NCBI GenBank assembly: GCA_944390025.1
Contig: CALXOK010000003.1
Span: 1-64,000 of the forward strand
Source of the DNA: an uncultured Spirochaetales bacterium
GTDB taxonomy: Bacteria > Spirochaetota > Spirochaetia > Sphaerochaetales > Sphaerochaetaceae
Length of the DNA: 64,000 nucleotides
Direction of reading: 5' to 3'
Shown: positions 1 through 64,000 of the stretch, piece after piece
Layout: each line of letters begins with the position of its first letter
Numbering within the stretch: position 1 is the first letter of the stretch
The notes under the pieces: model-generated
The model's input: the letters and a program-made list of their open reading frames with translations, nothing else
The model's database searches: none
What the model was told of the DNA's origin: nothing
Position numbers and translations under genes: made by a program

Positions 1-49
1 ACTACTTCTTCTCATTGATTCAGTTCATCTCCATTCCCTCGGTTAGAGC

Positions 50-169
50 TCAATCCCTCAAGAATCCGTGAAGAGCCGAAAAAGAAAACTGGGCGTCCTC
101 AATTCCATCCGCCCGTCCTGTCCATTCGATGACAGGGTCATCAACGCACCAGGCATTGTCGTCTTTCAT
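50..169 (-). CDS. possible 39-aa hypothetical protein
   Basis: A 39-codon reading frame starts with an ATG that overlaps the stop codon of the upstream HD-domain gene in an ATGA arrangement and ends at TGA before the window edge. The product is acidic and aromatic-rich, begins MKDDNAWCVDDPVIEW and has no recognisable domain or membrane segment. No clear ribosome-binding site precedes it, so translation would depend on coupling to the HD gene. It may be a real small gene, the 5' remnant of a longer one, or a chance frame. Confidence 0.3.
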   Translation of the reverse strand: MKDDNAWCVDDPVIEWTGRADGIEDAQFSFSALHGFLRD

Positions 170-717
170 AGTCCGATCTGAGGTGCGATTGAAGTCAGTG
201 CCGCGATTGTCATCTCGATGGCATGCTCCTTTGTGATTCCGCTCAGCTCACAACCCTTCTCAATCAGCTCACGGTTCACTCCGGCAGCAAAGGACTTGCT
301 TGCCCACTTCTTCTTCACGGATTTCACGCTCATGCCATTCATTCTCTCAGGTCTCATCAGGGCTGTGGCGTAAACAAGTCCGGTAAGCTCATCAACAGTA
401 TAAAGAATCTTCTCCATCTGGCGCTGTGGCATGACCTCTGTCACCAGACCCCAGCCATGACTGCATATGGCATGAATCATGTCATCCGGCATGTTGATTT
501 CCTTCAGCAGCTCAGGTGCCTTCTGGCAGTGCTCAGAGGGAAACATCTCCCAGTCAATGTCATGAAGGAGACCGACGATACCCCAGTAGTCCTCATCCTC
601 TCCATATTCCTTTGCAAAAGCCCTCATCACTGCCTCAACACAGAGCGCATGATGATAAAGGCTTTCCGTCTTGTTGTATTTCCTGAAAAGCTCAAGAGCC
701 TCATCTCTTGTGACCAT
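166..717 (-). CDS. HD-domain phosphohydrolase-like protein
   Basis: The product (183 aa) carries a compact HD fold: a histidine near residue 24 (YHHALCVEAVMRAF), the central LLHDIDWEMFP with the metal-binding His-Asp pair, and a later HGWG histidine. HD proteins of this size are metal-dependent phosphohydrolases acting on nucleotides or related phosphoesters; the substrate cannot be inferred. The chosen ATG lies 7 nt after GGAGG, which fits better than the TTG two codons upstream. It is followed by a 39-codon frame through an ATGA overlap. It is transcribed separately from the zinc operon whose last stop lies at 764, across a short AT-rich gap. Confidence 0.8.
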   Translation of the reverse strand: MVTRDEALELFRKYNKTESLYHHALCVEAVMRAFAKEYGEDEDYWGIVGLLHDIDWEMFPSEHCQKAPELLKEINMPDDMIHAICSHGWGLVTEVMPQRQMEKILYTVDELTGLVYATALMRPERMNGMSVKSVKKKWASKSFAAGVNRELIEKGCELSGITKEHAIEMTIAALTSIAPQIGL

Positions 718-763
718 TCTCAATCCTCCTTGCTGAGAAATATAATTTTACAAATGCTTTTTG

Positions 764-1594
764 TTAAGAGATGAGTCGAGAAAGGATTCCTTTTGTGCGG
801 ATGAATCCGGCAAAGGCGAAAATGAGGAAGACGGCAAGATGCACCACAACGATGCTTGCTCCGGCAGGAGTGCCGAAGCTGTAGCTCATTGCAAAGCCGG
901 CACAGAAGCAGACCAGAGACTCCGATGCACTGATGATTGTGACCGCCTTATAGCTTTTTGCCACCCTCATAGCACAAAGGCAGGGGAAGATGATCAGAGC
1001 ACTGATCAGGAGACTGCCGAGCATCCTCATGCCAAGGACCACAGTCAGAGCGCACAGCACTGCAAGCAGTGTCGTGTATCTGTCTGCCTTCACTCCTGCC
1101 GCATTCGCGAATACAGGATCGAAGGTGATGGCATACAGACGAGGATATAGCAGGATATAGCAGGCAAGGACGGACAGTGAGAGCACTATTGAGAAAATGC
1201 AGTCACTTCTGCTTACAGCAAGCAGCGAGCCGAAAAGATAGTTGTTTATATCTGTATTGGTTCCCTTCACATAGCTGATCAGCACAACACCGACGGCAAG
1301 GGAAGAAGAGGCAATCATTGCCACTGCGCTCTCCCCAGTCAGACGGCTTCTGCCGCTGAGGCGGAGGATGAGGACTGCGGCTACGACTACCACAGGTATG
1401 GTGAAAGCCATAGGAGAAAAGGCGAATACGCTGGCCACCGCAAGGGCACCGAAACCGACATGTGAAAGCCCGTCACCAATCATGGCATAACGTCTCAGTA
1501 CAAGCGATACTCCCAGAAGAGATGAGCACAGTGACACGAGAAGTCCTGTGATGAATGCCCTCTGTATGAATGCGTAGCTGAATGCCTCAATCAT
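764..1594 (-). CDS. znuB: zinc/manganese ABC transporter permease (ZnuB-like)
   Basis: A 276-aa, almost entirely hydrophobic protein of the ABC-3 family, which forms the inner-membrane channel of ZnuABC, MntABC and TroABCD-type metal importers. About eight membrane segments are visible, with family-typical stretches such as MIGDGLSHVGFGALAVAS near residues 38-55 and GMRMLGSLLISALIIFP near 187-203. Its start overlaps the end of the ATPase gene by 8 nt, so the two are translationally coupled. The order regulator-binding protein-ATPase-permease and a Zur-type regulator upstream argue for zinc as substrate, although manganese cannot be excluded from sequence alone. Confidence 0.9.
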   Translation of the reverse strand: MIEAFSYAFIQRAFITGLLVSLCSSLLGVSLVLRRYAMIGDGLSHVGFGALAVASVFAFSPMAFTIPVVVVAAVLILRLSGRSRLTGESAVAMIASSSLAVGVVLISYVKGTNTDINNYLFGSLLAVSRSDCIFSIVLSLSVLACYILLYPRLYAITFDPVFANAAGVKADRYTTLLAVLCALTVVLGMRMLGSLLISALIIFPCLCAMRVAKSYKAVTIISASESLVCFCAGFAMSYSFGTPAGASIVVVHLAVFLIFAFAGFIRTKGILSRLIS

Positions 1595-2288
1595 GGTGTC
1601 CTGCCTCCTTCAGATAGTCCCGCCCTATTTCACTGGAAAAATATTCATCTCTGGTACCGAAGAAGTTCTCGCCTCCCAGATGCAGGATGTGAGTTGCGCT
1701 GTTTATTGCCGGATGAATGTCATGAGTGACCATCATAACCGTCATACCATCATTGTTAAGCTGGTCAATAAGTCTGTAAAGCTCGCTTGCAGAGTGCACA
1801 TCCAGAGCTGCTGCGGGCTCATCCAGCAGCAGCAGGCGGTTTGCCGCACACAGGGCGCGTGCAAGAAGCACCCGCTGTCTCTGTCCTCCGGAAAGTTCCT
1901 GAAACGAACGGTTCCTCAGGTTCAGGATTCCCATCCTGCCCAGATTCTCATCAGCTTTTTTCCTCATCGAGGCCGGATAGAAGAAGTGCCTTCCAAGGTG
2001 TGAGATAAAACCGGAAAGAACGACCTCGCTAACACTGGTGGGGAAATTCACATCGATGGCAGAGCTCTGTGGAAGATACCCGATATCCCTCCTGTCGAAA
2101 TGGAAGGAAAGACGGCCTGCAAGCGGTTCGTGCAGGGAAAGAACAGCTTTCACAAGCGTGCTCTTGCCAGCTCCGTTATCTCCGATGATGCAAAGGTAAT
2201 CACCTTCATCAACAGAGAAGAAGATGTTGTCTATGACACTCTGGCCCTCATAGCCGAGCGTAAGCTTATTTGCTTCAATCAGTCTCAA
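1587..2288 (-). CDS. znuC: zinc/manganese ABC transporter ATPase (ZnuC-like)
   Basis: A 233-aa ABC ATPase with Walker A GDNGAGKST (about residues 37-45), the LSGGQRQRV signature, Walker B LLLLDEPAAALD and the switch histidine in MVTHDIH. It would power import through the ZnuB-like permease. Its start codon is TTG and overlaps the binding-protein stop as TTGA; a GGGAGG motif about 8 nt upstream supports this start. The gene lies inside a four-gene run in which every junction overlaps, so a single mRNA and stoichiometric expression are likely. Confidence 0.92.
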   Translation of the reverse strand: MRLIEANKLTLGYEGQSVIDNIFFSVDEGDYLCIIGDNGAGKSTLVKAVLSLHEPLAGRLSFHFDRRDIGYLPQSSAIDVNFPTSVSEVVLSGFISHLGRHFFYPASMRKKADENLGRMGILNLRNRSFQELSGGQRQRVLLARALCAANRLLLLDEPAAALDVHSASELYRLIDQLNNDGMTVMMVTHDIHPAINSATHILHLGGENFFGTRDEYFSSEIGRDYLKEAGHHD

Positions 2289-3220
2289 ATCAAGGCCTCC
2301 CTGAGCACTTCGACATTGGACCTCATCAGGTCAACATAAGTCACCCCGCTGTCAAACTGTCTTTTGGAGACATTGTGGCAGGAGGAGAATTCAAGCACCT
2401 GTGCACCTGTTTCATCTGCGATTACCTCACTGAGTGCTGTATTGGAAAGTTCCATATGAAGAATCACAGGAATCTCATCTTCCCTGACCTTGTCAATCAA
2501 GAAGGCAACAGTCTGGATGGCAGGTTCGCTGTGTTCGCTGCATCCGGGGTATGCGGCATACCAGTCAAGTCCGAACTCCGTGACGAAATAAAGCAGTGGG
2601 AAACGGTCCGCGACTATGATTTCCTTTCTCTGTGCATTCCCGACGATACTTTGAAAATCCTTCCTTATTTCCTCAATTCTGCCGGCATAGTCTTCTGCCT
2701 GGCTCAAATACCAGTCACGGTTTTCCTCATCAAGAGAGGAGATGACCTGAGCAAGAGAGCGGATGATAGCAATCTCATTCGAAGGACTTGTCCAGACATG
2801 CTCGTCAAGCACATGATGATGCGCATGCGAATCCTCTTCTTCCTTCTGTGCGACATTCTCATCACTTTCATAAAGGGTGAAAGACGCATTATCAAGGAGG
2901 TTGAAAGTCGTGACAGATTCGTCAAGACTTGAGAGGATTTCTTCAATCCAGGTGTCGCTTGGTCCGCCGTTATAGATAAAGAGGTCACACTCGCTGATTC
3001 TCATCGCATCCTCAATTGACGGCTCATACGAATGGGTGTCGCTTCCGGCAGGAAGGAGCATCGTGACCTCTGCCTTTCCTCCCGTGACAGCGCGAGCCGC
3101 ATCATAGCATGGAAACGATGAAGCTATTATCCTGAGAGAGGAAGAAGAATCCTCCGGTGATGCATCACAGCCGGGAAAAAGAAGCAAGACAGAAGCCAGG
3201 AGCATAATGATTACTCTCAT
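2285..3220 (-). CDS. znuA: zinc-binding lipoprotein of ABC transporter (ZnuA-like)
   Basis: A 311-aa cluster-9 metal-binding protein. The start chosen is the ATG overlapping the zur stop (ATGA) with a GGGGGAAG ribosome-binding site; it gives a short signal peptide with lipobox LFPGC, so the protein should be lipid-anchored. Family features include TDTHSYEPSIEDAMRI-type metal-ligand segments (seen as GSDTHSYEPS), a central acidic, histidine-rich loop SHAHHHVLDEH, and HVWTSPSN. His-rich loops are typical of zinc-specific rather than manganese-specific members. It delivers metal to the permease and ATPase encoded just downstream. Confidence 0.9.
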   Translation of the reverse strand: MRVIIMLLASVLLLFPGCDASPEDSSSSLRIIASSFPCYDAARAVTGGKAEVTMLLPAGSDTHSYEPSIEDAMRISECDLFIYNGGPSDTWIEEILSSLDESVTTFNLLDNASFTLYESDENVAQKEEEDSHAHHHVLDEHVWTSPSNEIAIIRSLAQVISSLDEENRDWYLSQAEDYAGRIEEIRKDFQSIVGNAQRKEIIVADRFPLLYFVTEFGLDWYAAYPGCSEHSEPAIQTVAFLIDKVREDEIPVILHMELSNTALSEVIADETGAQVLEFSSCHNVSKRQFDSGVTYVDLMRSNVEVLREALI

Positions 3221-3582
3221 TTCTTCCCCCTGCACTGAGGGCACAGACAGCTGATCACACTTTCAGGAGAGACAGCCAGCCCGTTTTTCTCCAGAAGATT
3301 CGAGATGTCATTACTGATTTCATCATCAAGATGGATGAAAGCCCCGCACTGCATGCATGTTGCATGCAGATGATGGCAGCCGCCAAGATAAGAGTAATAC
3401 CTTGTTCTTCCGCGGACGCTCATCGAAACAGTACCGTCACTGACAGCCTGCGTCAGGATTCTGTACACAGTCGAAGCACCCGTGCTCTTCATATTGCAGG
3501 CAATCTGGGAAGCTGACAGTGCTACAGGGCTCTTTTTGAGCTCATCCATGACTTCTTTCTTCTGTTTTGTGTCGTATTCCAC
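3217..3582 (-). CDS. zur: Fur-family zinc uptake regulator (Zur-like)
   Basis: A 121-aa Fur-family repressor: winged helix with TVYRILTQAV recognition segment (about residues 36-45), the HHLHATCMQC region with metal-site histidines and first CxxC, and a C-terminal CLCPQC for the structural zinc. The reading frame begins at GTG. The alternative ATG (residue 12, position 3549) has a better ribosome-binding site but would cut the first helix. A 7-1-7 palindrome overlaps its own -10 box, so it probably represses itself and the downstream znuACB genes when zinc is sufficient. Assignment to Zur rather than Fur/PerR/Mur rests on the neighbouring genes. Confidence 0.85.
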   Translation of the reverse strand: MEYDTKQKKEVMDELKKSPVALSASQIACNMKSTGASTVYRILTQAVSDGTVSMSVRGRTRYYSYLGGCHHLHATCMQCGAFIHLDDEISNDISNLLEKNGLAVSPESVISCLCPQCRGKK

Positions 3583-3587
3583 AGAAA

Positions 3588-3620
3588 TGAGAATTATTCT
3601 CAGATTTCAGAAAGTGTCAA
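3588..3620 (-). promoter_or_regulatory. zur promoter with 7-1-7 Fur-family box
   Basis: On the minus strand a consensus -35 TTGACA (3615-3620) is followed after 16 nt by AATAAT (3593-3598). The -10 lies inside TGAGAATAATTCTCA (3588-3602), a perfect 7-1-7 inverted repeat matching the geometry of Fur, Zur and PerR boxes. Binding would occlude the -10. The -10 ends 10 nt before the GTG of zur, leaving almost no 5' leader. The -35 is inside a 16-bp repeat copy and the box overlaps the AbiEii stop codon. Confidence 0.75.
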
Positions 3621-4451
3621 CACTTTAATCTGTTTTCTCAAAGTTTCAATAATCTCTCCATAGCTTATGTCAGATGCATACTGATACTTCCTCTGATATG
3701 CGGTCCACAAAGAACTGATGTGTTCGTCAGAGGCAAGAGTAGAAACTATTTCTGGAATGTTTTGCACCAGATTCACAGTTCCTCTTTTAGTACAGGTTGC
3801 ATTAAATGCATTTTTCAATATGTCAGTATCAAGCTGGTCTTTATACAACAGAAAAAGAGTTCTGATATCGTAGAAATCCCTCATACGGGTATTCAATACT
3901 CCTCTTGATAGGACAGTCTGAATTTTCTCTGCCAATACCGTTTCCAGATTATATGACAACAGGCTGATATAACGGTCTTCCAAAAGCAACTTGTATCGAT
4001 ATTCAACAGGTTGAGGGGTAACAATGTCACCTGTGGAAATATCAATCTTAATTGGTGTAACAAGTTTCCCCATGATGGCATCCATTGCAATTCGTATTCC
4101 AGGGTACTCCATCTCATCCATAATGCTTGAGATATTCTTGATTTCGAACGTTACACCATCTCCAATATCAATTTCCTTGACTTCAGTAATAATTCGTCTT
4201 ACATCTTCCTCTGAGAGATTCAGATTGTTCAGGCTTGTATCAATATCCATTGTGGAACGGAGCGTTACTCCGACCAGCGCCGTTACGAGCACACCTCCTT
4301 TGATGATGAAATTATCCCTGAAGTTTGAAATAGAAACACGCTCAAGCAGACGTTCCATCATATAGATTCTCAGCAGAATCCTTGCATCTGCATTGCTGTC
4401 TTTTGCTAAATTCTTAATACGTCCCTTTACTTGCTCTGGAGTAAGTGGCAT
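3600..4451 (-). CDS. abiEii: AbiEii/AbiGii-family nucleotidyltransferase toxin
   Basis: A 283-aa toxin of the AbiEii family. Nucleotidyltransferase features are FIIKGGVLVTALVG (about residues 47-60) followed by RSTMDIDTSLNNL, the DxD metal motif, and a C-terminal helical domain with LLEDRYISLLSYNLETVLAEKIQ. AbiE systems are type IV toxin-antitoxin modules that cause abortive phage infection; family toxins modify RNA using nucleotides. It starts directly after the AbiEi stop (TAA then ATG) with GGAGG upstream. The last residues, VLTLSEI, are encoded by a 16-bp repeat plus sequence belonging to the zur promoter, so the C-terminus appears to have been completed by the insertion site. Confidence 0.88.
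   Translation of the reverse strand: MPLTPEQVKGRIKNLAKDSNADARILLRIYMMERLLERVSISNFRDNFIIKGGVLVTALVGVTLRSTMDIDTSLNNLNLSEEDVRRIITEVKEIDIGDGVTFEIKNISSIMDEMEYPGIRIAMDAIMGKLVTPIKIDISTGDIVTPQPVEYRYKLLLEDRYISLLSYNLETVLAEKIQTVLSRGVLNTRMRDFYDIRTLFLLYKDQLDTDILKNAFNATCTKRGTVNLVQNIPEIVSTLASDEHISSLWTAYQRKYQYASDISYGEIIETLRKQIKVLTLSEI
3608..3623. repeat. 16-bp direct repeat, copy 1 (zur side)
   Basis: The sequence CAGAAAGTGTCAACAC occurs here and, in the same orientation, at 5105-5120. The two copies bracket the AbiE genes exactly. This copy supplies the -35 hexamer of zur and codes for the last residues of AbiEii. Confidence 0.85.
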
Positions 4452-5036
4452 TTAAAGCAAGACCTCCATATAGCGTCGAATGATATTCTCTATATGAAAA
4501 CTCCTTGAGTATTCCATAAGAAGGTTGAGATTCTTGTCCTTTCGGGCAATATAGGCTTTCATGACAGAGCTGAACTCCTGCCTCTCTATCGAGTTCCGGC
4601 TCCTGATGAGATCACAGATTGTCCTTTCAAGATCATAAACCGGGATATCATTACCAAAGTTATCTTTCACTATTTTCTTGCCGATAGCCAGGAATTCCTT
4701 CTTTACGTAATACACCTTGCACTTTCCATCAGCTTTAATACGATGAGCATTATAACCGCTGTACACAGTAACAGTATGGACAAAAGGTTCTCTGTCAGAC
4801 AGCCCATGATAATAGAATGCCTCATCATGAGAAAATACAGCTTCAGGACATCTCTGACTTATGATAAAGAGCTCATCAATTAGAACATCCTCCTTAGAGT
4901 AGACACCTCTTGCAACTCTCTCAAACCCATTCTCATGAACGAATCTGTAGAATCTGTATTTGGGAATGCCATTCTTTCTGGCCGTTTCTGCTGCGAGATA
5001 ATTATCATTCTGAAACGACATTCTGATTTCACTCAT
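4452..5036 (-). CDS. abiEi: AbiEi-type antitoxin and transcriptional autoregulator
   Basis: A 194-aa antitoxin: an N-terminal winged helix-turn-helix (about residues 12-48, AAETARKNGIPKYRFYRFV then GVYSKEDV) followed by the AbiEi C-terminal domain with FSHDEAFYYHGLSD and VYDLERTICDLIRSR. AbiEi proteins counter AbiEii without stable complex formation and bind inverted repeats in their own promoter. Such inverted repeats are visible at 5048-5089, directly upstream. The gene is first in a two-gene operon with no gap before the toxin. A Shine-Dalgarno-like AGGACGGA precedes the ATG. Confidence 0.88.
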   Translation of the reverse strand: MSEIRMSFQNDNYLAAETARKNGIPKYRFYRFVHENGFERVARGVYSKEDVLIDELFIISQRCPEAVFSHDEAFYYHGLSDREPFVHTVTVYSGYNAHRIKADGKCKVYYVKKEFLAIGKKIVKDNFGNDIPVYDLERTICDLIRSRNSIERQEFSSVMKAYIARKDKNLNLLMEYSRSFHIENIIRRYMEVLL

Positions 5037-5047
5037 TGTTCCGTCCT

Positions 5048-5089
5048 ATTGTGCTTATATTATACATTAAATAAGCACCATAGCACAAT
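5048..5089 (-). promoter_or_regulatory. abiE promoter with inverted-repeat operator
   Basis: On the minus strand a perfect TATAAT lies about 20 nt before the AbiEi start. It is bracketed by an 8-bp inverted repeat GTGCTTAT (5051-5058) and ATAAGCAC (5071-5078); a further half-site reading ATTGTGCT on the minus strand overlaps the -35 region (5082-5089), and ATTGTGCT also occurs at 5048-5055. This matches the known habit of AbiEi to bind paired inverted repeats in its own promoter. Confidence 0.65.
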
Positions 5090-5104
5090 GGTATTTTCAT
5101 CTTC

Positions 5105-5120
5105 CAGAAAGTGTCAACAC
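5105..5120. repeat. 16-bp direct repeat, copy 2 (glpQ side)
   Basis: Identical to 3608-3623. This copy contains the glpQ stop codon (5114-5116). Similarity continues a few bases to the left (TTC versus TTT), suggesting slight divergence since duplication. Confidence 0.85.
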
Positions 5121-5842
5121 CGTCCAGTTTCGTGCAAAACCCTTTCAGGCCAGTTGGTTATTATTCCATCCACGCCCATCTGTATGACATCTTTTATATC
5201 TGTCACCTCATTGACAGTCCATGCGTTGACAGTACGTCCATTGTTGTGAAAGTCATCAACCATCGCCTTTTTCAAATCATGGAAATCAGGATGATAGCAG
5301 TCCACATCCAGCTGCCTCATGATGTGCCCCATGTTGTAAAGGCTCATTGAGGAAAACAGCAGCCCCACCCTTGTCTGGGGATTCATTCTTTTGATCTTGA
5401 TGACGGAAAGCCAGTTGAAGGAAGAATAGATGACATTCTCCTCAAGAGAGTGTCTGCTTACAAGCTCAAGGACCTTCTCCTCGATGTCAGGGTAATACAC
5501 GGGAGCGGTTTTCAGCTCGATGTTTAGAAGCCTGTCCCTGTGACCTTCCATGAAAACCAGAAGCTCTTCAAGGGAAGGAATGGGAGTGAAACCAAAGCGG
5601 TCACTCTGCGTCTTTCCTGCACTCACTGCTTCCAGCTGACATCGTGTCATGTTGAAGACATACTCATCAATGCCGGCAGTACGCATAAGGCTCTCGTCAT
5701 GGACAATCATGACCTCTCCGTCCTTCGAGAGGTGGACATCTGTCTCAATGCCGTCACTTCCCGCCTCTATTGCCTTAGAAAAGGCAAGCATGGTGTTCTC
5801 AGGATATTGTCCGCTAGATCCCCTGTGCGCGAATACTTTCAT
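5114..5842 (-). CDS. glpQ: glycerophosphodiester phosphodiesterase
   Basis: A 242-aa TIM-barrel GDPD: FAHRGSSGQYPENTMLAF at the N-terminus with the catalytic His-Arg, IETDVHLSKDGEVMIVHD with the metal ligands and second histidine, ELKTAP in the middle and WTVNEVTDIKDVIQMGVDGI near the end. It hydrolyses glycerophosphodiesters to sn-glycerol-3-phosphate and an alcohol. There is no signal peptide, so it should be cytoplasmic. A GGAGGAG motif precedes the ATG. The stop codon sits in the 16-bp repeat bounding the AbiE cassette; the protein seems intact, ending at the normal GDPD C-terminus. Confidence 0.92.
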   Translation of the reverse strand: MKVFAHRGSSGQYPENTMLAFSKAIEAGSDGIETDVHLSKDGEVMIVHDESLMRTAGIDEYVFNMTRCQLEAVSAGKTQSDRFGFTPIPSLEELLVFMEGHRDRLLNIELKTAPVYYPDIEEKVLELVSRHSLEENVIYSSFNWLSVIKIKRMNPQTRVGLLFSSMSLYNMGHIMRQLDVDCYHPDFHDLKKAMVDDFHNNGRTVNAWTVNEVTDIKDVIQMGVDGIITNWPERVLHETGRC

Positions 5843-5957
5843 TTACCACTCCTCCTGCACGCCAGACAGCTTAACAGAAATTTCCAGATGCCAGAACATC
5901 CTTTTCAGACCCCCAGTCTGAAACAGCCTTCTGCAGCTCTGCTTTTTTTTCCTTTCC

Positions 5958-5988
5958 TTGACCTTAATTCAGCTTTTTAACATATTAT
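5958..5988 (+). promoter_or_regulatory. promoter of the 5995 gene, probably leaderless
   Basis: TTGACC (5958-5963) and TATTAT (5983-5988) are separated by 19 nt, somewhat long. The -10 ends 6 nt before the ATG at 5995, and no Shine-Dalgarno is present, so transcription would start at or next to the start codon. Confidence 0.5.
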
Positions 5989-5994
5989 ACCCAT

Positions 5995-6447
5995 ATGGAC
6001 GATTTCCGCAGGAAAATAGAAGAGTTTCTCAATGGCAGACACGGCTCGGACCAGCTGAGCTTCACCCTGTCCATAGCCGGACTCGTACTTGTTTTCTGCT
6101 CTCCGGCTTTCACGAATCAGGATATAAGGATGTTCTTCTCTCTTGCCGGCTTCGCCCTCATTGTATGGTCAGTCTTCCGCGTGCTGTCCAGAGATGATGC
6201 GAAAAGGACAAAGGAGAACGAGGCCTTTCTTTCCTTCTTCAAGATGAAGAAGAATCCTGCAAGAAGTGAGAAGGCACGTCAGAGGGAGCTTGAAAAAGAG
6301 AAGAAGAGAAAACTCAAGGAAAAGCTCAAGACTCATGAGATGTTTTACTGCCCGAAATGCAAGGCCGCCTGCTTTGTTCCAAAAGGAAAGGGCAAGGTGA
6401 GAATCACATGCCCCAAGTGCGGCGAGAAATTCATAGGTAAGACCTGA
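5995..6447 (+). CDS. membrane protein with C-terminal zinc ribbon
   Basis: A 150-aa protein: two membrane segments (about residues 24-40 and 47-63), then a long highly charged helix rich in Lys/Glu/Arg (about 70-115), then a zinc ribbon with YCPKCKAACF and ITCPKCGEKF giving four cysteines. The topology would place the ribbon in the cytoplasm. It is the first gene of a three-gene operon with the DUF5685 and J-domain genes; its stop and the next ATG overlap by one base. Zinc ribbons of this sort often bind protein or nucleic acid, but no function can be named. Confidence 0.75.
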   Translation: MDDFRRKIEEFLNGRHGSDQLSFTLSIAGLVLVFCSPAFTNQDIRMFFSLAGFALIVWSVFRVLSRDDAKRTKENEAFLSFFKMKKNPARSEKARQRELEKEKKRKLKEKLKTHEMFYCPKCKAACFVPKGKGKVRITCPKCGEKFIGKT

Positions 6448-7262
6448 TGTTCGGCTACGTTCTCCTGAATGCGAAAAGTGCGGATGATGAAGAAAAGAAA
6501 CGCTACGCACTGTACTACTGCGGCCTGTGCAAGGCCCTTGAGGCAAGAGGCGGAAAGACTGCCACAAAGGCCTTGAGCTATGACATGACCTTCCTCTATC
6601 TCCTTCTTGCGGACCTTTATAATCAGGAAGGGGAAATCAGGAAAGAGCACTGCCAGATTCATCCTGTCTCGAAAAGGGAGTACATACACACGCCCATTGC
6701 ATCCTACTGTGCGGATATGCAGATACTGCTGTCATACTGCTCGGCGATGGATAAACTCCGGGATGATGGCAGTCAGAAAGCACAGAAATTTCTTGACAGC
6801 ATGAAAGATATCTTCACACAAATCGAGAGAGAATACCCCAGACAAAGTGCCGCACTGAAGGAGAATCTCAGCCTTCTGGATGAGGATGAGAAAAGAAACG
6901 AGAGGGACACAGATCTCGTCTCAAGACACTTCTCCATGCTCCTTGGAGAAATCTTCTGTCCATATGACGATATCTGGGCAAAGGATCTTAGAAATGTCGG
7001 ACAGGGATTGGGGAAGTTCATCTACCTTCTTGATGCCTGGGATGACAAGGAAAAGGATGAGAAGAGACTCAGCTACAATCCTTTCAGCGGAATGAAAAAG
7101 GATGAAGCGCTGAGAGAAAGGGTCAGAGAAGACCTGACACTTGCAGCAGCAAGCGCGGCTCAGGCGCTGGAGCGCCTTCCGCTTGATGACAACCTTCCGC
7201 TTCTGCGCAATGTGATATATAGTGGAATCTGGACAAAATTCGAGGGGACAAAGACTGAATGA
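6447..7262 (+). CDS. DUF5685 family protein
   Basis: A 271-aa protein matching the DUF5685 pattern: it begins MFGYVLLNAK, followed by YYCGLCKALEARGGKTATKA and LSYDMTFLYLLLADLY; a conserved cysteine in SYCADMQ and an aspartate/asparagine-rich C-terminal half (LLDAWDDKEKDE) follow. The invariant cysteines suggest metal binding. DUF5685 genes are commonly paired with a J-domain gene, as here, where the next gene starts inside the stop codon (ATGA). Role unknown; the pairing suggests a chaperone-assisted or membrane-associated function. Confidence 0.82.
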   Translation: MFGYVLLNAKSADDEEKKRYALYYCGLCKALEARGGKTATKALSYDMTFLYLLLADLYNQEGEIRKEHCQIHPVSKREYIHTPIASYCADMQILLSYCSAMDKLRDDGSQKAQKFLDSMKDIFTQIEREYPRQSAALKENLSLLDEDEKRNERDTDLVSRHFSMLLGEIFCPYDDIWAKDLRNVGQGLGKFIYLLDAWDDKEKDEKRLSYNPFSGMKKDEALRERVREDLTLAAASAAQALERLPLDDNLPLLRNVIYSGIWTKFEGTKTE

Positions 7263-7834
7263 GAGATCCGTACAGCATCCTGGGTGTGAGCCCCAATGCC
7301 AATGAAGATGAAATAAAAAAGGCCTACAAGAAGCTCGCGAAACAGTATCATCCTGATGTCACCGGCAACTCTCCTGAAGCGGAAAAGAAGATGCAGGAGA
7401 TTAATGCGGCCTATGATGAAATCATCAACAGAAAGACTGGCAGCTACAATCCCTTCGAGCAGCAGTCATCCAACAGGCCTTATGAGGAAGAGCCTCTCAT
7501 CTTCCAGGCAGTTCAGAACTATATCCGCGCACACCGTTTCAGCGAGGCGATTACGGCCCTCAGCCAGATTCCGCTCTCTGAGCGCAGCGCACGCTGGTAC
7601 CATCTGAATGCCATTGCCTATGCGGGCATCGGCAACCGTATGGAGGCAACGCTGGCTGCACGCAAGGCATGCCAGATGGATCCATCAAACAGTGAATATC
7701 AGGATTTGCTGCAGTATCTTGAATCAGGACGCACAAACTACCAGAGGACCTACACCACCTATGGCAGTGCCGGCGGCTTAGGCTCATTCTGCTGCACCAT
7801 TCTCTTTTTCAGGATGTGCTGCTGCCCGTTCTGA
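7259..7834 (+). CDS. J-domain protein with TPR-like region and cysteine-rich tail
   Basis: A 191-aa protein with a J domain at residues 1-60 (DPYSILGVSPNANEDEIKKA, then the HPD triad in QYHPDVTG), which would stimulate an Hsp70 partner. A helical repeat region (about 80-150, AVQNYIRAHRFSEAITALSQ) resembles a TPR pair. The extreme C-terminus GSFCCTILFFRMCCCPF is hydrophobic with five cysteines, suggesting membrane insertion, lipidation or metal binding. The start overlaps the DUF5685 stop. It is not a canonical DnaJ: the G/F linker and the CxxCxGxG zinc domain are absent. Confidence 0.85.
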   Translation: MRDPYSILGVSPNANEDEIKKAYKKLAKQYHPDVTGNSPEAEKKMQEINAAYDEIINRKTGSYNPFEQQSSNRPYEEEPLIFQAVQNYIRAHRFSEAITALSQIPLSERSARWYHLNAIAYAGIGNRMEATLAARKACQMDPSNSEYQDLLQYLESGRTNYQRTYTTYGSAGGLGSFCCTILFFRMCCCPF

Positions 7835-7835
7835 G

Positions 7836-8639
7836 TCAGATGAGACCGAAGTGTCTCAGAGCCTTCCCTATTCCGTCATCATCACAGTCTGCTGTGACAT
7901 AATCGGCACAGGCCTTGAGACCCTCTTCTGCATTGCCCATGGCAACCCCGCATCCGGCAGCCTGTATGATTTCATAATCGTTCGCTCCGTCTCCGAAAGC
8001 CATTGATGCCTCAACTGGTACAGCGCAGTGTCTGAGCGTCTCAAGCATCGCACGGCCTTTGTTGACATTCTTCTGGGCGACTTCCGCCATAAGGGAACTG
8101 GGAACTCCTACCGTGTTGTTGATGACATCAAAGCGTGAGTCAAAAAGAGCATGGGCCTTCTCCATATCGCCATCAGGGGTAATGAGAATGAGCTTGGTGA
8201 CGCCGTGCACGCCATCAAAAGAAGGAAGTCTCCTGAGATTGTTGATGTAGATGTCGCGTCCGATATACCTGTCAAAGAGAGCCTTCAGCTGAGTGTCGAA
8301 ATCATCAAGGTAATAGGACATCGTGTCTGTCTGGACAAGAATCTTCCAGCCTCTGGACAGAGATTCCTCTGTAAAGAAGGCGATATCCTCATCGCTGAAG
8401 AATGCACCGTAAATATCTTCCCCGTTCACAAAGGCCCTGGCGCCACCTGAATACACGCCTCCATCAAAAGGAATCTCACCAAGACGGGGATCCAGCTCGG
8501 CAGGACTGCGCCCTGTTGAAAGAAAGAGCTTATGACCATTTTCCTTCGCCTTCAGGAGGGCTGCCAGTGTATCTCTTGGAAGAGCTTTCCCGAAAGGAAG
8601 AAGCGTCCCGTCAACATCAAAGAAAAGATATCTTGTCAT
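7836..8639 (-). CDS. Cof-type HAD-IIB phosphatase
   Basis: A 267-aa haloacid-dehalogenase-like phosphatase of the Cof/YidA type: motif I FFDVDGTLLPFG (residues 6-17), motif II LFLSTGRSP, a C2 cap domain in the middle, a conserved lysine in the NVNKGRAM segment and motif IV FGDGANDYEIIQAAGCGVAMGN. These enzymes hydrolyse sugar phosphates, FMN or pyridoxal phosphate; substrate not predictable. The start overlaps the ilvA stop (ATGA), so the two form an operon. It converges with the J-domain operon with only one base between the stop codons and no evident terminator. Confidence 0.9.
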   Translation of the reverse strand: MTRYLFFDVDGTLLPFGKALPRDTLAALLKAKENGHKLFLSTGRSPAELDPRLGEIPFDGGVYSGGARAFVNGEDIYGAFFSDEDIAFFTEESLSRGWKILVQTDTMSYYLDDFDTQLKALFDRYIGRDIYINNLRRLPSFDGVHGVTKLILITPDGDMEKAHALFDSRFDVINNTVGVPSSLMAEVAQKNVNKGRAMLETLRHCAVPVEASMAFGDGANDYEIIQAAGCGVAMGNAEEGLKACADYVTADCDDDGIGKALRHFGLI

Positions 8640-9838
8640 AGCTCAATGCACCTGTAACCGAGAGTATTCCGGATTTCACTGATAATCCTCTCGATATGTT
8701 CACGGTTCCTGGTCTCAAGTCCAAGCCGCAGCAGGCAGTGCTGCAAATCCGTGCTGTCTGTCTTTCTGTCATGCTCGACAGACACAACATTCGCTCCAAG
8801 CTCTGCGACAAGGGCGCTGACAATGGCAAGCTGCTTCGGTCTGTCATAGACCTCGAGCTCCAGATAGACCTGCCTGCCCTGCATCATGAGACCACGGGTG
8901 ATGACTCTGGAAAGAATCGTCACATCGATGTTTCCACCCGATACGAGACATACCGTCTTCTTCCCCTCCAGGTCCACCTTTCCTGCCATGGCTGCGGCAA
9001 CTGCGACAGCTCCGGCCCCTTCGGCAACAAGCTTCTGCTGCTCCATCAGGGAAAGGATTGCGGATGCAATCTCATCATCTGTCACAGTGACTATCTCATC
9101 AACGTAGAGGGAGACGTAATCAAAAGTCTTCTCTCCCGGCATCTTCACGGCAATTCCGTCAGCAATCGTCGCGACGCGGTCAAGACAGCTTCTCTTATGC
9201 TCATCAAAGGACTTCTTCATGCTGGCAGCTCCGGCTGCCTGCACTCCAATCACCTTCGCAGAAGGCTTGAGGGCCTTGATTGCGAAAGCCATTCCGCTTA
9301 TGAGGCCGCCTCCTCCTACCGGGATAATGCATACATCCATCTCCGGAAGGCTCTTGAGAATCTCAAGGGCAATGGTTCCCTGTCCCGCAATGACATCATC
9401 ATCGTCGAACGGATGAATCAGAGTGCGCCCTGTCTCTGATGCAATCTGCAAAGCCCTTTCGTATGCATCATCATAGACACCCGGGACAAGCACAACCTCG
9501 GCTCCATAGCTTCTGGTGGCCTCAACTTTGGAAATCGGAGCACCTTCAGGAATGCAGATAACAGCATTCAGTCCTGCTCTTTGTGCTGCAAGAGCAACAC
9601 CCTGTGAATGATTACCCGCAGAACAGGCGACAACGCCCTTTTTCTTCTCTTCCTCACTGAGGCGGGCAATCTTGTTATATGCTCCGCGGAGCTTGAAAGA
9701 ACCTGTGAGCTGCAGGTTCTCTGTCTTCAGATAGACTTCGTTGTCAGGGAACATCCTCGGAGCCCGGATAAGATCCGTGACCCGGGCGACCTGACTCAAG
9801 GCAAATGATGCCTGATATAAAGAATCAAGTGTCAGCAT
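8636..9838 (-). CDS. ilvA: threonine ammonia-lyase with ACT-like regulatory domain
   Basis: A 400-aa fold-type II PLP enzyme. The PLP lysine is in TGSFKLRGAYNKI (about residue 45); the phosphate-binding loop PVGGGGLISG lies near 170. A C-terminal ACT-like domain of about 75 residues (QLAIVSALVAELGANVVSVEHDR) fits the catabolic or short biosynthetic IlvA/TdcB class that deaminates threonine to 2-oxobutanoate. The ATG at 9838 was chosen over a start 11 codons upstream because it gives the family-typical N-terminus and because a -10-like TAAAGT ends 7 nt before it. No ribosome-binding site is seen. Confidence 0.9.
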   Translation of the reverse strand: MLTLDSLYQASFALSQVARVTDLIRAPRMFPDNEVYLKTENLQLTGSFKLRGAYNKIARLSEEEKKKGVVACSAGNHSQGVALAAQRAGLNAVICIPEGAPISKVEATRSYGAEVVLVPGVYDDAYERALQIASETGRTLIHPFDDDDVIAGQGTIALEILKSLPEMDVCIIPVGGGGLISGMAFAIKALKPSAKVIGVQAAGAASMKKSFDEHKRSCLDRVATIADGIAVKMPGEKTFDYVSLYVDEIVTVTDDEIASAILSLMEQQKLVAEGAGAVAVAAAMAGKVDLEGKKTVCLVSGGNIDVTILSRVITRGLMMQGRQVYLELEVYDRPKQLAIVSALVAELGANVVSVEHDRKTDSTDLQHCLLRLGLETRNREHIERIISEIRNTLGYRCIEL

Positions 9839-9845
9839 GATGTCA

Positions 9846-9893
9846 ACTTTATCTTTTTTCGCAGTCCTCAATCAATCAGAAGAATGCTATTAT
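9846..9893. promoter_or_regulatory. divergent leaderless promoters between ilvA and the MBL operon
   Basis: Minus strand: TTGATT (9870-9875), 18-nt spacer, TAAAGT (9846-9851), then 7 nt to the ilvA ATG. Plus strand: TATTAT (9888-9893), then 7 nt to the ATG at 9901; its -35 is weak. Neither gene has a Shine-Dalgarno. The two start codons are only about 60 nt apart. Confidence 0.55.
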
Positions 9894-9900
9894 TTCCTCT

Positions 9901-10578
9901 ATGCTGAAGATCCGTTTCCTGTACCACAGTGCCTTTCTCATAGAGACAGACAGCAGTCTGCTCCTGTTCGATGCATACAGGACAGACTTAATGATTCCAG
10001 AAGGAAAGGAACTCTTCGTCTTCTCTTCCCATTTCCATCAGGACCATTTCTCTCCAGACCTCCTCTTTCTTGATGCCAATGAGTTCTTCATCTCCTCAAC
10101 AGCAAAAAAGAAGATTAGGAACCTTCCAGAAGAAAATCTTGTCACCTTCGTCTCTCCTGACAGGGTCTATGAAAGAGAAAACCTGACTGTAAGGACCTTC
10201 CAGTCCACTGACTGTGGAGTTTGCTTCTTCATCGAAACAGAAGGAAGAAGCATATATTTCGCAGGCGACAACAACGCATGGCTCACGGGAGGAGAGAATG
10301 ATGAGGCCATGAAGAAACAATACCTGGGAATCATCAGAAAGCTCCCAAAAAGACCAGAGATTGCATTCATCCCTGCAGATCCTCATCTGAAAGAGAATTT
10401 CGATGCTGGAGCGCTTCTTTTCGCACGCATGTGGAAACCTGATGTGCTGATTCCCATGCACTTCTGGAATGAATTCTCAATTCCCCAGAAGCTGTGTGAG
10501 AGTTTCACAAAAGAGGCAATCAGCTGTAGAATTCCAGACATACGTCAGGATAACAGCATTATCCTGGAGGAGGATTGA
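9901..10578 (+). CDS. MBL-fold metal-dependent hydrolase (UlaG-like)
   Basis: A 225-aa metallo-beta-lactamase-fold hydrolase. FSSHFHQDHFSPDLL (about residues 41-55) carries the HxHxDH metal motif; IYFAGDNNAW has the bridging aspartate; IPMHFWNEFSI supplies the last histidine. It resembles the UlaG/YtkL group of cytoplasmic hydrolases. It opens a five-gene operon in which each start overlaps or abuts the previous stop. Its own start seems leaderless (-10 TATTAT ending 7 nt before the ATG). Confidence 0.85.
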   Translation: MLKIRFLYHSAFLIETDSSLLLFDAYRTDLMIPEGKELFVFSSHFHQDHFSPDLLFLDANEFFISSTAKKKIRNLPEENLVTFVSPDRVYERENLTVRTFQSTDCGVCFFIETEGRSIYFAGDNNAWLTGGENDEAMKKQYLGIIRKLPKRPEIAFIPADPHLKENFDAGALLFARMWKPDVLIPMHFWNEFSIPQKLCESFTKEAISCRIPDIRQDNSIILEED

Positions 10579-10964
10579 TGTACAGAGAAGTGAATGCCCA
10601 TTTTGACAGCACAGCGTCCTGGTTCACGAAGAACGGGAAGAAATTCTTCTATGAAGACGGACTGGGGCCTTACGAATACCTCATGGGTGCCCTTTCAGGC
10701 TGTTTCTGCTCCACACTGTGCGACATCCTCAAAGAGCGCGGCATAAGCATCATAAGCATCGATGTGCACACATACGGTGAGAAAAGGAATCAGATACCTT
10801 CAACTCTGAAAGACACCTTCCTTGATCTGAGAATCAGGGCAGAAAGGATTGAGGATGAGAATGCGATAAGACAATGCGTCCTCAAGACACAGGAGGACTG
10901 CTCCATGTATAATACAATCAGATGTGTCAGCCAGATGCACGTCTCCATTGAGGTGACCGCTTGA
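10578..10964 (+). CDS. OsmC-family protein
   Basis: A 128-aa OsmC/Ohr-fold protein: GLGPYEYLMGALSGCFCSTL (about residues 29-48) contains the first catalytic-type cysteine, and KTQEDCSMYNTIRC carries the second. OsmC proteins are thiol-dependent peroxidases for organic hydroperoxides. GGAGGATTG precedes the ATG. The pairing with MBL-fold hydrolases and Ogt in one operon gives a mild flavour of detoxification and repair, which is inference only. Confidence 0.85.
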   Translation: MYREVNAHFDSTASWFTKNGKKFFYEDGLGPYEYLMGALSGCFCSTLCDILKERGISIISIDVHTYGEKRNQIPSTLKDTFLDLRIRAERIEDENAIRQCVLKTQEDCSMYNTIRCVSQMHVSIEVTA

Positions 10965-11491
10965 ACAACAGAGAACTTGAAATAATGCTTTTTGACGCCT
11001 TCTGCGCAAGCCTGAAAAAGCTTTGCACCGAAGACTTCCTGCTCTTCTCCACCCAGAAGAAGAAGGGTCCTGTCACACACAGAATCGCAATGTATCTTGA
11101 ACAGATTCTCAATGACAGATCGATGCTGTGCGACACACAGTTCCAGATAAAAGGTGAAAACGGGACCTACACTCCTGACATAGTCATCCACAACAGAATG
11201 GGCAATGAGGAAATGGCCCTCTACTGGCAGGATGGCTATCTGAGTGCAAGGGAGAAGTCTGAAGCACAGAACTTCCACAGGGAGAAGAAATGCTTCACTC
11301 TCGCCTTCTCACTTCTTCCGGACAAGGACTACTTCCTCATCTACCGCTTTGCAGAGAACTACACTGACTATCTTCATATCTCACGTGAGGATTTCAGCGA
11401 GGAAGTCCTCAAGAGGTGCAACAACGATGAGGATATCTTTGCCGACCAGCTTCAGCTGAAACTGACAAAGAAAAATGTGAAGAAGAAATGA
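10961..11491 (+). CDS. hypothetical protein in MBL/OsmC/Ogt operon
   Basis: A 176-aa protein with no family I recognise. It starts at TTG overlapping the OsmC stop (TTGA). The central part has RIAMYLEQILNDR followed by YTPDIVIHNR and MALYWQDGYLSAREKSEA, loosely like the D-x(n)-(E/Q)xK layout of PD-(D/E)XK nuclease folds, but the acidic residue expected before the lysine is not in place. The C-terminus is lysine-rich. The next gene starts inside its stop codon. Function unknown; nuclease fold is only a suggestion. Confidence 0.7.
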   Translation: MNNRELEIMLFDAFCASLKKLCTEDFLLFSTQKKKGPVTHRIAMYLEQILNDRSMLCDTQFQIKGENGTYTPDIVIHNRMGNEEMALYWQDGYLSAREKSEAQNFHREKKCFTLAFSLLPDKDYFLIYRFAENYTDYLHISREDFSEEVLKRCNNDEDIFADQLQLKLTKKNVKKK

Positions 11492-11961
11492 CCGAATACT
11501 CTTCTCCCATTGGCCGCATGCTCATCTCATGTGACGGCTCATCCATCACAGGTCTCTGGTTTGAAGACCAGAAAAACGTCCCCTTAACAGCTTCAGATGT
11601 GCATGAAAACTCAGAAATACTGAGTTTGGCCATACAATGGCTTGATGAATACTTTTCAGGCAGAGAACCGTCATTCAGAGTCCCTGTAAAGCCATCAGGA
11701 ACTGCCTTCCAGATGAAAGTGTGTGATATCCTCACCACCATTCCATATGGTGCTGTAATGACATACAAAGAGATTGCGATAAAGCTCTCAAAAGACAAGA
11801 GAATGTCTGCGCAGGCAGTCGGACAGGCCGTAGGACACAACCCTGTCTCCATCATCATTCCATGTCACAGAGTCATTGGATCTGACGGCACTCTGACAGG
11901 CTATGCCGGAGGCCTTGAAAGGAAAAGATACCTGCTTGAGCTTGAAGGAGTCAGAATATGA
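11488..11961 (+). CDS. ogt: methylated-DNA--protein-cysteine methyltransferase
   Basis: A 157-aa O6-alkylguanine-DNA alkyltransferase. The C-terminal domain shows GTAFQMKVCDILTTIPYG, the helix-turn-helix AQAVGQAVGHNPVSIIIPCH with the acceptor cysteine at about residue 126 in PCHR, and GYAGGLERKRYLLELE. It transfers the alkyl group from O6-methylguanine to itself in a suicide reaction. The length is close to that of single-domain Ogt proteins. Its start overlaps the preceding stop (ATGA), as does that of the next gene. Confidence 0.93.
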   Translation: MTEYSSPIGRMLISCDGSSITGLWFEDQKNVPLTASDVHENSEILSLAIQWLDEYFSGREPSFRVPVKPSGTAFQMKVCDILTTIPYGAVMTYKEIAIKLSKDKRMSAQAVGQAVGHNPVSIIIPCHRVIGSDGTLTGYAGGLERKRYLLELEGVRI

Positions 11962-12647
11962 AGGCAGAAAAAATAGACAGGACAACATATTCCATTGAAG
12001 ACGGCTTTGTGCGCTGCTTCCTCATCATAGGAGAGCAAAAAGCACTGCTCGTTGACAGTGGAGTGTCCGGAGAAAGTGCACTGAGCATTGCAAAGGCTCT
12101 TACAGACAAGCCTGTAGAGCTTATATGCACGCATGCAGACAGGGACCACATTGCCGGAAACGAAGAGTTCTGTCATTTCATGATGCACCCCTCAGAAGCG
12201 GCGAATTACTACAACATCAGTAATGGAACAGGCACATTCATCCCGGTTGAAGACAACCAGACACTTGACCTCGGAGGAAGGAGAATCCGAATCATCCTAA
12301 TTCCGGGACACACTCCTGGAAGCATAGCCCTTCTCGACACAGAAAGACGCATGCTCTTTCCCGGAGACAGCATACAGGATGGAGACATCTATCTTTTCGG
12401 CCCTATGAGAGAAATGCACTCGTACATCCTGTCCCTGAGGAAGCTTGCATCAATGGAATATCTCTTTGACTCAGTCCATCCTTCTCACGGAAGCCTCAGT
12501 GTTGACAAGAGCATCATACACACCCTCGCCTCAAAAGCGGAACTCTGCCTTGAGAACAGGCTCCCGAAAGCATCCGTAACCATAATGGGAGGCAAGACTG
12601 TAATGAGGCATGATGCCACAGTCGCAGGCTTCCTCACTGAGGCGTGA
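11958..12647 (+). CDS. MBL-fold hydrolase (glyoxalase II-like)
   Basis: A 229-aa metallo-beta-lactamase-fold protein. CTHADRDHIAGNEEF (about residues 57-71) is the HxxxDH metal motif with Asp in place of the first spaced histidine (THADRDH), IPGHTPGSIALLD the second metal region, FPGDSIQDGD the bridging aspartate and VHPSHGS the last histidine. These proteins include glyoxalase II-like thioesterases and other hydrolases. It is the last gene of the operon; no strong terminator directly follows on the plus strand. Confidence 0.85.
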   Translation: MKAEKIDRTTYSIEDGFVRCFLIIGEQKALLVDSGVSGESALSIAKALTDKPVELICTHADRDHIAGNEEFCHFMMHPSEAANYYNISNGTGTFIPVEDNQTLDLGGRRIRIILIPGHTPGSIALLDTERRMLFPGDSIQDGDIYLFGPMREMHSYILSLRKLASMEYLFDSVHPSHGSLSVDKSIIHTLASKAELCLENRLPKASVTIMGGKTVMRHDATVAGFLTEA

Positions 12648-12724
12648 GGAAAACAACGCTTTTTAATAGTAGCAAGTCTTTACAGCTTCCTGACAGGAAA
12701 ACTTACCTAAAACAAGTCAAAAAA

Positions 12725-12750
12725 GAGGAGTGTCACGACGGGCACTCCTC
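12725..12750 (-). terminator. rho-independent terminator of the 12775 barrel gene
   Basis: GAGGAGTG (12725-12732) pairs perfectly with CACTCCTC (12743-12750) around a 10-nt loop. On the minus strand the stem is followed by a run of six T, placing it just after the stop of the outer-membrane barrel gene. Confidence 0.8.
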
Positions 12751-12774
12751 CTGAAATCTTAGTTGAATAATTAA

Positions 12775-13374
12775 TTAATATGCGAATGCAAGACCGACGT
12801 ATGGGACAAGACCAACACCAAATTCTTTTACATCATACTCCAGTCTAGTTCCATAAACACTCATTGATTCTGATGTATAGAAAGGAATATACATTCTTGC
12901 ACCAGCCCTGAGCGCAAGACTGGAAACAATATTGTAAGCGATTCCTATATTTCCCTGAGCTCCAAGCTGTACTCTGGACCATGATGATTTATTAGAATAA
13001 AGGAAATACATACCGGCACCAGCCTCAAGAGCCATCTTCTCATTGAAATCATGCTTGAACTGGAAGGAAAGGTCTCCCTTGAAGGTTGTAGGACCATTTT
13101 CAACATCCTGATAGTCCATATCCCCATTTTTCTGTAAGAACGGGAACTGTAGTCCAAGTCCATAGCCAAGACCAATGCTGTCAGTAAAATAATGGGCACC
13201 AGAAAGTCCTACATCAAAGGCCATAAGCGATGAGTCCACGCCTTCAGAAGAATCTTCATATTTTCTATTCACCCAGTTGATGTCGAATCCAGCCTCAGCG
13301 CCGATGAAACCATCAGCGAACACAGAAGCTGAAACACACAAAAAGATTGAAACAATTAATAGAAGCTTTTTCAT
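12775..13374 (-). CDS. outer-membrane beta-barrel protein, paralogue A
   Basis: A 199-aa protein with a cleavable signal peptide (MKKLLLIVSIFLCVSASVFA, cut before DGFIG) and alternating amphipathic strands ending in an aromatic (YVGLAFAY), the usual C-terminal signal of outer-membrane barrels. SGAHYFTDSIGLGYGLG is nearly identical to a segment in the neighbouring gene (SGAHYFTDSIGVGYGAG), so the two are tandem duplicates. Size suggests an eight-stranded barrel of the OmpX/OmpW/OmpA-N type. Ligand unknown. Confidence 0.82.
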   Translation of the reverse strand: MKKLLLIVSIFLCVSASVFADGFIGAEAGFDINWVNRKYEDSSEGVDSSLMAFDVGLSGAHYFTDSIGLGYGLGLQFPFLQKNGDMDYQDVENGPTTFKGDLSFQFKHDFNEKMALEAGAGMYFLYSNKSSWSRVQLGAQGNIGIAYNIVSSLALRAGARMYIPFYTSESMSVYGTRLEYDVKEFGVGLVPYVGLAFAY

Positions 13375-13413
13375 ACCCTATCTCCTTTTTCTTTTTTACT
13401 GAGAATAGGGTAT
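13373..13413 (-). promoter_or_regulatory. inverted repeat holding the ribosome-binding site of the 12775 gene
   Basis: ATACCCTAT (13373-13381) and ATAGGGTAT (13405-13413) form a perfect 9-bp inverted repeat. On the minus-strand mRNA the Shine-Dalgarno (AAAGGAG) falls in the 23-nt loop and the first two bases of the ATG fall in the stem. An A-run borders it upstream on the mRNA. It may modulate translation, or on the plus strand act as a terminator (nine T follow). Confidence 0.5.
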
Positions 13414-13444
13414 TTTTTTTTTCATGTCTATATTTAGCCTTATA

Positions 13445-14011
13445 TCAGTAACTATATCCTACAGACATGTACGGCTGGACATCAACTCCTTGGATTTTTA
13501 GATTACTCTCATCATGCATTGTCACAAAAGGAACAAGGAAACGGGCACCTATTCCTAGAGAGATATGTTCTGCAGGAAGAAGCCGGGCTCCGATGTTGCC
13601 CAGAAAACCTGCAATCCACACTTTATCTTCTCCCAGATATTTCTGGTTATCCGCCATAATGTAAGCACCGGCGCCTGCCTCCAAGGCAAGAGAGTTTGTG
13701 AAGTCATGCTTGTACTGAAAAGAAAGGTTCGCATAGACATCCACTTCCTTGTCAGGGACCTTTGAATATGAACTGTCTTCAATTTTCAGTTTCACCGGAA
13801 GACGAAGACCTGCACCATACCCAACACCAATGCTGTCTGTGAAATAATGGGCACCAGAGACTCCGGCATTCAGGGAAATCTCAGCAAAATCAGTACCTTC
13901 AGCCTTCATCCAGGACATGCCGGGTCCCCCATCGATTCCAATCCATCCTCCTGCAAATGCACAAGCAGATACTATTGATATAATCAGCAGGGCTAATAAA
14001 ATCCTTTTCAT
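13445..14011 (-). CDS. outer-membrane beta-barrel protein, paralogue B
   Basis: A 188-aa protein with a signal peptide (MKRILLALLIISIVSACAFA, cut before GGWIG), repeated beta-strand pattern and an aromatic C-terminus (YMSVGYSY). It shares ordered motifs with the next gene: GGPGMSWMKAE, the SGAHYFTDSIG block, SFQYKHDFTNSLALEAGAG, and a late IGARFLVPFV. The two genes lie head to tail with 70 nt between them and probably arose by tandem duplication. A cysteine in the signal region (SACAFA) is not in a convincing lipobox. Confidence 0.82.
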   Translation of the reverse strand: MKRILLALLIISIVSACAFAGGWIGIDGGPGMSWMKAEGTDFAEISLNAGVSGAHYFTDSIGVGYGAGLRLPVKLKIEDSSYSKVPDKEVDVYANLSFQYKHDFTNSLALEAGAGAYIMADNQKYLGEDKVWIAGFLGNIGARLLPAEHISLGIGARFLVPFVTMHDESNLKIQGVDVQPYMSVGYSY

Positions 14012-14020
14012 TACACCACC

Positions 14021-14746
14021 TCACTTTGCAAGGATTCTGGACTCGCCGAAAAGTTTGCGCACGCAGCGCTTATGAGCATCTTCACAGCCATTCCAGGGCT
14101 TATCCTTGTTCTCACTTTTATACTTCTGAGAAAGATATACATCATCGTCATGACAGCGTTCAAGGTTTTCTTTCATCAGACGGGCAAGAAGGGTCAGGTA
14201 ATCATTTAGAAGAGATCCTGAAAGTTCTTCCTTAGCGCACTTGGCAAGCTCAATGGTGTGATGCATGCAGAAACCTTTCCCCTTTGCAAGCTCACTGCGG
14301 AAGTCGGCGTCATCGCGGAAGAGCGCGGCAACCGTCCTCACATAACGTTCAAGCCGGTCATTCATGTAATCACAGACAAGACAGACCTTCTCTCTATTTT
14401 CATTCATGTTTTCAAGCTCACCAAAGAGCTTCAGAGTCTTTCTTGGAGAAGATGAGGATGTGATCTTATCGAGAAGAGGCTGGAGCGTCTTATCTGACTC
14501 CGTCATATAAGTATCAAGGACCAGAGAAAGGCTCTGGGCCTTGTTCCTGTCTGCAAGCGCCTTGAAATGAGTCGGACAGAAGCCCTTCTGGTTTATCACA
14601 ACGCGGATTTCAGGCACCATGATAGCAGGGCCGAGGTAATAATCGACGGCATCCTCCTGTGCCCTGTTCATGAGGTCACAGATGAAACATTCGCTTCCAC
14701 TTCTCAGTCCGTCCCATACAGGAATAGTCTCAAGTTCCGTCTTCAT
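14021..14746 (-). CDS. DUF6062 family cysteine-rich protein
   Basis: A 241-aa soluble protein resembling the DUF6062 family. Two repeats of a cysteine/histidine signature are evident: CFICDL then FCPTHF in the N-terminal half, and CLVCDY then FCMHHT in the C-terminal half, so each half probably binds a metal ion. A further pair of cysteines (NGCEDAHKRC) lies near the end. Function unknown. The start is ATG at 14746, eight bases after a G10 tract that separates it from the aldolase stop; the tract serves as the only ribosome-binding-like sequence. Confidence 0.78.
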   Translation of the reverse strand: MKTELETIPVWDGLRSGSECFICDLMNRAQEDAVDYYLGPAIMVPEIRVVINQKGFCPTHFKALADRNKAQSLSLVLDTYMTESDKTLQPLLDKITSSSSPRKTLKLFGELENMNENREKVCLVCDYMNDRLERYVRTVAALFRDDADFRSELAKGKGFCMHHTIELAKCAKEELSGSLLNDYLTLLARLMKENLERCHDDDVYLSQKYKSENKDKPWNGCEDAHKRCVRKLFGESRILAK

Positions 14747-14751
14747 TTCAT

Positions 14752-14761
14752 CCCCCCCCCC
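14752..14761 (-). repeat. G10 homopolymer between aldolase stop and DUF6062 start
   Basis: Ten C on the plus strand (G10 on the coding strand) fill the gap between the TGA of the aldolase gene and the ATGAAATG start region of the DUF6062 gene. Such tracts are prone to slippage. Here length changes would alter distance to the start codon, not reading frame. Confidence 0.85.
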
Positions 14762-15382
14762 TCAGCAGAATTTCTTTCTTATGACTTCAAGGTTCTCCTC
14801 ACTTATATGGCTGACAGTAAAGCTTTTACCTGTCATGAAAGTGAGTTTTGCGGCATTCTCAAGCACTTCCATACGCTCAAAGGCCTGCAAAAGGTTCTTT
14901 CCGACAGTCAGCGCGCCATGGTTCTCAAGCAGCATCGCATTACACTTCCTGATAGTCATGGCGACATTCTGTGCAAGCTCACTCGTTCCCATCAGGGCAT
15001 ACGGAGCTTTACAGACATCAAGAAGCAGATAATATGACTCAGCAAGGAGCTTCGTATCTATCTTCTCCTCCAGGGCGGAGAACATTGATGCATAAAGCGG
15101 GTGGGAATGCACGACAGCACTCACATCCTCCCTTTCAAGATAGATTCTCCTGTGCATCTCACTTTCAATGCTCAGCTTCAGCTGGGCTGTGAGATTCTCA
15201 CCTCGCTCAATATCCACAACGGCAATCTCATCCGGCTTCACACAGCTTTTGTCCGTTCCGGAAGGAGTGATATACATCAGATTTCCACAGCGCATTGACA
15301 CATTACCTCCGCAGGCTGTGGTAAGGCCTCTCTCATAGAGGCGGTTCATGAAACTTGCAACACTCTTTTTTTCTGTTTCCAT
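14762..15382 (-). CDS. class II aldolase/adducin-family protein
   Basis: A 206-aa fuculose-phosphate-aldolase-type protein: GGNVSMRCGNLMYITPSGTD (about residues 20-39) for phosphate binding, AVVHSHPLYASM with two zinc histidines and LLENHGALTVGK with the third. Enzymes of this family split sugar phosphates such as L-fuculose-1-phosphate or act as epimerases or dehydratases. No sugar-specific genes adjoin it, so substrate is unknown. It sits between the DUF2200 and DUF6062 genes, all in the same direction. Confidence 0.85.
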   Translation of the reverse strand: METEKKSVASFMNRLYERGLTTACGGNVSMRCGNLMYITPSGTDKSCVKPDEIAVVDIERGENLTAQLKLSIESEMHRRIYLEREDVSAVVHSHPLYASMFSALEEKIDTKLLAESYYLLLDVCKAPYALMGTSELAQNVAMTIRKCNAMLLENHGALTVGKNLLQAFERMEVLENAAKLTFMTGKSFTVSHISEENLEVIRKKFC

Positions 15383-15391
15383 GAGAAAAGC

Positions 15392-15760
15392 TTAACGTGA
15401 AGAGTGAGAAAAAGAAAGGATTCTCTCAAGGCTGCGGCCTTTCGCAAGATCATCTACGAGCTTGTCCAGAACACGCATCTTGCGGATAAGTTCGTTTTCA
15501 ATATTTTCGACCCTGATTCCACAGACAGTTCCATTAACATCTTTCCATCCCGGGTCATAGGATGGAGCGGAAAGCAAAAATGTCCTGTAATCCGCTTTCT
15601 GTGCGAAAAGCTGTTCTAAAGAGGCTTTTTCGTACCCCATAAGGACTCTTATTATCTCGTACACCTCTGCTTCAGTGCGTCCCTTCTTCTCCGCTTTCGC
15701 GACAAGAAGTGAGACAAGCTTCTCAGCCGGCATTGCCAGCACTTTCTCTTCGTTTCCCAT
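15392..15760 (-). CDS. DUF2200 family protein
   Basis: A 122-aa protein matching DUF2200 along most of its length: VAKAEKKGRTEAEVYEIIRV, LMGYEKASLEQLF, FLLSAPSYDP, VCGIRVENIENELIRKMRVLDKLVDDLAKG. The family is small, soluble and of unknown role. AAAGGA precedes the ATG. It diverges from proS with about 90 nt between start codons. Confidence 0.85.
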   Translation of the reverse strand: MGNEEKVLAMPAEKLVSLLVAKAEKKGRTEAEVYEIIRVLMGYEKASLEQLFAQKADYRTFLLSAPSYDPGWKDVNGTVCGIRVENIENELIRKMRVLDKLVDDLAKGRSLERILSFSHSSR

Positions 15761-15853
15761 TCCTTTATGTTACATCATTTTTGCACAGTATTCTCTTCCT
15801 TGAATGCTTTCTCTCCTTTCGTTAGAATAGCCCTGTTCAGGAGACAAAAAACA

Positions 15854-17611
15854 ATGAGAATGTCCAACATGTTTTCCAGAACCCTGAGAGAAGCACCAAG
15901 CGGTGCTGACAGCAAGGGATATGAATACCTTCTCAGGGCAGGATTTATCAGACAGATGGGTGCTGGTATCTTCTCCCTGCTCCCCCTTGGTTTCAGGGCC
16001 ACAAAGAAAATAGAGAATATCATCAGAGAAGAGATGGACAGAATCGGTGCCCAGGAAATCCTCATGCCGGTTGTCAACACAGCCGACATCTGGAAGGAAA
16101 CCGGCCGCTATTACTCCATCGACAAGGAAATGAGCCGTTTTGAGGACCGCGCAGGACGTGACATGGTTCTTGCCATGACACATGAAGAGGCTGTCACAGA
16201 CCTCGCCCGCGGCGAAATTGACTCATACAAGCGCCTTCCTCTGCTTGTCTATCAGATTCAGACCAAGTGGAGAGACGATCCTCGCCCGAGAGCCGGCCTG
16301 ATAAGAGTAAGAGAATTCACAATGAAGGACTCCTACTCCTTCGACCGCGACCAGGAAGGTCTGGACAAGGTGTACAGGGCTCACTACAAGGCTTATTTCA
16401 GAATCTTCTCACGCTGTGCGCTTCCTGCAATCGCAGTCGGTGCTGATTCAGGCATGATGGGAGGAAAGGTCAGTCATGAGTACATGTATCTTTCTCCTAT
16501 CGGTGAAGACACTATCATCACATGCCCCAAGTGCGGTTATACAGCCAACAGGCAGGTGGCAACATTCAAGAAGGAATACTTTGCTGAGGAGATGCTTCCT
16601 ATGCAGGAAGTGGAGACTCCGGACTGCAAGACAATCGACGATCTTGCTTCCTTCCTCTCGATTCCTGCTAAAAAGACTGCTAAAGCCGTGTTCATGGTCG
16701 GTACCTATGTTAACGACCACACAGGAGAAGAGACGGAAAAGCTTATCGTCGCAATCATCCGTGGCGACATGGACGTGGAAGAAAGCAAGCTTTCCAATGC
16801 AGCCAAGGCAAATTCAATCCGACCTGCACACGAAGAGGAAATCACAGCTCATGGAATCGTCCCGGGCTTTGGCTCACTCATCGGAGCAAAGGGAGACTTC
16901 GTTGCAATTGTCGACGATTCTGTCGCAAAGTCCAACAACCTCGTCGCCGGTGCAAACAAGGCCGGATGGCATCTGATTAACACAAACTATGGACGTGACT
17001 ACACAGGTACTGTCGCAGACATTGCCTCTGCCCGTCAGGACTACCTCTGCCCGGTATGCGGAGAAAAGCTCAATTCTTCAAAGGGTGTCGAGATTGGTAA
17101 TATCTTCCAGCTTGGAACACGCTACTCTGAGAGCATGAACTGCTACTACCAGTCAGAAGACGGTACAAGGAAGCCGGTCATCATGGGAAGCTATGGAATC
17201 GGAGTCGGTCGTCTTCTTGCCTGTATCGCAGAGGAATACAACGACGAAGCAGGTCTCAAGCTCCCTGTCTCTGTCGCTCCTTATCAGGTGCACCTGATTT
17301 CCCTTGTGAAGGACAATGCAATCGGAGAGGACATCTACGACAGACTCCAGAAAGCCGGAATCGAAGTGCTTTACGACGACAGAAAGGAATCTGCCGGAGT
17401 CAAATTCGCAGATGCTGACCTGATCGGACTTCCAATCCGTATCACAATCGGAAACAGAAGCCTCAAGGAAGGCAAAGTTGAAGTCAAGATCCGTAAAACC
17501 GGCGAGACCACAGCATTCCTCGTCGAGGACCTTGCAGATGAAGTCAAGGCTGAAATCGCAAAGCTTCAGGCAGAGATTGACGCAAACATCGTGGAAAAAG
17601 AGCTGAACTGA
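15854..17611 (+). CDS. proS: prolyl-tRNA synthetase (bacterial type)
   Basis: A 585-aa class II synthetase charging tRNA-Pro. The N-terminal catalytic core carries RAGFIRQMGAGIFSLLPLG and motif 2 around TKWRDDPRPRAGLIRVREF; an inserted YbaK-like editing domain spans about residues 230-390; motif 3 GSYGIGVGRLLACI is followed by the anticodon-binding domain (VAPYQVHLISL). The reading frame could extend 29 codons upstream, but homologues begin near MRMSNMFSRTLREAPSGADS, and AGGAG precedes this ATG. A hairpin terminator follows. Confidence 0.95.
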   Translation: MRMSNMFSRTLREAPSGADSKGYEYLLRAGFIRQMGAGIFSLLPLGFRATKKIENIIREEMDRIGAQEILMPVVNTADIWKETGRYYSIDKEMSRFEDRAGRDMVLAMTHEEAVTDLARGEIDSYKRLPLLVYQIQTKWRDDPRPRAGLIRVREFTMKDSYSFDRDQEGLDKVYRAHYKAYFRIFSRCALPAIAVGADSGMMGGKVSHEYMYLSPIGEDTIITCPKCGYTANRQVATFKKEYFAEEMLPMQEVETPDCKTIDDLASFLSIPAKKTAKAVFMVGTYVNDHTGEETEKLIVAIIRGDMDVEESKLSNAAKANSIRPAHEEEITAHGIVPGFGSLIGAKGDFVAIVDDSVAKSNNLVAGANKAGWHLINTNYGRDYTGTVADIASARQDYLCPVCGEKLNSSKGVEIGNIFQLGTRYSESMNCYYQSEDGTRKPVIMGSYGIGVGRLLACIAEEYNDEAGLKLPVSVAPYQVHLISLVKDNAIGEDIYDRLQKAGIEVLYDDRKESAGVKFADADLIGLPIRITIGNRSLKEGKVEVKIRKTGETTAFLVEDLADEVKAEIAKLQAEIDANIVEKELN

Positions 17612-17631
17612 TTCAGCCTGAATATCCTTAC

Positions 17632-17662
17632 AAAGGCATGCATGGAATACTGCATGCCTTTT
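17632..17662 (+). terminator. terminator after proS
   Basis: AAAGGCATGCA (17632-17642) pairs with TGCATGCCTTT around an 8-nt loop and is followed by TTTTATTT. It lies about 20 nt past the proS stop. Confidence 0.8.
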
Positions 17663-17761
17663 ATTTCGCCCGATTATTTTTAAATTACAATTATCTTTAT
17701 TCTTTTATAGGTATGAATATTCAGATATTTAAAATTAATAATACGGAAATCCTCAAAAAAA

Positions 17762-17780
17762 GCTCCCCAGACAGGGGAGC
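17762..17780 (-). terminator. terminator after glgA
   Basis: GCTCCCC (17762-17768) pairs perfectly with GGGGAGC (17774-17780) around a 5-nt loop. On the minus strand a run of seven T follows, about 20 nt past the glgA stop. Confidence 0.85.
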
Positions 17781-17800
17781 CGTCAGAAATTACAAAGAAC

Positions 17801-19258
17801 TCACATTCTTGAGTAAAGATCCATATAAATCTTTGAGGAATTGTTCCAGGACCAGTCTTCCTTCATGCCGCGCTCAATCATCTCATCCCAGTGTTCGTGC
17901 TCACTTCCGAAGACATAAAGCGCATGCTGGATTCTTCCCAGAAGCTCATCTGAAGAATATCCTGCAAAGGAGAAACCGGTTCCGGTGTTGTTCATCGGAT
18001 TGTACGGTTTGACTGTATCCTTGAGTCCACCCGTCTCATGGACAATAGGGATTGCACCGTAACGCAGGCTTATAAGCTGAGTCAGGCCGCAAGGCTCAAA
18101 GGCGGAAGGAACGAGAAAGGCATCCGCAGCAGCATATATCTTTCTGGAAAGCTCATCCGAGTAGCATATATTCGCACTTACCTTTCCAGGATACTTCCAT
18201 GCGTAGTAGCGGAACATGTTCTCATAGTTTGAGGCACCGGTACCCAGAACTACAAGCTGGATATTCAGGCCGCACAGCCTGTCCATGATTCCGTCAATAA
18301 GATCCAGACCCTTCTGGTCAGTGAGACGGGAGACAAGGCCAAGCATGAGCGCGCTCTCATCTTCTGGCAGGTTAAGTTCCTTCTGCAATGCAGTCTTGTT
18401 GAGCTTTCTCTTCTTTCTGAAATTCTTGACGCTGTAATTGACAGGAATTTTCTTGTCTTTCTCAGGATTCCAGCTTTCATAATCAATTCCGTTGATGATT
18501 CCCCACAGTCTCTCATGACGCCAGCGGAGGATGTCATCAAGGCCGTCACCGAAATTCGGTGTCTGGATTTCCCAGGAATATGTATTGCTGACAGTCGTGA
18601 TGTAGTCAGAATACACAAGCCCGCCGCGGAGCATTGAGCAGTTCCATTCCTGCTGCGGAATCGAGGTGTCCTGATACGGACTGACAAGCTTTCCAGGCTG
18701 GAAGCATTCATCAGGAAGTCCTGAGACCCATCTGATATGGCCGACATTCCATGTACCCTGGAAACGGAGATTATGGATTGTCATGATTGTTCTGATTCCA
18801 CGGAAGAACTGATCTCCCTGGAACACTGTATTCAGATACACAGGAACAAGAGAAGCCTGCCAGTCATGGCAGTGGATGATGTCAGGACGGAAGCCGATAA
18901 GAGGAAGAGCGGAAAGACAGGCCTTTGCAAAGTAGGCGAATCTCTCAAGATCCTGGAACATGTCGTAATAAGGAACAAGGCCAGAGAAGTACTGCTCATT
19001 GTCAATAAAGTAATATGTGATTCCATCCATCTCCAGCTTCTGGACTCCGACGTAAATCCTGTTATCCATCTGGAAGTAGTACACAGTCTCTGTGTGCTCC
19101 CTGTACTCTGGCTTGATACAGCGGTAGTTTGGAATCATGACCCTTATGTCATAGTCGTCCTTGCTGAATGCCTTAGGCAGAGAGCCGACGACATCTGCAA
19201 GTCCTCCTGTCTTCACGAATGGCACACACTCAGAGGCCACAAACAATATCTTTTTCAT
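17801..19258 (-). CDS. glgA: glycogen synthase (ADP-glucose type)
   Basis: A 485-aa GT5 glucosyltransferase that extends alpha-1,4-glucan chains from ADP-glucose. The ADP-glucose loop KTGGLADVVGSLPKAF is at residues 17-32; the GT-B C-terminal half has GLVSRLTDQKGLDLI, VPSAFEPCGLTQLISLRYGAIPI with the conserved glutamate, and GGLKDTV. Length is usual for bacterial GlgA. No other glycogen genes adjoin it. A GGAG motif about 9 nt before the ATG gives a normal, non-leaderless start. Confidence 0.95.
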   Translation of the reverse strand: MKKILFVASECVPFVKTGGLADVVGSLPKAFSKDDYDIRVMIPNYRCIKPEYREHTETVYYFQMDNRIYVGVQKLEMDGITYYFIDNEQYFSGLVPYYDMFQDLERFAYFAKACLSALPLIGFRPDIIHCHDWQASLVPVYLNTVFQGDQFFRGIRTIMTIHNLRFQGTWNVGHIRWVSGLPDECFQPGKLVSPYQDTSIPQQEWNCSMLRGGLVYSDYITTVSNTYSWEIQTPNFGDGLDDILRWRHERLWGIINGIDYESWNPEKDKKIPVNYSVKNFRKKRKLNKTALQKELNLPEDESALMLGLVSRLTDQKGLDLIDGIMDRLCGLNIQLVVLGTGASNYENMFRYYAWKYPGKVSANICYSDELSRKIYAAADAFLVPSAFEPCGLTQLISLRYGAIPIVHETGGLKDTVKPYNPMNNTGTGFSFAGYSSDELLGRIQHALYVFGSEHEHWDEMIERGMKEDWSWNNSSKIYMDLYSRM

Positions 19259-19431
19259 AAAATTATCTCCGTTTTGTTTTTGCTGTCAGCTGATAATTAT
19301 AAAGCCTGACAAATGGTTTTTAAAAGGAAAATAAGGGGTAATATGATGCAAATCCTCAACTTACAGTTTCGTAAGCCCTCCTGATTAACCACTTAACCCC
19401 TTTTATTGGCAGAAAAACGAGAAGGGTTATC

Positions 19432-19462
19432 TTGTAATCCCCGCTCACTCATGCGTTATAAT
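19432..19462 (+). promoter_or_regulatory. leaderless promoter of the esterase gene
   Basis: TTGTAA (19432-19437), a long 19-nt spacer, then consensus TATAAT (19457-19462), which ends 7 nt before the ATG at 19470. No Shine-Dalgarno is present between them. Confidence 0.6.
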
Positions 19463-19469
19463 CCTGAGT

Positions 19470-20534
19470 ATGAGTGAGAAATATCCTTTATCAAGAAAGA
19501 TGAAGAAGATTATAGACATCTCAGGTCTATTCATAGAAAGAGATGTCGACAAACTCACCCCTGCGACAATCGAAGCGATGAACACCAGATCCGTTCCATC
19601 CACACGTCTGGTGAGGAAGCTTCTCAACAAACCAGCAAAGAAAATTTCAAAGACAACATATATAATCCCGGTCAACGAAGGAGCAATCACGGCTTATTTC
19701 TTCAATTCCCTTGAAGACCTGACACTTACAAGTCTCAAGCCCATGATTGTCTACTTCCATGGAGGAGGCTGGGTCTTCGGCAACATGGACATGTACGGAC
19801 TGTACTGCAGTCATCTTGCTTACATCACAGGTGCCTGCGTACTGCTTGTCGACTACAGGCTTGCACCCAAGTACAAGTTCCCAACAGCTGTCGAGGACTG
19901 CTACGACTCATATCTGTGGGCGCTTCAGGGCATAAAGTACTGGAAAGTTGACCCTGACCGTGTCTTCTTTGCCGGCGACAGCGCAGGAGGAACCCTTGCG
20001 TCAGGGGTGAGTCTGTTAGCCAGAGACAGGAAAATAGCAATGCCTTCCGGCCAGATTCTTCTTTATCCATGCACCGACGGACGCTTGAGGACCGAATCCT
20101 TCAGTCAGTATGCCGACAGTCCCACATTGTCTGAAAAGCAGATGCAGTTCTACATCAACAGCTACCAGAGAGAACCGAAAGACATCCTTTCTCCTCTCTT
20201 TTCTCCGCTGCTGGCACCGGATCTGTCCCGGATGCCGGATACCCTGATTGTCGGGGCCCAGTTCGATCCGCTGAAGGATGACGGACGGCTGTTCGCAGAT
20301 GCACTGAATGAAGCAGGTTCAAAAGCCCATTACATTGAGCTGAAGAATACTGTACATGGTTTTGCAATGTATCCTCATGCTGTCGGCACAGAAGAGACTG
20401 ACTGCATGATCCGGCAGTTCACATCAGGACGCCCGGTGGAAAAGATTCAGGCACTCACAGAAGCTGAGTTGAAAAGAGACGGGAAGCTGAAGATGCAGGC
20501 AGCAAGTCAGGCTTTCCACGAAAGCGAAGAGTAG
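19470..20534 (+). CDS. alpha/beta-hydrolase esterase (HSL/family IV)
   Basis: A 354-aa esterase of the hormone-sensitive-lipase group: oxyanion-hole motif FHGGGWVFGN (about residues 94-103), nucleophile elbow FAGDSAGGTLA (serine near 170), catalytic aspartate in VGAQFDPLKDDG and histidine in NTVHGFAMYP. The N-terminal 80 residues form the family's cap helices. No signal peptide, so it is probably cytoplasmic and acts on short-chain esters. The -10 box ends 7 nt before the ATG, suggesting a leaderless mRNA. An inverted repeat (CTGCCAGA 20539-20546 with TCTGGCAG 20577-20584) follows the stop. Confidence 0.88.
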   Translation: MSEKYPLSRKMKKIIDISGLFIERDVDKLTPATIEAMNTRSVPSTRLVRKLLNKPAKKISKTTYIIPVNEGAITAYFFNSLEDLTLTSLKPMIVYFHGGGWVFGNMDMYGLYCSHLAYITGACVLLVDYRLAPKYKFPTAVEDCYDSYLWALQGIKYWKVDPDRVFFAGDSAGGTLASGVSLLARDRKIAMPSGQILLYPCTDGRLRTESFSQYADSPTLSEKQMQFYINSYQREPKDILSPLFSPLLAPDLSRMPDTLIVGAQFDPLKDDGRLFADALNEAGSKAHYIELKNTVHGFAMYPHAVGTEETDCMIRQFTSGRPVEKIQALTEAELKRDGKLKMQAASQAFHESEE

Positions 20535-20689
20535 CACTCTGCCAGAACGCAAAAGAATATCTTCACTTACAGGCGCTCTGGCAGTCTTAGCATTCGTGCT
20601 GTATTATGTCTGCTGAAAGGAACCGTCAGCAGCATAGGAACCTTATAAAAAATCAGAGAAAATAAGCATAATCTGGCTTAAAAAGAGAG

Positions 20690-20712
20690 ACCAGGACATC
20701 AATTGTCCTGGT
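20690..20712 (-). terminator. terminator of the feo operon
   Basis: ACCAGGACA (20690-20698) pairs perfectly with TGTCCTGGT (20704-20712) around TCAAT. On the minus strand it is followed by CTCTCTTTTT, downstream of the last gene of the iron operon. Confidence 0.8.
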
Positions 20713-20744
20713 ACTCAAATACAAACTGAAACCCTATCAATTCT

Positions 20745-21113
20745 CTATGCATTCTCGATTTTCTCGAGCCTGTAACCTTTATCCTCAATGATTTTCCTCA
20801 GCAGGTCGTCTGAAACTTCCCTGTTAAGGTCCAGCATGACCAGGTTCTTCTTCCAGTCAATGTGGCTGACGGCAGCACCGCTGATGCCGTCAAGTACAGT
20901 CCTGACAGTATCCTCACAGTGTGTGCAGTGCATGCCGGTGACTGTCAGACGCTTTCGGAGAGTCACATTCTCAACTGTCTTCTGACTCACCTGGCCGGAG
21001 AGAGGAGAAGACGACTGACAACAGGAACCTTCTCCTTTGAAATGCTTAAGAGAGCCTTTTACGGCAAGAATCATGAGAATTATCACAATTGCAAATATCA
21101 CAGCGTCTGTCAT
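20745..21113 (-). CDS. membrane-anchored heavy-metal-associated (HMA) domain protein
   Basis: A 122-aa protein: one N-terminal membrane segment (about residues 3-19), a short linker containing CC, then a ferredoxin-like HMA domain (about 52-120) with the metal-binding GMHCTHCEDTVRTVL motif. Such domains bind Cu(I) or other soft metals; finding one as the last gene of a ferrous-iron operon is unusual. Its ATG overlaps the preceding small gene's stop (TAATG). It could be a membrane-tethered metallochaperone, or could repair or sense metal during FeoB transport; both are inference. Confidence 0.8.
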   Translation of the reverse strand: MTDAVIFAIVIILMILAVKGSLKHFKGEGSCCQSSSPLSGQVSQKTVENVTLRKRLTVTGMHCTHCEDTVRTVLDGISGAAVSHIDWKKNLVMLDLNREVSDDLLRKIIEDKGYRLEKIENA

Positions 21114-21232
21114 TATCTGTCCTTCCTGCCTTTCTTAATTTTCTCAACAACCGTATAAACCGTCGCTCCAACGATGTACACAGCAATGATTATTCCGAAG
21201 AAAATGAGCATCGATCCGGTGGAATCACCCAT
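21113..21232 (-). CDS. 39-aa single-span membrane peptide in feo operon
   Basis: A 39-codon gene preceded by AAAGGAG at good spacing. It starts with MGDSTGSM, has one strongly hydrophobic segment (LIFFGIIIAVYIVGATVYTV) and ends in a basic tail (EKIKKGRKDR), predicting an N-out, C-in single-span peptide. It overlaps the gene before by 8 nt and the HMA gene after by TAATG, which strongly supports real translation. Small membrane partners occur in other Feo systems, but I recognise no family. Confidence 0.7.
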   Translation of the reverse strand: MGDSTGSMLIFFGIIIAVYIVGATVYTVVEKIKKGRKDR

Positions 21233-21431
21233 TTATCTCTCCTTTCTTCCTGTCAATCTCCCTCTGTATGAGCGAATCGAAATCCGAAGCAACATGACAG
21301 TGAGCACAGCTTCCTGTGCAGGATGATGTGCAGCATCCTGTGCATTTGCCGCTCTTTTTATCCCTTACAATCTTGACCACCACCAGTGCAGCCCATAAGA
21401 AAACAATTAAAAGAATCAACGCATCAGCCAT
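21225..21431 (-). CDS. FeoB-associated cysteine-rich membrane protein
   Basis: A 68-aa protein: one membrane segment (residues about 2-20, ADALILLIVFLWAALVVVKI) followed by a cysteine cluster CTGCCTSSCTGSCAHCH with seven cysteines in 17 residues, then a charged tail. It fits the FeoB-associated Cys-rich membrane protein family (FeoC-like position after feoB). The cysteine cluster could bind iron or an iron-sulfur cluster. The start was moved six codons in from the longest frame because the ATG of MADALI lies after GAGGGG. Confidence 0.8.
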   Translation of the reverse strand: MADALILLIVFLWAALVVVKIVRDKKSGKCTGCCTSSCTGSCAHCHVASDFDSLIQREIDRKKGEING

Positions 21432-21456
21432 AGTCAGCCCCTCATACATTCAAATC

Positions 21457-21483
21457 GTGCGGACCATTTTCAGTGGTCCGCAC
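21457..21483 (-). promoter_or_regulatory. hairpin between feoB and downstream small genes
   Basis: GTGCGGACCA (21457-21466) pairs perfectly with TGGTCCGCAC (21474-21483) around a 7-nt loop. No T-run follows on the minus strand, so it may be an mRNA-processing or stabilising element, or a leaky terminator that lowers expression of the small distal genes. Confidence 0.55.
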
Positions 21484-21500
21484 AATGTCAGTTACTTTTT

Positions 21501-23696
21501 TCAGGCACTTGCAGCATCAACACTTCTTCTGCTCACGCTCTTGAGTTCCTTGTAAGGATCCGGGCGGAAGAGAAGGAAGAGAATTGCCGCAAGGAAGATA
21601 AAGGCAATCATAGTCCCGATTGAGAAGGTTCCATAGGCGATGAGGCTTCCCACCTGGAAGACAATCATTGTCGTGATGTATGCGAACACATTCTGGAAGA
21701 GGATTGCAAACCAGAACCATTTCCTGCTCTGCAGCTGCTGGGCCATTGTCGCGATTGCAGCCAGACAAGGAGAGTCAAGCATGTTGAACATCAGGAAGCA
21801 GAATGCGGCAAGAGCGCTCGGTACACCGCCGACTACAAACCACTGTGCGACAGCAGGAGCGACAACACCCGCATCCTCAACATCTCCGGCAACAGAGGCA
21901 AGAACACCCATTGTCGAGACGATTGCCTCTTTTGCGGTGAATCCGGAAAGGGATGCTGCAACAGGCTGCCACTGACCGAAGCCGAGAGGTGCGAAAACAG
22001 GAGCGATTACGCCGCCAATCTTTGCAAGCAGTGAGTCGTTGGAATCAACCATTCCAAACCCGTCCGGACCGAATCCGAAACCAGAGAGGAACCACATGAC
22101 GACACAGGCAAGGAAAAGGATTGTTCCGGCCTTGATGATAAAGCCTTTGAGGCGCTCCCATACGTGAAGGAGAACAGTCTTCGCTGACGGGATGTGGTAC
22201 TCAGGAAGCTCCATGACAAAGGGGGCCGGCTTTCCTGAGAACGGCTTTGTCTTTTTGAGAATGATTGCACTGACAAGAACCGCAGCAATGCCGACAAAGT
22301 ACATCAAAGGAGCAACCCATGCTGTCTCGGCATAACCAGCCGCAGCACCAGCGATGACACCGGCCATAAGCGAGATGACAGGAAGCTTCGCACCGCAGGG
22401 GATGAAAGTCGCAGTCATGATTGTAAGTCTTCTGTCATTGTCCTGCTCGATTGTACGGCTTGCCATGATTCCAGGAATTCCGCAGCCTGAGGAAATCAGG
22501 AGAGGAATGAAGCTCTTTCCAGAAAGGCCGAAATGCCTGAACACCCTGTCCATGACGAATGCGATTCTGACCATGTAGCCGCAATCTTCAAGGATTGAGA
22601 GGAAAAGGAAGAGAATCGCCATCTGAGGCACAAACCCGAGAACCGCGACCAGTCCTCCGACAATACCGTCTACAACAAGGCTTGTGACCAGTTCTCCGGC
22701 TCCGATTGCTCCCAGTCCTGCTGAGAAGAGATCAGCAACCCAGCCTCCGAAGGTGTCATTGGTCCAGTCAGTGACCCATGTACCCACTGTTGTGACAGAG
22801 ATGTAATAAACAATGAACATGACTGCAATGAAAATCGGGATTCCTAGGATCCTGTTTGTGACAATGCGGTCTATTTTATCCGATACAGTCAGCTTGGCAC
22901 CGGCTTTCTTCACAGTCGTGGAGACAAGCTTCTGGATGTACTTGTAGCGCTCATCCGTGATGATTGACTCAATGTCATCATCTTTCTTCTCCTCAAGAGT
23001 CTTCCTGATTTCACTGACACTCTTTCTCGCCTCAGAGGAGAGATTCAGCTGAGGAACGACCTTTGAGTCATTCTCCAGAACCTTGACGGCGTACCATCTC
23101 TTCTTCTGGGCACTTACAGACTCGAGAAGGGAGGCGACCTTAGAGACAGAGTCTTCCACATCTGAAGAGAAGATTTCCTTAGGGAGGGCGACTTCTTCCT
23201 GACGTGCAACCTTGAGCGCCACATCAATCAGCTCAGAAAGTCCTGTCTTCTTCAATGCGGAAGTCTCCACTACAGGACAACCGAGAACCATTGAAAGACG
23301 TGATGAGTCAATCTTCAGTCCCCTCTTTTCCACAAGGTCTGCCATATTCAGGGCAATAACCACCGGGATGCCTGTCTCAAGCAGCTGAGTTGTGAGATAG
23401 AGATTTCTCTCAATATTCGTGGCATCCACAAGGTCGATAATCACATCAGGGTTCTCATCAAGAAGGTAGTTTCTTGAGACAACCTCCTCAAGAGTGTACG
23501 GACTGAGAGAGTAAATACCGGGAAGGTCCGTGATGATTATTTCCTCTCCCTTCTTCTTGTCCTTGAGCTTTCCTTCTTTCTTCTCGACTGTGACACCAGG
23601 CCAGTTACCGACATACTGGTTCGCACCTGTAAGTGCGTTGAACATTGTCGTCTTTCCGCAGTTGGGATTTCCTGCCAATGCAAATCTGATACTCAT
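21501..23696 (-). CDS. feoB: ferrous iron transporter FeoB
   Basis: A 731-aa inner-membrane Fe(II) transporter. The N-terminal G-protein domain has G1 GNPNCGKTT (residues 9-17), G3 DLPGIYSLSPY and G4 ALNMADL; a helical linker with guanine-dissociation-inhibitor character follows to about residue 270; then two Gate domains with about eleven membrane spans, including LISSGCGIPGIMASRTI with the conserved cysteine. Full length and intact. It follows the two FeoA genes and is followed by three small genes of the same operon. Confidence 0.95.
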   Translation of the reverse strand: MSIRFALAGNPNCGKTTMFNALTGANQYVGNWPGVTVEKKEGKLKDKKKGEEIIITDLPGIYSLSPYTLEEVVSRNYLLDENPDVIIDLVDATNIERNLYLTTQLLETGIPVVIALNMADLVEKRGLKIDSSRLSMVLGCPVVETSALKKTGLSELIDVALKVARQEEVALPKEIFSSDVEDSVSKVASLLESVSAQKKRWYAVKVLENDSKVVPQLNLSSEARKSVSEIRKTLEEKKDDDIESIITDERYKYIQKLVSTTVKKAGAKLTVSDKIDRIVTNRILGIPIFIAVMFIVYYISVTTVGTWVTDWTNDTFGGWVADLFSAGLGAIGAGELVTSLVVDGIVGGLVAVLGFVPQMAILFLFLSILEDCGYMVRIAFVMDRVFRHFGLSGKSFIPLLISSGCGIPGIMASRTIEQDNDRRLTIMTATFIPCGAKLPVISLMAGVIAGAAAGYAETAWVAPLMYFVGIAAVLVSAIILKKTKPFSGKPAPFVMELPEYHIPSAKTVLLHVWERLKGFIIKAGTILFLACVVMWFLSGFGFGPDGFGMVDSNDSLLAKIGGVIAPVFAPLGFGQWQPVAASLSGFTAKEAIVSTMGVLASVAGDVEDAGVVAPAVAQWFVVGGVPSALAAFCFLMFNMLDSPCLAAIATMAQQLQSRKWFWFAILFQNVFAYITTMIVFQVGSLIAYGTFSIGTMIAFIFLAAILFLLFRPDPYKELKSVSRRSVDAASA

Positions 23697-23702
23697 AATT
23701 CC

Positions 23703-23933
23703 TCACTCCTTGACAGTCTTCACGCTCACGCAGGCGGCATCGCCCTTTCTCACAGAAAGTTCATAGCCCCTTACCGTGATCTCAACAGGATCTCCAAGCG
23801 GTGCGACCTTCCTGATGAAAAGGTCCGTCCCTTTTGTAATCCCCATGTCCATAATCCGTCTCTTGTAAGCGCTGTCTCCATCAATCGCAAGAACACGGAC
23901 AACACTTCCAACCTGAGCTTCACCCAGCGTCAT
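23703..23933 (-). CDS. feoA: FeoA family protein (second copy)
   Basis: A 76-aa SH3-like FeoA protein: LGEAQVGSVVRVLAIDGDS, RRIMDMGITKGTDLFIRKVAPLGDPVEITVRGYELSVRKGDA. FeoA is a small cytoplasmic partner required for FeoB function. It lies 6 nt upstream of feoB with an AGGAGG site before its own start. It is clearly different in sequence from the first FeoA of the operon, so the two are not a recent duplication. Confidence 0.92.
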   Translation of the reverse strand: MTLGEAQVGSVVRVLAIDGDSAYKRRIMDMGITKGTDLFIRKVAPLGDPVEITVRGYELSVRKGDAACVSVKTVKE

Positions 23934-23953
23934 AATGCCTCCTCCTATGAAAG

Positions 23954-24172
23954 TTAAAGATTGACAATTATATGTCTTGCCATCTCCTCATTGATGGCAA
24001 TGCGGGAATCCTTGATGTTCACAATCACGTTCCCGTTCAATTTGTTAACAAGTTCAACTGCTGCCTGTGAGACGAAACCGAGGTTCTGAAGGAATCTCCT
24101 TGTATCATCACTTCCGCTTATCCTGGAGATTTGTGCATTGTCTCCAACCTGCATCAATGTCAATGGCATCAT
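23954..24172 (-). CDS. feoA: FeoA family protein (first copy)
   Basis: A 72-aa FeoA-type SH3-like protein: MPLTLMQVGDNAQISRISGSDDTRRFLQNLGFVSQAAVELVNKLNGNVIVNIKDSRIAINEEMARHI in outline, with the family's RRFLxxLGF core. It is the promoter-proximal gene of the iron operon, with GAGGAAAG ahead of two adjacent ATG codons; either could be used. Two different FeoA proteins next to one FeoB are common in anaerobes. Confidence 0.9.
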   Translation of the reverse strand: MMPLTLMQVGDNAQISRISGSDDTRRFLQNLGFVSQAAVELVNKLNGNVIVNIKDSRIAINEEMARHIIVNL

Positions 24173-24179
24173 CTTTCCT

Positions 24180-24248
24180 CAGAAATTGTTAGCGTGTGCT
24201 AACCTTAATTTCTGAAGTTAGTCTATGCAAACTCATATTCTTAGTCAA
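24180..24248 (-). promoter_or_regulatory. feo promoter with nested inverted-repeat operator
   Basis: Minus strand: TTGACT (24243-24248), 17-nt spacer, TAGACT (24220-24225). Immediately downstream lies a nested palindrome: outer arms CAGAAATT (24180-24187) and AATTTCTG (24207-24214), inner arms GTTAGC (24188-24193) and GCTAAC (24198-24203). It covers the transcription start and 5' leader. It does not match the canonical Fur or DtxR/IdeR spacing, so the regulator is open; it could also act as an RNA hairpin just before the ribosome-binding site. Confidence 0.65.
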
Positions 24249-24497
24249 CACTTTTCCATAAAGAAAGCAAAAATTTTGAATTTTATGCAATTTAACTGAA
24301 TCAGAACTGATATCAGGCTACAATAGCTGAAATAGAGTGAAACGAATTCGAATTAAATATGACAAACAATAATCAGTCGAAATTATAAGGCAATCATATT
24401 AATTGGAAGAACTTATCTTCAAAATTAAAAATAAGCTAAATTAACATTAAAATCTCTTGTATGAACAACGCTTCAGGTGTTAATCTCCAAAACCGCC
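24249..24497. other. AT-rich divergent intergenic region
   Basis: About 250 nt between the feo promoter and lrgA. It is strongly AT-rich and holds no credible gene. It should contain the lrgA promoter, but several weak TATAAT-like stretches prevent a single choice. Confidence 0.5.
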
Positions 24498-24857
24498 ATG
24501 AAATACCTCAAGCAACTCGCAATCGTCTTTCTCTTCTGTCTTGCAGGAGAATCGATAAGCTTTTTTCTGCCATTCACCTTTCCTTCAACGATAATCTCGC
24601 TGCTCCTGATGCTCGTATGTCTTCTTTGCAATGTGATAAAAGAAGATACCATCAAAGATGTATCTGATTTCCTGCTTATGAACATGGCATTCTTCTTCAT
24701 CCCGGCAGGAGTTGAGATAATCGAGCACTTTGCATTGATACGCTCTATACTCATTCCGTTCATCTTAATAGCCATTGTCTCGACAATAGCTGTCATGCTC
24801 GTCAGTGCAGGTGCTGTCGCACTGGCATTGAAGGCAGAAAGGAGGTTCAGAAAATGA
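24498..24857 (+). CDS. lrgA: LrgA/CidA-family holin-like protein
   Basis: A 119-aa membrane protein with four hydrophobic segments and family motifs CLAGESISFFLPFTFPSTII (about residues 14-33) and NMAFFFIPAGVEIIEHF. LrgA/CidA proteins are holin-like and, with LrgB/CidB, affect murein hydrolase activity or small-molecule export such as pyruvate. The start at MKYLKQL matches homologues; a GTG seven codons upstream is also possible. It overlaps lrgB by four bases. Confidence 0.88.
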   Translation: MKYLKQLAIVFLFCLAGESISFFLPFTFPSTIISLLLMLVCLLCNVIKEDTIKDVSDFLLMNMAFFFIPAGVEIIEHFALIRSILIPFILIAIVSTIAVMLVSAGAVALALKAERRFRK

Positions 24858-25543
24858 TGAAAGCCCTTTTCTCTTCTCCTCTTTTTGCAATTGCTCTCTC
24901 AGTATTTGCATATATGGCAGGACTCTGGCTTAACAGGAAAACGCACCTTGCGCTTTTCAACCCGCTTCTTGTCGCATATGTAATCGTCATCTCCTTTCTT
25001 ATTGTTTTCTCCATTCCCCTTGAATGGTATGAAAAAGGCGGCTCATTCATAGATTTGTTCCTTGCACCGGCAACAACAGTGCTTGCCCTGACAATCTACA
25101 GACAACGAAGCATAGTAAGACAGCATCTTCTTGCTGTCTTTGCCGGAACCATTGCAGGTTCTATAGCATCCATGGGTTTCATCTGGGTCCTGAGCAGGAT
25201 TCTGAACCTTCCTGAGGACATTGCCTTCTCGCTTCTCCCTAAAAGCATAACAACCCCGCTTGCAATTGCTGTGAGCAACAGCATCGGAGGCATTCAGGCT
25301 GTCACAGTGCTTGCTGTGATTATCACAGGAATCACAGGGAACATACTTGCCCCTATAGTATTCAGACTTTTCAGAATCAAGGATGAGATTGTCCAGGGAA
25401 TCTCAATCGGAACTGCAAGCCACGCAGTAGGAACAAGCAAGGCTCTTGAGCTGGGAGAGATTCAAGGAGCCCTGTCCTCAGTCGCCATGGCAATAAGCGG
25501 AATAATCACGGTCATTGTGGCAACAGTGGTTTTCCCGGCATAA
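24854..25543 (+). CDS. lrgB: LrgB/CidB-family membrane protein
   Basis: A 229-aa LrgB-family protein with about seven membrane segments. Family landmarks: LALFNPLLVAYVIVI (about residues 29-43), LAPATTVLALTIYRQ, SITTPLAIAVSNSIGGIQAV, and SHAVGTSKALELGEIQGA near the C-terminus. It acts with LrgA in the inner membrane. Two consecutive ATG codons begin the frame, with GGAGG upstream inside lrgA. It converges with the methyltransferase gene, leaving a 10-nt gap and no clear terminator. Confidence 0.9.
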   Translation: MMKALFSSPLFAIALSVFAYMAGLWLNRKTHLALFNPLLVAYVIVISFLIVFSIPLEWYEKGGSFIDLFLAPATTVLALTIYRQRSIVRQHLLAVFAGTIAGSIASMGFIWVLSRILNLPEDIAFSLLPKSITTPLAIAVSNSIGGIQAVTVLAVIITGITGNILAPIVFRLFRIKDEIVQGISIGTASHAVGTSKALELGEIQGALSSVAMAISGIITVIVATVVFPA

Positions 25544-25553
25544 GCCAAATCAG

Positions 25554-26765
25554 TCAGTCCTTTATTTCCTGAATGCGTTTTCCCATGATTTCAATAAGGC
25601 CGACAACAAGAGCATTTCCCATACAGAAGTAGCGGAACTTCTGCGGCATACCGGTATTTGTCCAGTTATCGGGGAATCCGTCAAGACGCTCGCATTCCAC
25701 TGGTGTCAGAAGCCTCAGACGGCCACTTTCCGGATCTCGTACAACATGTGTTGACCTGTTTTTTGAGGACTCTCCCGTAAGCATTGTCCGGCTTGGCTTG
25801 TCGAGAAAGTCAGGATAAGCTATCGGCCCTTCTGAATAATTATATTCATGTCCATTAGCTGCAATTCTCTTCTCCCGCTTCGCCCCCTTCATATACTCCC
25901 ACTGGGCTTCATCTTCTTTCTTAATATAGAAGTCCTCAGAAACATTATGTTCCAGGCATTCACCAAGAGTCTTACGAGGTCCATCGTAAACAGCTTCAAC
26001 ACGGAGAGTATGAACCTCATTACCAATGCAATAACCACTGTTCTCGAAAGCAGCATGGAAAGTATCTGAAACTTCTTTTATATCCGGAAGAAGCTTTACC
26101 ACTGACGGTATTAAGTTCTGTCCATACAAACGGCACGGAAAAACAGGAGCAAAGAAACCGGACTCAAGAAGAACTCTGTCAGCACTCTTCTTTCCATACA
26201 ATGTTTTCTGAATGTTCTTGTCTTTTGTTGCGAATATGAAAGTCCTGCGCCTTCTCTGAGGGAAGCCGTAATCAGCAGCGTTAATCACACGCCATTCAAC
26301 CGTATATCCTAGAGAAGACAGGCATGCCAGAATAATACCAAAATCACGTCCCCTCTGTTTTGCCGGAGACTTCAGGAGTCTGTCAACATTTTCCAGAAGG
26401 ATGAACCTTGGCATCTTAGCTGATGCAATCCTGTAAATTTCCCACCAAAGGACACCCTTCTTTCCTTGAATACCTTTTGAGTTCGCCAGCGTGGATGCAA
26501 CTGAATAATCCTGGCAGGGGAATCCTCCGACAAGAAGCTCATGAGCAGGGATGTCTGCGGCATCAACAGTAGCGACATCAACATTCAGATTCACGCTTTC
26601 TGGAAAATGAGAGTTATAACAGTCAAACGCCCACTGGCTCTTCTTCCCGGGTTCCCACTGATTTGCAAAGATGACTTTCCACCCGGATTCACGAAGTCCG
26701 AGATTGAAACCACCCACTCCGGCAAAGAGTTCAACTACTGTATTTTCCTGTGTGCGTACTGTCAT
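25554..26765 (-). CDS. DNA (cytosine-5)-methyltransferase
   Basis: A 403-aa C5 methyltransferase: motif I VELFAGVGGFNLGLRESGW for AdoMet, motif IV VGGFPCQDYSVA with the catalytic cysteine near residue 84, motif VI ILLENVDRLL, motif VIII DYGFPQRRRRTFIFA and motif X FRYFCMGNALVVGLI. The start MTVRTQ at 26765 was chosen because AGGAGA precedes it; the longer frame would add a spurious hydrophobic leader. With the Sau3AI-like endonuclease 1 kb away it probably methylates the cytosine of GATC to protect the host. Confidence 0.9.
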   Translation of the reverse strand: MTVRTQENTVVELFAGVGGFNLGLRESGWKVIFANQWEPGKKSQWAFDCYNSHFPESVNLNVDVATVDAADIPAHELLVGGFPCQDYSVASTLANSKGIQGKKGVLWWEIYRIASAKMPRFILLENVDRLLKSPAKQRGRDFGIILACLSSLGYTVEWRVINAADYGFPQRRRRTFIFATKDKNIQKTLYGKKSADRVLLESGFFAPVFPCRLYGQNLIPSVVKLLPDIKEVSDTFHAAFENSGYCIGNEVHTLRVEAVYDGPRKTLGECLEHNVSEDFYIKKEDEAQWEYMKGAKREKRIAANGHEYNYSEGPIAYPDFLDKPSRTMLTGESSKNRSTHVVRDPESGRLRLLTPVECERLDGFPDNWTNTGMPQKFRYFCMGNALVVGLIEIMGKRIQEIKD

Positions 26766-26937
26766 ATTTCTCCTGTTTGACATCACCATCATAATTGAAA
26801 TGAAGCTTAAATGGAAGATCAAAAAGAAGAGTATCAGAAAATATTTTTTCGATCCAGAGGTAAGATTCGGTAGAAAATTGAATTCCCTCGCCTGGATTTC
26901 TGAATCAACTGCTGATATCCTGGACAAGAGAAAGGAA

Positions 26938-27738
26938 ATGAGCAGGAATCCGAACTGGACAGAAGAGGAAGATATTCTGGCACTCTGTCTGTATTACGAA
27001 TTGCCTTATGGCCAGCACGACAAGAACAACAGCAAAGTCAAGGAGCTTTCTGGAATTCTCAGAAGGAGAACCCCGGATTCCGTTGCCATGAAACTCAACA
27101 ATTTCAAGTCTTTTGACACGGCTTACTCCGGAGATGCACTCGGGCATGCCTCATCCACAGACAAGCGGGTCTGGGAAATGTTCATCAACGACCCTGCACT
27201 GCTGTTTGAAACCAGAAAAAGAATACTCGGTGACATGTACAGAGAGGAAATTTCAGATAAAGGAAGAACTGCTGTCTATCTTACGGATTCTGAAATGGAG
27301 AAGCTGGCAAACGAAATTAATTTCAGCGAAGAAGACAACAAACGGATACAGGCATGGAGAGAAAGGCAGTGGGCATTCAGACTCTCCCTGTTCAGGGGTT
27401 ATGACTCACAGTGTTGCCTGTCCGGAGTGAGTGCACCTGATTTTCTCATCGCCTCACACATTGTTCCATGGAATAAAGACAAAGAGAACAGACTCAATCC
27501 AAGAAACGGGCTTCTTCTGAATGTCTTTCTGGATAAGGCTTTCGATAAAGGCTACATTTCCATCAAGAAAGATGATTACACTGTAATGGTCTGTCCTGAT
27601 ATAAAAGATACAGGAATCAGACAACAGCTATTACGTTATGAAGGCTGTAAAATCAGACTTCCCAGAAATCCTGAGCGTTGGCCTGAAAAGCAGTTCCTTG
27701 AATACCATAACGACAATATTTTCAAAAGACAGGCTTAA
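26938..27738 (+). CDS. HNH endonuclease
   Basis: A 266-aa protein beginning RNPNWTEEEDILALCLYYELP, a common N-terminus of HNH restriction-type proteins. The C-terminal HNH_2-type domain shows CCLSGVSAPDFLIASHIVPW, then NPRNGLLLNVFLDKAFDKGYISI. The ATG at 26938 follows AAAGGA; a start 46 codons upstream is possible but adds a lysine-rich leader not typical of the family. It lies between the methyltransferase and the Sau3AI-like gene, transcribed opposite to both, so it may be a second nuclease of the same defence locus, perhaps for modified DNA or a Vsr-like role. Confidence 0.85.
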   Translation: MSRNPNWTEEEDILALCLYYELPYGQHDKNNSKVKELSGILRRRTPDSVAMKLNNFKSFDTAYSGDALGHASSTDKRVWEMFINDPALLFETRKRILGDMYREEISDKGRTAVYLTDSEMEKLANEINFSEEDNKRIQAWRERQWAFRLSLFRGYDSQCCLSGVSAPDFLIASHIVPWNKDKENRLNPRNGLLLNVFLDKAFDKGYISIKKDDYTVMVCPDIKDTGIRQQLLRYEGCKIRLPRNPERWPEKQFLEYHNDNIFKRQA

Positions 27739-27741
27739 TTT

Positions 27742-29148
27742 TCATTCCTGCACCAATGGCCGGAATGGAGTCCTGTTATCTACAATTTCCTGAATATACT
27801 CGTTGTTCAGCCAGAAGCATTTCTTTTTTTCAAATGTTCCTTGCGGAGTCTCCATAAGGCTGGCCCCATTCCGGCCTTTCGGGCGCACGTGAGCAATTCT
27901 CTTTTTGCTGGCGTTGATAAAATGCTTATAATCGCCATTCATTATTTTGTTTCTGGTGTCTTCCCATACGACCTGAGCTGTTTCCAGATCTGCAACCGGC
28001 ATATTCCATAACACAAAGCCATCGAACACATAGTCGTCATCATCTTTGTCCTTCTTCCGGAAAAACATGAATATAAACTTGCTTGTCAGCTCTTCATAGA
28101 AAAGACTGTCTTCCCAGTCCTCTGTGACGATATCCTTGAAATAAATATTCCGAAAAGACATAGCCTCATTGACTTTGCCATTTGCCTCAATCCTCACGGA
28201 TTTGACCTGAATGTTTCCAGCCTCAAACTCATGATAGTTCTCATCTTTCTGTAACCCGAGCATCGGTTTCATCAATCGTGCATATCGGGATTTATCCTTC
28301 GGATTAAACTTCGTTCCTGTAATTCTGGCAATTTTAGCACCGCAGATACCAAAATATCTGTCAAGCCGTTCATGGAGCAAAACATCAAGAGGCTTCCAGA
28401 CCTTTCCTGTCTGCAGGCTTTTTTCAGAATGCCTGTTTTCTCTGTCTGCAGCCAGAGTCTTATATATACTCTTTATGTAACTGGATTTCAGACACAACGC
28501 ACGACCCGGTGCAGGGATATCAGAGTATGGCTGCTTTTGCATGGATTTTTCCTTGTTTCCACCTTTTGTACATGCACCAAGCAGAACAGTATCACCTTCA
28601 GAAAGAAGATGAGCCTCGCCTCTTCTTACTTTAGCAACTATTGTATTCCAGTCTTCTTCCAGCTGTTTGGAGTCTCTTAGCAAGGTATCCCAGATATCAA
28701 CAAGATCAATCTTGAAGTTTCCATAATCGACGGAGTTTTTCATATAGAAATAGAACACAAGAAGGAGGTGGGCATTCTTTGAAACGAACTTTGATGTGTC
28801 AAAACTCTCTTTAACGATATCCACAAATCTAAAGTGATTCAGGACAAGCCGTTCCTTGACAGTGACTGTCCCGTCTTGAAGCTTTTTCAGAGGAGAAGCT
28901 TTCAGCTCGATAGCAAGTTCTGAAAAGTCAGGTCTGGACTCGCTGTCATTCTTCTTATGAAAGAACCTCTCTTCGAGAAAGTCACCGAATCCACCCTTCC
29001 CTTTATACTCTATCTTGTATTCAGCTTCATCAGCTTTGGTGAACTCACTGATAAACTCAGGAGGAATAAAATTGACAGCATCGTTAATCGTCCGTCCTTC
29101 AAGTGTTCTGGCATAATAAAGCAGTTTCTCTCTCGACTTGAATTCCAT
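27742..29148 (-). CDS. Sau3AI-like (MutH-fold) type II restriction endonuclease
   Basis: A 468-aa protein with the two-domain layout of Sau3AI. The N-terminal MutH-like domain begins LEGRTINDAVNFIPPE, and RPDFSELAIELKASPLKKL (about residues 72-90) gives the catalytic D-x6-ExK. The C-terminal domain has a second MutH-like region with GNIQVKSVRIEANGKVNEAM. Sau3AI cuts GATC using one active and one DNA-binding domain. The cognate methyltransferase lies on the same strand beyond the HNH gene. It ends 4 nt from the HNH stop (convergent). Confidence 0.85.
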   Translation of the reverse strand: MEFKSREKLLYYARTLEGRTINDAVNFIPPEFISEFTKADEAEYKIEYKGKGGFGDFLEERFFHKKNDSESRPDFSELAIELKASPLKKLQDGTVTVKERLVLNHFRFVDIVKESFDTSKFVSKNAHLLLVFYFYMKNSVDYGNFKIDLVDIWDTLLRDSKQLEEDWNTIVAKVRRGEAHLLSEGDTVLLGACTKGGNKEKSMQKQPYSDIPAPGRALCLKSSYIKSIYKTLAADRENRHSEKSLQTGKVWKPLDVLLHERLDRYFGICGAKIARITGTKFNPKDKSRYARLMKPMLGLQKDENYHEFEAGNIQVKSVRIEANGKVNEAMSFRNIYFKDIVTEDWEDSLFYEELTSKFIFMFFRKKDKDDDDYVFDGFVLWNMPVADLETAQVVWEDTRNKIMNGDYKHFINASKKRIAHVRPKGRNGASLMETPQGTFEKKKCFWLNNEYIQEIVDNRTPFRPLVQE

Positions 29149-29364
29149 ACTTCATCCTATCAGACTTTCAATGTGAAAATGCCTTTTAAGTATACAGCAT
29201 AACTACATACAAATTTTAATATTGCAAATCTCCAGTTTCAATAAATCAGGTCGACAATGTAGAAATTGTAACAACACTTCAAGATTAATCTCTCATGAGT
29301 TCTTGCTAAACTGCTGAATCCGATCAATTCTTCACTTACATATCTGTAAAAAAGGAGACCGGCT

Positions 29365-29652
29365 ATGACAATATCCCGCGAGATTAATGGAGTCACTGAA
29401 ACCATAGCACTTACAAAATCCGAAATGAAACGTGCTGCAACTATTGTCCGCGAAAACGATTTGATTTCATTTGCAGAAAACATGCTCATGACAGGCTACC
29501 CCGCAATATGGAAAGATGTTGAGTTGCGAGAGATTTTCATTTCGTCTTATCTACATGAATGGCTGAAATATGACAGCACTGACGACATTGATGTTTTCAA
29601 CATTGTGCTTGAAGAGTTGTCCGGTGGCAGCAAAACCCAGCAGGATTTCTAA
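29365..29652 (+). CDS. hypothetical protein (95 aa)
   Basis: A 95-aa acidic, mainly helical protein beginning MTISREINGVTETIALTKSE, without a recognisable domain or membrane segment. A strong AAAAAGGAG lies 7 nt before the ATG, which supports expression. It follows the restriction locus on the opposite strand. Similar small acidic proteins occur on plasmids and integrated elements of gut bacteria, but I cannot assign a family. Confidence 0.65.
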   Translation: MTISREINGVTETIALTKSEMKRAATIVRENDLISFAENMLMTGYPAIWKDVELREIFISSYLHEWLKYDSTDDIDVFNIVLEELSGGSKTQQDF

Positions 29653-29768
29653 TGAAAAGAGAGAAACTGCTTATTGACTTTCTGACTTTCAAACACTCAG
29701 ATTTTCCATCGTTTCCAAAAGAAAATAAAAAACCCCTCGCGCGGGAAAAAGGAGGTAAACCGCTGTAA
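29652..29768 (+). CDS. possible 38-aa basic peptide
   Basis: A 38-codon frame starts in the stop codon of the previous gene (TAATG): MKREKLLIDFLTFKHSDF, then a proline- and lysine-rich tail. The overlap suggests coupling. However, its 3' third runs antisense through the terminator of the candidate small RNA on the other strand, and it shows no family resemblance, so it may be a chance frame. Confidence 0.35.
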   Translation: MKREKLLIDFLTFKHSDFPSFPKENKKPLAREKGGKPL

Positions 29769-29824
29769 GGGGAACAAAAGGAGGTAAATTTATATGTCTG
29801 GGAACTTGGTGTTCCCTGTGTTAT
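29727..29824 (-). ncRNA. candidate small RNA with two anti-Shine-Dalgarno motifs
   Basis: A promoter (TTGACA-17-TATCTT) predicts a start near 29824. About 98 nt later a stem-loop, outer CCCCT/AGGGG and inner GCGG/CCGC, runs into six T (29732 to 29727), a rho-independent terminator. The transcript would carry a 6-bp hairpin GGGAAC-ACCAA-GTTCCC near the 5' end and two copies of UUUACCUCCUUUU (opposite 29776-29788 and 29747-29759), one between the stems and one in the terminator loop. CCUCC-type loops are the usual seed of small RNAs that block ribosome-binding sites. No protein gene lies in the 318-nt gap to the next stop. Confidence 0.6.
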
Positions 29825-29830
29825 GGCCTT

Positions 29831-29889
29831 AAGATAAAGGAATACGGATTTTATGTCAATATTTTTTTTGAAAATTTGTATACAAATTT
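29831..29889 (-). promoter_or_regulatory. promoter and upstream palindrome for the candidate small RNA
   Basis: On the minus strand a consensus -35 TTGACA (29854-29859) and TATCTT (29831-29836) are 17 nt apart. A perfect 18-bp palindrome AAATTTGTATACAAATTT (29872-29889) is centred about 56 nt before the predicted start, a normal place for an activator or repressor. The surrounding T/A tracts could also act as an UP element. Confidence 0.6.
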
Positions 29890-30038
29890 GAATTTTTTAT
29901 TCTTTTTCTGTTCGGATGGATTTTTTTATATTGGCTTATTCTTTATAATATAATTAATTATAAAAGATATTCATTCCAGAAAAAATTTTTGTAAAATAAG
30001 ATTTTCTTTAGATTTCTCATTCAGTTTTGACAAAAAAA

Positions 30039-30064
30039 CAGGACAGCCTGCTAAAACTGTCCTG
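30039..30064 (-). terminator. terminator of the pfk operon
   Basis: CAGGACAG (30039-30046) pairs perfectly with CTGTCCTG (30057-30064). On the minus strand it is followed, after one base, by seven T, about 25 nt past the phosphofructokinase stop. Confidence 0.85.
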
Positions 30065-30086
30065 CCTGATTCAGTTGTTTCAGTCT

Positions 30087-31412
30087 TCAGTTCTTCATAC
30101 TGAAGGGCTGTCTTGTATTCTCAAGGACGTCTCTCCAGAGGCTTCCCTCGATATCAACATGGCTTCTCTTGGAAACAGCCTGCTTGATCGGGAGATAGAC
30201 AAACTGGTTGTTCACGCAACTTACAAGACATCTTGTCTTTCCAGCCATTGCGGCATGGACGGCATGAGCACCGAGACGTGCACAGTAAATTGAGTCATAA
30301 CTGTTAGCCGGGGCTGAACGGATGATGTATGACGGGTCAATGTACTTGATTGATGTCGGGATACCCTCATCCTTGAAGTACTGCTTGATTCTCTCCTTGA
30401 GGAAGATACCGATGTCATGGTACTTGATGTTGCCGGAGGCATCAGTCTCTCCTGTAGGAGGAGCAAATTCCTGTCCCGCACCTTCTGCGACAAGGATGAC
30501 AGCATGTCCGCGCTCAAGGATTCTTCTCTTCAGATGCTCTAGAAGACCGTTCGGGCCATCAAGGTCAAAAGGACTTTCAGGAATGAGGCAGAAGTTGACG
30601 TCTGACTGGGCAAGGGATGTATGGGCGGCAATGAAGCCTGACTCACGTCCCATGACCTTTACAAGTCCGATTCCGTTGATTGAGTTCTTCGCCTCGACAT
30701 GGGCACCGCGGACTGACGGGACGGCACTTGCGACTGCAGTGTCAAAACCGAAGGATGAATCTATGAAGCTCAGGTCATTGTCGATTGTCTTTGGAACACC
30801 GACAACAGCGATTTTGAGTCCACGTCTTTTAATTTCCTCTCCGATATCATATGCACCGCGGAGCGTGCCGTCACCTCCGATTGTGATGAGAATATTAATA
30901 TTAAGTCTCTCAAGTGAATCGACAATCTCCTCAACCTGCTTTCCGCCGCCGCGGGCAGAGCCGAGGATTGTGCCGCCCTTCTCCTGAATGTCGTCAACGA
31001 CATCCGGATCAAGAGGGATGAGTGGCCAGGAAGAATTCTCCAGCAGACCGAGATAGCCGTACTGCACTCCAGAAATCCTCCTGACACCATAGCGGTACCA
31101 GAAGCATCTGACAACAGCCCTGATGACGTTGTTCAGTCCGGGACAGATTCCTCCGCATGTGCAGATTGCGGCATGGACGTGGCTGGGATTGAAGTAAATC
31201 TTCTCCCTCGGGCCTGCGACTTCCATTGCATCCTCGTGCACCGGCTGTCTTCTTCCGTCGACAACCTCCGTATCTGTCGAGTAAAGGACTTTGTCGTTGT
31301 CATTCACATAGTCGGCCATTCCATCCCCGCCCTGATGACTCATGCGGATTGGAGACTGGAGTTTGGCCTCTCCGAGGGTTTCGATGTCGAAATCATAAAG
31401 ACGGTCACCCAT
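30087..31412 (-). CDS. 6-phosphofructokinase, plant/clade-X type
   Basis: A 441-aa phosphofructokinase with N-terminal extension. Landmarks: CGGICPGLNNVIRAVV (about residues 85-100), QEKGGTILGSARGG, ITIGGDGTLRGAYDIG, VVGVPKTIDNDLSFID with the catalytic aspartate, and VKVMGRESGFIA. GGDGT carries the glycine of ATP-using enzymes, while PKTIDND carries the lysine typical of pyrophosphate enzymes; this pairing is that of plant and trypanosomatid ATP-PFKs, so ATP use is likely but not certain. The start has GGAGG and overlaps the end of the ModE-like gene. Confidence 0.88.
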   Translation of the reverse strand: MGDRLYDFDIETLGEAKLQSPIRMSHQGGDGMADYVNDNDKVLYSTDTEVVDGRRQPVHEDAMEVAGPREKIYFNPSHVHAAICTCGGICPGLNNVIRAVVRCFWYRYGVRRISGVQYGYLGLLENSSWPLIPLDPDVVDDIQEKGGTILGSARGGGKQVEEIVDSLERLNINILITIGGDGTLRGAYDIGEEIKRRGLKIAVVGVPKTIDNDLSFIDSSFGFDTAVASAVPSVRGAHVEAKNSINGIGLVKVMGRESGFIAAHTSLAQSDVNFCLIPESPFDLDGPNGLLEHLKRRILERGHAVILVAEGAGQEFAPPTGETDASGNIKYHDIGIFLKERIKQYFKDEGIPTSIKYIDPSYIIRSAPANSYDSIYCARLGAHAVHAAMAGKTRCLVSCVNNQFVYLPIKQAVSKRSHVDIEGSLWRDVLENTRQPFSMKN

Positions 31413-31773
31413 TATCGTATTCCTCCATTTTCTCTTTCAAAGCACTGCAGAACTCATTATACGGTTCCATCACCCTTTCTTTAGCCTCAAGCTGGAAAGT
31501 CCGGTAAAGTTTCACAAGTTCTTTACCGAAGGCTGTCAGACAGGCACCGTCACGGCTGACGCCGCCTTTCTTACGCTCCAGCACGGCAAAGCCGAGTTCC
31601 TCTTCCAGACGCTTTATCATATTGTACGCCTTGGTATAGGAAATTGTCATGTCTTTTGCGGCCTTCAGAAGGCTGCCAAGCTCATCGGTCTTCTCAAGAA
31701 GCCAGAGGACACCGATTCCCATGAACTTCTCGCCCTTGTCATCTGTAAGGTAAAGCTTTACTTTCAGCTCCAT
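31405..31773 (-). CDS. ModE-like winged-helix regulator
   Basis: A 122-aa protein matching the N-terminal ModE (LysR-type winged helix) domain: GIGVLWLLEKTDELGSLLKA, MTISYTKAYNMIKRLEEELG, VLERKKGGVSRDGACLTAFG. The molybdate-binding MOP domains of full ModE are absent, so a different signal is possible. It overlaps the aminotransferase stop and the phosphofructokinase start, which puts it in one operon. A molybdopterin-type enzyme locus lies about 8 kb away, but no direct link is shown. Confidence 0.82.
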   Translation of the reverse strand: MELKVKLYLTDDKGEKFMGIGVLWLLEKTDELGSLLKAAKDMTISYTKAYNMIKRLEEELGFAVLERKKGGVSRDGACLTAFGKELVKLYRTFQLEAKERVMEPYNEFCSALKEKMEEYDNG

Positions 31774-33059
31774 ATCTCTGCAGCAGCCTGGAAGACTTTG
31801 TTGACAAGGTCTTCCAGATTCTCCTCCTCGACAGAGCAGTAAGCAAGACGGAGCGTCCTGCCCATGATGTTCACGGTTCCGATTCCGTACTTGTCAAGCA
31901 GATAGACCCTGAGCTCTTCTGCATTCCTGCCCTTTGTGTCAAAGGCCATGAAGTAGCCTGAGTTGAAAGGATAGGCTTCAAGATACTGTGTGCTGTGAGT
32001 CGCGATTGTCTTCTTGATTGTCCTGTAGCGTCTTGCCATTTCCCCGAAGGTCCTCTCCTTGTCAGAGGCGACGCTCTTTCCGCTCTGGTAGGCACGAAGC
32101 AGCATTGTCTGACCCGGCCTGTCGCAGTTGGAGACTGTGCATCTGATTGCTCCGAGGGTCTTCTTGGTGAGAGCATCAAGATGAGCTTCAGTGAAACCCT
32201 TTGAGGCGTATGTCACAAAGCCGATTCTGAAGCCCCAGACCATATCTTCCTTGGTCGCGGCATCAGCCTTGATGGCGAAAATGTTCTCATGCGCGTCAGC
32301 AAGGTAGCTGAAGAGACTTTCCTTTGCAGTCTCTTCCTCAAAGAAAAGACCGAAATATGCGTCATCGCAGATGACGAGAACCTTCTTTCCACTATCAGCG
32401 ACTTCCTTGAGGGCTTTCACGATTTCCTCCATTTCCTTTCTGGAAGGAGTGTATCCGGTCGGGTTGTTCGGGAAGTTAAGAAGAATTCTCGCAGTATCCC
32501 CTTCAAGGGACATGAGGGCATCTTTCATGCCGCTGACATTGAAGCCGCCGTCACTGAAGAAGCGGAATGTCCTGATGTTGCAGGCTCTGAGCTCTGAGAA
32601 GATCAGGTCGTAGTTATCCCAGAAGAGGTCTGGAAGCACGATTGTGTCGCCTTCGTTGAAGAAGAGAGTGGCAAGCATGCTCAGGCCATGTGTCAGACCG
32701 GCTGTCACAAGCGGACCGGAAACAAGCTTTCCTTCAAGAGAAGGATTTTTCTTCACCATCTCTTCCTTCCACACTGCCCTGAGGGCCTTGTCTCCGCCGC
32801 CCGGGGCGTAGTTGAAGATGTCGGAAGGCTTGAAAATTCCTTCCTTGAAGACTGACATGATGTCATCAAGATGCATCGGCTGACCCTTGCTGGTTGCAAG
32901 ACCGACTGTAGCGTTATAGGTTCTGGCTTTCTGCTTTGCCTCATCGCTCTGGGCGACGATGCCTTTCGGGAAATAAAGTCTTCTTCCTGTTTCAGAAAGG
33001 AAGGCGGCTGCCACACTGGAATCAAGTGTCCTGTTGAGTTCAATGGCAAGTTCGTTCAT
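31764..33059 (-). CDS. class I/II PLP-dependent aminotransferase
   Basis: A 431-aa fold-type I aminotransferase. GAxKxDMVWGFRIGF-like AATKEDMVWGFRIGFVTYA (about residues 258-276) contains the likely PLP lysine, with the phosphate-anchoring arginine after it; LNFPNNPTGYTPS and VICDDAYFGLFFEE supply the PLP asparagine and aspartate/tyrosine. It belongs with the long aspartate/aromatic-type aminotransferases; the amino-acid substrate cannot be fixed. GGGAGG precedes the ATG. It is cotranscribed with the ModE-like and phosphofructokinase genes. Confidence 0.85.
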   Translation of the reverse strand: MNELAIELNRTLDSSVAAAFLSETGRRLYFPKGIVAQSDEAKQKARTYNATVGLATSKGQPMHLDDIMSVFKEGIFKPSDIFNYAPGGGDKALRAVWKEEMVKKNPSLEGKLVSGPLVTAGLTHGLSMLATLFFNEGDTIVLPDLFWDNYDLIFSELRACNIRTFRFFSDGGFNVSGMKDALMSLEGDTARILLNFPNNPTGYTPSRKEMEEIVKALKEVADSGKKVLVICDDAYFGLFFEEETAKESLFSYLADAHENIFAIKADAATKEDMVWGFRIGFVTYASKGFTEAHLDALTKKTLGAIRCTVSNCDRPGQTMLLRAYQSGKSVASDKERTFGEMARRYRTIKKTIATHSTQYLEAYPFNSGYFMAFDTKGRNAEELRVYLLDKYGIGTVNIMGRTLRLAYCSVEEENLEDLVNKVFQAAAEIWS

Positions 33060-33099
33060 AAAAAATCCTCCCTAATGGTGAGATAGACCCGGACAAGTG

Positions 33100-35199
33100 T
33101 CAGAAGTCAAAAGAGAGCTGACCTTCCGGCTGGCTTACTTTATCATTTTTTCCATCATCTTGTCTCAGCATGGAAATGAATTCATCCTCACTCACTATTC
33201 TCACGCCAAGGCTCTCTGCCTGGGCACGCTTTGATCCACCGCCCTTTCCGGCAAGCAGATGGGTTGTCTTTCCCGTCACTGATGACACAGTGCGGGCTCC
33301 TCTCTTCTCCAGTTCCTTCAATGCCAGAGTGCGCGGATTGAAATGCTCGAATGAACCGGTCACAGCCCATACCTGACCGGAGAATGTCTGTTCAAGACTG
33401 TTCTCCTCCTCATGGCTTTCGAACTGGAGTCCGGCCTCTCTCAGACGGCTTATGAGGGATCTCATATCCTCATCCTGCAGTGCCGCGATGATCAGAGTCG
33501 CAGTCTGAAGCCCGATCTGCCCGATTCTCGTGAACGCCTCGATATCATTCTCGTCACTTGCCTTCAAAAGACGGTCTATGTCCGTAAAGCCGCCTTTGAC
33601 AAGAATCTCGGCTCCTTTAGTACCGACTTCCGGCAGACCAAGGGAAGCAAGAACCGTCACAAAAGGTCTCTTCTTCGATTCCTCCACAGCCTCCCGGAAA
33701 GACCTGACCATCTTCTCGCCATAGCCTTTCTCATCAAGAAGCCTGCTGAAATCGCAGGTGTAAAGGTCGCTTATATCACGTACAAGTCCCATGTCGTACA
33801 GCTTCTCGACAACCTTCGGGCCGATTGAATCCATGTCCATCTGGTCGCGGGACGTGAAATATGATATGCGGCCCTTGACCTGCTGGGGGCAGTTTCTGTC
33901 AGGGCAGAAGAGATGTGCACCCCTTTGAACGAGCCGTGCTCCGCAGGAAGGACAGAAGGGAGGAATTATGAAGGTCGTGTTCCCTTCCTCATTCTTCTCG
34001 AGAACCTCTTCCACGGCAGGAATGACATCGCCCCGCTTCACGACAGAGACAGTGTCACCCACCGCGAGTTCCAGCTCGTTTATATACTCCTGATTGTGAA
34101 GTGTCGCCCGTCTGACAACAGAGCCTCCCAGAGGAACGCTTTCCAGCTCTGCAACCGGCGTGATGCGTCCGGTACGTCCGACCTGGATGGTGACACCAAG
34201 AACTTTTGTAGTGGCCTGAGGAGACTCGAATTTGTATGCGATGGCCCAGCGGGGATGATGCTCCGTGTAGCCAAGAGCCTGTCTCACATCCAGCTCATTG
34301 ACCTTGGTGACCATACCGTCGATTTCGTATTCGAGGTCCTTCCTTTCCGCCGTCACTTCTTCCAGATAGCTCCCGAGACCATCGAAGGCATACGCCTTTC
34401 CTTCAAGACCGGCCTTGGAAAGAAGTTCCCGGGACTTCTCCTGTGATGATGAGAACACTGCGATATGTGGATTGATTCTGAAGCCGAGGTTTTTCAGCCT
34501 GGCGAGTATGGACAGATGGTCTTCCGGTCTCTGGCTCTCATCCTCCCAGAATCCTTCGTAGACGAAGATTGTCAGGGGCACGGCTGCAGCCTCGCTGCTC
34601 TTCTGTCTTCTGACAGTACCTGCGGCAAGGTTTCTTGCATTTGCAGCCTCAGGATTCGCCTCTTTCAGTCTCTCGAAATCCTTTTTAGGCAGATACACCT
34701 CTCCTCTGACGGCGATTGAAACCGGCTCGCTGAGTCTTAGAGGCACTGCCTTTATTGTCCTAATATTAGCGCTGACATCGTTGCCGACATAGCCGTTGCC
34801 TCGAGTCAGGGCACGAACGAATTCTCCGTCCTGGTAATAGAGGACCATAGATATGCCGTCAATCTTCTCTTCCTCGACGAAGGAAAGGGAGCTTGACGCG
34901 CTCTTCATGGTCTTGTCCATCCAGGAGATGACCTCCTCGCTGCTGTAGGCCTTGTCCAGCGAGAGAACGGGTATGGTATGAGCGACCTCGGGAAAGTCAC
35001 CGGAAAGATCGCTTCCAACCCTCTGGGTAGGGCTTGTGGCGCTCCTGTACTCCGGATGCTGGCTCTCGATACGGCTCAGCTCATCGAAAAGCCGGTCGTA
35101 CTCCGTGTCGCTCATCACGGGCCGTCCGTCAACATAATAGGCTTTCTGAGCTTTCAGCAGCTCATCAGTCAGCTGGTCTACCCTTTCCTTAAGCTCCAT
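33100..35199 (-). CDS. ligA: NAD+-dependent DNA ligase
   Basis: A 699-aa LigA that seals nicks during replication and repair. Domain Ia (YYVDGRPVMSDTEYDRL) precedes the adenylation domain, whose nucleophile is Lys112 in EEEKIDGISM; then the OB fold (VVKRGDVIPAVEEVL), a four-cysteine zinc finger (CPSCGARLVQRGAHLFCPDR), helix-hairpin-helix repeats and a C-terminal BRCT domain (SGQVWAVTGSF). Complete. Only about 20 nt separate its ATG from the iscB stop, and no ribosome-binding site is seen there, so the insertion of the IscB element may have replaced the native upstream region. Confidence 0.95.
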   Translation of the reverse strand: MELKERVDQLTDELLKAQKAYYVDGRPVMSDTEYDRLFDELSRIESQHPEYRSATSPTQRVGSDLSGDFPEVAHTIPVLSLDKAYSSEEVISWMDKTMKSASSSLSFVEEEKIDGISMVLYYQDGEFVRALTRGNGYVGNDVSANIRTIKAVPLRLSEPVSIAVRGEVYLPKKDFERLKEANPEAANARNLAAGTVRRQKSSEAAAVPLTIFVYEGFWEDESQRPEDHLSILARLKNLGFRINPHIAVFSSSQEKSRELLSKAGLEGKAYAFDGLGSYLEEVTAERKDLEYEIDGMVTKVNELDVRQALGYTEHHPRWAIAYKFESPQATTKVLGVTIQVGRTGRITPVAELESVPLGGSVVRRATLHNQEYINELELAVGDTVSVVKRGDVIPAVEEVLEKNEEGNTTFIIPPFCPSCGARLVQRGAHLFCPDRNCPQQVKGRISYFTSRDQMDMDSIGPKVVEKLYDMGLVRDISDLYTCDFSRLLDEKGYGEKMVRSFREAVEESKKRPFVTVLASLGLPEVGTKGAEILVKGGFTDIDRLLKASDENDIEAFTRIGQIGLQTATLIIAALQDEDMRSLISRLREAGLQFESHEEENSLEQTFSGQVWAVTGSFEHFNPRTLALKELEKRGARTVSSVTGKTTHLLAGKGGGSKRAQAESLGVRIVSEDEFISMLRQDDGKNDKVSQPEGQLSFDF

Positions 35200-35221
35200 A
35201 AATATTTCTGGCAGGGCACCG

Positions 35222-36481
35222 TCAGGCTTGTCCTGACGTGGGGAATGCCGGCCTCCTTGTTATAACATCCCCATTCGAGTGCCAGAGAAGGGTGAACTTC
35301 TTCCTCGGCACATCCGTTAAAGTCTTCGGAACGTCAAGAGGTTTGAGGCTGTACAATCCTCTCGTCTTCCTGGCGGTAACAATCATCTGTCTCCCGTCCT
35401 CGTGCTCTACGATGTCGTAACGGGCGATGCCCTTCACAAGCCTTGGTGCTTGGTTGCGTTTCAGCTTTCCGATTTTCGTGATGTTCTGCTTCATCACCTG
35501 GCGGTTATGGCAACGCACCTTCAGAATGTCGTATACGTTATCGGCCCTTTCCGCATTGAAATTCCCGGCGATGCAGAAGGCGTCATTGGTATGAGTCTTT
35601 TCAGCCTTCAGATTGTTTCTGTTCCAGTTCGTGACGTATCCGTAGGTTTGAATGACCGGGATATCAGGGTGGGTTTTCTTCAACCTGTCGAGAAGAAACC
35701 AGCGCATCGTGTTCATCGCTGTTGCTCCTTTGAAGCCTTTGTCCTCGGGAAAGGGGATGGCAAGCGGTCTCTTGCCGTTATGGTGGTTCTCATGGCATTT
35801 CTCGCAGAGCGTGATGAGGTTTGAGGGTCTGTCGGAACCGCCGTCATGGCGGTGGATGATGTGGTGCACCTCAAGATGATCATGAGAGCCACAACTCCAA
35901 CAGGTGAAGTTGTCTCTTGCCTTTACATATGCCTTGACGTTGGCATAGGCAAGCTGTTCTCCTTCCTGGTAGCTCTTGCCTTCGATGTTCTCATCCTTGA
36001 TTTTCTGGATATCGAAGGAAGCCGTCTCGACGACAATCTTCGAGACGGGCAGGATGGAGCAGATGTCGTTGATGGCGTTGACGTGAGACTTAATCTTGGT
36101 CTCCATCGTGGGAGTGAGCCAGCCGTCGGGCCTTCTCCTGTTATCGAAGCGTGGCTTGCGATAGCGGAGACGGTTTCTGCGTGTACGCCTCGACTGTCGA
36201 CGTGCAGTCATAAGCTGAGGAACATCGTTACGCAACGTCATCTCGGCGCTGAAAAGCTCCTCTTTCTTTGTCGAAGCGGAAAGCCCCACATGCTTCGAAC
36301 CGGCATCTACTCCGAGCGAGACAGGCTGCATACAGTGCGTCTCAGGCTCGTAGAGCAGTTGGATGGTGAAAGGGCATCTCTTCACGACCTTCGCCTGTTT
36401 CCTCTTCAGCAGCCACTTGACCTTGCCTTGGCGCTTTGTGGACATCAGCGGACGTCCGTCCTTGTCGATTACATAGACCAT
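35222..36481 (-). CDS. iscB: IscB RNA-guided nuclease
   Basis: A 419-aa IscB, the OMEGA nuclease ancestral to Cas9. In order: PLMP-type N-terminal domain (VYVIDKDGRPLMSTKR), RuvC-I SLGVDAGSKHVGLS with Asp59, an arginine-rich bridge helix (ARRQSRRTRRNRLRYRKPRF), RuvC-II KIVVETASFDIQ with Glu152, HNH domain CWSCGSHDHLEVHHIIHRHD plus CEKCH (about 194-230), and RuvC-III HTNDAFCIA with His297 and Asp300. All catalytic residues are present, so it should cut both DNA strands guided by its omegaRNA. AGGAGG lies before the ATG, at the end of the structured RNA region. Confidence 0.93.
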   Translation of the reverse strand: MVYVIDKDGRPLMSTKRQGKVKWLLKRKQAKVVKRCPFTIQLLYEPETHCMQPVSLGVDAGSKHVGLSASTKKEELFSAEMTLRNDVPQLMTARRQSRRTRRNRLRYRKPRFDNRRRPDGWLTPTMETKIKSHVNAINDICSILPVSKIVVETASFDIQKIKDENIEGKSYQEGEQLAYANVKAYVKARDNFTCWSCGSHDHLEVHHIIHRHDGGSDRPSNLITLCEKCHENHHNGKRPLAIPFPEDKGFKGATAMNTMRWFLLDRLKKTHPDIPVIQTYGYVTNWNRNNLKAEKTHTNDAFCIAGNFNAERADNVYDILKVRCHNRQVMKQNITKIGKLKRNQAPRLVKGIARYDIVEHEDGRQMIVTARKTRGLYSLKPLDVPKTLTDVPRKKFTLLWHSNGDVITRRPAFPTSGQA

Positions 36482-36767
36482 ATGGTCTCCTCCTGGACCT
36501 CTTTCGAGGTAATGCCGGGATTCCTCCCGGTTGTGACGTATCTCTCACCACTGTCCCGAGCCGATGTTATCCGACGGTTTGATGCATACGGCACTGCTCC
36601 TACCTGTCAGAGCTGTTTAACCATGCACCGCAGTGTCCGGAGCTGGAACGACACCCCGGAGTGCCTATGTATTCGCCGGTAACGGAGTTCAGAGCCGAAG
36701 CTCTTCACTTGGGCTGATCAAGCAAGGCTCTTGCAAGCCTACGGGTTCATCCCGTCAGGTGCTTGAT
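36482..36767 (-). ncRNA. IscB omegaRNA region
   Basis: The roughly 285 nt upstream of iscB are dense with stems on the coding strand: ATCAAGC/GCTTGAT closing a multibranch (36761-36767, 36717-36723) that holds ACGGG/CCCGT and GGCT/AGCC hairpins; AGAGC-TTCG-GCTCT (36691-36704); GTGTC/GACAC (36633-36654); CCGGGA-TTCC-TCCCGG (36515-36530); ACCTC/GAGGT (36497-36510). This position and layout match IscB omegaRNAs, which carry the guide at their 5' end. The guide should be the bases just 5' of the stem, i.e. the last codons of the GltD-like gene. Confidence 0.75.
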
Positions 36768-37983
36768 AAGTCACCCTGACATACTCATCCATGCTGCGTG
36801 CGACTTTCTTCGCGTAGTTCACAGCTTCGACGACAGTACGTGCACCAAGCACGACATCACCGGCAGCGAAGACTCCCGGATGAGTTGTCTCGCCCTTCTC
36901 GTCGGTAAGGAGAAGCCCGTTCTTGCTGGGCTTGAGGCCCTCTGTCGTGTCCACGAGCTTGCTCTTCGGGCCCTGGCTGATTGCAATGAAAGTCGTATCC
37001 GCCTCGAAAGGAATCTCCTCAGTACCCTCGCCTGTGATGTTTCCTTCCTCATCAACGACAGTCCTGACGAAAACCGGACCTGTTTTATCAATGCGGACAG
37101 GCTTGAGACAGTACTCGAACCTGGCCCCTTCAAGCATCGCATACTCAATCTCATCGCTGGATGCCTCGCTGACATTCCTTCTGGCGAAGATTGTCACCTC
37201 ATGCTTGCCGGGGAAGCGGAGAATCGTGCGGGCGACATCCATGGCCGTGTTTCCGGCTCCGATGATGGCGACAGAGCGTCCGACATTGTAAGCGGACGGG
37301 TTGACCAGGAAGTCGATTGCGAAGTGGACATTGCCCAGACTCTCTCCATGAATGGAAAGCTTCTTCGGCCTCCAGACACCGGTTCCGATGAAGATGGCCT
37401 TGTAGCCATCCCTGAAAAGATCATCTATGACAAGGGCTCCTCCGATTGTCGTATTCGGCCTGATGTGGATACCCATGGCCATGAGCCTGTCACGGTAACG
37501 GTCCAGAATGGACTTGGGAAGACGGAACTCGGGAATACCGTAGCGCAGGACTCCGCCGATCTTGTCGCGGGAGTCGAATATCGTGACATCGTAGCCCATG
37601 CGCCGCATCTCTATTGCGATTGTTATTCCGGCCGGACCGGCTCCGATGACGGCAATCATGTGCCCGTTGTCAGGTTGCTTGTCAATCTCGACAGTATCAA
37701 GGCAGGTCTCACTGATGTAGTTCTCGATTGATGATATATGGATTCCCTGACCCTTGCGGGCAAGCACGCAGTGACCTTCGCACTGACGCTGATGGTCACA
37801 CACGAGAGAACAGACGACAGAAAGCGGATTATTCTCGAAAAGCATCTTTCCCGCTTCCTTTATCCGGTTCTCCTTGAGCATCCTGATCATGACAGGAATC
37901 TGTGTTGAAATCGGACAGCCGGTCATGCACATCGGCTTCTTGCACTGCAGGCATCTGTCAGCTTCTTCAATGACATGTATCAT
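36739..37983 (-). CDS. GltD-like NAD(P)H:acceptor flavin oxidoreductase
   Basis: A 414-aa protein like the glutamate-synthase small subunit and NfnB/SudA. N-terminal cysteine clusters for Fe-S binding are CLQCKKPMCMTGCPI and CSLVCDHQRQCEGHCVLA; the FAD fold is VIGAGPAGITIAIEM, and the NAD(P) fold IIGAGNTAMDVARTI; GVFAAGDVVLGARTVVEAV closes the FAD site. No large subunit or partner is adjacent, so the acceptor is unknown. The last nine residues, YQAPDGMNP, and the TAG stop are coded by the left end of the IscB element, so the C-terminus was probably altered by insertion. GGAGG precedes the ATG. Confidence 0.88.
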   Translation of the reverse strand: MIHVIEEADRCLQCKKPMCMTGCPISTQIPVMIRMLKENRIKEAGKMLFENNPLSVVCSLVCDHQRQCEGHCVLARKGQGIHISSIENYISETCLDTVEIDKQPDNGHMIAVIGAGPAGITIAIEMRRMGYDVTIFDSRDKIGGVLRYGIPEFRLPKSILDRYRDRLMAMGIHIRPNTTIGGALVIDDLFRDGYKAIFIGTGVWRPKKLSIHGESLGNVHFAIDFLVNPSAYNVGRSVAIIGAGNTAMDVARTILRFPGKHEVTIFARRNVSEASSDEIEYAMLEGARFEYCLKPVRIDKTGPVFVRTVVDEEGNITGEGTEEIPFEADTTFIAISQGPKSKLVDTTEGLKPSKNGLLLTDEKGETTHPGVFAAGDVVLGARTVVEAVNYAKKVARSMDEYVRVTYQAPDGMNP

Positions 37984-38114
37984 AATCCGTGAAACCTCCT
38001 TGTTTGGTGATTAAAAAAATATCATAAAGGAGAGGATAATGCAAAACGGATACGCAATATTGTGAGCCTGAAAGGCCGATTCTCATTCGCAGAAAAGGGC
38101 CGCCCTGCTGGTGC

Positions 38115-38150
38115 TTCTCTAGTGAACTACTCTACCTTAGAAGGTGGAAG
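38115..38150 (-). other. right-end/reRNA-like segment of the TnpB remnant
   Basis: After the TnpB frame the minus strand reads through ACCTT-CTA-AGGT (a short hairpin covering the stop codon) and then GTAGAGTAGTTCAC. A hairpin followed by such a tail is how IS200/IS605 right ends and TnpB guide-RNA 3' ends look. If still made, the guide would begin near TAGAGAAGCACC at about 38121 and run downward. Confidence 0.45.
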
Positions 38151-38811
38151 CTTCGCCCTTCAACGGTCCATGACAACCGAGATTGCCTTTTATGAAGGCG
38201 TTTTCAATTGCTCTGCGGATCTCAGGTGCGCTTGTTTCGGTGCGTCCCACACCTACTTTGTTTTCATAGAACCAGATTATGTTGCGTGCGGCATGGACAT
38301 CCCTGTCCATCTCATCAGAACCAAAGTCACAACGATAGACCCTGTCCTTAAGGGAAAGACTGTTCAGCTTCCCGCAATGAGGACAGAATCTCGTACTCGG
38401 TACTGCCTTGTTGAGAACTACGACATCATCTCTCATTATCAGATCACTTTTCACTCTAGCCCCGTTCATGGCACTTTCCTTCAGGTCACTGTACTCGTCC
38501 AGCACCACGATTGTCCGTCTGTTCTGGGCGGCGATGAATGTGAAGGCATCCACCATAGTACGGAAAGCGGGCATGGACCGTATCCCGAAGGCCAGACCAA
38601 CCGAATTTGAGAATTCCTCAAGATTGATTTCAAGTGCAACCTTATGGAATTCATGGCTTATGATTACAGCGTCCTGGATTTCTTCAAGCACTTCGCGGAC
38701 AATCGACGTCTTGCCTATCCGCCTTCATCCATACAGCAGTATTGATGCCTTCTTTCCACTTGTCAGCTTTCCTTTCAGAAGCTCCTTTTCCTTTTCTCGT
38801 GCAATGAACAT
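38137..38811 (-). pseudogene. broken AAA-type ATPase gene fused to TnpB C-terminal remnant
   Basis: From an ATG at 38811 the frame reads MFIAREKEKELLKGKLTSGK and ASILLYG, then an in-frame TGA (38725-38727), then RRIGKTSIVREVLEE. This is the P-loop of an archaeal-type/DUF234-like ATPase with the usual tryptophan codon TGG changed to TGA. The frame continues through VVLDEYSDLKES and switches about 75 residues on to the C-terminus of an IS605 TnpB: STRFCPHCGKLNSL, YRCDFGSDEMDRDVHAARNI. The second zinc pair has lost a cysteine. Neither half can be functional as read. It marks decay of a TnpB element inserted in an ATPase gene. Confidence 0.75.
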
Positions 38812-39224
38812 GGGGGAATCTTTCAACTAGTTGCAAAGCTACTAGATTTTTTTCTACCAGAATAACAACAACCTTAACAGCAAACTGGCAAGCCCCTGAC
38901 CGACAGAAAAAGATTCTGATCTCAGGTCAGAAAAACAGTCGCACAGACAAGACAGACCTGATTCTGTGTGCGGCTATAAGGGAAATGATGAACTGATAGC
39001 GGCGATGAGTATCTATAAGAGAGGTCTTGATAAGATAAGACAAACTGGCTTTGTCAGTCATGAGGTGCAGTCAAACACCCCACGATGTAACGCCCCCTGC
39101 AAGAGAAATGAGGAAACTGCAGGAATTAAAGGCAGTAGGCCTGAGGCCGGGCAGTTACAAGCTGGCGTCCTTCAGAACGGCTGCAGTGTGGAAACAGGGA
39201 TTTCTTTGTGTTAGACTTTGTCTT
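38812..39224. other. intergenic region with inverted repeats, no clear gene
   Basis: About 410 nt between the pseudogene and the molybdopterin-subunit gene. It contains two imperfect inverted repeats: CTGACC...GGTCAG near 38896-38932, and CGCACAGA...TCTGTGTGCG near 38941-38973. Short open frames exist, including an in-frame upstream extension of the next gene, but none resembles a known protein. The region may be debris of the adjacent TnpB/ATPase decay. A weak -10 TAGACT (39212-39217) ends 7 nt before the ATG at 39225. Confidence 0.5.
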
Positions 39225-41180
39225 ATGGCAGAACACATGCGAAACAGCCAGAACAAGAGCAACAAGTTCTATGGCACCATGATATCCAGCAGCAGGGCAG
39301 ACGCCCGCATCACGGACATACACCTGCCGGATTTATCCGAGCGGTATTTCACGCTCAGGCGCAGTGACTTCGAGACAGATGCCGTCCTGAATGTCGCATC
39401 CGGTTTCATTCCTGTGCTCAGCGAGGACAAGATCATGTATGTCCATCAGCCAGTCATGGCGCTCTTCGGCCCCGACATTGAGTCAGTCGAGCTTCTTTCC
39501 CGGCAAATCAGTATTGAATACGAGGACCTGGAAGAGGAGAACCTGCTTTCAATTGATGAAGGAGAGAGCGAATCGCTGACTATCGGAACAGCTCAGGAAG
39601 TCACAGAGGACATGAGGAAGGTCACAAGCACCGTCCGCATCAGCCCTGTCAGCTACACAAATGACGCGAAACTCCGCTGCGAGTGCTGGCAGGAAGGTGA
39701 AAAGCTTCACATAGAGGTGCCGACACAGTGGCCCGCTCTTATCAGGAACAATGTCGCAAGGCTTCTCAGTGTTCCGGCTTCAAGCATTGTCGTCCACCAG
39801 ATGCCATACCAGGACAGACATGACGAGTATGTGATTCCTCCTGCCATTCTTGCCGCGACAGGAGCCCTTGCGACTCTCAAGGCAGGTCTTCCTGTAGTGC
39901 TTGTCTCTCAGGCACAAAGCGCCACCCCGGAAATCGTAATCCAGCGCGAGACGATGTGCACCTCTGACGGCAAGCCCGTGAATGAGGAATGCACAGTCAC
40001 CGCGAAACTCGGTGCTTTCAGCCTGGACGACAGGGAGTTCATCCGCCAGTGCATGCCGGGCCTGATTCCAAACTATCAGTTCAGCCACTTCCATGCGACA
40101 GTCACGACAATGCGCTCTTCCAGAATGCCCTGCCTTTTCAGCGGGTCATCAGGTTATGCTGACGCCCTGTTCTCAACGGAATACCATGCCAACGAAATCG
40201 CAGCCTCATTCGAGACTCCGCCCGGTCAGTGGAGAAGCTATGTGTCATCATTCAAACGTCCATTCACCGATTACATTCCTTCTGCGGATATCTCAAAACT
40301 TGCGCAAAACAGTGCATTGATTGCTGAAAAGAGCGACTTCAGCCGCAAATGGGCATCCTACTCCACACAAAGCGGAGACTTCTCGCTGCTTTCCTTCACC
40401 CGGGGCATCGCACTGGCCTCAGGGCTTTCAATCGCAGGAGTCTCGACCAGTCTTGCCAAGAAGGCTGACTCTCAGGCGAGAATCACACTGACTGAGAAAG
40501 GCAATGTCACGCTCCTGACAAGCTTCCCTCCAAGTGACGATTTCGACAATATCGTGCGCAAGACAGTCCTTCATGAGATGGATGAAGAAACGGAACGCGA
40601 TGTCATCATTCTGGACAATGACGGAACTTCCATTGATTCCGGTCCTGACGTCCTCAGCCGCCAGTTCGGGCAGTTCCCTGGACAGCTTGCCATTGCCGCC
40701 GCGAAGCTCAATCAGGAGAAGGCCAATGCCGAGCTGCCGTATTCAATCGTGTTCAGCTGTGACGAGAGCCTGATGCCCTGCGAGTTCGAACCCAGAGGAC
40801 TGGCAAGCATCATCATCGAACTGAGCGTAGACAATATGACCTTCAAGCCGGTCGTGCTTGAAGTCTGGGTCTGCGTGAGTTGCGGTGCCTTCATTTCTTC
40901 CAGAATGCTCAAAAGCACTGTCAGGCAGACTGTGATGTCAACCCTCTGTGACTGCGGAGCCTCATTCAGCGCATCACAGGAAAGGCCATTCAGGATGAAC
41001 ATCTTCACCGAGGAATGGAACAGCGGGTACATCACGGATATGACTCAGGCGCTCAGGGGTCTGACCAAGGCCGCCTTTGTCTCGGCTCTGAGACAGACAC
41101 TGGCAAGCATTCCGGCAAGTCTGCCGGCAAGTGATTCTGTCGTTGAAGCCGCATACAGCAGGAGGGGTAAGGAAGCATGA
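39225..41180 (+). CDS. divergent xanthine-dehydrogenase-family molybdopterin subunit
   Basis: A 651-aa protein alignable in outline with XDH/aldehyde-oxidase large subunits: KFYGTMISSSRADARITDI (compare YGxxxRSxxAxARI) and YVHQPVMALFGPDIESVEL near the N-terminus, then the two large lobes. It is about 100 residues shorter than usual and I cannot find the C-terminal GVGE(P/A) active-site glutamate motif or the usual molybdopterin-binding glycine-rich segments. The start at 39225 was chosen from the homology onset and a -10-like hexamer 7 nt upstream. It overlaps the Fe-S subunit gene by ATGA. Confidence 0.75.
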   Translation: MAEHMRNSQNKSNKFYGTMISSSRADARITDIHLPDLSERYFTLRRSDFETDAVLNVASGFIPVLSEDKIMYVHQPVMALFGPDIESVELLSRQISIEYEDLEEENLLSIDEGESESLTIGTAQEVTEDMRKVTSTVRISPVSYTNDAKLRCECWQEGEKLHIEVPTQWPALIRNNVARLLSVPASSIVVHQMPYQDRHDEYVIPPAILAATGALATLKAGLPVVLVSQAQSATPEIVIQRETMCTSDGKPVNEECTVTAKLGAFSLDDREFIRQCMPGLIPNYQFSHFHATVTTMRSSRMPCLFSGSSGYADALFSTEYHANEIAASFETPPGQWRSYVSSFKRPFTDYIPSADISKLAQNSALIAEKSDFSRKWASYSTQSGDFSLLSFTRGIALASGLSIAGVSTSLAKKADSQARITLTEKGNVTLLTSFPPSDDFDNIVRKTVLHEMDEETERDVIILDNDGTSIDSGPDVLSRQFGQFPGQLAIAAAKLNQEKANAELPYSIVFSCDESLMPCEFEPRGLASIIIELSVDNMTFKPVVLEVWVCVSCGAFISSRMLKSTVRQTVMSTLCDCGASFSASQERPFRMNIFTEEWNSGYITDMTQALRGLTKAAFVSALRQTLASIPASLPASDSVVEAAYSRRGKEA

Positions 41181-41674
41181 GGATAGAACTGACTGTTGAC
41201 GGAAAATACCTTGCGCTTTCCGTCTCAAGCGACAAGCCGCTGAACCTGCTTCTGCAGGAAGATCTGGAGACAAGAAGCCTCACGGACTGCTGCAACTGTG
41301 CCCATTGCGGCAAGTGCATCGTGCTGCTTGACGGCAAGGCTGTGCTTTCATGCCTTGTGCCTTCCTTCGAAGTCAGGGGCAGGAACGTCGTCACCTTCGA
41401 CGGTTTTTCAAAGACAAGGGACTACAGGGACATAGAAAAAGCCTACTCCAGCATGCAGGCCTGGCCATGCGACGGCTGCTATGCTGCCCGCACGCTTCTC
41501 ATTGAGAGCATCGTACGCCGTTATGAAAGCGGCAGCAGTGACCTGGACGAAGAGGAAGTCCTTCAGGAGGCCATGCTTGTCAGCTGTCCGTGCATGGACT
41601 ATGACAGCTTCTTGAAGGTCGTGAAGGAAAGCCTTATGAACAGGAGGAAGAGAAAGAATGTACGCAGAGCTTAG
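41177..41674 (+). CDS. XDH-family [2Fe-2S] subunit
   Basis: A 165-aa iron-sulfur protein. The plant-type [2Fe-2S] domain shows LLQEDLETRSLTDCCNCAHC then GKCIVLLDGKAVLSC; the helical second-cluster domain has WPCDGCYAARTLLIES and SCPCMDYDSFLKVVKESL. In XDH-type enzymes the two clusters pass electrons between the molybdopterin and FAD subunits. The cysteine ladder is complete, unlike the eroded large subunit. It overlaps both neighbours. Confidence 0.85.
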   Translation: MRIELTVDGKYLALSVSSDKPLNLLLQEDLETRSLTDCCNCAHCGKCIVLLDGKAVLSCLVPSFEVRGRNVVTFDGFSKTRDYRDIEKAYSSMQAWPCDGCYAARTLLIESIVRRYESGSSDLDEEEVLQEAMLVSCPCMDYDSFLKVVKESLMNRRKRKNVRRA

Positions 41675-42554
41675 GTCCCCGAACATCCACGAGCCGGAAA
41701 ACCTCACCAGCTATACGAACATCATACAGGGTTATAAAGACACAGTCCCTTTCCTGTGGGCCGGCGGTACTGAAATCATGAGCGAGGAAGACTTCTACCC
41801 CGCAGACAGAGGCAGCCTTGAAGTCGTCTCCCTGACCCGCATCGAGGAGCTCCATCACTTCCTCAGGAACGACCGCTATGCGGAGTTCGGAGCCATGGTC
41901 CCGATTAATGACATCGCACAGGCAGGAAAGCTCGTTCTGCCGAGAATTCTGCTGGATACAATCAACAGCACGGCGACACGCACAGTGCGCGAGAGGATTA
42001 CAATCGGAGGTTCTCTTTGCACAAAGCGCTTCAAGACATCGCTGTCTTCAACCCTGATGATTCTTGATGCCGCTGTCGAGCTGAGATATCTGAAAAAGAG
42101 GATGCATTCAAAATGGTTCCAGCTTTCGAGAATATATGACAAGAACGGCAGGCTCGAAATTCCTCAGGGAGCCCTCCTGAGCAAGGTCAGAATAGCGATA
42201 CAGCAGTATGACTACCAGTACTTCAGAGCCGCAGGAAACCCCATGAGCGACCCTTCAGGAGCCTGCTCAATGGCCCTTGTCGCCCGTCTTGAACAGAGCG
42301 GGATTTCCTATGCACGCATCATCTTCACCCTCCCGGACAAAGGCTTCTGCTACAACAGGGAACTTGACAACCTCATCTCCGGCCTCCATCTTCCAGTGAG
42401 CATTTCCGCCTACAGCCAGCTTGAGGATTATGTTATGGAATACATCAAGAACAACCTCACCCAGCCTTCAGCACTTCAGGAAGCAAGGCTGAAGGGAATC
42501 TTCCATGACATGATAAAGGACATCAACGAGAAAGTTCTCTGTCTGACCGGCTGA
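41658..42554 (+). CDS. XDH-family FAD-binding subunit
   Basis: A 298-aa FAD-binding domain-5 protein: FLWAGGTEIMSEEDF (about residues 29-43, FAD pyrophosphate loop), EVVSLTRIEELHHF, FGAMVPINDIAQAGKL, and INSTATRTVRERITIGGSLC, the second FAD motif (compare ASxQIRNxATIGGNI). A CO-dehydrogenase-flavoprotein-like C-terminal domain follows. AGGAGG inside the Fe-S gene precedes the ATG. It completes a three-gene set in the order large-small-FAD. The dnaE promoter lies directly after it. Confidence 0.82.
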   Translation: MYAELRSPNIHEPENLTSYTNIIQGYKDTVPFLWAGGTEIMSEEDFYPADRGSLEVVSLTRIEELHHFLRNDRYAEFGAMVPINDIAQAGKLVLPRILLDTINSTATRTVRERITIGGSLCTKRFKTSLSSTLMILDAAVELRYLKKRMHSKWFQLSRIYDKNGRLEIPQGALLSKVRIAIQQYDYQYFRAAGNPMSDPSGACSMALVARLEQSGISYARIIFTLPDKGFCYNRELDNLISGLHLPVSISAYSQLEDYVMEYIKNNLTQPSALQEARLKGIFHDMIKDINEKVLCLTG

Positions 42555-42580
42555 CGAAAGCACCTCTGTGCCGCTATAAT
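42551..42580 (+). promoter_or_regulatory. leaderless dnaE promoter
   Basis: CTGACG (42551-42556), 18-nt spacer, consensus TATAAT (42575-42580), then 7 nt to ATG at 42588. An earlier ATG at 42579 lies inside the -10 and cannot be the start of this transcript. No Shine-Dalgarno. Confidence 0.65.
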
Positions 42581-42587
42581 GTCCCTT

Positions 42588-45500
42588 ATGAGCGACACCA
42601 CACAGCAGGTGCCCAGAAGCGGCTTCATCCACCTGCACAATCATACTGACTACTCTCTCCTGGACGGAGCGGCCCAGATTCCCGCATACATCGGCAAGTG
42701 CAAGGAATACGGCATGGACGCCATTGCCATCACGGATCATGGCAACATGTACGGAGCACTGAAATTCTACAAGGCCTGCCGCGCGGCAGGAATCAAGCCG
42801 ATTATCGGAAGCGAGTTTTACATGAACCCGAAGGACAGAAGGGACCAGAGCCCCTTCTCTGAGGGACGCAACCACAACTATCATCTGATTCTTCTGGCGA
42901 TGAATGATAACGGCTACCATCACCTGATGGAGCTGACAACCCTTGCCAATACTGAAGGCTTCTATTACAAGCCGCGTATTGATGATGAGATTCTCGCCGC
43001 CCACAGCGAGGACCTGATCTGCCTTTCCGCCTGTCTGGGTGGAGAAATCCTGCAGAATCTCCTCAAAGGCGATTACGAGGAGGCGAAATCAAGAGCCGCC
43101 TGGTTCAAGTCCGTTTTCGGGGACAGGTACTACATAGAACTGCAGAACCACGGGCTTGAGGAGCAGAAAAGGACAAATCCGCTGCTGATCAGAATCGCAA
43201 AGGAACTCGACATCCCGCTGGTGTGCACAAACGACATACACTACATCAACAGGGAAGACGCCAATGCGCATGACACACTGCTGTGCATCGGAACAAACAC
43301 AAAGAAAAACGACGAAAAGCGCATGCGCTTTCCCAACGACAACTTCTACTTCAAGAGCGAAGAGGAAATGAGGGCCCTTTTCCCAGAGTGTCCTGAAGCC
43401 ATCGACAACACGCGCGTCATCGCAGACAGGTGCAACCTCGAAGTGAACTTCCCCGGCCCTCTGCTTCCTGATTACGAGATTCCAGAAGGCTTCAAGGATA
43501 CAGGGGAATACCTTGTCCATCTTGCCAACGAAGGCTGCATCAGACGCTATGGAGAAATTACGCCAGAACTGAGAAAGAGGCTTGACCATGAGCTCGACAT
43601 CATCCTGAAGATGAAGTTCGACGGTTACTTCCTCATCGTCCGTGACTATATATACTGGGCAAAGACCCACGACATCCCGGTCGGTCCCGGACGAGGATCA
43701 GGAGCAGGAAGCCTTGTCGCCTACTGTGTGGATATCACGGATGTCGACCCGATAAAATACAGTCTTCTCTTCGAGCGCTTTTTGAACCCAGAACGTGTCT
43801 CCATGCCGGATTTCGACATCGACTTCTGCTTCGAACGCCGCGGCGAGGTCATACAGTACGTCACAGAGCACTACGGCAAGGACCGTGTCGGCCAGATCTG
43901 TACATTCGGAACCCTGAAGGCAAAGGCCGTCGTCAAGGATGTGGCCCGTGTCCTCGACATCCCCTTCGACGAGTCGACGGCAATCTGTAAATACATCCCG
44001 GATGAACCGAAGATGACAATAGCGAAGGCCATTGACCAGGAGCCGAAGCTGAAGGAAATCATAGACAGGGGCGGCATCTATGCCGAGCTCTTCGACACTG
44101 CCAGAAGGCTTGAAGGCGGAGCCCGCCACACCTCGCTGCACGCTGCGGGTGTCGTCATAGGAAAGACGGATCTCATAGACTATGTCCCGATTTCCTTCGA
44201 TCCGAAGACAAAGTCCATCGCGACTCAGTACACAATGGATCAGATAGAGGAATGCGGACTTGTTAAAATGGACTTCCTGGGTCTCAAGACTCTCACCCTC
44301 ATCAAGCACACGGTGGATCTCATTCACAAAAAAGATCCATCCTTCGACATAAACAAGATTGACGAGGAGGACAAGGCGACCTTCGAGATGCTCAAGCGCG
44401 GAGACTCGGCCTGCGTCTTCCAGTTTGAATCAGGAGGAATGCAGAAAGTCCTCAAAGACGCGCAGCCTGAGTCAATCGAAGACCTTGTCGCCTTGAACGC
44501 ACTCTACCGTCCGGGCCCGATGCAGTACATCGACCGCTTCGTCGCATGCAAGAACGGCCGTCAGCCGATTGAGTACGCCGATCCTGAACTCGAGCCAGTG
44601 CTTAAGACCACATACGGAGTCATCGTCTATCAGGAGCAGGTCATGCAGGTCGCCCAGATCATTGCAGGTTACACTCTCGGACAGGCCGATATCCTCAGAC
44701 GTATCATGGGAAAGAAGAAGGTCGAGAAGCTCGCAGAGGAGAAGGTGAAGTTCATCGAGGGCGCGACAAAGCTCGGACGCGATCCGAAGCATGCTTCTGA
44801 CATCTTCGAGATGCTTGAGCCTTTTGCCCAGTATGGCTTCAACAAGTCACATGCCGTGGCCTACTCCGTTGTCGCCTACCAGACCGCCTACCTCAAGGCG
44901 AACTACCCCAGCGAATTCCTTGCGGCGAACCTCACAAACGAGATGACCAATCCTGACAAGTTCAAGGACTACCTTGCGCTTGCAGACAGCATGGGCATAA
45001 AAATACTGCCTCCTTCCATTAACGACTCCGACATGCACTTCAACGTCGTTGACAACGATATTGTCTACGGTCTTGCGGGAATAAAGAATGTCGGAGAGAA
45101 CATCACAAAGCTCATTGTCGAGGAGCGCGAGAAAAACGGTAAATACACAAGCTTCATGGACTTCCTTTCCCGTCAGGGTGACGGGGTTGCCAACTCAAGA
45201 GTGCTTGAGGCCCTGATAAAATCAGGATGCTTCGACTGTCTCGGGGAAGACAGGGCGACTCTTATGGCGAACCTCGAGGACGCGATTGCCTTCGACAAGG
45301 GAAACAGGGAGGCAACCGCCTATGGCCAGATTTCCCTCTTCGGGGATGATGTCATGCTCTCAGAGTTCACCTTCCGCCCTGCAGAACCCTGGTCAAGAAG
45401 AGAAGTTCTGGATATGGAGAAAGAGCTCATCGGACGCTATGTCTCCGGCCATCCGCTTGAAGAGTACAGGGAAGACATCGAGCGCTGCGTCTGGGTCGAT

Positions 45501-46034
45501 ATCTCAAAGCCTGACGAGCTTCCCCTCGGACGCGACATCAGCCTCATCTGCCAGGTCAGCTCGCTGAAGGTCATAAGGACAAAACGCGGAACGAAGATGG
45601 CGGCGATGACGCTGACAAACTACCAGGGCTCAATCGAAGCAGTCATCTTCCCTAAGGATTACGAGAGGAATGAGGACAGAATCGCAGATGACGGTATCTA
45701 TGGCTTTATCGGCCGCTTCGACAGGCGGCAGGACAGAGGAGAGGTGCAGTTCGTCATCTCCCAGGTCTGCCTTCCCAAAGAGCTTCCCAGCGAGGCGATA
45801 AGAAGGATAAAGCTGTCGCTTGACTCCACGCTGCTTGCCTCCAGCCGGGCTGACGAGTATCTTGATGAAGTGGTGACGTTCCTCATCGACCACAGCGGTC
45901 AGCTTCCTGTCACGCTGTTCATTGACGATGACGAGAGCGTCTATGTGAAATCCGCGTTCAGCATAGCCTTCCATAAAGGCATCAGAGAAGAGCTCAAGGA
46001 GCTTGCACTCGTGAAGAACGCATACCTTGCTTAA
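42588..46034 (+). CDS. dnaE: DNA polymerase III alpha subunit
   Basis: An 1148-aa replicative polymerase. The PHP domain opens with FIHLHNHTDYSLLDGAAQIP; the catalytic palm has GPGRGSGAGSLVAYCVDITD and the acidic MPDFDIDFCFERR; further landmarks are HTSLHAAGVVI, ARRLEGGARHTS, and YGFNKSHAVAYSVVAYQTAY. An OB-fold region near the C-terminus (TKRGTKMAAMTLTNYQGSIE) binds single-stranded DNA. Length is normal. The start at 42588 rather than 42579 follows from the -10 box position. Confidence 0.96.
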   Translation: MSDTTQQVPRSGFIHLHNHTDYSLLDGAAQIPAYIGKCKEYGMDAIAITDHGNMYGALKFYKACRAAGIKPIIGSEFYMNPKDRRDQSPFSEGRNHNYHLILLAMNDNGYHHLMELTTLANTEGFYYKPRIDDEILAAHSEDLICLSACLGGEILQNLLKGDYEEAKSRAAWFKSVFGDRYYIELQNHGLEEQKRTNPLLIRIAKELDIPLVCTNDIHYINREDANAHDTLLCIGTNTKKNDEKRMRFPNDNFYFKSEEEMRALFPECPEAIDNTRVIADRCNLEVNFPGPLLPDYEIPEGFKDTGEYLVHLANEGCIRRYGEITPELRKRLDHELDIILKMKFDGYFLIVRDYIYWAKTHDIPVGPGRGSGAGSLVAYCVDITDVDPIKYSLLFERFLNPERVSMPDFDIDFCFERRGEVIQYVTEHYGKDRVGQICTFGTLKAKAVVKDVARVLDIPFDESTAICKYIPDEPKMTIAKAIDQEPKLKEIIDRGGIYAELFDTARRLEGGARHTSLHAAGVVIGKTDLIDYVPISFDPKTKSIATQYTMDQIEECGLVKMDFLGLKTLTLIKHTVDLIHKKDPSFDINKIDEEDKATFEMLKRGDSACVFQFESGGMQKVLKDAQPESIEDLVALNALYRPGPMQYIDRFVACKNGRQPIEYADPELEPVLKTTYGVIVYQEQVMQVAQIIAGYTLGQADILRRIMGKKKVEKLAEEKVKFIEGATKLGRDPKHASDIFEMLEPFAQYGFNKSHAVAYSVVAYQTAYLKANYPSEFLAANLTNEMTNPDKFKDYLALADSMGIKILPPSINDSDMHFNVVDNDIVYGLAGIKNVGENITKLIVEEREKNGKYTSFMDFLSRQGDGVANSRVLEALIKSGCFDCLGEDRATLMANLEDAIAFDKGNREATAYGQISLFGDDVMLSEFTFRPAEPWSRREVLDMEKELIGRYVSGHPLEEYREDIERCVWVDISKPDELPLGRDISLICQVSSLKVIRTKRGTKMAAMTLTNYQGSIEAVIFPKDYERNEDRIADDGIYGFIGRFDRRQDRGEVQFVISQVCLPKELPSEAIRRIKLSLDSTLLASSRADEYLDEVVTFLIDHSGQLPVTLFIDDDESVYVKSAFSIAFHKGIREELKELALVKNAYLA

Positions 46035-46046
46035 GGGAGAGTGACG

Positions 46047-46628
46047 ATGTTGACACAGCTGGCAGCCTTTCTTTCACGACTCATAAGTCTGTATTCCTTC
46101 TTCATCTGGCTCAGAATCATCATGAGCTGGTTCAACCCGTATCCGAGACAGGGATCCATAAGCTGGTACTTCTCGAGGATGGTCGATCCATACCTGAACC
46201 TCTTCCGCTCACGCCGCTTCATCATCGGCTACTTCGACTTCTCCCCTCTTTTTGCCATAGCGCTTCTTTCTGTGGCACAGTCCCTTCTTGAAGTCTTCGC
46301 TGCGACCGGCTACATGAGCCTTTCTTTAGTAATCATCTACCTGCTTCAGGCTTTCTGGAGCTATGGGCTGTCAGTGCTTCTTATCATACTCATAATCCTG
46401 CTGGCAATCAGAACAATAGCCTCATTCACCCATTCACCTGGCTTAAGTCGCATGAATGGCGTCACAGAGAACATCATAAGAAGAGTCCAGATGCTTTTCT
46501 TCCCGCACAGGATCGCAAAGGAAAGCACCCTTGCCATCATCGCGCTGGTCATTGCTGTACTTGCCTATTTCGCCTGCCGCTATCTGATCATCTTGCTGAT
46601 GAACCTGGCATTCAGAATCCCTCTATGA
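46047..46628 (+). CDS. YggT family membrane protein
   Basis: A 193-aa protein with two YggT repeats: LYSFFIWLRIIMSWFNPYPR then RMVDPYLNLFRSRR in the first half, and SYGLSVLLIILIILLAIRT then NIIRRVQMLFFPHR in the second. Each repeat has two membrane spans and the conserved NP/DP-LxxxR pattern. YggT proteins are implicated in cell shape, division or osmotic response, but their biochemistry is unclear. GGGAGAG precedes the ATG, which lies 12 nt after the dnaE stop; the recG gene follows 10 nt on. Confidence 0.85.
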   Translation: MLTQLAAFLSRLISLYSFFIWLRIIMSWFNPYPRQGSISWYFSRMVDPYLNLFRSRRFIIGYFDFSPLFAIALLSVAQSLLEVFAATGYMSLSLVIIYLLQAFWSYGLSVLLIILIILLAIRTIASFTHSPGLSRMNGVTENIIRRVQMLFFPHRIAKESTLAIIALVIAVLAYFACRYLIILLMNLAFRIPL

Positions 46629-46638
46629 GGAGGGGCAG

Positions 46639-48678
46639 ATGTTTATCAGGGACCTGACATTCTCCATCACCAAGATAAAGGGAATCGGCAAGGTGAGCGC
46701 GCTCGACTTCGCGACGCTCGGTGTCGAATGCGCCAGCGACCTTGTGACATTATTTCCCCGGACCTACGACGACAGGACTGTGATGACAAGCCTTGCGGAT
46801 CTTCCACCGGAAGGCGGGACTGTAAACACGGCAGTGGCAATACTCGAGCACAGCCACTACATGTCACGCTCAAACCGCGTTCTGAAAATAACATGCAGGG
46901 ACCTCAACAGCGGCAGAAACCTCTATCTTCACTGTTTCGGCAGGGCCTTCATGGAGAATGCCTACCCGGTCGGCACCAGCTGGTTCATCAACGCCACTGT
47001 CACCAGGGCGAAAGGAGGCTACAACGCCTCTGCCTTCACTCTGGGCTCCAGCGAGGAAAGTGTCGGCATAGGACGTATCCTGCCCATCTACCCGCTTTCC
47101 GGTTCTCTCACCCAGAAAACCGTGAGAAAGGCTGTGGATACAATCCTCTCAAACACCTACATCCGCTTCGACGACGAGCTTCCTGAATACCTGATGAAAA
47201 AACACGGTCTGATGCATACAGACGAAGCCATCCGTCAGATTCATCATCCATCGGACCGCCATAGCCTTGAACGAGCACGCCGGAGCCTTGCATACAGTGA
47301 GCTTTTCTACATGGAAATGTCGATGATGAGGGGCAGGAAGACGACACAGAAACCGGCAGAGAGCCCAAAGGCCTCTCCTCTTGAGAAGAAGCTTCTTGCT
47401 TCCCTTCCATTCTCTCTGACAGCTGACCAGAACAAGTGTCTTGATGAAATCAGGAGGGACCTTGACTGGGGGCATATGAACAGACTGCTTCAGGGAGATG
47501 TGGGATCAGGAAAGACCCTTGTCGCCTGGATTGCAGCCCTTCATGAGATTGCAAAAGGAGGTCAGGTGGCCTTCATGGCACCGACTGAGCTGCTTGCACG
47601 CCAGCATGCGGAAAACGCATCCGCCCTGCTCTCTCCCCTTGGTGTGAATGTCGCCTTTCTCACGGGGGATGTGAAAGGAAAGAACCGCGGCTATCTGCTC
47701 ACGGCATTGAAAAAAGGAGATGTGGATCTGGCAATCGGCACCCATGCTCTATTTTCCAGAGATGTGAGTTTCCGCAATCTCTCTCTTGTCATCATAGACG
47801 AGCAGCACCGCTTCGGTGTCGAGCAGAGGGATGAGCTGATGAAAAAGGGAACGAAGGTCCACACTCTGATGATGAGTGCCACTCCTATCCCGCGCACCCT
47901 TGCGATGACGGTCTTCGGCTCCATGGACATCTCCACGATTTACACAATGCCGGCCGGTCGCAAGAAAATCATCACACACATAGTCGATGAGAAAAACAGA
48001 GAGAGAATGTACGCATCCATCGCGGTTGAATTCAGCCGGGGCCATCAGGCCTACTTCGTCTATCCGCGAATCGACGATGAAGGAGACAGCGACCTGAAGG
48101 ATGTGACCTCGATGTACACCTTCCTGAAAGAAAAATACCCCGACATTCCCTCTGCCTTGATACACTCGCGTCTGGACGAGGAAGAGAAAATCAGGATTCT
48201 TGATGACTTCCGTCAGAAGAAGCTCATGTATCTTGTCTCGACATCCGTCGTTGAAGTTGGTATCGACATCCCTGATGCCACATGCATGGTCATCGAGCAT
48301 GCTGAGAGATTCGGGCTTGCAGCCCTGCACCAGCTGCGCGGCCGTGTGGGAAGAAGCAGTCTACAGAGCTGGTGCTTCCTTGTATACTACGGCAACCCCA
48401 CTCAGGAGGCAGTCTCCAGGCTCAAAGTCATGAGAGAGTCCAATGACGGATTCACAATCGCTGAGACCGATTTGAAAATAAGAGGCCCCGGAGAGTTCAT
48501 TGGCAGCAGACAGTCAGGATTCCTCAGGCTGAAAATCGCATCACTTACAGACGACGTGGAACTGATGGCTGAAGCAAGAGAGGATGCGGAAGGATTACTT
48601 GCCGATGATCCGGGACTCATCAAAGCCTCTAACTGCATGATCCGGCAACTGCTGGAAGGCAGTGTCCAGCCCTCCTGA
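46639..48678 (+). CDS. recG: ATP-dependent DNA helicase RecG
   Basis: A 679-aa superfamily-2 branch-migration helicase that regresses stalled forks. The N-terminal wedge/OB domain contains GIGKVSALDFATLGVECASD; helicase motifs are I LLQGDVGSGKTLVAW, Ia MAPTELLARQHAENA, II IIDEQHRFGVEQR, III LMMSATPIPRTLAMTVFG, V STSVVEVGIDIPDATCMVIE and VI QLRGRVGRSS. The C-terminal RecG signature (SNDGFTIAETDLKIRGPGEF) is present. GGAGGGG precedes the ATG. Confidence 0.95.
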   Translation: MFIRDLTFSITKIKGIGKVSALDFATLGVECASDLVTLFPRTYDDRTVMTSLADLPPEGGTVNTAVAILEHSHYMSRSNRVLKITCRDLNSGRNLYLHCFGRAFMENAYPVGTSWFINATVTRAKGGYNASAFTLGSSEESVGIGRILPIYPLSGSLTQKTVRKAVDTILSNTYIRFDDELPEYLMKKHGLMHTDEAIRQIHHPSDRHSLERARRSLAYSELFYMEMSMMRGRKTTQKPAESPKASPLEKKLLASLPFSLTADQNKCLDEIRRDLDWGHMNRLLQGDVGSGKTLVAWIAALHEIAKGGQVAFMAPTELLARQHAENASALLSPLGVNVAFLTGDVKGKNRGYLLTALKKGDVDLAIGTHALFSRDVSFRNLSLVIIDEQHRFGVEQRDELMKKGTKVHTLMMSATPIPRTLAMTVFGSMDISTIYTMPAGRKKIITHIVDEKNRERMYASIAVEFSRGHQAYFVYPRIDDEGDSDLKDVTSMYTFLKEKYPDIPSALIHSRLDEEEKIRILDDFRQKKLMYLVSTSVVEVGIDIPDATCMVIEHAERFGLAALHQLRGRVGRSSLQSWCFLVYYGNPTQEAVSRLKVMRESNDGFTIAETDLKIRGPGEFIGSRQSGFLRLKIASLTDDVELMAEAREDAEGLLADDPGLIKASNCMIRQLLEGSVQPS

Positions 48679-48685
48679 CTGGGTC

Positions 48686-49321
48686 TCAGTCAACGTTTTC
48701 CATCAGACTCTCACAATCCACACAAAGAGCTGAGGCAAGGGCCAGAACTGTCTCTGCTTTAGCCTTATTTATCAGCCGCTCCCGCTGTTCATACTGCTGG
48801 ATTGTGCGTACAGGGACAGCAGACTGCCTTGCAAGCGCGGACTGCGAAAGGCCCATACGCAGTCTTCTGTTCTTCAGTCTGGTCTCTTTTCTGCAGACAG
48901 AATCCAGGTACCCGGTAATCTGGCAGATGTCCATTTCATGATATGGGCTGTACAATTCCATTAAGGCAGAAGGCTTCACCAGATAATCGATTTCATCAAA
49001 GCTCAGGGCACTCCACCACTGATAGTAGGCAAGAACCCATCCTGTCCAGAAAACCGGGCTTTTTCCAAATCTTATCCGTGGCTCTCTGGCTGCATCATCC
49101 AGACCAACTTCGTGCAACACTTCTTGAGCCAGCTCTACCCCTGACTTACCTGCAAGATACCTGCAGTCTCCTTTAGAAAAAGCATCAGCGATTCCACTTG
49201 CAATGAAAAAAGAAAAGAACTCATCAACAGAGAAAGACAAATCGTGAGCAGCATAATCAAACATGGAAGCAAGATTCTGCTGGGCAAGTGAAAGATAAAT
49301 CTCATTGTATGCGCGGATCAT
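48686..49321 (-). CDS. HTH-domain antitoxin/regulator paired with DUF3990
   Basis: A 211-aa protein. The C-terminal 60 residues are an XRE-type helix-turn-helix: RRLRMGLSQSALARQSAVPV then RTIQQYEQRERLINKA. The N-terminal 140 residues are helical and probably form the toxin-binding or uncharacterised domain common in DUF3990 partners. It overlaps the DUF3990 gene by 20 nt and has AGGAG at 10 nt, so it is translated from the same mRNA. It most likely binds the palindrome in the shared promoter. Confidence 0.8.
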   Translation of the reverse strand: MIRAYNEIYLSLAQQNLASMFDYAAHDLSFSVDEFFSFFIASGIADAFSKGDCRYLAGKSGVELAQEVLHEVGLDDAAREPRIRFGKSPVFWTGWVLAYYQWWSALSFDEIDYLVKPSALMELYSPYHEMDICQITGYLDSVCRKETRLKNRRLRMGLSQSALARQSAVPVRTIQQYEQRERLINKAKAETVLALASALCVDCESLMENVD

Positions 49322-49982
49322 CTTTTTTAATCTCCTGTCTGATTATATCAGTAACGTACAAATCATCCTTTTCAAAGACAAATCTCTCATCGTACAGATA
49401 GCTTTCTCTGGCCTCCTGATCTCTTTTCATCCTCTTCTTGTAATACTCTTTTGCAGATGTTCTGATGACATCTTCGAAAATGATTCTCGAGAAAGCCTTC
49501 TTGCTTTTCAGCACATACTGCATTCCCAGATTTCCGAATGTCATCGCTTTTTTGAGACTTTGCAAAGACAAAGCACCATTGATGAAGTCATTTGCATATG
49601 CAAAATAGCTGTCATCTGCCCTCCAGCCATAGATTACATCAGCGGTTTCATAATCAGGCATGAAGTTATCCCTCAGATATGCGGAAGCTGAAGCAGCAAG
49701 GGAACCTTTCACTGAAAAAGTTCTGTTTTCCAGAAGTACTGTCAACCAGACAAGAGCCGGTTCTCTGGACAAATCCAGCACATCCAGACCAGTAGCATCA
49801 AAGGAATATATGTTGACAAAGCCATCCTTAACCGGGTTTCTTGCAGACCACTCCTTCGCAAGCTCAAGATCAAGAGTACAGTAAAACCCAGAACCATAAT
49901 CATTGTTTTTCCTGCCATACCCGTACAATGGCTCACGTACCGTGTGCTCTGAACCATGATATATTGTCAAAAGATGTTTCAT
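49302..49982 (-). CDS. DUF3990 protein (ADP-ribosyltransferase-like toxin)
   Basis: A 226-aa DUF3990 protein: IYHGSEHTV (residues 7-15), NDYGSGFYCTLDLELAKEWSA (split as NDYGSGFYCT and LDLELAKEWSA), FDATGLDVLDL and ADVIYGWRADDSYFAYANDF. The H..G-FYxT layout resembles ART-fold enzymes that transfer ADP-ribose, so it is likely the toxin of a toxin-antitoxin pair. The start at 49982 was chosen because TATAAT ends 6 nt before it; the longer frame would begin upstream of the promoter. Confidence 0.8.
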   Translation of the reverse strand: MKHLLTIYHGSEHTVREPLYGYGRKNNDYGSGFYCTLDLELAKEWSARNPVKDGFVNIYSFDATGLDVLDLSREPALVWLTVLLENRTFSVKGSLAASASAYLRDNFMPDYETADVIYGWRADDSYFAYANDFINGALSLQSLKKAMTFGNLGMQYVLKSKKAFSRIIFEDVIRTSAKEYYKKRMKRDQEARESYLYDERFVFEKDDLYVTDIIRQEIKKDDPRIQ

Positions 49983-49988
49983 ACAAGC

Positions 49989-50017
49989 ATTATACTCCTG
50001 CAGGAGTACAGTAACAA
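49989..50017 (-). promoter_or_regulatory. DUF3990/HTH promoter with 16-bp palindromic operator
   Basis: Minus strand: TTGTTA (50012-50017), 17-nt spacer, TATAAT (49989-49994), then 6 nt to the ATG. The spacer holds TACTCCTGCAGGAGTA (49993-50008), a perfect 16-bp palindrome touching the -10. Binding by the HTH partner would shut the promoter, as in most toxin-antitoxin operons. Confidence 0.75.
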
Positions 50018-50079
50018 GAAAAAATCTCTTCCCATTCCTCTCAAAAAGGGAGGCAGTGCACAAAATAGTTAATTTCAAC

Positions 50080-50085
50080 TATTAT
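50080..50085 (+). promoter_or_regulatory. -10 box of leaderless rsmD promoter
   Basis: TATTAT ends exactly 7 nt before the rsmD ATG at 50093, with no Shine-Dalgarno between. The -35 is not convincing. The DUF3990 promoter fires in the other direction about 70 nt away. Confidence 0.5.
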
Positions 50086-50092
50086 TGACTGC

Positions 50093-50638
50093 ATGAGAAT
50101 AACAGGCGGTCAGTATGTGAGAAGGAATATCATCTGCCCTCCGGGAATCATACGCCCGGCGATGGACAGGATGCGGGAGAGTCTTTTCTCTATTCTCGGT
50201 CCACTTGACGGCATGTCTTTTCTGGATCTCTTCTCCGGTTCCGGCTGTGTCGCAATAGAAGCGGCAAGCAGAGGAGCTAGTCCCATCCACCTTGTGGAGG
50301 GGGACAGAGGAAAGAAGGAGACCATTGAGAAGAATCTCTCCTTCGTGCATGAGGAAAAGCATCTTTTCATTATGGATGTCTGGCGCTATATCGCATCATG
50401 CATGACACAATACGACGTCATCTATGCAGACCCTCCGTTCAGAATGGAAGAGAAAGTGGCGCTTGCCGAGAAGACAGACAGCCACGGGCTGCTGAAAGAC
50501 GGCGGACTCTTCATCATCCATTTCCCAGAGGAGGAAGATTCCCTCTGGCCTGAGAGAATCGGATCACTGGCCCTCTCTGACCGGAGAAAATACGGACGCT
50601 CGATTCTCAGATTCTACACAAAAAAAGGACAGGAATAA
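50093..50638 (+). CDS. rsmD: 16S rRNA (guanine(966)-N2)-methyltransferase
   Basis: A 181-aa RsmD: MRITGGQYVRRNI at the N-terminus, RPAMDRMRESLFSILG for RNA contacts, AdoMet motif FLDLFSGSGCVAIEAASRGA, and the catalytic VIYADPPF. It methylates G966 of 16S rRNA in the 30S subunit. The frame ends with TAATG, where the TAA stop overlaps the ATG of the thioesterase gene. Confidence 0.93.
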   Translation: MRITGGQYVRRNIICPPGIIRPAMDRMRESLFSILGPLDGMSFLDLFSGSGCVAIEAASRGASPIHLVEGDRGKKETIEKNLSFVHEEKHLFIMDVWRYIASCMTQYDVIYADPPFRMEEKVALAEKTDSHGLLKDGGLFIIHFPEEEDSLWPERIGSLALSDRRKYGRSILRFYTKKGQE

Positions 50639-51450
50639 TGTTCACAATAAGAGAGGACAACAAGGCTGAGCTGAGCTACAGCCTGACTTGCAGTGACGTG
50701 GATGCCCATTCCCATACAAGACTGAGCACTTATGAGAGTCTGGTGCAGGAAGCTGCAGGCCTTCATGCGACAAAGAGAGGAATCGGAATCTATGACCTGC
50801 AGAAGGTCAACAGAACCTGGGTCATAGCCCGCAGCAGGATGGTCATCCATCACTACAGTCTCTGGCCACAGGATCTTGCGGTCACGACCTGGGCTCAGGA
50901 TTCAGGCGGTTTCAACTGCCCAAGACATGTTGAGGCAGCTGACAGCAATGGAACAAAGCTCTTTGACTGCGAGACAAAGTGGGCCATCATCGATTTCTCT
51001 ACAGGACGCCCGGTGAAGGCATCAACAATTCTTGAAGCTCTCAAGACTCCTGCAAAAGAAGAACAGGGAGAATCGAAGCTGCCTTCCCTTGTAGAAGAGG
51101 ATGCACGCTGTGGCACCATGCTTGCCAGATACACTCCTCAGATACGCTATCTCGACACAGACCTGAACAGACATGTCAACAATCTGACCTACATCAACTG
51201 GTGCCTTGAGGCCCTCAGCGATGAAATCAGGGATGAATACAAGGTCTCCCTTGTGGATGCCCACTGGATAAAGCAGTGCTACAGGCACGACAGTCTGAGC
51301 ATCGAGGCAAGGACTTCCACAAGCAGCCTCATGGAGGAAGAAAAGCCTGAAATCTGGTTTGACATTTTCCGCAATGAGGAAGATGGAAGCAGGACCAGAG
51401 TCTTTGAAGCCTTCACGGAGTGGACCAGAAGAAAGCTCATCTGCGATTAA
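50638..51450 (+). CDS. acyl-ACP thioesterase
   Basis: A 270-aa double-hotdog thioesterase. The first hotdog has DVDAHSHTRLSTYESLVQEA and NRTWVIARSRMVIHHYSLWP; the second has IRYLDTDLNRHVNNLTYINW with the Asn/His catalytic pattern, and SLSIEARTSTSS. Plant and bacterial acyl-ACP thioesterases release free fatty acids from acyl carrier protein and so set chain length or terminate synthesis. It is cotranscribed with rsmD by a TAATG overlap. Confidence 0.88.
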   Translation: MFTIREDNKAELSYSLTCSDVDAHSHTRLSTYESLVQEAAGLHATKRGIGIYDLQKVNRTWVIARSRMVIHHYSLWPQDLAVTTWAQDSGGFNCPRHVEAADSNGTKLFDCETKWAIIDFSTGRPVKASTILEALKTPAKEEQGESKLPSLVEEDARCGTMLARYTPQIRYLDTDLNRHVNNLTYINWCLEALSDEIRDEYKVSLVDAHWIKQCYRHDSLSIEARTSTSSLMEEEKPEIWFDIFRNEEDGSRTRVFEAFTEWTRRKLICD

Positions 51451-51540
51451 TACAAATTTCGCATATGTGAAAAATATTTTTGTTGATAATTCCAATCTCC
51501 GGATACTAGAATTTTCTCAGATACTAAAAGGAGGACTTCT

Positions 51541-52914
51541 ATGTCTGGAATTGGTCTTATCATTTCCTTCATCATCGCAATTGTTGTGATGATTGTCGCA
51601 ATCAGCAAGTTCAAGGTCCACCCCTTCATTGCCCTGATGGGAATCTCACTCCTGCTGGCAATTGTAGTCGGAATCCCGCTTGCAAACATTCCTAACATGA
51701 TTGGAGCCGGCTTCTCCGGAACCTTCAGCAGCATCGGTATCGTCATCATTCTCGGTGCTCTTGTCGGTACAATCCTCGAGAAGACAGGCGGTGCGCTGAA
51801 GCTCGCCGAAATGGTTGTCCGTCTTGTCGGAAAGAAGCATCCGGACCTTGCAGTCGAGCTCATGGGCTGGGTTGTTTCAATCCCGGTTTTCTGTGACTCA
51901 GGCTTCGTTATCCTGGATCCGATCAGAAGAGCACTGCAGAAGAGAACAGGTTATTCATCCGTCGCTCTCACAATCGCCCTTTCCGCAGGTCTTTACACTT
52001 CCCACGTCTTCATCCCGCCAACACCGGGTCCGATTGCAGCCGCAAGCTCACTCGGAGTCGGAGACCACCTTCTGATGGTCATGGGCGTCGGTGCTCTCGT
52101 TTCAATCCCCTGTCTCATCGCCGCTTATTTCTATGCAAAATACATCGGCAAGAAAGTAAAGACAGAAGAAGATGCAAATGATGTCAGCCAGGAAGAGTAT
52201 CAGAAGCTTCTTGACAGCTTCGGAACACTGCCCAACGGATTCTGGGCTCTTGCTCCTATCATCCTTCCGATTATCGCAATGGCTCTCGGTTCAATTTCCT
52301 CAATGGCCGGATGGACAGGTCCTTTCGCAACTCTGTGCACATTCATCGGTACCCCGATTATCGCACTTGCAATCGGAACACTCTTCGGTGTCATCCTGCT
52401 TGCTATGAGAAAGCAGATGAGCGAGTTCTACTCAATCGTTGACGACACGCTCAAGACAGTCGGCCCGATTCTCTTCATCACAGCCGCTGGCGGCGTTCTC
52501 GGAAAGGTCATTTCCGAAGCCGGTTTCGTCGGCTACATGCAGGAGCATGCCGCAGTTCTGTCTGTTATCGGAATCTTCTTCCCGTTCATCGTCTCTGCAA
52601 TCCTCAAGACTGCTCAGGGTTCTTCCACTGTTGCCCTCACGACAACTGCAGGCATCATGGGCATGATTACAGACCCGGGTTCAATGATGAGTCTTCTCGG
52701 CCTCACAACACCGATGGCAGGTACCCTCACAGTCATGGCTATCGCAGCCGGTGCTATGACAGTCTCCCACGCAAACGACTCCTACTTCTGGGTTGTCACG
52801 AAGTTCGGTCACATCAAGATGGAAGACGGTTACAAGACACAGTCTGCAATGACAGGTATCATGGGCGTTGTCGGCATGATCTTCGTCTGGATTCTCTCTC
52901 TCTTCCTGATCTGA
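51541..52914 (+). CDS. GntP-family gluconate/organic acid permease
   Basis: A 457-aa polytopic protein with about twelve or more membrane segments and family landmarks: SKFKVHPFIALMGISLLLAI, IIILGALVGTILEKTGGALKLA (read in parts), PVFCDSGFVIL, HVFIPPTPGPIAAAS and VSHANDSYFWVVTKFG. GntP proteins are proton symporters for gluconate, glycerate or related acids; the adjacent glycerate kinase suggests glycerate. A strong AAAGGAGG precedes the ATG. A near-palindrome TTTCGCATATGTGAAA (51457-51472) in the upstream gap is a possible operator. Confidence 0.9.
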   Translation: MSGIGLIISFIIAIVVMIVAISKFKVHPFIALMGISLLLAIVVGIPLANIPNMIGAGFSGTFSSIGIVIILGALVGTILEKTGGALKLAEMVVRLVGKKHPDLAVELMGWVVSIPVFCDSGFVILDPIRRALQKRTGYSSVALTIALSAGLYTSHVFIPPTPGPIAAASSLGVGDHLLMVMGVGALVSIPCLIAAYFYAKYIGKKVKTEEDANDVSQEEYQKLLDSFGTLPNGFWALAPIILPIIAMALGSISSMAGWTGPFATLCTFIGTPIIALAIGTLFGVILLAMRKQMSEFYSIVDDTLKTVGPILFITAAGGVLGKVISEAGFVGYMQEHAAVLSVIGIFFPFIVSAILKTAQGSSTVALTTTAGIMGMITDPGSMMSLLGLTTPMAGTLTVMAIAAGAMTVSHANDSYFWVVTKFGHIKMEDGYKTQSAMTGIMGVVGMIFVWILSLFLI

Positions 52915-52925
52915 TGAGGTAAAGG

Positions 52926-54053
52926 ATGAAGAAAGCGGTCCTGATACCAGATTCCTTTAAAGGAACAATGTCCAGTGCACAAATCATTTCCATCATGAAG
53001 GAAAGGATTGAGCACTATCATCCACAGTGCAAAATCATCGCAGTGCCAGTCGCTGACGGCGGAGAAGGAAGCGTCGATTCCTTCCTTGCCGCACTGCCCG
53101 GCAAAAAGGTGAGCGTACGCACAAAAGACTCCTGGATGAATGACATCGACTCTTTCTATGGTCTTCTCGATGACGGCACCGCCGTCGTCGAGATGGCGGC
53201 CAGTGCCGGACTGCCTCAGGTCGGTGACAGGAAGGATCCTTCCCGCACCACGACTTACGGTGTCGGCCAGCTGATTCTCGATGCAGCAAGAAAGGGCGCG
53301 AAAAAGCTTGTCATCGGTCTGGGCGGAAGCTCGACAAACGATGCCGGATGCGGTGCTGCCGCAGCCTGTGGAGTCACGTTCTACGACAAGGATGGAAACA
53401 GCTTCATCCCGGTAGGCGGCACACTGGACAAGATTGAACGCATTGACCTCAGCACGATGGATGAAAGCGTTAAAAAGCTGCCTGTCACGGCAATGTGTGA
53501 CATCGACAACCCCTTCTGGGGTCCCACCGGAGCCGCTGCAATCTTCGGTCCGCAGAAAGGTGCGGATCCAGAGATGGTGGCATCCCTTGACGGGAAGATG
53601 AAATACCTTGCATCCCTCATTGACAGCCAGCTCGGCGTTGATGTGCAGGCCATCCCCGGAAGCGGAGCCGCAGGCGGAATGGGAGGAGGCATGAGAGCCT
53701 TCTTCGGCGCCCGTCTGCAGATGGGTATTGACACCGTTCTTGAGACTGTCGGTTTCTCCTCTCTGATTGCCGATGCAGATATCATCTTCACCGGAGAGGG
53801 AAAAATCGACACACAGTCGTTGAGAGGAAAGGTCGTCATCGGCGTGGCCCGTGCAGCAAAGAAGCAGAACGTGCCGGTTGTCGCAGTTGTCGGAGACATC
53901 GGTGACGATATCGATGCAGCCTATGACGAAGGCGTGAGCGGAATCTTCTCCATCAACAGGGTTGCCGTACCTTATAAGGAAGCCAGGACAAGAGCACAAA
54001 GCGACATGCGCCTTACAATGGACAACATACTGCGCTTCATGCAAATCCTTTAA
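52926..54053 (+). CDS. glycerate kinase (GlxK family)
   Basis: A 375-aa type-I glycerate kinase: IPDSFKGTMSSAQIISIM at the N-terminus, VPVADGGEGSVDSFLAAL, KLVIGLGGSSTNDAGCGAAA, and FTGEGKIDTQSLRGKVVIGV near the end. It phosphorylates D-glycerate to 2-phosphoglycerate, feeding lower glycolysis. It lies 11 nt after the permease gene with AGGTAAAGG before the ATG, so the pair probably forms a glycerate uptake and use operon. Confidence 0.92.
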   Translation: MKKAVLIPDSFKGTMSSAQIISIMKERIEHYHPQCKIIAVPVADGGEGSVDSFLAALPGKKVSVRTKDSWMNDIDSFYGLLDDGTAVVEMAASAGLPQVGDRKDPSRTTTYGVGQLILDAARKGAKKLVIGLGGSSTNDAGCGAAAACGVTFYDKDGNSFIPVGGTLDKIERIDLSTMDESVKKLPVTAMCDIDNPFWGPTGAAAIFGPQKGADPEMVASLDGKMKYLASLIDSQLGVDVQAIPGSGAAGGMGGGMRAFFGARLQMGIDTVLETVGFSSLIADADIIFTGEGKIDTQSLRGKVVIGVARAAKKQNVPVVAVVGDIGDDIDAAYDEGVSGIFSINRVAVPYKEARTRAQSDMRLTMDNILRFMQIL

Positions 54054-54074
54054 AGCTTCCTGAAAGCATTAGCG

Positions 54075-54099
54075 GACCGTCGCGGCAAACGCGGCGGTC
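54075..54099 (+). terminator. terminator of the permease/glycerate kinase operon
   Basis: GACCGTCGC (54075-54083) pairs with GCGGCGGTC (54091-54099), one G-U wobble, around a 7-nt loop, followed by TTCTCTTTTCTT. Confidence 0.75.
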
Positions 54100-54222
54100 T
54101 TCTCTTTTCTTGCGGATTTCTGAAAAAACAATTGCTGAATATTGACTTTGTCAGATTCGTTTTCAGACAAAAAAAGATTCTTCAGAAATGAAAACCCTGA
54201 ATATGTCTGCCGGTAAAACAGA

Positions 54223-54426
54223 TCAATAATGAGGAGGACGGCGGGATGGTCTGTCTGGAGTTCCTGCTTCCTCAATGAGATTCTGAAGCTTCTGTGTAAG
54301 TTTCTCCACGCTCAGACTCAGGGCATCTATTTCCTTCTGCTGGTTCACGACAACAGAGTTCAGCTCATCAAGTGAAGCTTCAAGATAACTGACCTTTATT
54401 TCAAGATTCTCGATTTCTTCATTCAT
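54223..54426 (-). CDS. slyX: SlyX-like coiled-coil protein
   Basis: A 67-aa protein that is one long coiled coil: IENLEIKVSYLEASLDELNS then VVVNQQKEIDALSLSVEKL, ending in the SlyX-type proline-rich tail RPSRRPPHY. SlyX proteins are small and of unknown biochemical role. The start at 54426 was chosen from the family length. It diverges from the WYL regulator gene. Confidence 0.82.
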   Translation of the reverse strand: MNEEIENLEIKVSYLEASLDELNSVVVNQQKEIDALSLSVEKLTQKLQNLIEEAGTPDRPSRRPPHY

Positions 54427-54458
54427 GAATAGGAATTTTAGTCTGCATTCTGGCACAA

Positions 54459-54519
54459 ATGCAACATTTTCTTGCCAGAGAGGACCTGTATGCTATAATT
54501 TTGTTGCAAGTCGTTGCAT
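54459..54519 (+). promoter_or_regulatory. promoter of the WYL regulator with GTTGCA repeats
   Basis: TTGCCA (54472-54477), 16-nt spacer, consensus TATAAT (54494-54499). Three copies of a half-site flank it: ATGCAAC (54459-54465, inverted) and GTTGCA at 54503-54508 and 54513-54518, the last two one helical turn apart. They may be autoregulatory sites. A normal TTGGAG ribosome-binding site follows. Confidence 0.55.
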
Positions 54520-54537
54520 CGTTTGGAGATTTTGCGC

Positions 54538-55506
54538 ATGAAGGGAGAAAGAGTCGCACAGCTTGAACTGCTGTTAAGAAGCCATCCGGAGGGACTGAGA
54601 CGGGCGGAAATCGCACGCCGTCTGGGTGTCCACCGTTCCACCATCTCACGCTATGTTGAAGACCTTTCAAAGCACATTGACATTTATGAGGAAAACAATC
54701 TCATAAAAATCAGGCAGAGAGACGACGATGAGAACATCGCACTGTCTGTCTATGAGAGCATCGCATTCAACATGAGTGCTGAAATCCTGGCCTCAAACAC
54801 GGAAATACAGACCCCGCACCTTGCTTCAGGACTCAGGAAGATTGCAATGAACATGCACAGCTATGCTCCAAAGGTAAGCGAGAACATACTTCAGGTCGCA
54901 GACAGAATCGATCAGGAGATGCAGAAGAACAAGGAGAAGAACTCCCATTTCAACAAAATCCTTGAAGTGCTCATAGATGCCTGGGTCACAGGACGTATCG
55001 TCCGCCTGACGACGAAGGAAGAAGGAAAGGAGGAAATCGAACTTGCCCCCTACTTCATCGGCTTCAGGGAAGAAGAAAACCAGGACAGAAAGCCCATTAC
55101 AGTCACAGGACGCCTCAGACACACGAAAGATATCATCACGCTGGACATATCAAGTGTGACAGAGGCTGTTCTTCTGAATGAGACCTATACGATTCCTGAC
55201 AACCTGAAGCCTTTCAGGATGAGTCATGAAACAGAAGAAAGCTACGACGCCATTGACATGATTCCCCTGACACTGGAGCTTCAGGAGAAGTCGGCTCTCA
55301 ACTCTTTTGGAAACATCATCCATACGGATTTCACCATTCATCAGACTGAAGACGGAAGACTGCAGTGCACTTTCAAGGCAGAAAACTCGATTGAGCTGAT
55401 GATGAAACTCTTCCAGTGCGGATCTTCCGTGAAGATTCTGGAGCCGGAAGGCTACAGGAAGAAATTCATCAGCTACATGGAATCAATTCTCATTCTGTAC
55501 CGATGA
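54538..55506 (+). CDS. WYL-domain transcriptional regulator
   Basis: A 322-aa regulator: an N-terminal winged helix (RRAEIARRLGVHRSTISRYV, about residues 22-41), a helical linker, a WYL/Sm-like ligand domain in the middle (APYFIGFREEENQDRKPITV, then EAVLLNETYTIPDNLKPF) and a WCX-type C-terminal extension. WYL proteins sense nucleotides or single-stranded DNA and control defence or stress genes. No CRISPR or phage-defence operon adjoins it. Its 3' end overlaps the convergent ferredoxin gene by 17 nt. Confidence 0.85.
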   Translation: MKGERVAQLELLLRSHPEGLRRAEIARRLGVHRSTISRYVEDLSKHIDIYEENNLIKIRQRDDDENIALSVYESIAFNMSAEILASNTEIQTPHLASGLRKIAMNMHSYAPKVSENILQVADRIDQEMQKNKEKNSHFNKILEVLIDAWVTGRIVRLTTKEEGKEEIELAPYFIGFREEENQDRKPITVTGRLRHTKDIITLDISSVTEAVLLNETYTIPDNLKPFRMSHETEESYDAIDMIPLTLELQEKSALNSFGNIIHTDFTIHQTEDGRLQCTFKAENSIELMMKLFQCGSSVKILEPEGYRKKFISYMESILILYR

Positions 55507-56254
55507 AGAAAAATTCATTCTCCCGTCTGGCGGAACACTTCATGGCAAAAGCGGCCTGAGCCGCGCCGTATTCTGCATTCCTGTGTTTTCTTGCTCCGCA
55601 GGGGCAGGCTTTGATGCAGGCACCGCAGGAGATGCACAAATCTTCCAGACATGTTTGAGGACTGTCCTGACTGATTGCTCCAACAGGACATACAGAGACA
55701 CATTTCATGCAGTGCGTGCACTGCCCGTCTGCAGCTGGATGGAAGGCTGCGCCCTTAAACGAGTGGCTGTCCGCATTTCTGTCTCCAGGAAGGCTTATCT
55801 TCTGTGTGCTTGTCAGGCACCGGGATGCACGGAAGGCAAACTCCTCAGACTGAAGAAGGTCATTGCCATCTGGTCTTCCCTGAGCGACAGAAGGGAAAAT
55901 CGAGTGCTCTGCCACAAGGGCCGCTGCCGCCTTGACAGCAAAGCCCCTCTCCTCCAGAAGACATTGCATCTGCACAAGGGCATTGTCATAGTGCCGGTTG
56001 CCGTAGACGGCAAGAATCAGCGCAGGAGTGGATTGCCCTTTAAGCAGAGCAATACTGTCTCGGCAGACAGACGGAATGAAACCGCCATACACGGGACAGG
56101 CAAATATGAGAAGGTCTTTTTCTGACAGGGAAAGAGGAACACGATCTTCCTTTCTCAACCAGTTGAGAACTTTTTGGGAACCAAGAACCTTCCCCACAGC
56201 CTCGCAGTAGCGCATTGTCGTACCACGGGCTGAAAAACAGACACTGACGACCAT
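55490..56254 (-). CDS. flavodoxin/ferredoxin fusion protein (EFR1-like)
   Basis: A 254-aa protein: N-terminal flavodoxin-like domain (VCFSARGTTMRYCEAVGKVL, FACPVYGGFIPSV) and a C-terminal two-[4Fe-4S] ferredoxin domain, CTHCMKCVSVCPVGAI and CISCGACIKACPCGA. Such EFR1-type proteins occur widely in anaerobes and probably move electrons between flavin and Fe-S partners. It lies 4 nt after the K+ transporter regulatory subunit gene, so it may be cotranscribed with it. Physiological partner unknown. Confidence 0.87.
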   Translation of the reverse strand: MVVSVCFSARGTTMRYCEAVGKVLGSQKVLNWLRKEDRVPLSLSEKDLLIFACPVYGGFIPSVCRDSIALLKGQSTPALILAVYGNRHYDNALVQMQCLLEERGFAVKAAAALVAEHSIFPSVAQGRPDGNDLLQSEEFAFRASRCLTSTQKISLPGDRNADSHSFKGAAFHPAADGQCTHCMKCVSVCPVGAISQDSPQTCLEDLCISCGACIKACPCGARKHRNAEYGAAQAAFAMKCSARRENEFFFIGTE

Positions 56255-56257
56255 CTC

Positions 56258-56911
56258 TCACATCTTCATGAAGGAATTGAGGCTTGAGTCACTTCCGACA
56301 AGAATCAGCTCATCGTCCTTCTCAAAAACCAGATCCGGAGTTATATCAGCAATAATCTTGTCATTGCGGTTGACTGCGATGATGTTGATGCCGTACTTCC
56401 TTCTCAGGTTTGACTCGACAACAGTCTGTCCGACCAGACGGGCGGGAAGAGCGACCTGTATGATTGAATAGCCGCTGCCGACCGAGAAGAAGTCGACAAT
56501 CATGCGGTCCTTGAGCGTCCTTGCAATACGATGAGCGGTATCGACTTCAGGGAAGATGACTTCAGCTCCGATCATCCTGAGAATCTGGGCATGCTCCTCG
56601 CTGTTGGCCTTTGCGATGACGCGGGGGACTTTCAGCTCAATGCAGTGCAGGCTGGCAAGAAGGCTTGCCTCAATGTTCTTTCCGATTCCGATGATGGCAA
56701 CCTCACAGCGGTCAATTCCGGCTTCAATCAGACTGTCCTTTGTAATCTGGTGAATGACATACACATTGTCAGTGAAGTCTGAGATGAGACCGAGCCTTTC
56801 CTCATCGACATCGATTACGATAACGTCCTCTCCTGTGTCTATGAGGCTCTTTGCAAGGGCCAGTCCGAAACGTCCAAGCCCGATGATTCCGTATTTTGCA
56901 TTCTTTGACAT
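56258..56911 (-). CDS. ktrA: potassium uptake regulatory subunit (TrkA/KtrA)
   Basis: A 217-aa RCK protein: Rossmann domain with GLGRFGLALAKSLIDTGEDV (about residues 12-31) for NAD(H)/ATP binding and the acidic VIVIDVDEE, plus a TrkA-C domain (ALPARLVGQTVVESNLRRKY) in the C-terminal half. One RCK unit of this length is the KtrA/KtrC type. It forms a cytoplasmic ring gating the membrane subunit encoded just upstream. GGAGAT precedes the ATG, 13 nt after the ktrB stop. Confidence 0.92.
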   Translation of the reverse strand: MSKNAKYGIIGLGRFGLALAKSLIDTGEDVIVIDVDEERLGLISDFTDNVYVIHQITKDSLIEAGIDRCEVAIIGIGKNIEASLLASLHCIELKVPRVIAKANSEEHAQILRMIGAEVIFPEVDTAHRIARTLKDRMIVDFFSVGSGYSIIQVALPARLVGQTVVESNLRRKYGINIIAVNRNDKIIADITPDLVFEKDDELILVGSDSSLNSFMKM

Positions 56912-56924
56912 AAAACCTTATCTC

Positions 56925-58211
56925 CTAACCTATGTTCATATTCTCTTCAAGATAATTGACTTTCTCTCTTTTTCTGTCGACAAGCCCGGCTATAGTGAGC
57001 GGGCCGACACGGCCGACAAACATCAGGACAATCAGGACAGCACGGCTTGCGACAGTAAGTGTTGGCGTGAGCGAGCAGCTCAGACCGACTGTGGCAAAAG
57101 CGCTGACAACCTCATAGATGAGGAAAAGCGGATTCACGTCCTCCTCCAGGCCCATCAGGACAAGAGAGCATATGCAGACAATCAGGACGGAAATGATGAA
57201 GACCGCAAAGGCCTTGTTCACTGACTGCGGACTGATTCTGCGCTTGAATGCGACAGGATTGCTTCTCCTGATGACAGAGATGAATGTAAGCATGATTGTG
57301 AAGAACGTCGTCGTCTTGATACCGCCGCCGGTGGATCCCGGAGAGGCACCGATGAACATCAGCAATGCTGTGAGAAAGAGCACGTAGTGGCTCTGCTGCA
57401 CCTGAGGCACGGACTCAAAGCCCGCAGTACGTGCCGTGACGCTCTGGAAGAAGCTGTTCAGGAGGTCAATGTCTCCGGTGAGCCAGAAGCCAAGCGTTCC
57501 AATGACAATAAGAAAGAGAGTTGTCACCAGTACCGCCTTTGTCTGGATCGAGAACTTTCTGACCCTGCTGTCTATCAGGTCGGCGTATACAAGGAAGCCA
57601 AGACCGCCGAAGACAATCAGCATTCCGACGGTGACAAGCACTCCGGCATTGTCATTGAAGCCGATCATCGATGTGCCGAATGTGTCAAAACCGGCATTGT
57701 TGAAAGCAGAAACTGAAGTGAATGCGGCGTGTCCGAGTGTTGCCAGAGCACCATCGACATATGGTGAGTAGAAGATGAACAGCAGCAGCGTTCCCAGAGC
57801 CTCGAATATGAAAGTGATGCTCATCGTCACCTTCACAAGGTTCTTCCAGTTCTTCGTGGCAACTCCATAGCTTTCAACAATCAGGTCGCGGGAAGCACGC
57901 CGCCTGAGAAAGATAAGGAATGCGGCGGCAAAGGTTGCAAACGAAAGCCCTCCCACCTGCACAAGCAGTGCGATGAAGAAAAAGCCGCAGGGAGTGAACA
58001 CATCGGCAAGAATTACTGGAGTGAGTCCGGTGACACATACAGCGCTGGTTGCCACGAAAAGGGAATCAAACCAGCTGAGTGCAGCGCCCTCCTGAATTGA
58101 GAGAGGAAGTTTCAGCAGCACGGTTCCTGCCAGTATGACTCCCATGAAGCTCACGAGAATCTTGAAAGGAGCACCAGAGACTGTCTTCCTCAGTTTTGCG
58201 AATCTAGTCAT
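56925..58211 (-). CDS. ktrB: potassium uptake membrane subunit (TrkH/KtrB)
   Basis: A 428-aa KtrB-type K+ channel-like transporter with four M1-P-M2 repeats. Selectivity-filter glycines are visible in ATSAVCVTGLTPVIL, SVSAFNNAGFDTFG, SVTARTAGFESVP and ATVGLSCSLTP. The second-half GASPGSTGGGIKTTTF is a typical intramembrane loop. Together with the RCK subunit it imports K+, usually coupled to Na+. First gene of a ktrB-ktrA operon. Confidence 0.92.
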   Translation of the reverse strand: MTRFAKLRKTVSGAPFKILVSFMGVILAGTVLLKLPLSIQEGAALSWFDSLFVATSAVCVTGLTPVILADVFTPCGFFFIALLVQVGGLSFATFAAAFLIFLRRRASRDLIVESYGVATKNWKNLVKVTMSITFIFEALGTLLLFIFYSPYVDGALATLGHAAFTSVSAFNNAGFDTFGTSMIGFNDNAGVLVTVGMLIVFGGLGFLVYADLIDSRVRKFSIQTKAVLVTTLFLIVIGTLGFWLTGDIDLLNSFFQSVTARTAGFESVPQVQQSHYVLFLTALLMFIGASPGSTGGGIKTTTFFTIMLTFISVIRRSNPVAFKRRISPQSVNKAFAVFIISVLIVCICSLVLMGLEEDVNPLFLIYEVVSAFATVGLSCSLTPTLTVASRAVLIVLMFVGRVGPLTIAGLVDRKREKVNYLEENMNIG

Positions 58212-58410
58212 AAAACACCTGGAAAGAGGAAGCCCTCATTCCGGAGGAGAATGATATCAGGAGAGGAAACAGTCTGCAATGAAATGAAGTGGCGTTGAAA
58301 AAAAAGTTCCATTTAAGAAGAAAACAATACATATGGTTTTGCTCTTTCTGCCTCTCTTTTGATATCCGCCTCACTGCAGGCTGCTTCTTTTCTGCCCTTA
58401 CAGACAAGAA

Positions 58411-58436
58411 GAGGGGCAGCATGACACTGTCCCCTC
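58411..58436 (-). terminator. terminator of the sugar ABC operon
   Basis: GAGGGGCAG (58411-58419) pairs with CTGTCCCCTC (58427-58436) with one bulged base. On the minus strand it is followed by TTCTTGTCT, shortly after the last permease gene. The rest of the 58212-58456 gap should hold the ktrB promoter, which I could not pin down. Confidence 0.65.
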
Positions 58437-58456
58437 CCAAAGCGTTGCGCGGCGCC

Positions 58457-59293
58457 TCAGCCTTTGAGTCCGCTTGATGCGACACCTTCAACGAAGTATT
58501 TCTGCAATGAGAGGAACACTGCGATGACAGGTATCATGGTGACGACGCTTCCCGCCATGATCAGACCGTATTCCGATGAATACTGTCCGATAAAGCTTCT
58601 CAGTCCGAGCTGAATCGTCTTCAGGTTGTCCCTGGTCAAATAGATGTAAGGTCCAAGGAAGTCGTTCCAGGTGTTGACGAATGTGAAGATGGTCAGCGTG
58701 GAAAGAGATGGCTTGGCAAGAGGAAGCATGATCTTTGCCCAGATGCCGTATTCTGTCATCCCGTCGATTCTCGCGGCCTCACACAGCTCTGTCGGAATAC
58801 CTTCATAGAACTGTTTCATCATGAAGACACCGAAGGCGCTGAAAGCCTGCAGGATGATGATTGCAAGATGGGTGTTGTTCAGCCCCATGCTCCTGAGCAT
58901 CATGAACTGCGGAACCATGTAAGCCTGCCATGGCACGGCGATTGTCGCGATATATCCAAGAAAGAGGATATTTCTTCCCTTGAAATTGAGCTTTGCGAAC
59001 GCATAAGCCGCAAAGGAAGAGGTAAACAGCTGCAGCAGCGTGACAATGATTGTCAGCTTCACCGTGTTCAGGATGTATGTCAGAAGCGGAATCTGAGTCC
59101 AGATCTTGCTGTAGTTTGACCACTCCGGAGAAGCAGGAATCCACTGAATCGGGAATGTGAAGACATCCCTGTCCTGCTTGAGGGAGGCGGAAATCATCCA
59201 GAGGAACGGCAGCAGCATCACAGCTGCCGTGACAATGAGAAACACGTAAATGAGGACTTTCAGAACTTTCTGTCCTGTAGATTGTATCATCAT
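58457..59293 (-). CDS. sugar ABC transporter permease, MalG type
   Basis: A 278-aa CUT1 permease with six membrane segments. The EAA loop reads ELCEAARIDGMTEYGIWAKIMLP (split: ELCEAARIDGMTEYG, IWAKIMLPLAKPS) and contacts the ATPase. N-terminal LLPFLWMISASLKQDRDVFTFP is the usual MalG start. No ATPase gene lies in this operon, so a shared MsmX/MsmK-type ATPase encoded elsewhere is probably used. It follows the MalF-type gene by 14 nt. Confidence 0.92.
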   Translation of the reverse strand: MMIQSTGQKVLKVLIYVFLIVTAAVMLLPFLWMISASLKQDRDVFTFPIQWIPASPEWSNYSKIWTQIPLLTYILNTVKLTIIVTLLQLFTSSFAAYAFAKLNFKGRNILFLGYIATIAVPWQAYMVPQFMMLRSMGLNNTHLAIIILQAFSAFGVFMMKQFYEGIPTELCEAARIDGMTEYGIWAKIMLPLAKPSLSTLTIFTFVNTWNDFLGPYIYLTRDNLKTIQLGLRSFIGQYSSEYGLIMAGSVVTMIPVIAVFLSLQKYFVEGVASSGLKG

Positions 59294-59307
59294 AGCCTGT
59301 TACCTCC

Positions 59308-60276
59308 TCAATCCTTCTCCAGACGGAACTGGACGATGGTCACAACGAGAACAATCGCAAACAGGACGAGGGCTTCGGCAGATGCGACACCCAGTCTCCA
59401 GTAGCGGAATGCACTGTTGTAGATTTCGTATACGAGAACTGTCGTGGCCTCACTGAGAGCACCGGAACCGGCGCCGGCGAGCATGTAGACAATGTCGTAG
59501 ACCTTGAAGCACTGGATTGTGAGCATAATCAGGATGAAGAATGTTGTGTTCTTCAGCTGAGGAAGCGTGACATACCAGAACTTCTGCCAGGTGTTCACAC
59601 CGTCAATCGAAGCAGCCTCATAAAGCTCGCTGTTGATTCCCTGCAGTCCTGCAAGATAGATGACCATGTAATAGCCCATGTACTTCCATACTGAGAACAG
59701 TATGATGGTGAACATGGCCCAGTCATTGTCAGCAATCCAGCGTGGCGGGTTTTCAACGCCAAGACGCATGAGAATCTCATTGATCGGGCCCATTGACGGG
59801 TTGAAGAGCATGTTCCATACGGCCGTGATTGCAACCAGGGAGCCGACATACGGGAAGAAGGATACAGTCCTGAAGAAGTTCCTTCCCTTGATTTTCTGGT
59901 TGAGGATTATTGACAGGAACAGGGACACGACAAGTGTCAGAGGAACTGTCCCGATTGTATAGATGAACGTGTTCTTCAAAGAAGCGAGGAACATCTCGTT
60001 CGTGAAGATGTACTTGAAGTTCTCCAGTCCGGCCCATGTCATCTCTGTGTTGCCGTTCCAGTTGAGGAAGGCAAGTGCGAATGCAAAGACAATAGGAACC
60101 AGAGTGAAGACCGCGAATCCGATGAAGTTCGGAGCAATGAAGGAATAAGCAACAAGATTCCTGTTGATCTCTGCCCTCTTTGCCGCCTGCGTTTTCTCCA
60201 CTTTCAGGCTTCTGTCGATAGGAAGACCGGAAGAAGTGAAAGCAGGGGCGTTATTGTTTTCCTTTTTCTTCAACAT
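59308..60276 (-). CDS. sugar ABC transporter permease, MalF type
   Basis: A 322-aa CUT1 permease: a cytoplasmic N-terminus, six membrane segments starting YSFIAPNFIGFAVFTLVPIV, and the EAA loop ELYEAASIDGVNTWQKFWYV followed by TLPQLKNTT. It pairs with the MalG-type protein to form the translocation pore. It is preceded by the binding-protein gene with a 60-nt gap, a common spacing that allows higher expression of the binding protein. Confidence 0.92.
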   Translation of the reverse strand: MLKKKENNNAPAFTSSGLPIDRSLKVEKTQAAKRAEINRNLVAYSFIAPNFIGFAVFTLVPIVFAFALAFLNWNGNTEMTWAGLENFKYIFTNEMFLASLKNTFIYTIGTVPLTLVVSLFLSIILNQKIKGRNFFRTVSFFPYVGSLVAITAVWNMLFNPSMGPINEILMRLGVENPPRWIADNDWAMFTIILFSVWKYMGYYMVIYLAGLQGINSELYEAASIDGVNTWQKFWYVTLPQLKNTTFFILIMLTIQCFKVYDIVYMLAGAGSGALSEATTVLVYEIYNSAFRYWRLGVASAEALVLFAIVLVVTIVQFRLEKD

Positions 60277-60337
60277 GTTAATCCCCTGTAAACAGATTCA
60301 GCCGCACACCGGCGGCCGAATCCAGACATATAAGACC

Positions 60338-61621
60338 TCAGTTGGCGAGAACTTCGTCAACTCTTGCGCCCATCTCGGCAAGTCCTTCGTCAACGCCGAT
60401 GTTTCCAGTCATGATCTGATCGTGGAACTCGTTGAGGACAACCTCGATTTCAGCACTCTTGTCATGCAGAGGCATCTCAAGATAGAGCTGTGCGACATTC
60501 AGGGCTTCCTTGGACTGCTCGTCCTGCGGGAATCCAGGTGTGGATGCGATGATGTCGTTGATTGCATCGTTTGTGAGAGCCGGGAAGTTACCTGTACCGG
60601 CAAGGACTTCTGCGCCTTCCTCACCGCAGACGAACTTCACGAAATCCCAGGCTGCTGCCTGCTGCTTTGTGCTTGCAGGAATTGCGAGAGCTGTGATTGT
60701 TCCGAGTGTTGTGCCCGGCTCGATGCCCTCAGCATGAGGATACTTGACGATACCCCAGTTCTCAGCATCGTTTGCACCGGCTGCTGTCTGGGCAATCAGG
60801 GTTGCGATGAACCATGAACCCATGTTCTCCATTGCGACAGACTCGTTGTAGAAGACACCTGAGTAGTGAATGTTGCTTGTCTTGAGGGTTGCATAATCCT
60901 GGACAATGCCGTCAGCCTGCTGGGCGAGAGCCATCTCATAATACGGCTTGAGGTAGCTGTAGTCGCCGCCGTCTGTGATTTTGTGCTTGCCGTCGAGGAT
61001 ACCGAAGAGCTGGATAGCACTTCTCCATGTGTGGTAGTGAGCACCATAGACCTTTGAAGAACCGGAGCCGCTTGTCATCTGGCGGGCAAGTGCGTCGTAT
61101 TCCTCGAATGTCATGTCGTTGTCAGGATAAGGAACTCCTGCTGCGTCAAAAAGGTCCTTGTTGTAGAAGACAACCCAGAAGTCGCTTCTGAAAGGAAGCT
61201 CATAGAACTTTCCGTCAACGGAAACCTGCTCGACGATACCGCCATAGACTGATGTGTCAAGGCCGTCTGCCTCAGCAAGCGGTGTGAGGTCAGCAAGAAG
61301 ACCTGCCTTCACGAGGTTGTTGTAGCCCGGGATATCCTTGACTGCGACAACATCAAACTCAGAACCGCCACCAGAGAGCTGGATCTGAAGAGCTGTCTGA
61401 TAGTCAGCAGAACCGAGGTCGATGACTTCAACCTGCACGTTCGGATTCTTTGCCTCATATGCATTGATGAGAGCATCATAGTAAGGTGTTGTTGCATAGT
61501 CCCAGACAGCCCATGTAAGGGTTGTTGTTCCATCAGAAGATGTAGACTCTGCGCCGCCGTTGGCAAAAACAGATGTCATTGCCAGAAGAACGATAAGAAG
61601 AGCAGAAAGTGCTTTTTTCAT
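60338..61621 (-). CDS. extracellular sugar-binding protein (family 1)
   Basis: A 427-aa periplasmic or surface binding protein. Signal peptide MKKALSALLIVLLAMTSVFA followed by NGGAES, a typical spirochaete-style start; no lipobox cysteine. The family-1 fold is shown by TTLTWAVWDYATTPYYDALI, FDVVAVKDIPGYNNLVKAG and the C-terminal KQQAAAWDFVKFVCGEEG. It captures an oligosaccharide or monosaccharide and delivers it to the two permeases. GGAGG lies 7 nt before the ATG. Sugar unknown. Confidence 0.92.
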   Translation of the reverse strand: MKKALSALLIVLLAMTSVFANGGAESTSSDGTTTLTWAVWDYATTPYYDALINAYEAKNPNVQVEVIDLGSADYQTALQIQLSGGGSEFDVVAVKDIPGYNNLVKAGLLADLTPLAEADGLDTSVYGGIVEQVSVDGKFYELPFRSDFWVVFYNKDLFDAAGVPYPDNDMTFEEYDALARQMTSGSGSSKVYGAHYHTWRSAIQLFGILDGKHKITDGGDYSYLKPYYEMALAQQADGIVQDYATLKTSNIHYSGVFYNESVAMENMGSWFIATLIAQTAAGANDAENWGIVKYPHAEGIEPGTTLGTITALAIPASTKQQAAAWDFVKFVCGEEGAEVLAGTGNFPALTNDAINDIIASTPGFPQDEQSKEALNVAQLYLEMPLHDKSAEIEVVLNEFHDQIMTGNIGVDEGLAEMGARVDEVLAN

Positions 61622-61721
61622 ATATTTACCTCCGCCCGGAATCAGTGTGCATTCCGGTATATAGTGACACGGTAAACTGCAATTTCTGGCTGAAACATGT
61701 AAAAATTATGTCAGAGTATTG

Positions 61722-61815
61722 AAAATTTTCAGTTTCTTGCATAAAAAGATGTAAAATTTTCTCATCCGATGCAAAATTTTCTCATCTTCCATAATTCGCC
61801 AAATGCATAAATAAT
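61722..61815. promoter_or_regulatory. repeat operators and promoter between sugar ABC and YesMN genes
   Basis: Two 19-bp direct repeats with one mismatch, GATGTAAAATTTTCTCATC (61748-61766) and GATGCAAAATTTTCTCATC (61768-61786), lie in tandem with a 20-bp period; a third AAAATTTTC core is at 61722-61730. Core spacings are 31 and 20 bp, close to three and two helical turns. The second repeat abuts TTCCAT (-35, 61787-61792), 17 nt before AATAAT (61810-61815), which ends 7 nt before the kinase ATG. AraC-type YesN regulators bind such direct repeats. Confidence 0.7.
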
Positions 61816-61822
61816 TTCAAAT

Positions 61823-63574
61823 ATGAAGGTGCTCCACTCGGTCAGAACAAGAATCATCATGATAAGCTCTTTCCTGCTTGTACTGTTTCTTGTTGTCTAC
61901 ACCATCACCGTCGGGACCGTTGCAAACACCTATGCCCTTGTGACGACCAGCCAGAGCAACTCTTTCTCCCTTTCCCTTGTTTCCAGTGAGATATCCAGCA
62001 ACCTTGATGCAGTCAGGGCGCTTGTCACGCGTGTGTCGATTGACAACGAACTCAAGAATGAGATGGTCTATTCTGACGAGTCCCGGCTGAATGACTACTT
62101 CGAAAGCTTCGACAGCATGATAAAGTCCAGTCCCGCCTACAGTATCATCGACCGCTTCATCGTCACTGACAGCAGCTTCAGCGATTTCATCCAGACTGGA
62201 GGGGCCGCCATCCCTTCAGGCAGGCCCCTGAGGCAGGATTATCTGCTTCAGGAGATGAGCCACATAGACAGGGAAAGAGGCTACAGCAGTGTCTTCTACT
62301 CTGACCTTTCATACCGTGACTATCCGGTAATCGCCTTCTCTCTTCCTGTCATTGATTACAACAGTCATCTCACAATCGGCTATGTGTATGCCTCAGTCAG
62401 CATCGATGCGCTTCTGGACAGCCTTTACAATTACCAGCAGCTGAACGAGGCGGAAATATACATAAGCTTTTCCAACAGCACATACAAGGTTGATGACGGA
62501 ATGCTGCACTCAGGGCCGGTAAGCCTGAATCCCGTACAGAGTACGGCCATACTCACGAACGAGACAAGCAGCGTGTATAAAGACGAATCGGGAAAATACA
62601 TTCTCAATATAAGCGATGAAGACAACAGCCTGGAAATCAACCTGCTCTTTTCCGCCCCGGGAATCTTCGGAACGACCTCTTCTGTACCCCTTCTCATGCT
62701 CGGCCTTTCCATCGGCCTTGTCGTGCTGCTTATCGCGGTTGTGCTGTACATCTACCTCAACGGAGCCATTTACAAGCCTGTGAAAAAGCTTTCAAAACGC
62801 ATTGAGAAGATTCAGGAAAGCGACTTCTCCCAGGACGATACAATAAACACGGAAGATGAGTTCGGCATCATCGGCCGGGGTATCAACAAGCTCTCCAGCG
62901 AGGTCATGAATCTCATGGACAGACGTGTCGAGGACGAGAGGAAAAAAATCGAACTTGAATACAAGATGCTTCAGAACCAGATAAACCCGCACTTTCTGTA
63001 CAATACATTCAACTCAATCAAGTGGATGGCACAGCTGCAGGGCGCTGACGGGATAAGCGAGATGATCACCTCCCTTTCAAGAATCATGAAAAACATCTCC
63101 AAGAGAGACACGGCTCTTGTCACTATAGCCGAGGAGCTGAGCTTCATTGATGACTACCTTGTCATCATGAAATACCGCTATGGAAACACAATCAGCTATT
63201 ACAGGCATGTGGATGAGAGCTGTCTGGATATCATGATACCCCGCTTCACCCTCCAGCCTCTGGTGGAAAACGCCATCTTCCATGGCATTGAGCCCAAAGG
63301 CACAGGAGCAATAGCCATCATCGTAAGGGACTTCTCCGGCACCTGTGCTATAATGGTTGCTGATAACGGTCAGGGGTTTGATACAAGGAACGAACAGCCT
63401 AAAGGGGACGGTGTTTTCAAGAATATCGGGCTGGGCAACATACGCCAGCGTCTTGCATACACTTTCCACGACAGGGCGGATTTCACGATAACAAGCCGTC
63501 CGGGATACGGCACGCAGTGCATCATTCATATCAGGAGGGGGACAGAAGATGAGCTACAAGGTGATAATTGCTGA
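61823..63574 (+). CDS. YesM-type sensor histidine kinase
   Basis: A 583-aa membrane kinase: membrane span near residues 11-33, an extracytoplasmic Cache-like sensor domain to about residue 290, a second span (LLMLGLSIGLVVLLIAVVLY), a HAMP domain (GAIYKPVKKLSKRIEKIQES), the His_kinase phosphoacceptor NQINPHFLYNTFNSIKWMAQ and a HATPase domain with LQPLVENAIFHGIEPKG and VADNGQGFD. YesM kinases sense sugars outside the cell and signal to YesN-type regulators; the divergent sugar ABC operon is the evident target. Its mRNA seems leaderless. Confidence 0.92.
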   Translation: MKVLHSVRTRIIMISSFLLVLFLVVYTITVGTVANTYALVTTSQSNSFSLSLVSSEISSNLDAVRALVTRVSIDNELKNEMVYSDESRLNDYFESFDSMIKSSPAYSIIDRFIVTDSSFSDFIQTGGAAIPSGRPLRQDYLLQEMSHIDRERGYSSVFYSDLSYRDYPVIAFSLPVIDYNSHLTIGYVYASVSIDALLDSLYNYQQLNEAEIYISFSNSTYKVDDGMLHSGPVSLNPVQSTAILTNETSSVYKDESGKYILNISDEDNSLEINLLFSAPGIFGTTSSVPLLMLGLSIGLVVLLIAVVLYIYLNGAIYKPVKKLSKRIEKIQESDFSQDDTINTEDEFGIIGRGINKLSSEVMNLMDRRVEDERKKIELEYKMLQNQINPHFLYNTFNSIKWMAQLQGADGISEMITSLSRIMKNISKRDTALVTIAEELSFIDDYLVIMKYRYGNTISYYRHVDESCLDIMIPRFTLQPLVENAIFHGIEPKGTGAIAIIVRDFSGTCAIMVADNGQGFDTRNEQPKGDGVFKNIGLGNIRQRLAYTFHDRADFTITSRPGYGTQCIIHIRRGTEDELQGDNC

Positions 63575-64000
63575 TGATGAACCACTGGTGCTTATAGGGC
63601 TGCAGGATCTCATAAACTGGCAAAGCGAGGGTTTTGAGCTTGTCGCACAGGCACGCAACGGACAGATGCTCTCTCAGGCGATAGAGGAACACAACCCGGA
63701 TCTGGTCATAACAGATATAAAGATGCCTGTGAAGTCTGGCCTTGATGTCATGCAGGAGGAAAAGGAGAAAGGAAAGAAGCTCCCCCTCTTCATCTTCCTC
63801 ACAAGTTTCGAGGAGTTTGACCTGATCAAGAAGGCCATGTCGCTTGAAGCCGTTGACTATATAGTCAAGCTCGAGCTGGACAAGGCCCAGCTCATACAGG
63901 CGCTGGACAGGGCGAAAAAGAAAATCTCCCAGCTGAAGGTGAGAGACGAGAATGGCAATATCGCAAATGAGCACAAATACCTTCAGGAGCGTTACCTGAT
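63549..64000 (+). CDS. YesN-type response regulator, 5' part only
   Basis: The frame begins inside the kinase gene after GGAGGGGG and runs off the window edge after about 150 codons. The receiver domain is complete: VIIADDEPLVLIGLQDLINW with the acidic pocket, phosphoacceptor Asp in LVITDIKMPVKSGLDVM, threonine in FLTSFEEFDLIKKAM and lysine in DYIVKLELDKAQL. An AraC-type DNA-binding domain is expected beyond the edge, as in other YesN proteins, but is not seen here. Confidence 0.88.
   Translation, partial: MSYKVIIADDEPLVLIGLQDLINWQSEGFELVAQARNGQMLSQAIEEHNPDLVITDIKMPVKSGLDVMQEEKEKGKKLPLFIFLTSFEEFDLIKKAMSLEAVDYIVKLELDKAQLIQALDRAKKKISQLKVRDENGNIANEHKYLQERYL

Follow-up and report, generated by a model that had tools for sequence, protein, structure and literature searches.

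Probable insertion of a bare AbiE toxin-antitoxin unit between glpQ and zur with duplication of its target in an uncultured spirochaete

Introduction

In an uncultured Spirochaetales bacterium of the Sphaerochaetaceae, the gene pair abiEi-abiEii lies between glpQ and zur, and copies of one 16-bp sequence stand at either end of it. This arrangement raises the question of how a two-gene defence module entered the gap while both neighbouring genes kept their signals. To answer it, we analysed a window of 64,000 nucleotides (contig CALXOK010000003.1, positions 1 to 64,000), the remainder of the same assembly (G000, an 86% complete genome) and related genomes.

Results

The locus and its predicted functions

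The window begins in a zinc-uptake region on the minus strand, where the gene order is glpQ, abiEi, abiEii, zur, znuA, znuC and znuB. The left-hand neighbour glpQ (5114-5842, minus strand) encodes a GDPD family protein (Pfam GDPD, E 5e-46), and zur (3217-3582, minus strand) encodes a Fur family protein (Pfam FUR, E 1e-9); the zinc-uptake genes beyond zur were identified by Pfam (ZnuA, 5e-62; ABC_tran; ABC-3). Between them lie abiEi (4452-5036, minus strand; 194 aa, antitoxin/autorepressor; PADLOC AbiEi, E 7e-65) and abiEii (3600-4451, minus strand; 283 aa, nucleotidyltransferase toxin; Pfam AbiEii, E 6e-38; PADLOC AbiEii, E 5e-98). Both products are clear family members in the order abiEi-abiEii: an AbiEi of the COG5340 type comes first and the DUF1814 nucleotidyltransferase follows it. 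The nucleotidyltransferase motif GG-x15-DID is intact (GGVLVTALVGVTLRSTMDID), as judged by comparing the translation with the motif hG[G/S]-x15-DhD of PMC3985639. The predicted abiE promoter/operator (5037-5091, minus strand) contains an imperfect 21-nt inverted repeat (5043-5086) whose arms, 5043-5063 and 5066-5086, surround a TATAAT; the repeat is kept in G002, L044, L070, L108 and others. It resembles the repeats bound by AbiEi in this family and is thus a predicted AbiEi binding site, and the two genes are predicted to act as a type IV toxin-antitoxin and anti-phage module. A second, distant AbiE pair is located near a contig end of the same genome (G000:C6:58529-59927), with an AbiEii 28% identical.

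The repeat and the junctions

An earlier note on this DNA had described a 16-mer, CAGAAAGTGTCAACAC, at 3608-3623 and 5105-5120; both copies are present, 1497 bp apart, and even with one mismatch allowed the sequence occurs at these two places only in the whole genome. As that note also read, the glpQ-side copy holds the glpQ stop codon (5114-5116) and the zur-side copy holds the zur -35 hexamer TTGACA (3615-3620). In the gene-reading direction the duplicated tract GTGTTGACACTTTCTGAAATCTGAGAATA becomes GTGTTGACACTTTCTG, in which the glpQ stop codon TGA overlaps TTGACA. The zur promoter continues with a 17-nt spacer and ATAATT (3592-3597), followed by a GAGAATAATTCTC palindrome, and the same arrangement is found upstream of zur in congeners. 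The GAGAATTATTCTC palindrome (3589-3601) covers the zur -10 region and shares bases with the abiEii stop codon; it is conserved in congeners and is a probable Zur/Fur-type operator.

The repeat was said to be 16 bp long and to bracket abiEi-abiEii exactly, and each statement holds in part. The exact match does measure 16 bp, but the similarity is not sharply limited to it, as 3595-3623 and 5092-5120 agree at 25 of 29 positions. The 13-nt extension (5092-5104 against 3595-3607) matches at 9 of 13, an agreement that 0.15% of the 13-mers in the window attain, and homology among AbiE loci starts directly past this stretch, which we regard as the decayed continuation of the duplicated target. The zur-side copy is the preserved one: a promoter is needed there, which left the glpQ-side copy as the one that could decay. 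Similarly, the copies do mark both ends of the insertion, but abiEii reads through its own copy and stops at 3600-3602, in the spacer of the zur promoter. At this end the insert stops within abiEii and lacks the final few codons of the native gene, so that the last seven codons and the stop codon (tail ...VLTLSEI) come from duplicated and host DNA. Accordingly, AbiEii ends here in ..KVLTLSEI*, and in relatives in ..SLKVLREKMILE*, ..SLKVLCRKIA* or ..STKSLLGMIQ*. From the comparison with empty sites described below, the inserted unit (3624-5104 between the exact copies) measures about 1470-1480 bp. It consists of abiEi and abiEii alone; no transposase or integrase is visible in it, in agreement with the earlier note as to the integrase, and its ends carry no terminal inverted repeats.

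A first-order Markov sequence would be expected to contain 0.05 exact repeats of at least 16 nt within 6 kb; the window has four, so the length of the repeat alone is not decisive; what decides is that its copies fall at the two ends of an insertion. The three other such repeats are what could be said for a chance repeat next to an unrelated insertion; we give this reading a practically negligible probability, since the repeat marks the two ends of a genuine insertion, extends imperfectly to 29 bp and has replicate cases elsewhere in the genome and in the genus. In the comparison of AbiE loci, the gene ends here share 16 nt, against at most 14 nt in 1500 mismatched pairings; one other locus, L071, gave 26 nt. 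A 17-bp exact repeat elsewhere in the window (13187-13203 and 13842-13858) belongs to two adjacent paralogous outer-membrane-like genes. An assembly artefact is unlikely, because 16 bp is less than the k-mer length that assemblers commonly use and the scar recurs elsewhere.

Empty sites at glpQ-zur in related genomes

Nine genomes carry glpQ-zur without abiE, namely eight of the 15 congeners examined (G001, G012, G009, G011, G008, G014, G015 and G007) and G056 from another genus of the family; the contig of G002 ends before zur. Empty sites of the kind that the earlier note proposed to look for in related genomes therefore exist, and they bear out its description of an insertion footprint left by a two-gene cassette. 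When the insert and one repeat copy were removed, the collapsed window aligned without gaps to G001, G012, G011, G009 and G008 from the glpQ stop codon through the promoter, including TTGACA-17-ATAATT; the restored junction with an intact zur promoter, as anticipated in that note, is thus the arrangement of five empty sites. The comparison is with diverged congeners, about 70% identical at glpQ-zur, in which TTGACA is the only part in common with the 16-mer and the exact 16-mer is absent. The gap-free junction argues that abiE arrived by an insertion with target duplication and that the tract was single in the ancestral arrangement. In G003 and G005 the glpQ-zur gap contains a nitroreductase-like gene that points the other way (L037 of G003, 3433-4215; L038 of G005), so accessory genes have settled in this gap on more than one occasion.

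Direct repeats permit precise excision by recombination, and abiE could on that account be ancestral at glpQ-zur and have been deleted precisely from all congeners. We consider this extremely improbable, since one filled site stands against nine empty ones and the repeat sequence is not found twice in any relative. Moreover, the closest abiE relatives, in G009 (81% DNA identity), G002 (77%) and L044 (79% protein identity), adjoin tRNA-Phe and not glpQ-zur. At the tRNA-Phe site (loci L035, L036 and L044), abiEi of G009 is truncated beside a type I restriction-modification system, and G002 lacks abiEii and has a TnpB-like gene following. A move of abiE from this site to glpQ-zur was considered; the tRNA-Phe and neighbouring peptidase of the site were not found in the 86% complete assembly of G000. 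A search of plasmid and phage collections gave no DNA match to the locus, and a phage or plasmid origin was left unsupported.

Similar scars at other toxin-antitoxin genes of the same genome

With 98.6% of G000 read, exact repeats of at least 13 nt that bracket whole genes and have their copies outside gene cores were listed. Those of at least 16 nt with sharp ends and a complete gene inside were kept, a selection made after the data had been seen; set aside were what is probably a pair of paralogues, a repeat with short spacing on C27 and an array resembling a shufflon. All repeats kept bracket toxin-antitoxin or Fic genes: abiE, DUF4160+XRE, Fic and brnTA. The brnTA pair after ftsH (C12) is flanked by a repeat matching at 151 of 161 bp (94%). 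The DUF4160+XRE/DUF2442 pair (C16, 3654/4560), between a sodium:solute symporter gene and iclR, has a 40-bp repeat at 92.5% with a duplicated terminator hairpin. A weaker case is Fic (C3, 133898/135067), where the 17-bp repeat lies inside a terminator hairpin. At the DUF4160+XRE and Fic sites congeners keep the neighbouring genes without the module; at the brnTA site the ftsH side alone is conserved in congeners, and other sequence follows ftsH. A BLAST scan of all gene intervals of G000 returned mostly paralogue-like repeats; it also picked up the DUF4160 case and one more Fic gene. This second Fic gene (C30; Pfam) has a flanking repeat of 40 bp at 85%.

In a second brnTA (G000:C12:7591-8105), the toxin start and the antitoxin end share TCATTTTCATGGGA (14 bp, 7606/8088) within coding sequence, which may be by chance. 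The array set aside (G000:C1:249814-254429; about 9814-14429 of L175) comprises a tyrosine recombinase gene followed by several short ORFs that end in ..LLRIA/LRIS and carry TGAGACATTACTGG repeats in both orientations; it resembles an invertible cassette array of the shufflon type that would vary a C-terminus.

Target duplication around brnTA in a congener

In the congener G012, brnTA lies between two genes with a 59-bp terminator repeat on both sides. The corresponding site of G001 lacks brnTA and has the 59-bp tract once; it is 92-96% identical to G012 over more than 1.4 kb on each side, and the two flanking alignments overlap by exactly the 59-bp tract. This empty site fixes the duplication to the base, and the case is the cleanest one of target duplication. 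The tract is not the one found at ftsH around brnTA of G000; outside the module, the two brnTA inserts have no conserved ends in common. Because the tracts differ, the insert ends are not conserved and the tract is single in G001, the repeats are made from the target and not carried by the module.

Related genomes have the neighbours of these insertions without the insert (at ftsH, on the ftsH side only), the repeat is single in the empty site (seen at 92-96% identity for brnTA of G012 against G001, and for abiE itself against diverged congeners only), its length varies between events, and mobile-element genes are absent. Across the cases the repeats are unrelated in sequence and measure 17, 16-29, 40, 59 and 161 bp.

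These data bear on the proposal of the earlier note that the 16-mer is a site-specific core or recombination target. In such a reading, the 16-mer would be an att core used by an integrase supplied in trans, and abiE the remnant or cargo of an element at the 3' end of glpQ; an exact repeat that flanks the insert and contains a gene 3' end is indeed what many integrases leave. We judge it very unlikely nonetheless. The 16-mer, which that note proposed to look for beside other cassettes, is absent from all 138 other genomes of the family that were searched and from other AbiE ends; the empty sites have only its TTGACA; the other toxin-antitoxin insertions have unrelated repeats of other lengths, so no attachment core is shared by independent integrations; and the insert consists of two genes alone, with one end inside abiEii.

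A transposase acting in trans might have moved a non-autonomous, MITE-like unit and made a target duplication of at least 16 bp, which would explain a duplication of plausible length around bare cargo. This too is very unlikely: no terminal inverted repeats are present at abiE, the ends are conserved neither with abiE relatives nor between the two brnTA insertions, and the duplication varies from about 17 to 161 bp. Variable length, unrelated sequences, the lack of inverted repeats or a recombinase, and ends that cut into a gene together speak against a transposon or an integrase site. Two further candidates were rejected: an integron cassette, as by eye no GTTRRRY/attC structure is seen at the 16-mer, and a casposon-type duplication, as the insert holds neither cas1 nor inverted repeats.

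Flanking repeats at AbiE loci elsewhere

We surveyed the flanks of 69 AbiE loci (68 from other genomes and that of the window) for repeats of at least 30 bits within 400 bp. Flanking direct repeats were found at 7 of the 69, the window among them. Of 439 control intervals taken from the same contigs and aligned to genes, 12 had such repeats (odds ratio 4.0, p = 0.008); aligning the controls to genes lowered the enrichment relative to controls not so aligned. This gives moderate support to the pattern. A clear example is L071, on a Clostridiaceae contig, where a repeat of about 100 bp or more, with a terminator hairpin in it, stands on both sides of abiE.

Discussion

The insertion, the empty sites, the target duplication and the recurrence at brnTA and DUF4160+XRE are shown by these comparisons. 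We regard it as likely that a stand-alone abiE unit inserted at glpQ-zur and duplicated its target, with no visible transposase or integrase, by a capture or template-switching route. The abiEi-abiEii unit, with its own promoter/operator and almost no flanks, would have entered the gap with duplication of at least 16 bp, and probably about 29 bp, of the target. In this tract the glpQ stop codon overlaps the zur -35 box, so each neighbour would have kept a copy of its own. The duplications vary in sequence and in length (about 17 to 161 bp), which makes it likely that the module was captured at a staggered break or that templates were switched in repair or replication. The enzymology would then be that of a repair or replication error without a transposase, and selection may subsequently have retained the insertions that left both neighbours working. 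Ku (PF02735) was not found in the 86% complete genome G000.

At the abiE target the stop codon overlapped a promoter, where an insertion without duplication would damage a neighbour; this suggests why duplications are seen. Tentatively, and with less than even confidence, we propose that toxin-antitoxin modules as a class move bare and transposase-free, with the 3' ends of genes and transcription terminators as preferred sites, and duplicate a target segment of variable length. If so, each neighbour would thereby have a stop codon, terminator or promoter of its own, and the long target duplications known from insertions of restriction-modification genes would belong to this wider route as one case. 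The abiE locus alone is a modest result; the same transposase-free scar on several toxin-antitoxin types in one genus bears on how such modules move, and as part of this repeated pattern the locus merits a systematic survey.

Insertion with long target duplication has been reported for restriction-modification genes of Helicobacter (Nobusato et al., 2000, Gene 259:99-108, as cited in PMC1643837, PMC3874152 and PMC3031569), and its mechanism is left unresolved in what these three articles say of it. By our analysis the abiE scar matches this description. In both, bare defence or addiction genes without a known mobile element are flanked by direct repeats derived from the target, and the repeats are long, variable and recognised by comparing related genomes. 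The cargo here is different (type IV AbiE, type II BrnTA, DUF4160+XRE and Fic), the host is an uncultured spirochaete, and the abiE duplication, at 16-29 bp, does not reach the order of 100 bp given in those articles.

Toxin-antitoxin pairs also occupy intergenic gaps in Escherichia coli, such as mazEF in relA-mazG and ccdO157 in folA-apaH, by an integration route that is called unelucidated in the relevant part of PMC7167474. Like these, the pairs described here lie between conserved genes whose arrangement is undisturbed where the pair is absent; target duplication goes unmentioned in that part of the article, whereas here it is visible and replicated. AbiE itself has been described as bicistronic abiEi-abiEii with a DUF1814 nucleotidyltransferase bearing GG-x15-DxD and promoter inverted repeats bound by AbiEi (PMC3985639). 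The present unit shares the gene order, the motif and the promoter inverted repeats, and differs in that the C-terminus of AbiEii is replaced by seven codons of duplicated and host DNA and that the abiEii stop codon lies inside the promoter of the next gene.

Follow-up and report, generated by a model that had tools for sequence, protein, structure and literature searches.

Does a stretch of about 98 nt in which the same complement of the Shine-Dalgarno (SD) sequence is written twice encode a regulatory RNA, and what would such an RNA regulate? The question is raised by a 64,000-nucleotide window (the whole stretch of DNA analysed here) from an uncultured Spirochaetales bacterium of the Sphaerochaetaceae, whose genome assembly comprises 1.83 Mb in 41 contigs and is 85.6% complete. 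We consider it probable that the locus encodes a single-copy, trans-acting anti-SD small RNA of the Spirochaetia that represses translation by SD pairing; its transcription, repressive action, targets and signal we infer.

Spirochaetes have few annotated regulatory RNAs, and a 2022 survey of Rfam-based annotation gives six distinct small RNAs for the phylum in the part of the source available (PMC9029176). The RNA described here is absent from Rfam 15, apparently single-copy, and present in the majority of Sphaerochaetaceae as well as many Spirochaetia beyond them. It offers a testable, culturable system for asking how the most general seed, the anti-SD of the ribosome, gains specificity. It also raises the question of whether bacteria without a recognised Hfq tie uptake to central metabolism by the same logic as Proteobacteria.

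Layout of the locus

The features of the locus are collected in Table 1. Read along the minus strand, the palindrome comes first, followed by the promoter, the 5' hairpin, motif copy 1 and the terminator hairpin with copy 2 in its loop. The start of the RNA was set about 7 nt past the -10 box, which is an assumption, and its end at the U-tract.

Table 1. Features of the small RNA locus and its conserved neighbours (positions in the window)
Feature	Positions	Strand	Basis
Predicted small RNA gene, ~98 nt	29727-29824	-	Match to covariance model R1 at 29728-29790, E 4.8e-14; fold
5' hairpin GGGAAC-ACCAA-GUUCCC	29800-29816	-	Fold and sequence
Anti-SD copy 1 (linker), UUUACCUCCUUUU; opens the conserved stretch ACCUCCUUUUGUUCCCC	29776-29788	-	Motif search, family comparison
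Anti-SD copy 2 (terminator loop), same 13 nt	29747-29759	-	Fold, motif search, family comparison
Terminator hairpin, stem covarying	29733-29772	-	Fold; covariation
Terminator U-tract, six U	29727-29732	-	Sequence, fold
Sigma70-type promoter TTGACA-17-TATCTT	29831-29859	-	TTGACA at 29859-29854, TATCTT ending at 29831; pattern search
Perfect 18-bp palindrome AAATTTGTATACAAATTT, core TTTGTATACAAA; probable operator	29872-29889	.	Core TGTATACA here in 13/13 loci of the genus
Terminator-like hairpin of pfk, between pfk and the small RNA	30036-30067	-	Sequence search
6-phosphofructokinase (pfk), conserved upstream neighbour	30087-31412	-	Pfam PF00365, NCBIfam NF005301, synteny
ModE/LysR-type DNA-binding domain protein; overlaps the pfk start, part of the conserved order	31405-31773	-	Domain search, synteny

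For the RNA of about 98 nt, RNAfold gives a free energy of -24.4 kcal/mol (z -2.1) and leaves both motif copies unpaired, the first lying between two stems and the second in the loop of the terminator. A preliminary description of this DNA had proposed a small RNA with a twin 13-mer 29 nt apart, unpaired CCUCC in the linker and the terminator loop, and an 18-bp palindrome upstream. Its coordinates for the promoter, the terminator, both motif copies and the palindrome were all correct on re-check. The 13-mer TTTACCTCCTTTT is exact at both sites, RNAfold agrees that the motifs are unpaired, the palindrome is present, and the small-RNA reading is supported by covariance matches across the Sphaerochaetaceae, with covarying stems and the motifs kept.

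The repeated motif and the 16S rRNA tail

With up to one mismatch allowed, the two copies are the only sites for the 13-mer in the 64 kb, where 0.11 would be expected, and two sites were found in none of 100 dinucleotide shuffles of the window. A pair of such 13-mers in 64 kb is far beyond chance. The 3' tail of 16S rRNA reads GGATCACCTCCTTTCT in all four loci examined, from four genomes, so the RNA carries the ribosome's own anti-SD twice. CUCCUUU occurs at least twice in 52 of the 56 members of a model alignment, and 45 carry a pair of ACCUCCUUU, the conserved part that is identical to the 16S tail. The linker stretch CCUCCUUUUGUUCCCC, outside the 16S-like part, is conserved in 60 of 64 family sequences; motif counts from this set are partly circular because its rows were extracted by a pattern containing the motifs (which dropped loci L048 and L087), and those from the 56-row alignment are less so.

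This identity with the 16S tail, together with the exposure of the motif, would also suit a decoy. Era, S1 and bS21 recognise the 3' end of 16S rRNA, and an RNA that bound proteins of this kind might tune ribosome assembly or initiation globally. However, GAUCA, which lies 5' of the anti-SD in 16S rRNA and is part of Era's site, is not retained in the small RNA, and conservation continues past the 16S-like part into the linker stretch, as expected for pairing or structure. We regard a decoy as quite improbable.

Conservation in the family, class and phylum

A blastn scan shows that the 3' half of the element recurs across the family. The blastn family count (116/119 at E<=1), which takes in numerous short AT-rich matches, gave way to a covariance count. 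The covariance model was built from 49 core sequences, and many family genomes contributed sequences to it. At E<=0.01 it matches 122 of 139 Sphaerochaetaceae genomes, including 69 of the 75 of good quality; the other 17 have no match at this threshold. There is one match in 119 of the 122 positive genomes, and the second match in the remaining three is weak in two (E 0.003-0.005) and at a contig edge in one. The named relatives bearing the RNA (46 loci) are Bullifex porci, Candidatus Ornithospirochaeta, Candidatus Aphodenecus and uncultured Spirochaetales.

When the scan was extended to the class at the same threshold, 141 of 394 genomes matched, of which 56 lie outside the Sphaerochaetaceae in about 20 other families; these 56 were absent from model building, and chance would account for about four matches among 394 genomes. 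Half of the outside-family loci (28/56) were inspected: the layout is the same in most of them (CAUCGACCUCCUUUUGAUGUUCCCCUCAGGGUUUUAACCUCCUUUUCCCUGAGGGGUUUUU is an example), and a few match the terminator alone. A second model, with 56 members, was used to scan the phylum at E<=0.001 and matched 64 of 392 genomes, 63 in the class and one outside it at 1.6e-4. A plasmid similarity search returned short matches only, in four records, none covering 80%, and an exact-pattern scan of viral contigs gave no matches.

Stem covariation was assessed on the model-based alignment, as a MAFFT alignment had misaligned stems of differing length (RNAalifold). Across its 56 rows (53 distinct), 86.8% of cells pair, and all nine stem pairs have changed on both sides. 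The covariation score is 0.405, compared with 0.152 for shuffles (0/500 as high) and at most 0.123 for slid partners; the latter control is the fairer one because the model alignment was fitted to the structure. The stems vary by compensatory mutation while both CCUCC motifs persist. Folding members individually leaves both motifs unpaired in most. In several distant members copy 1 lies in the loop of a small additional hairpin, CAUCG...GAUG, and two outlying loci (L155 and L157) have, by eye, two consecutive hairpins, each with ACCUCCUUU in its loop. In all 62 folded family sequences the 5' region contains a hairpin with 4 bp or more, the sequence of which differs between genera.

The covariation search in relatives suggested in the preliminary description has thus given a family-wide match and weaker matches in the 56 genomes of other families. 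Its expectation that relatives would keep both CCUCC motifs, the promoter and the terminator holds for the motifs and the terminator throughout the family and, more weakly, the class. The promoter is kept in the genus and not elsewhere in the class, where there is a different conserved one.

Promoters and operator

In a chance check, three promoter-like sites were found where 3.3 were expected; the promoter alone is at chance level, so its weight comes only from conservation. By pattern, a TTGACA-like/TATNNT promoter lies 59-69 nt upstream of the core of the RNA in 10 of the 14 family loci tested. The palindrome core TGTATACA is found about 12-15 nt before the -35 box at all 13 loci of the window's genus. 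Loci of a sister genus (L018, L023, L079 and L096) have the palindrome AAAAGTACTTTT near the -35 region in place of TTTGTATACAAA, which suggests operator turnover between genera.

In 22 of the 28 loci from other families (L133-L160), the core is preceded at a distance of 53-69 nt by TGTAAC or TGTTAC; neither hexamer occurs within 160 nt of the core in any of 26 family loci. GTT follows exactly 17 nt past the hexamer in 19 of the 25 outside-family loci with an upstream hexamer. We take this TGTAAC-N17-GTT element to resemble an extracytoplasmic-function sigma promoter and to be unlike a sigma70 one. A search of three complete genomes for TTGTAACY-N16-GTTT gave two sites, including the RNA's own; the reversed pattern, used as a control, also gave two, so no regulon can be claimed.

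Gene neighbourhood

The gene for 6-phosphofructokinase was found in 67 of 101 distinct loci of the family and class. In 66 of these it is upstream on the same strand, within 700 nt of the RNA in 59; in the other 34 loci pfk was not found within the available stretch, which in many cases is short or at a contig end. Among the 28 outside-family loci, pfk is upstream on the same strand in 11 (within 300 nt in eight) and in the opposite orientation in one, and 16 have no pfk within about 2.5 kb. The aminotransferase and ModE-like genes that precede pfk hold their order in several outside-family loci. The ModE-like protein has 122 aa and is without an effector domain, and its position upstream of pfk and the RNA is kept into other families.

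On the other side of the RNA, positions 25554-29652 hold a restriction-modification island (a C5 cytosine methylase, an HNH protein and a MutH/Sau3AI-like protein) plus an uncharacterised 95-aa ORF that adjoins the RNA. The MutH-like protein and the 95-aa ORF had no match in any of the relatives' loci compared; the RNA is therefore neither the leader nor the antisense of any conserved neighbour. Elsewhere in the window, a HEARO RNA (RF02033, 36538-36767) followed by an RRXRR and HNH gene (together 35222-36767, minus strand) makes up an IscB-type omega-RNA/nuclease pair.

The age of the tandem arrangement with pfk, and the location of the second motif within a terminator loop, could be accommodated by a cis element: a complex terminator, a 3' UTR or an attenuator that serves pfk or a downstream gene. 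Yet pfk has a terminator-like hairpin of its own ahead of the RNA, a promoter lies between the two in the genus, some loci have no pfk nearby, and the gene that follows the RNA in the window does not recur at the other loci compared. A cis-acting role is, in our judgement, highly improbable.

Predicted targets

Target predictions are confounded by SD strength because the motif is the general SD complement. In a 459-kb sample of the window's own genome, 29 of 394 genes have at least 8 nt of complementarity to CAAAAGGAGGTAAATTT. The 12 SBP_bac_1 (sugar-binding protein) genes in this genome have a mean longest complementarity of 8.9 nt, compared with 5.5 nt for 391 others (p 1.5e-7), and 9.3 versus 6.8 nt when strong-SD genes only are considered (p 1e-6). 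Three other genomes show a smaller SBP excess that is inseparable from SD strength (strong-SD p 0.10, 0.39 and 0.39); the SBP genes used in the four genomes were 12/12, 11/27, 11/56 and 8/8 matches. For exported-like genes, defined by a signal-peptide control, the proportions with at least 8 nt versus those of other genes are 8/33 and 25/363, 5/12 and 4/106, 1/10 and 8/112, and 4/10 and 8/82 in the four genomes. The trend holds for exported-like proteins at large in three of the four.

The 11-mer ACAAAAGGAGG occurs at 69 sites in 16 genomes of the genus, the RNA's own antisense included; in the stretches examined, 34 of these precede an ORF of 80 codons or more. Pfam was run on 30 of the 34 ORFs, among which are 10 ABC-transporter components and two EF-G2-like proteins; of the other four ORFs, three resemble EF-G2 in sequence. 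The EF-G2-like gene has 9-11 nt of complementarity in 30/30 loci from two genera and 5-8 nt in 18 loci from other genera (two further stretches were unreadable), and canonical EF-G has 4-5 nt in 20/20 loci. Judged by complementarity, the EF-G2-like gene would be the clearest single target candidate. The ribosome-binding site of this GTPase (L326-L355), usually CAAAAGGAGG, is strikingly constant in the two genera, and its flanks vary.

Prediction of targets among GGAGG-containing leaders, also suggested in the preliminary description, thus picks out long matches at SBP and EF-G2-like genes; an SBP excess beyond SD strength is seen in the window's genome only. The complementarity patterns of the SBP, exported-like and EF-G2-like genes favour a multi-target repressor, the targets of which would depend on lineage, with an emphasis on uptake and envelope genes. 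No Hfq was recognised in the window's own genome, at 85.6% completeness of the assembly.

The RNA might instead act as a sponge that captures another GGAGG-containing regulatory RNA rather than mRNAs, much as the CrfA and SisA sponge RNAs pair with similar small RNAs in the part of the source available (PMC12559287). The conserved strand is nevertheless the CCUCC strand, complementary to the SDs of mRNAs, and no partner RNA was found short of a systematic search; we give this reading very little credence. A reading of the GGAGG sequences as the usual ribosome-binding sites of small genes on the plus strand (ORFs of 38 codons at 29653-29769 and of 12 codons from 29794) can be virtually dismissed, for although AAAAGGAGGTAAATTTATATG is a well-placed SD, conservation tracks the minus-strand stem-loop and the frame is not preserved in the 11 relatives checked: the Met before the motif is missing in nine, and the small ORF of the other two differs in sequence and length. 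A 5' ORF on the minus strand of some Sphaerochaeta-type loci was also rejected, having by eye no common start or frame.

Proposed mode of action

For the favoured trans-acting repressor, which we infer from structure and complementarity and from known analogues, the following mode of action can be proposed. The RNA would expose its two copies of ACCUCCUUU in the linker and the terminator loop, and pair with the SD region of mRNAs that have long complementarity, up to AAGGAGGUAAAUU or ACAAAAGGAGG. Such pairing would cover the landing site of the 30S subunit, keep the subunit off and repress translation. In the window's genus, transcription would start from the sigma70-type promoter, beside which lies the conserved palindrome as operator; the TGTAAC-N17-GTT promoter-like element would precede the RNA in the class's other families. 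The outcome would be an adjustment of nutrient-uptake and envelope-protein synthesis, a role suggested by the position downstream of pfk and by the excess of sugar-uptake and exported genes among the best-matching ribosome-binding sites. We draw the link to glycolysis from gene position and predicted targets only.

More tentatively, the RNA may belong to an ancient regulon of the whole class Spirochaetia. A pfk-side RNA that copies the 16S tail would have switched promoters between lineages, from the alternative-sigma-type TGTAAC-N17-GTT to sigma70 with a local operator. It would couple glycolytic or envelope state to how strongly uptake proteins, exported proteins and the EF-G2-like factor are translated, possibly without Hfq. 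We see this wider scenario as possible but rather doubtful.

Comparison with known systems

At the gathering threshold, Rfam 15 has nothing at the locus, and HEARO alone passes, elsewhere in the window; under permissive settings the best sub-threshold matches at the locus are at chance level (E 0.12 and above). The LhrC RNAs of Listeria have C-rich unpaired motifs. LhrC (RF00616) differs from the RNA described here: its covariance score at the locus is 15.9 bits, where the gathering score is 110. We found no description of the RNA in the open-licence literature on Sphaerochaeta, Treponema, spirochete or anti-SD small RNAs.

Three systems offer closer parallels, each as set out in the part of its source available. 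NmsRA and NmsRB of Neisseria meningitidis have one single-stranded anti-SD stretch between two stem-loops and another within the loop of a stem-loop, and target the SDs of metabolic mRNAs (PMC5362039). The likeness is of layout only: they are two sibling RNAs with three stem-loops in another phylum, whereas here 119 of 122 genomes have a single match, and no family link to NmsR was found in Rfam. In alpha-r14/NfeR1 of the Alphaproteobacteria, identical ultraconserved anti-SD motifs are unpaired and stem sequences diverge (PMC10746234), which matches the constant motif and variable stems seen here; alpha-r14 differs in having three hairpins, each with CCUCCUCCC, as against two hairpins and two ACCUCCUUU, one of them in the linker. 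The csRNAs of Streptococcus have two stem-loops, a linker complementary to the SD and AUG, and their own intergenic promoter (PMC3091779). They share with our RNA the two stem-loops and anti-SD linker, and differ in their CiaR-controlled TTTAAG-repeat promoters (TTTAAG is, by eye, absent from the minus strand at 29960-29700), in their several copies per genome against one here, and in pairing that extends to the AUG, where ours would cover the SD without it.

With the functional class of trans-acting anti-SD small RNAs the RNA shares a conserved motif, predicted to be unpaired, that is complementary to SDs; a promoter and a terminator of its own are predicted and conserved. The defining features of each known family fail here, so we describe it as working like them and do not file it with them. 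As far as the available parts of the sources describe them, its closest counterparts are NmsRA/B by layout, alpha-r14 by the combination of constant motif and variable stems, and the csRNAs by two stem-loops and a linker.

What the first reader, a model, noticed from the sequence alone, without database searches (positions are those of the whole stretch)
35220..36800. Intact IscB OMEGA system with a readable omegaRNA and a predicted self-site guide
IscB keeps all RuvC and HNH catalytic residues, and the ~285 nt upstream fold into many stems typical of omegaRNAs. As the guide sits 5' of the scaffold, it should be copied from the last codons of the GltD-like gene just beyond 36767 (about 36768-36785). 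That would direct cleavage to the empty version of this same gene end, favouring element retention.
Basis: partly seen in the sequence, partly recalled or inferred. Interest (0 to 1): 0.75.

Follow-up and report, generated by a model that had tools for sequence, protein, structure and literature searches.

The report
IscB transposon inserted at ligA start
The window holds an intact mobile element that encodes IscB, an RNA-guided DNA-cutting enzyme ancestral to Cas9, wedged exactly in front of the start codon of the DNA ligase gene; it and its sister copies mostly sit between a gene's ribosome-binding region and its start codon, so each copy's guide RNA appears to be read from the site it invaded.

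Summary
Window 35200-36767 (minus strand) is a 1,568-bp IscB element: HEARO/omegaRNA (RF02033, 104.8 bits), then intact iscB (NF040563, 344 bits), then a right end with a hairpin. Its last base abuts ATGGA, the native start codon of ligA, so the boundaries are 35200-36767, not 35220-36800.

Elements in the same genome and in relatives share this anatomy. Most start GTCAA, and all 25 right ends placed here abut ATGR; 23 of those are gene starts. Left flanks are enriched in Shine-Dalgarno sequence. iscB mostly ends -4, -1 or 20-24 nt from the host ATG.

The self-site guide idea is supported for sister copies by orthologous empty sites: at hflK-hflC 15 of 16 guide-proximal bases match an empty site followed by ATGA; at ebfC-recR the reconstructed junction aligns without gaps. 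It is not shown for this copy: relatives have 40-91 nt between the conserved gltD end and ligA where this copy has 7, so a left-side deletion may have changed the guide. No other target exists in the genome sequence held.

Verdict: a new member of a known kind (IscB/OMEGA). The ribosome-binding-site-as-guide, start-codon-as-TAM anatomy is the interesting part. Cleavage was not tested.

The parts
35200..36767 (-). whole IscB/HEARO element (1,568 bp), inserted between gltD-like gene and ligA
   Evidence: 99% identical copy in contig C2 and a 73%-protein copy in C3 share these ends with different flanks
36538..36767 (-). omegaRNA scaffold (HEARO, RF02033); first base A where sister copies have G (GTCAAGC)
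   Evidence: cmscan 104.8 bits, full model 1-211
36768..36787 (-). predicted guide region, 5'-TGAGTATGTCAGGGTGACTT-3' (16-20 nt), last codons of gltD-like gene with Shine-Dalgarno-like GGGTGA
   Evidence: host flank directly 5' of the scaffold; guide role from the known IscB layout; not tested here
35222..36481 (-). iscB, 419 aa, RuvC/HNH residues kept
35220..35238 (-). right-end hairpin CGTCAGGACAAGCCTGACG, overlapping the iscB stop
   Evidence: sequence; conserved in the three iscB-bearing own copies
35195..35199 (-). target / predicted TAM ATGGA, which is also the ligA start codon
   Evidence: ATGR at 25 of 25 placed right ends; ligA start in 15 genus mates
33100..35199 (-). ligA, NAD-dependent DNA ligase, start codon 22 nt after the iscB stop
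   Evidence: Pfam; spacing
36739..37983 (-). gltD-like oxidoreductase ORF; its native C-terminus was cut at 36768 and it now ends inside the element

Best explanation
This is an intact, non-autonomous IscB (OMEGA/HEARO) insertion element. Shown: it lies immediately 5' of the ATGGA start of ligA, and its sister copies mostly lie exactly between a gene's ribosome-binding region and its ATGR start. Inferred: a Y1 transposase acting in trans inserts the element next to the bottom-strand motif YCAT (top strand ATGR). A transcript of the upstream host gene runs through the left flank and the scaffold, giving an omegaRNA whose 5' guide is the sequence next to the start codon, and IscB uses ATGR as its 3' TAM. 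IscB would then cut chromosomes that carry the empty site, and repair from an occupied copy keeps or spreads the element. The occupied site is spared because the scaffold (ATCAAG here, GTCAAG elsewhere) sits where the TAM would be. Placing the iscB stop -4, -1 or about 22 nt from the host ATG probably lets ribosomes re-initiate on the downstream gene, so the insertion is tolerated.
For: IscB and HEARO identity. Four HEARO loci in the own genome, three with iscB. Shared ends, unrelated flanks. ATGGA is host. Empty orthologous sites: ebfC-recR; hflK-hflC, where the reconstructed junction restores the hflK stop and matches an empty G007 site at 15 of 16 bases next to ATGA. A YczE-like gene is rejoined in frame by leaving out the element in G008. 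25/25 placed right ends at ATGR, 23 at gene starts, against 2.1% of ATGR sites overall and 23% of non-coding ATGR sites in the window. Shine-Dalgarno 4-mers in 24 of 39 left flanks against 27.5% in control windows, p about 9e-6. iscB stop spacing.
Against: The empty site of this particular copy is not seen in any relative, and the local gene spacing differs. No transposase lies in the element; Y1 transposases are elsewhere in the genome and not shown to act on it. No promoter was found by the consensus scan. Some right ends were located by the ATG next to the end, which favours ATGR in copies without a paired relative. Nothing here shows RNA processing or cleavage.
Confidence: 0.75

Rival explanations
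1. This copy has lost its original left flank. A deletion of roughly 33-84 bp between gltD and the element removed the ligA promoter region, so the present guide is gltD coding sequence that never stood next to a TAM; this copy would not cut the original empty site.
For: Seven mates with gltD-ligA synteny all have 40-91 nt between 'YVR' and the ligA ATG against 7 here, and six keep a TATACT box there. The first scaffold base is also changed (A for G).
Against: Distance from the gltD stop to ligA varies from 7 to 79 nt among mates, so an overlap in this species is possible. The reconstructed junction GGGTGA-CTT-ATG is a plausible ribosome-binding site and gives gltD a natural stop (YVRVTYGA*). 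Sister copies show exact insertions.
Confidence: 0.35
2. The copy is partly an assembly chimera: two nearly identical copies (here and contig C2) were merged in their middle, so the iscB core and the 3' half of the omegaRNA shown here may belong to the other copy. This is compatible with the main explanation.
For: All 14 differences between the two copies lie in the first 145 and last ~72 positions; none in the 1,355 between, as expected if only reads anchored in unique flanks kept the copies apart. One omegaRNA stem pairs a 5' arm of the C15 type with a 3' arm of the C2 type.
Against: Gene conversion between copies gives the same pattern. The reading frame and the covariance-model match are intact.
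Confidence: 0.3
3. The element is immobile and has been kept as a regulator of ligA, for instance by RNA-guided binding near start sites.
For: It sits at the start of an essential gene; no transposase in the element.
Against: Nuclease residues are kept, copies sit at several unrelated genes, and a near-identical second copy is in the genome.
Confidence: 0.04

Closest known systems
OgeuIscB / OMEGA IscB systems (PDB 7utn, 7xht)
   Same: PLMP, split RuvC and HNH domains with the same catalytic residues; omegaRNA 5' of iscB; 5' guide, 3' TAM. ATGR falls within the NWRRNA TAM recalled for OgeuIscB (PMC13180657 gives NWRGNA as the better form).
   Different: 419 aa instead of about 496; the C-terminal TAM-interacting part does not align; the TAM here is inferred only from insertion sites.
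HEARO RNA elements (Rfam RF02033) and HEARO nucleases such as MG35-1 (PMC9755519)
   Same: Same RNA family; iscB with little TnpA association, as PMC9755519 reports for HEARO; MG35-1 is 429 aa and active. The ATGA/GTGA insertion preference noted when HEARO was first described (from memory, paper not held) agrees with ATGR here.
   Different: The position between ribosome-binding site and start codon, and the fixed spacing of iscB stop to host ATG, were not found in the papers I could search.
IS200/IS605 TnpB elements with self-targeting retention (Meers et al. 2023, from memory)
   Same: Same proposed logic: guide copied from the flank, TAM equals the transposase target, cutting of the empty site.
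   Different: IscB instead of TnpB; guide and TAM order reversed; no tnpA in the element.

Membership tests
IscB (OMEGA nuclease) | curated family model match | tested here: met
   NF040563 344 bits, cut-off 175
IscB (OMEGA nuclease) | split RuvC with inserted HNH, catalytic residues kept | tested here: met
   D59, E152, H206/H207, H297/D300 aligned to OgeuIscB
IscB (OMEGA nuclease) | N-terminal PLMP domain | tested here: met
   PLMS at 11-14, aligned with PLMP of OgeuIscB
IscB (OMEGA nuclease) | omegaRNA 5' of iscB | tested here: met
   RF02033 over its cut-off, 56 nt before iscB
IscB (OMEGA nuclease) | RNA-guided DNA cleavage with a 3' TAM | not testable with these tools
   TAM only inferred from insertion sites
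Self-site guide (retention by cutting the empty site) | guide matches the unoccupied site next to the TAM, this copy | tested here: inconclusive
   no conspecific empty site; relatives differ in spacing
Self-site guide (retention by cutting the empty site) | guide matches the unoccupied site next to the TAM, sister copies | tested here: met
   hflC and recR orthologous empty sites
IS200/IS605 insertion sequence | Y1 transposase in the element | tested here: not met
   no such ORF in 35200-36767; Y1 genes lie elsewhere
IS200/IS605 insertion sequence | subterminal hairpins, no target duplication | tested here: met
   hairpins at both ends; gap-free reconstructed junctions in sister copies
IsrB (nickase without HNH) | HNH absent | tested here: not met
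   HNH present

The most novel reading that the evidence does not exclude
HEARO/IscB elements of this group exploit translation start sites: the host ribosome-binding region becomes the guide, the start codon (ATGR) is TAM and insertion target, the same ATG or ATGA can complete the iscB stop codon (-1 or -4 overlap), and termination-reinitiation or a right-end ribosome-binding site keeps the host gene expressed. Because such sites are conserved between species, a guide can match the empty site in another species and could support homing after transfer.
Probability: 0.5. Interest if true: 0.65.

Novelty: new member of a known kind. Interest (0 to 1): 0.48.

Why it matters
It gives a natural IscB family with four element copies in one genome, two of them nearly identical, and interpretable guides, and a testable rule for where such elements land and why hosts tolerate them. 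If the rule holds, insertion flanks alone predict the TAM and guide of each IscB, which helps the choice of compact genome editors and gives a clean test of whether IscB helps its element persist.

Tried and rejected
Folding energy as proof of an omegaRNA (z -1.33) was dropped in favour of the covariance model. A second genomic target of the guide: none with up to 3 mismatches. Y1 transposase loci were checked for IscB-like ends; no adjoining iscB element was seen. A direct empty gltD-ligA site was sought in all 15 genus mates and not found. Literature: the only paper that held IscB, start codon and Shine-Dalgarno together concerns a Shigella secretion system; the original ISC, HEARO and OMEGA papers are not held. 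No structure prediction was run because solved IscB relatives align directly.

Full report
Observation. The finding is correct in substance. iscB (35222-36481, minus strand, 419 aa) is open and intact, matches Pfam RRXRR and HNH and the curated NCBIfam model for RNA-guided endonuclease IscB (344 bits, cut-off 175). Against OgeuIscB in the PDB (E about 1e-45) the RuvC residues D59, E152 and H297/D300 and the HNH histidines 206/207 are kept, and the N-terminal PLMP motif is present. Upstream, Rfam HEARO (RF02033) matches 36538-36767 over its whole length at 104.8 bits.

Element boundaries. The own genome holds four HEARO loci, three with iscB. The copy on contig C2 is 99% identical to the window copy over the element, and a second copy on C3 encodes a 73% identical IscB; identity ends at the same points in unrelated flanks. 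The left end is GTCAAGC (ATCAAGC in the window). The three iscB-bearing copies run ...GAAATATTTATGGA at the right. ATGGA is host sequence: ligA starts ATGGA in all 15 genus mates, none of which has the element there. The element is therefore 35200-36767, and its last base abuts the ligA start codon. The three other own insertions abut the ATGGA starts of recR, a Wzz-like gene and an aminotransferase; gene names other than those from Pfam are my reading of the translations. The fourth copy (C15) has HEARO but no iscB.

Pattern in relatives. I read 20 further HEARO/IscB loci from seven genus mates and a second set from the wider family, one other family of the class and named genomes. Of 25 right ends I could place, all abut ATGR (17 ATGA, 8 ATGG) and 23 are the start of an ORF; the exceptions are an internal ATGA of a YczE-like gene in G008 and a non-genic site in G007. 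At least one degenerate copy (G284 C27) appears to end at ATAAG instead and is not among the 25. In the window only 33 of 1,566 ATGR sites are ORF starts (2.1%), and 33 of 143 outside ORF interiors (23%), so the preference is not explained by the motif or by avoidance of gene interiors alone. The left flanks carry a Shine-Dalgarno 4-mer within 18 nt in 24 of 39 elements against 27.5% in nearby control windows (p about 9e-6); the copies are not all independent. Caveat: some right ends were located by the ATG itself; groups with shared ends and different flanks (own copies; G007_C2/G011; G015_C1a/G243/G288/G284_41; G001/G012/G008_C28) fix the boundary independently.

iscB and the host gene. In copies with an intact iscB end the stop codon overlaps the host ATG by -4 (ATGA) or -1 (TGATG), or lies 20-24 nt before it; the Clostridiales copy has 63 nt, and two divergent copies have a broken frame. 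In the overlapping forms the host ATG or ATGA supplies part or all of the iscB stop. In the window the distance is 22 nt. Inference: termination-reinitiation, or a ribosome-binding site in the right end in some families (for example GGAGGATTT-ATG, GGAGAATTTT-ATG), keeps the downstream gene translated.

Self-site guide. For sister copies the prediction can be checked against orthologous empty sites. In G008 the junction left after leaving out the element between hflK and hflC restores the hflK stop and reads ATCTGGGAGGTGCGAA-ATGAAG; the empty site of G007 reads ATCTGGGAGGTGCAAA-ATGAAA, 15 of 16 bases. For the own recR copy the reconstructed ebfC-recR junction aligns without gap to the empty G015 site, with ebfC overlapping recR in both. 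In G008 a YczE-like gene is rejoined in frame. So in these cases the flank next to the scaffold equals the empty site next to ATGR.

This copy is less clear. In the seven mates with gltD beside ligA the stretch between the conserved 'YVR' and the ligA ATG is 40-91 nt, in six with a TATACT box; here it is 7 nt. Either this species had gltD overlapping ligA (the reconstructed GGGTGA-CTT-ATG is a good ribosome-binding site, and the gltD stop to ligA distance varies from 7 to 79 nt among mates), or a deletion has replaced the original left flank. Only a conspecific empty allele can decide. The guide plus ATG has no other match in the own genome at up to 3 mismatches; the genome is 85.6% complete. 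At the occupied locus the TAM position reads ATCAAG, not ATGR, so the element would not cut itself.

Assembly caution. The window copy and the C2 copy differ at 14 positions, all within the first 145 or last ~72 bases; the 1,355 between are identical. This is expected from gene conversion, and equally from an assembler or polisher merging two copies beyond read length. One omegaRNA stem combines a 5' arm of the C15 type with a 3' arm of the C2 type, which fits either cause; the folded model still forms this stem in another register.

Mobility. No transposase lies in the element; four Y1 transposase matches lie elsewhere in the genome, one of them partial. HEARO nucleases are reported to be rarely associated with TnpA (PMC9755519). 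Movement in trans is inferred.

Comparison with the known. By family, RNA, domain layout and residues this is an IscB/OMEGA element. Self-targeting retention is an established proposal for these transposons (from memory; papers not held). OrufIscB works best with about 14-15-nt guides and down to 13 (PMC13180657); MG35-1 prefers 24-bp spacers (PMC9755519). I found no paper held that describes the ribosome-binding-site/start-codon position, but the founding papers could not be read, so I do not claim novelty for it beyond this search.

Noticed in passing
window 38140-38691 (-): ORF whose C-terminal part matches TnpB/Cas12f1-like TNB (IS607/IS605 TnpB C-terminus) while its N-terminal part looks like unrelated, ATPase-like sequence: a TnpB remnant one gene away from the IscB element.
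   Followed up: partly
window 36623-36767 and 35209-35267 against L009: All differences between the two near-identical copies cluster at the two ends; 1,355 central bases are identical (gene conversion or assembly merge).
   Followed up: partly
L011 4121-4477; L091; L159: HEARO-only elements (no iscB, about 350 bp) inserted at ATGR start codons like the full elements; they may be mobilised and served by IscB in trans.
   Followed up: partly
L093 (G008 C36): HEARO element whose left flank is the end of a flavodoxin-like gene and whose right flank is a tyrosine-recombinase gene start; the flanks do not look like one ancestral site, possibly recombination between copies.
   Followed up: no
L069-L076 upstream of ligA: In most genus mates ligA has a TATACT box about 6-12 nt before its ATG and no clear Shine-Dalgarno, which suggests leaderless transcripts in this genus.
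   Followed up: no
L012 1-154: A truncated HEARO at the edge of own contig C21 (76% over 156 nt), probably a fifth copy cut by the assembly.
   Followed up: no
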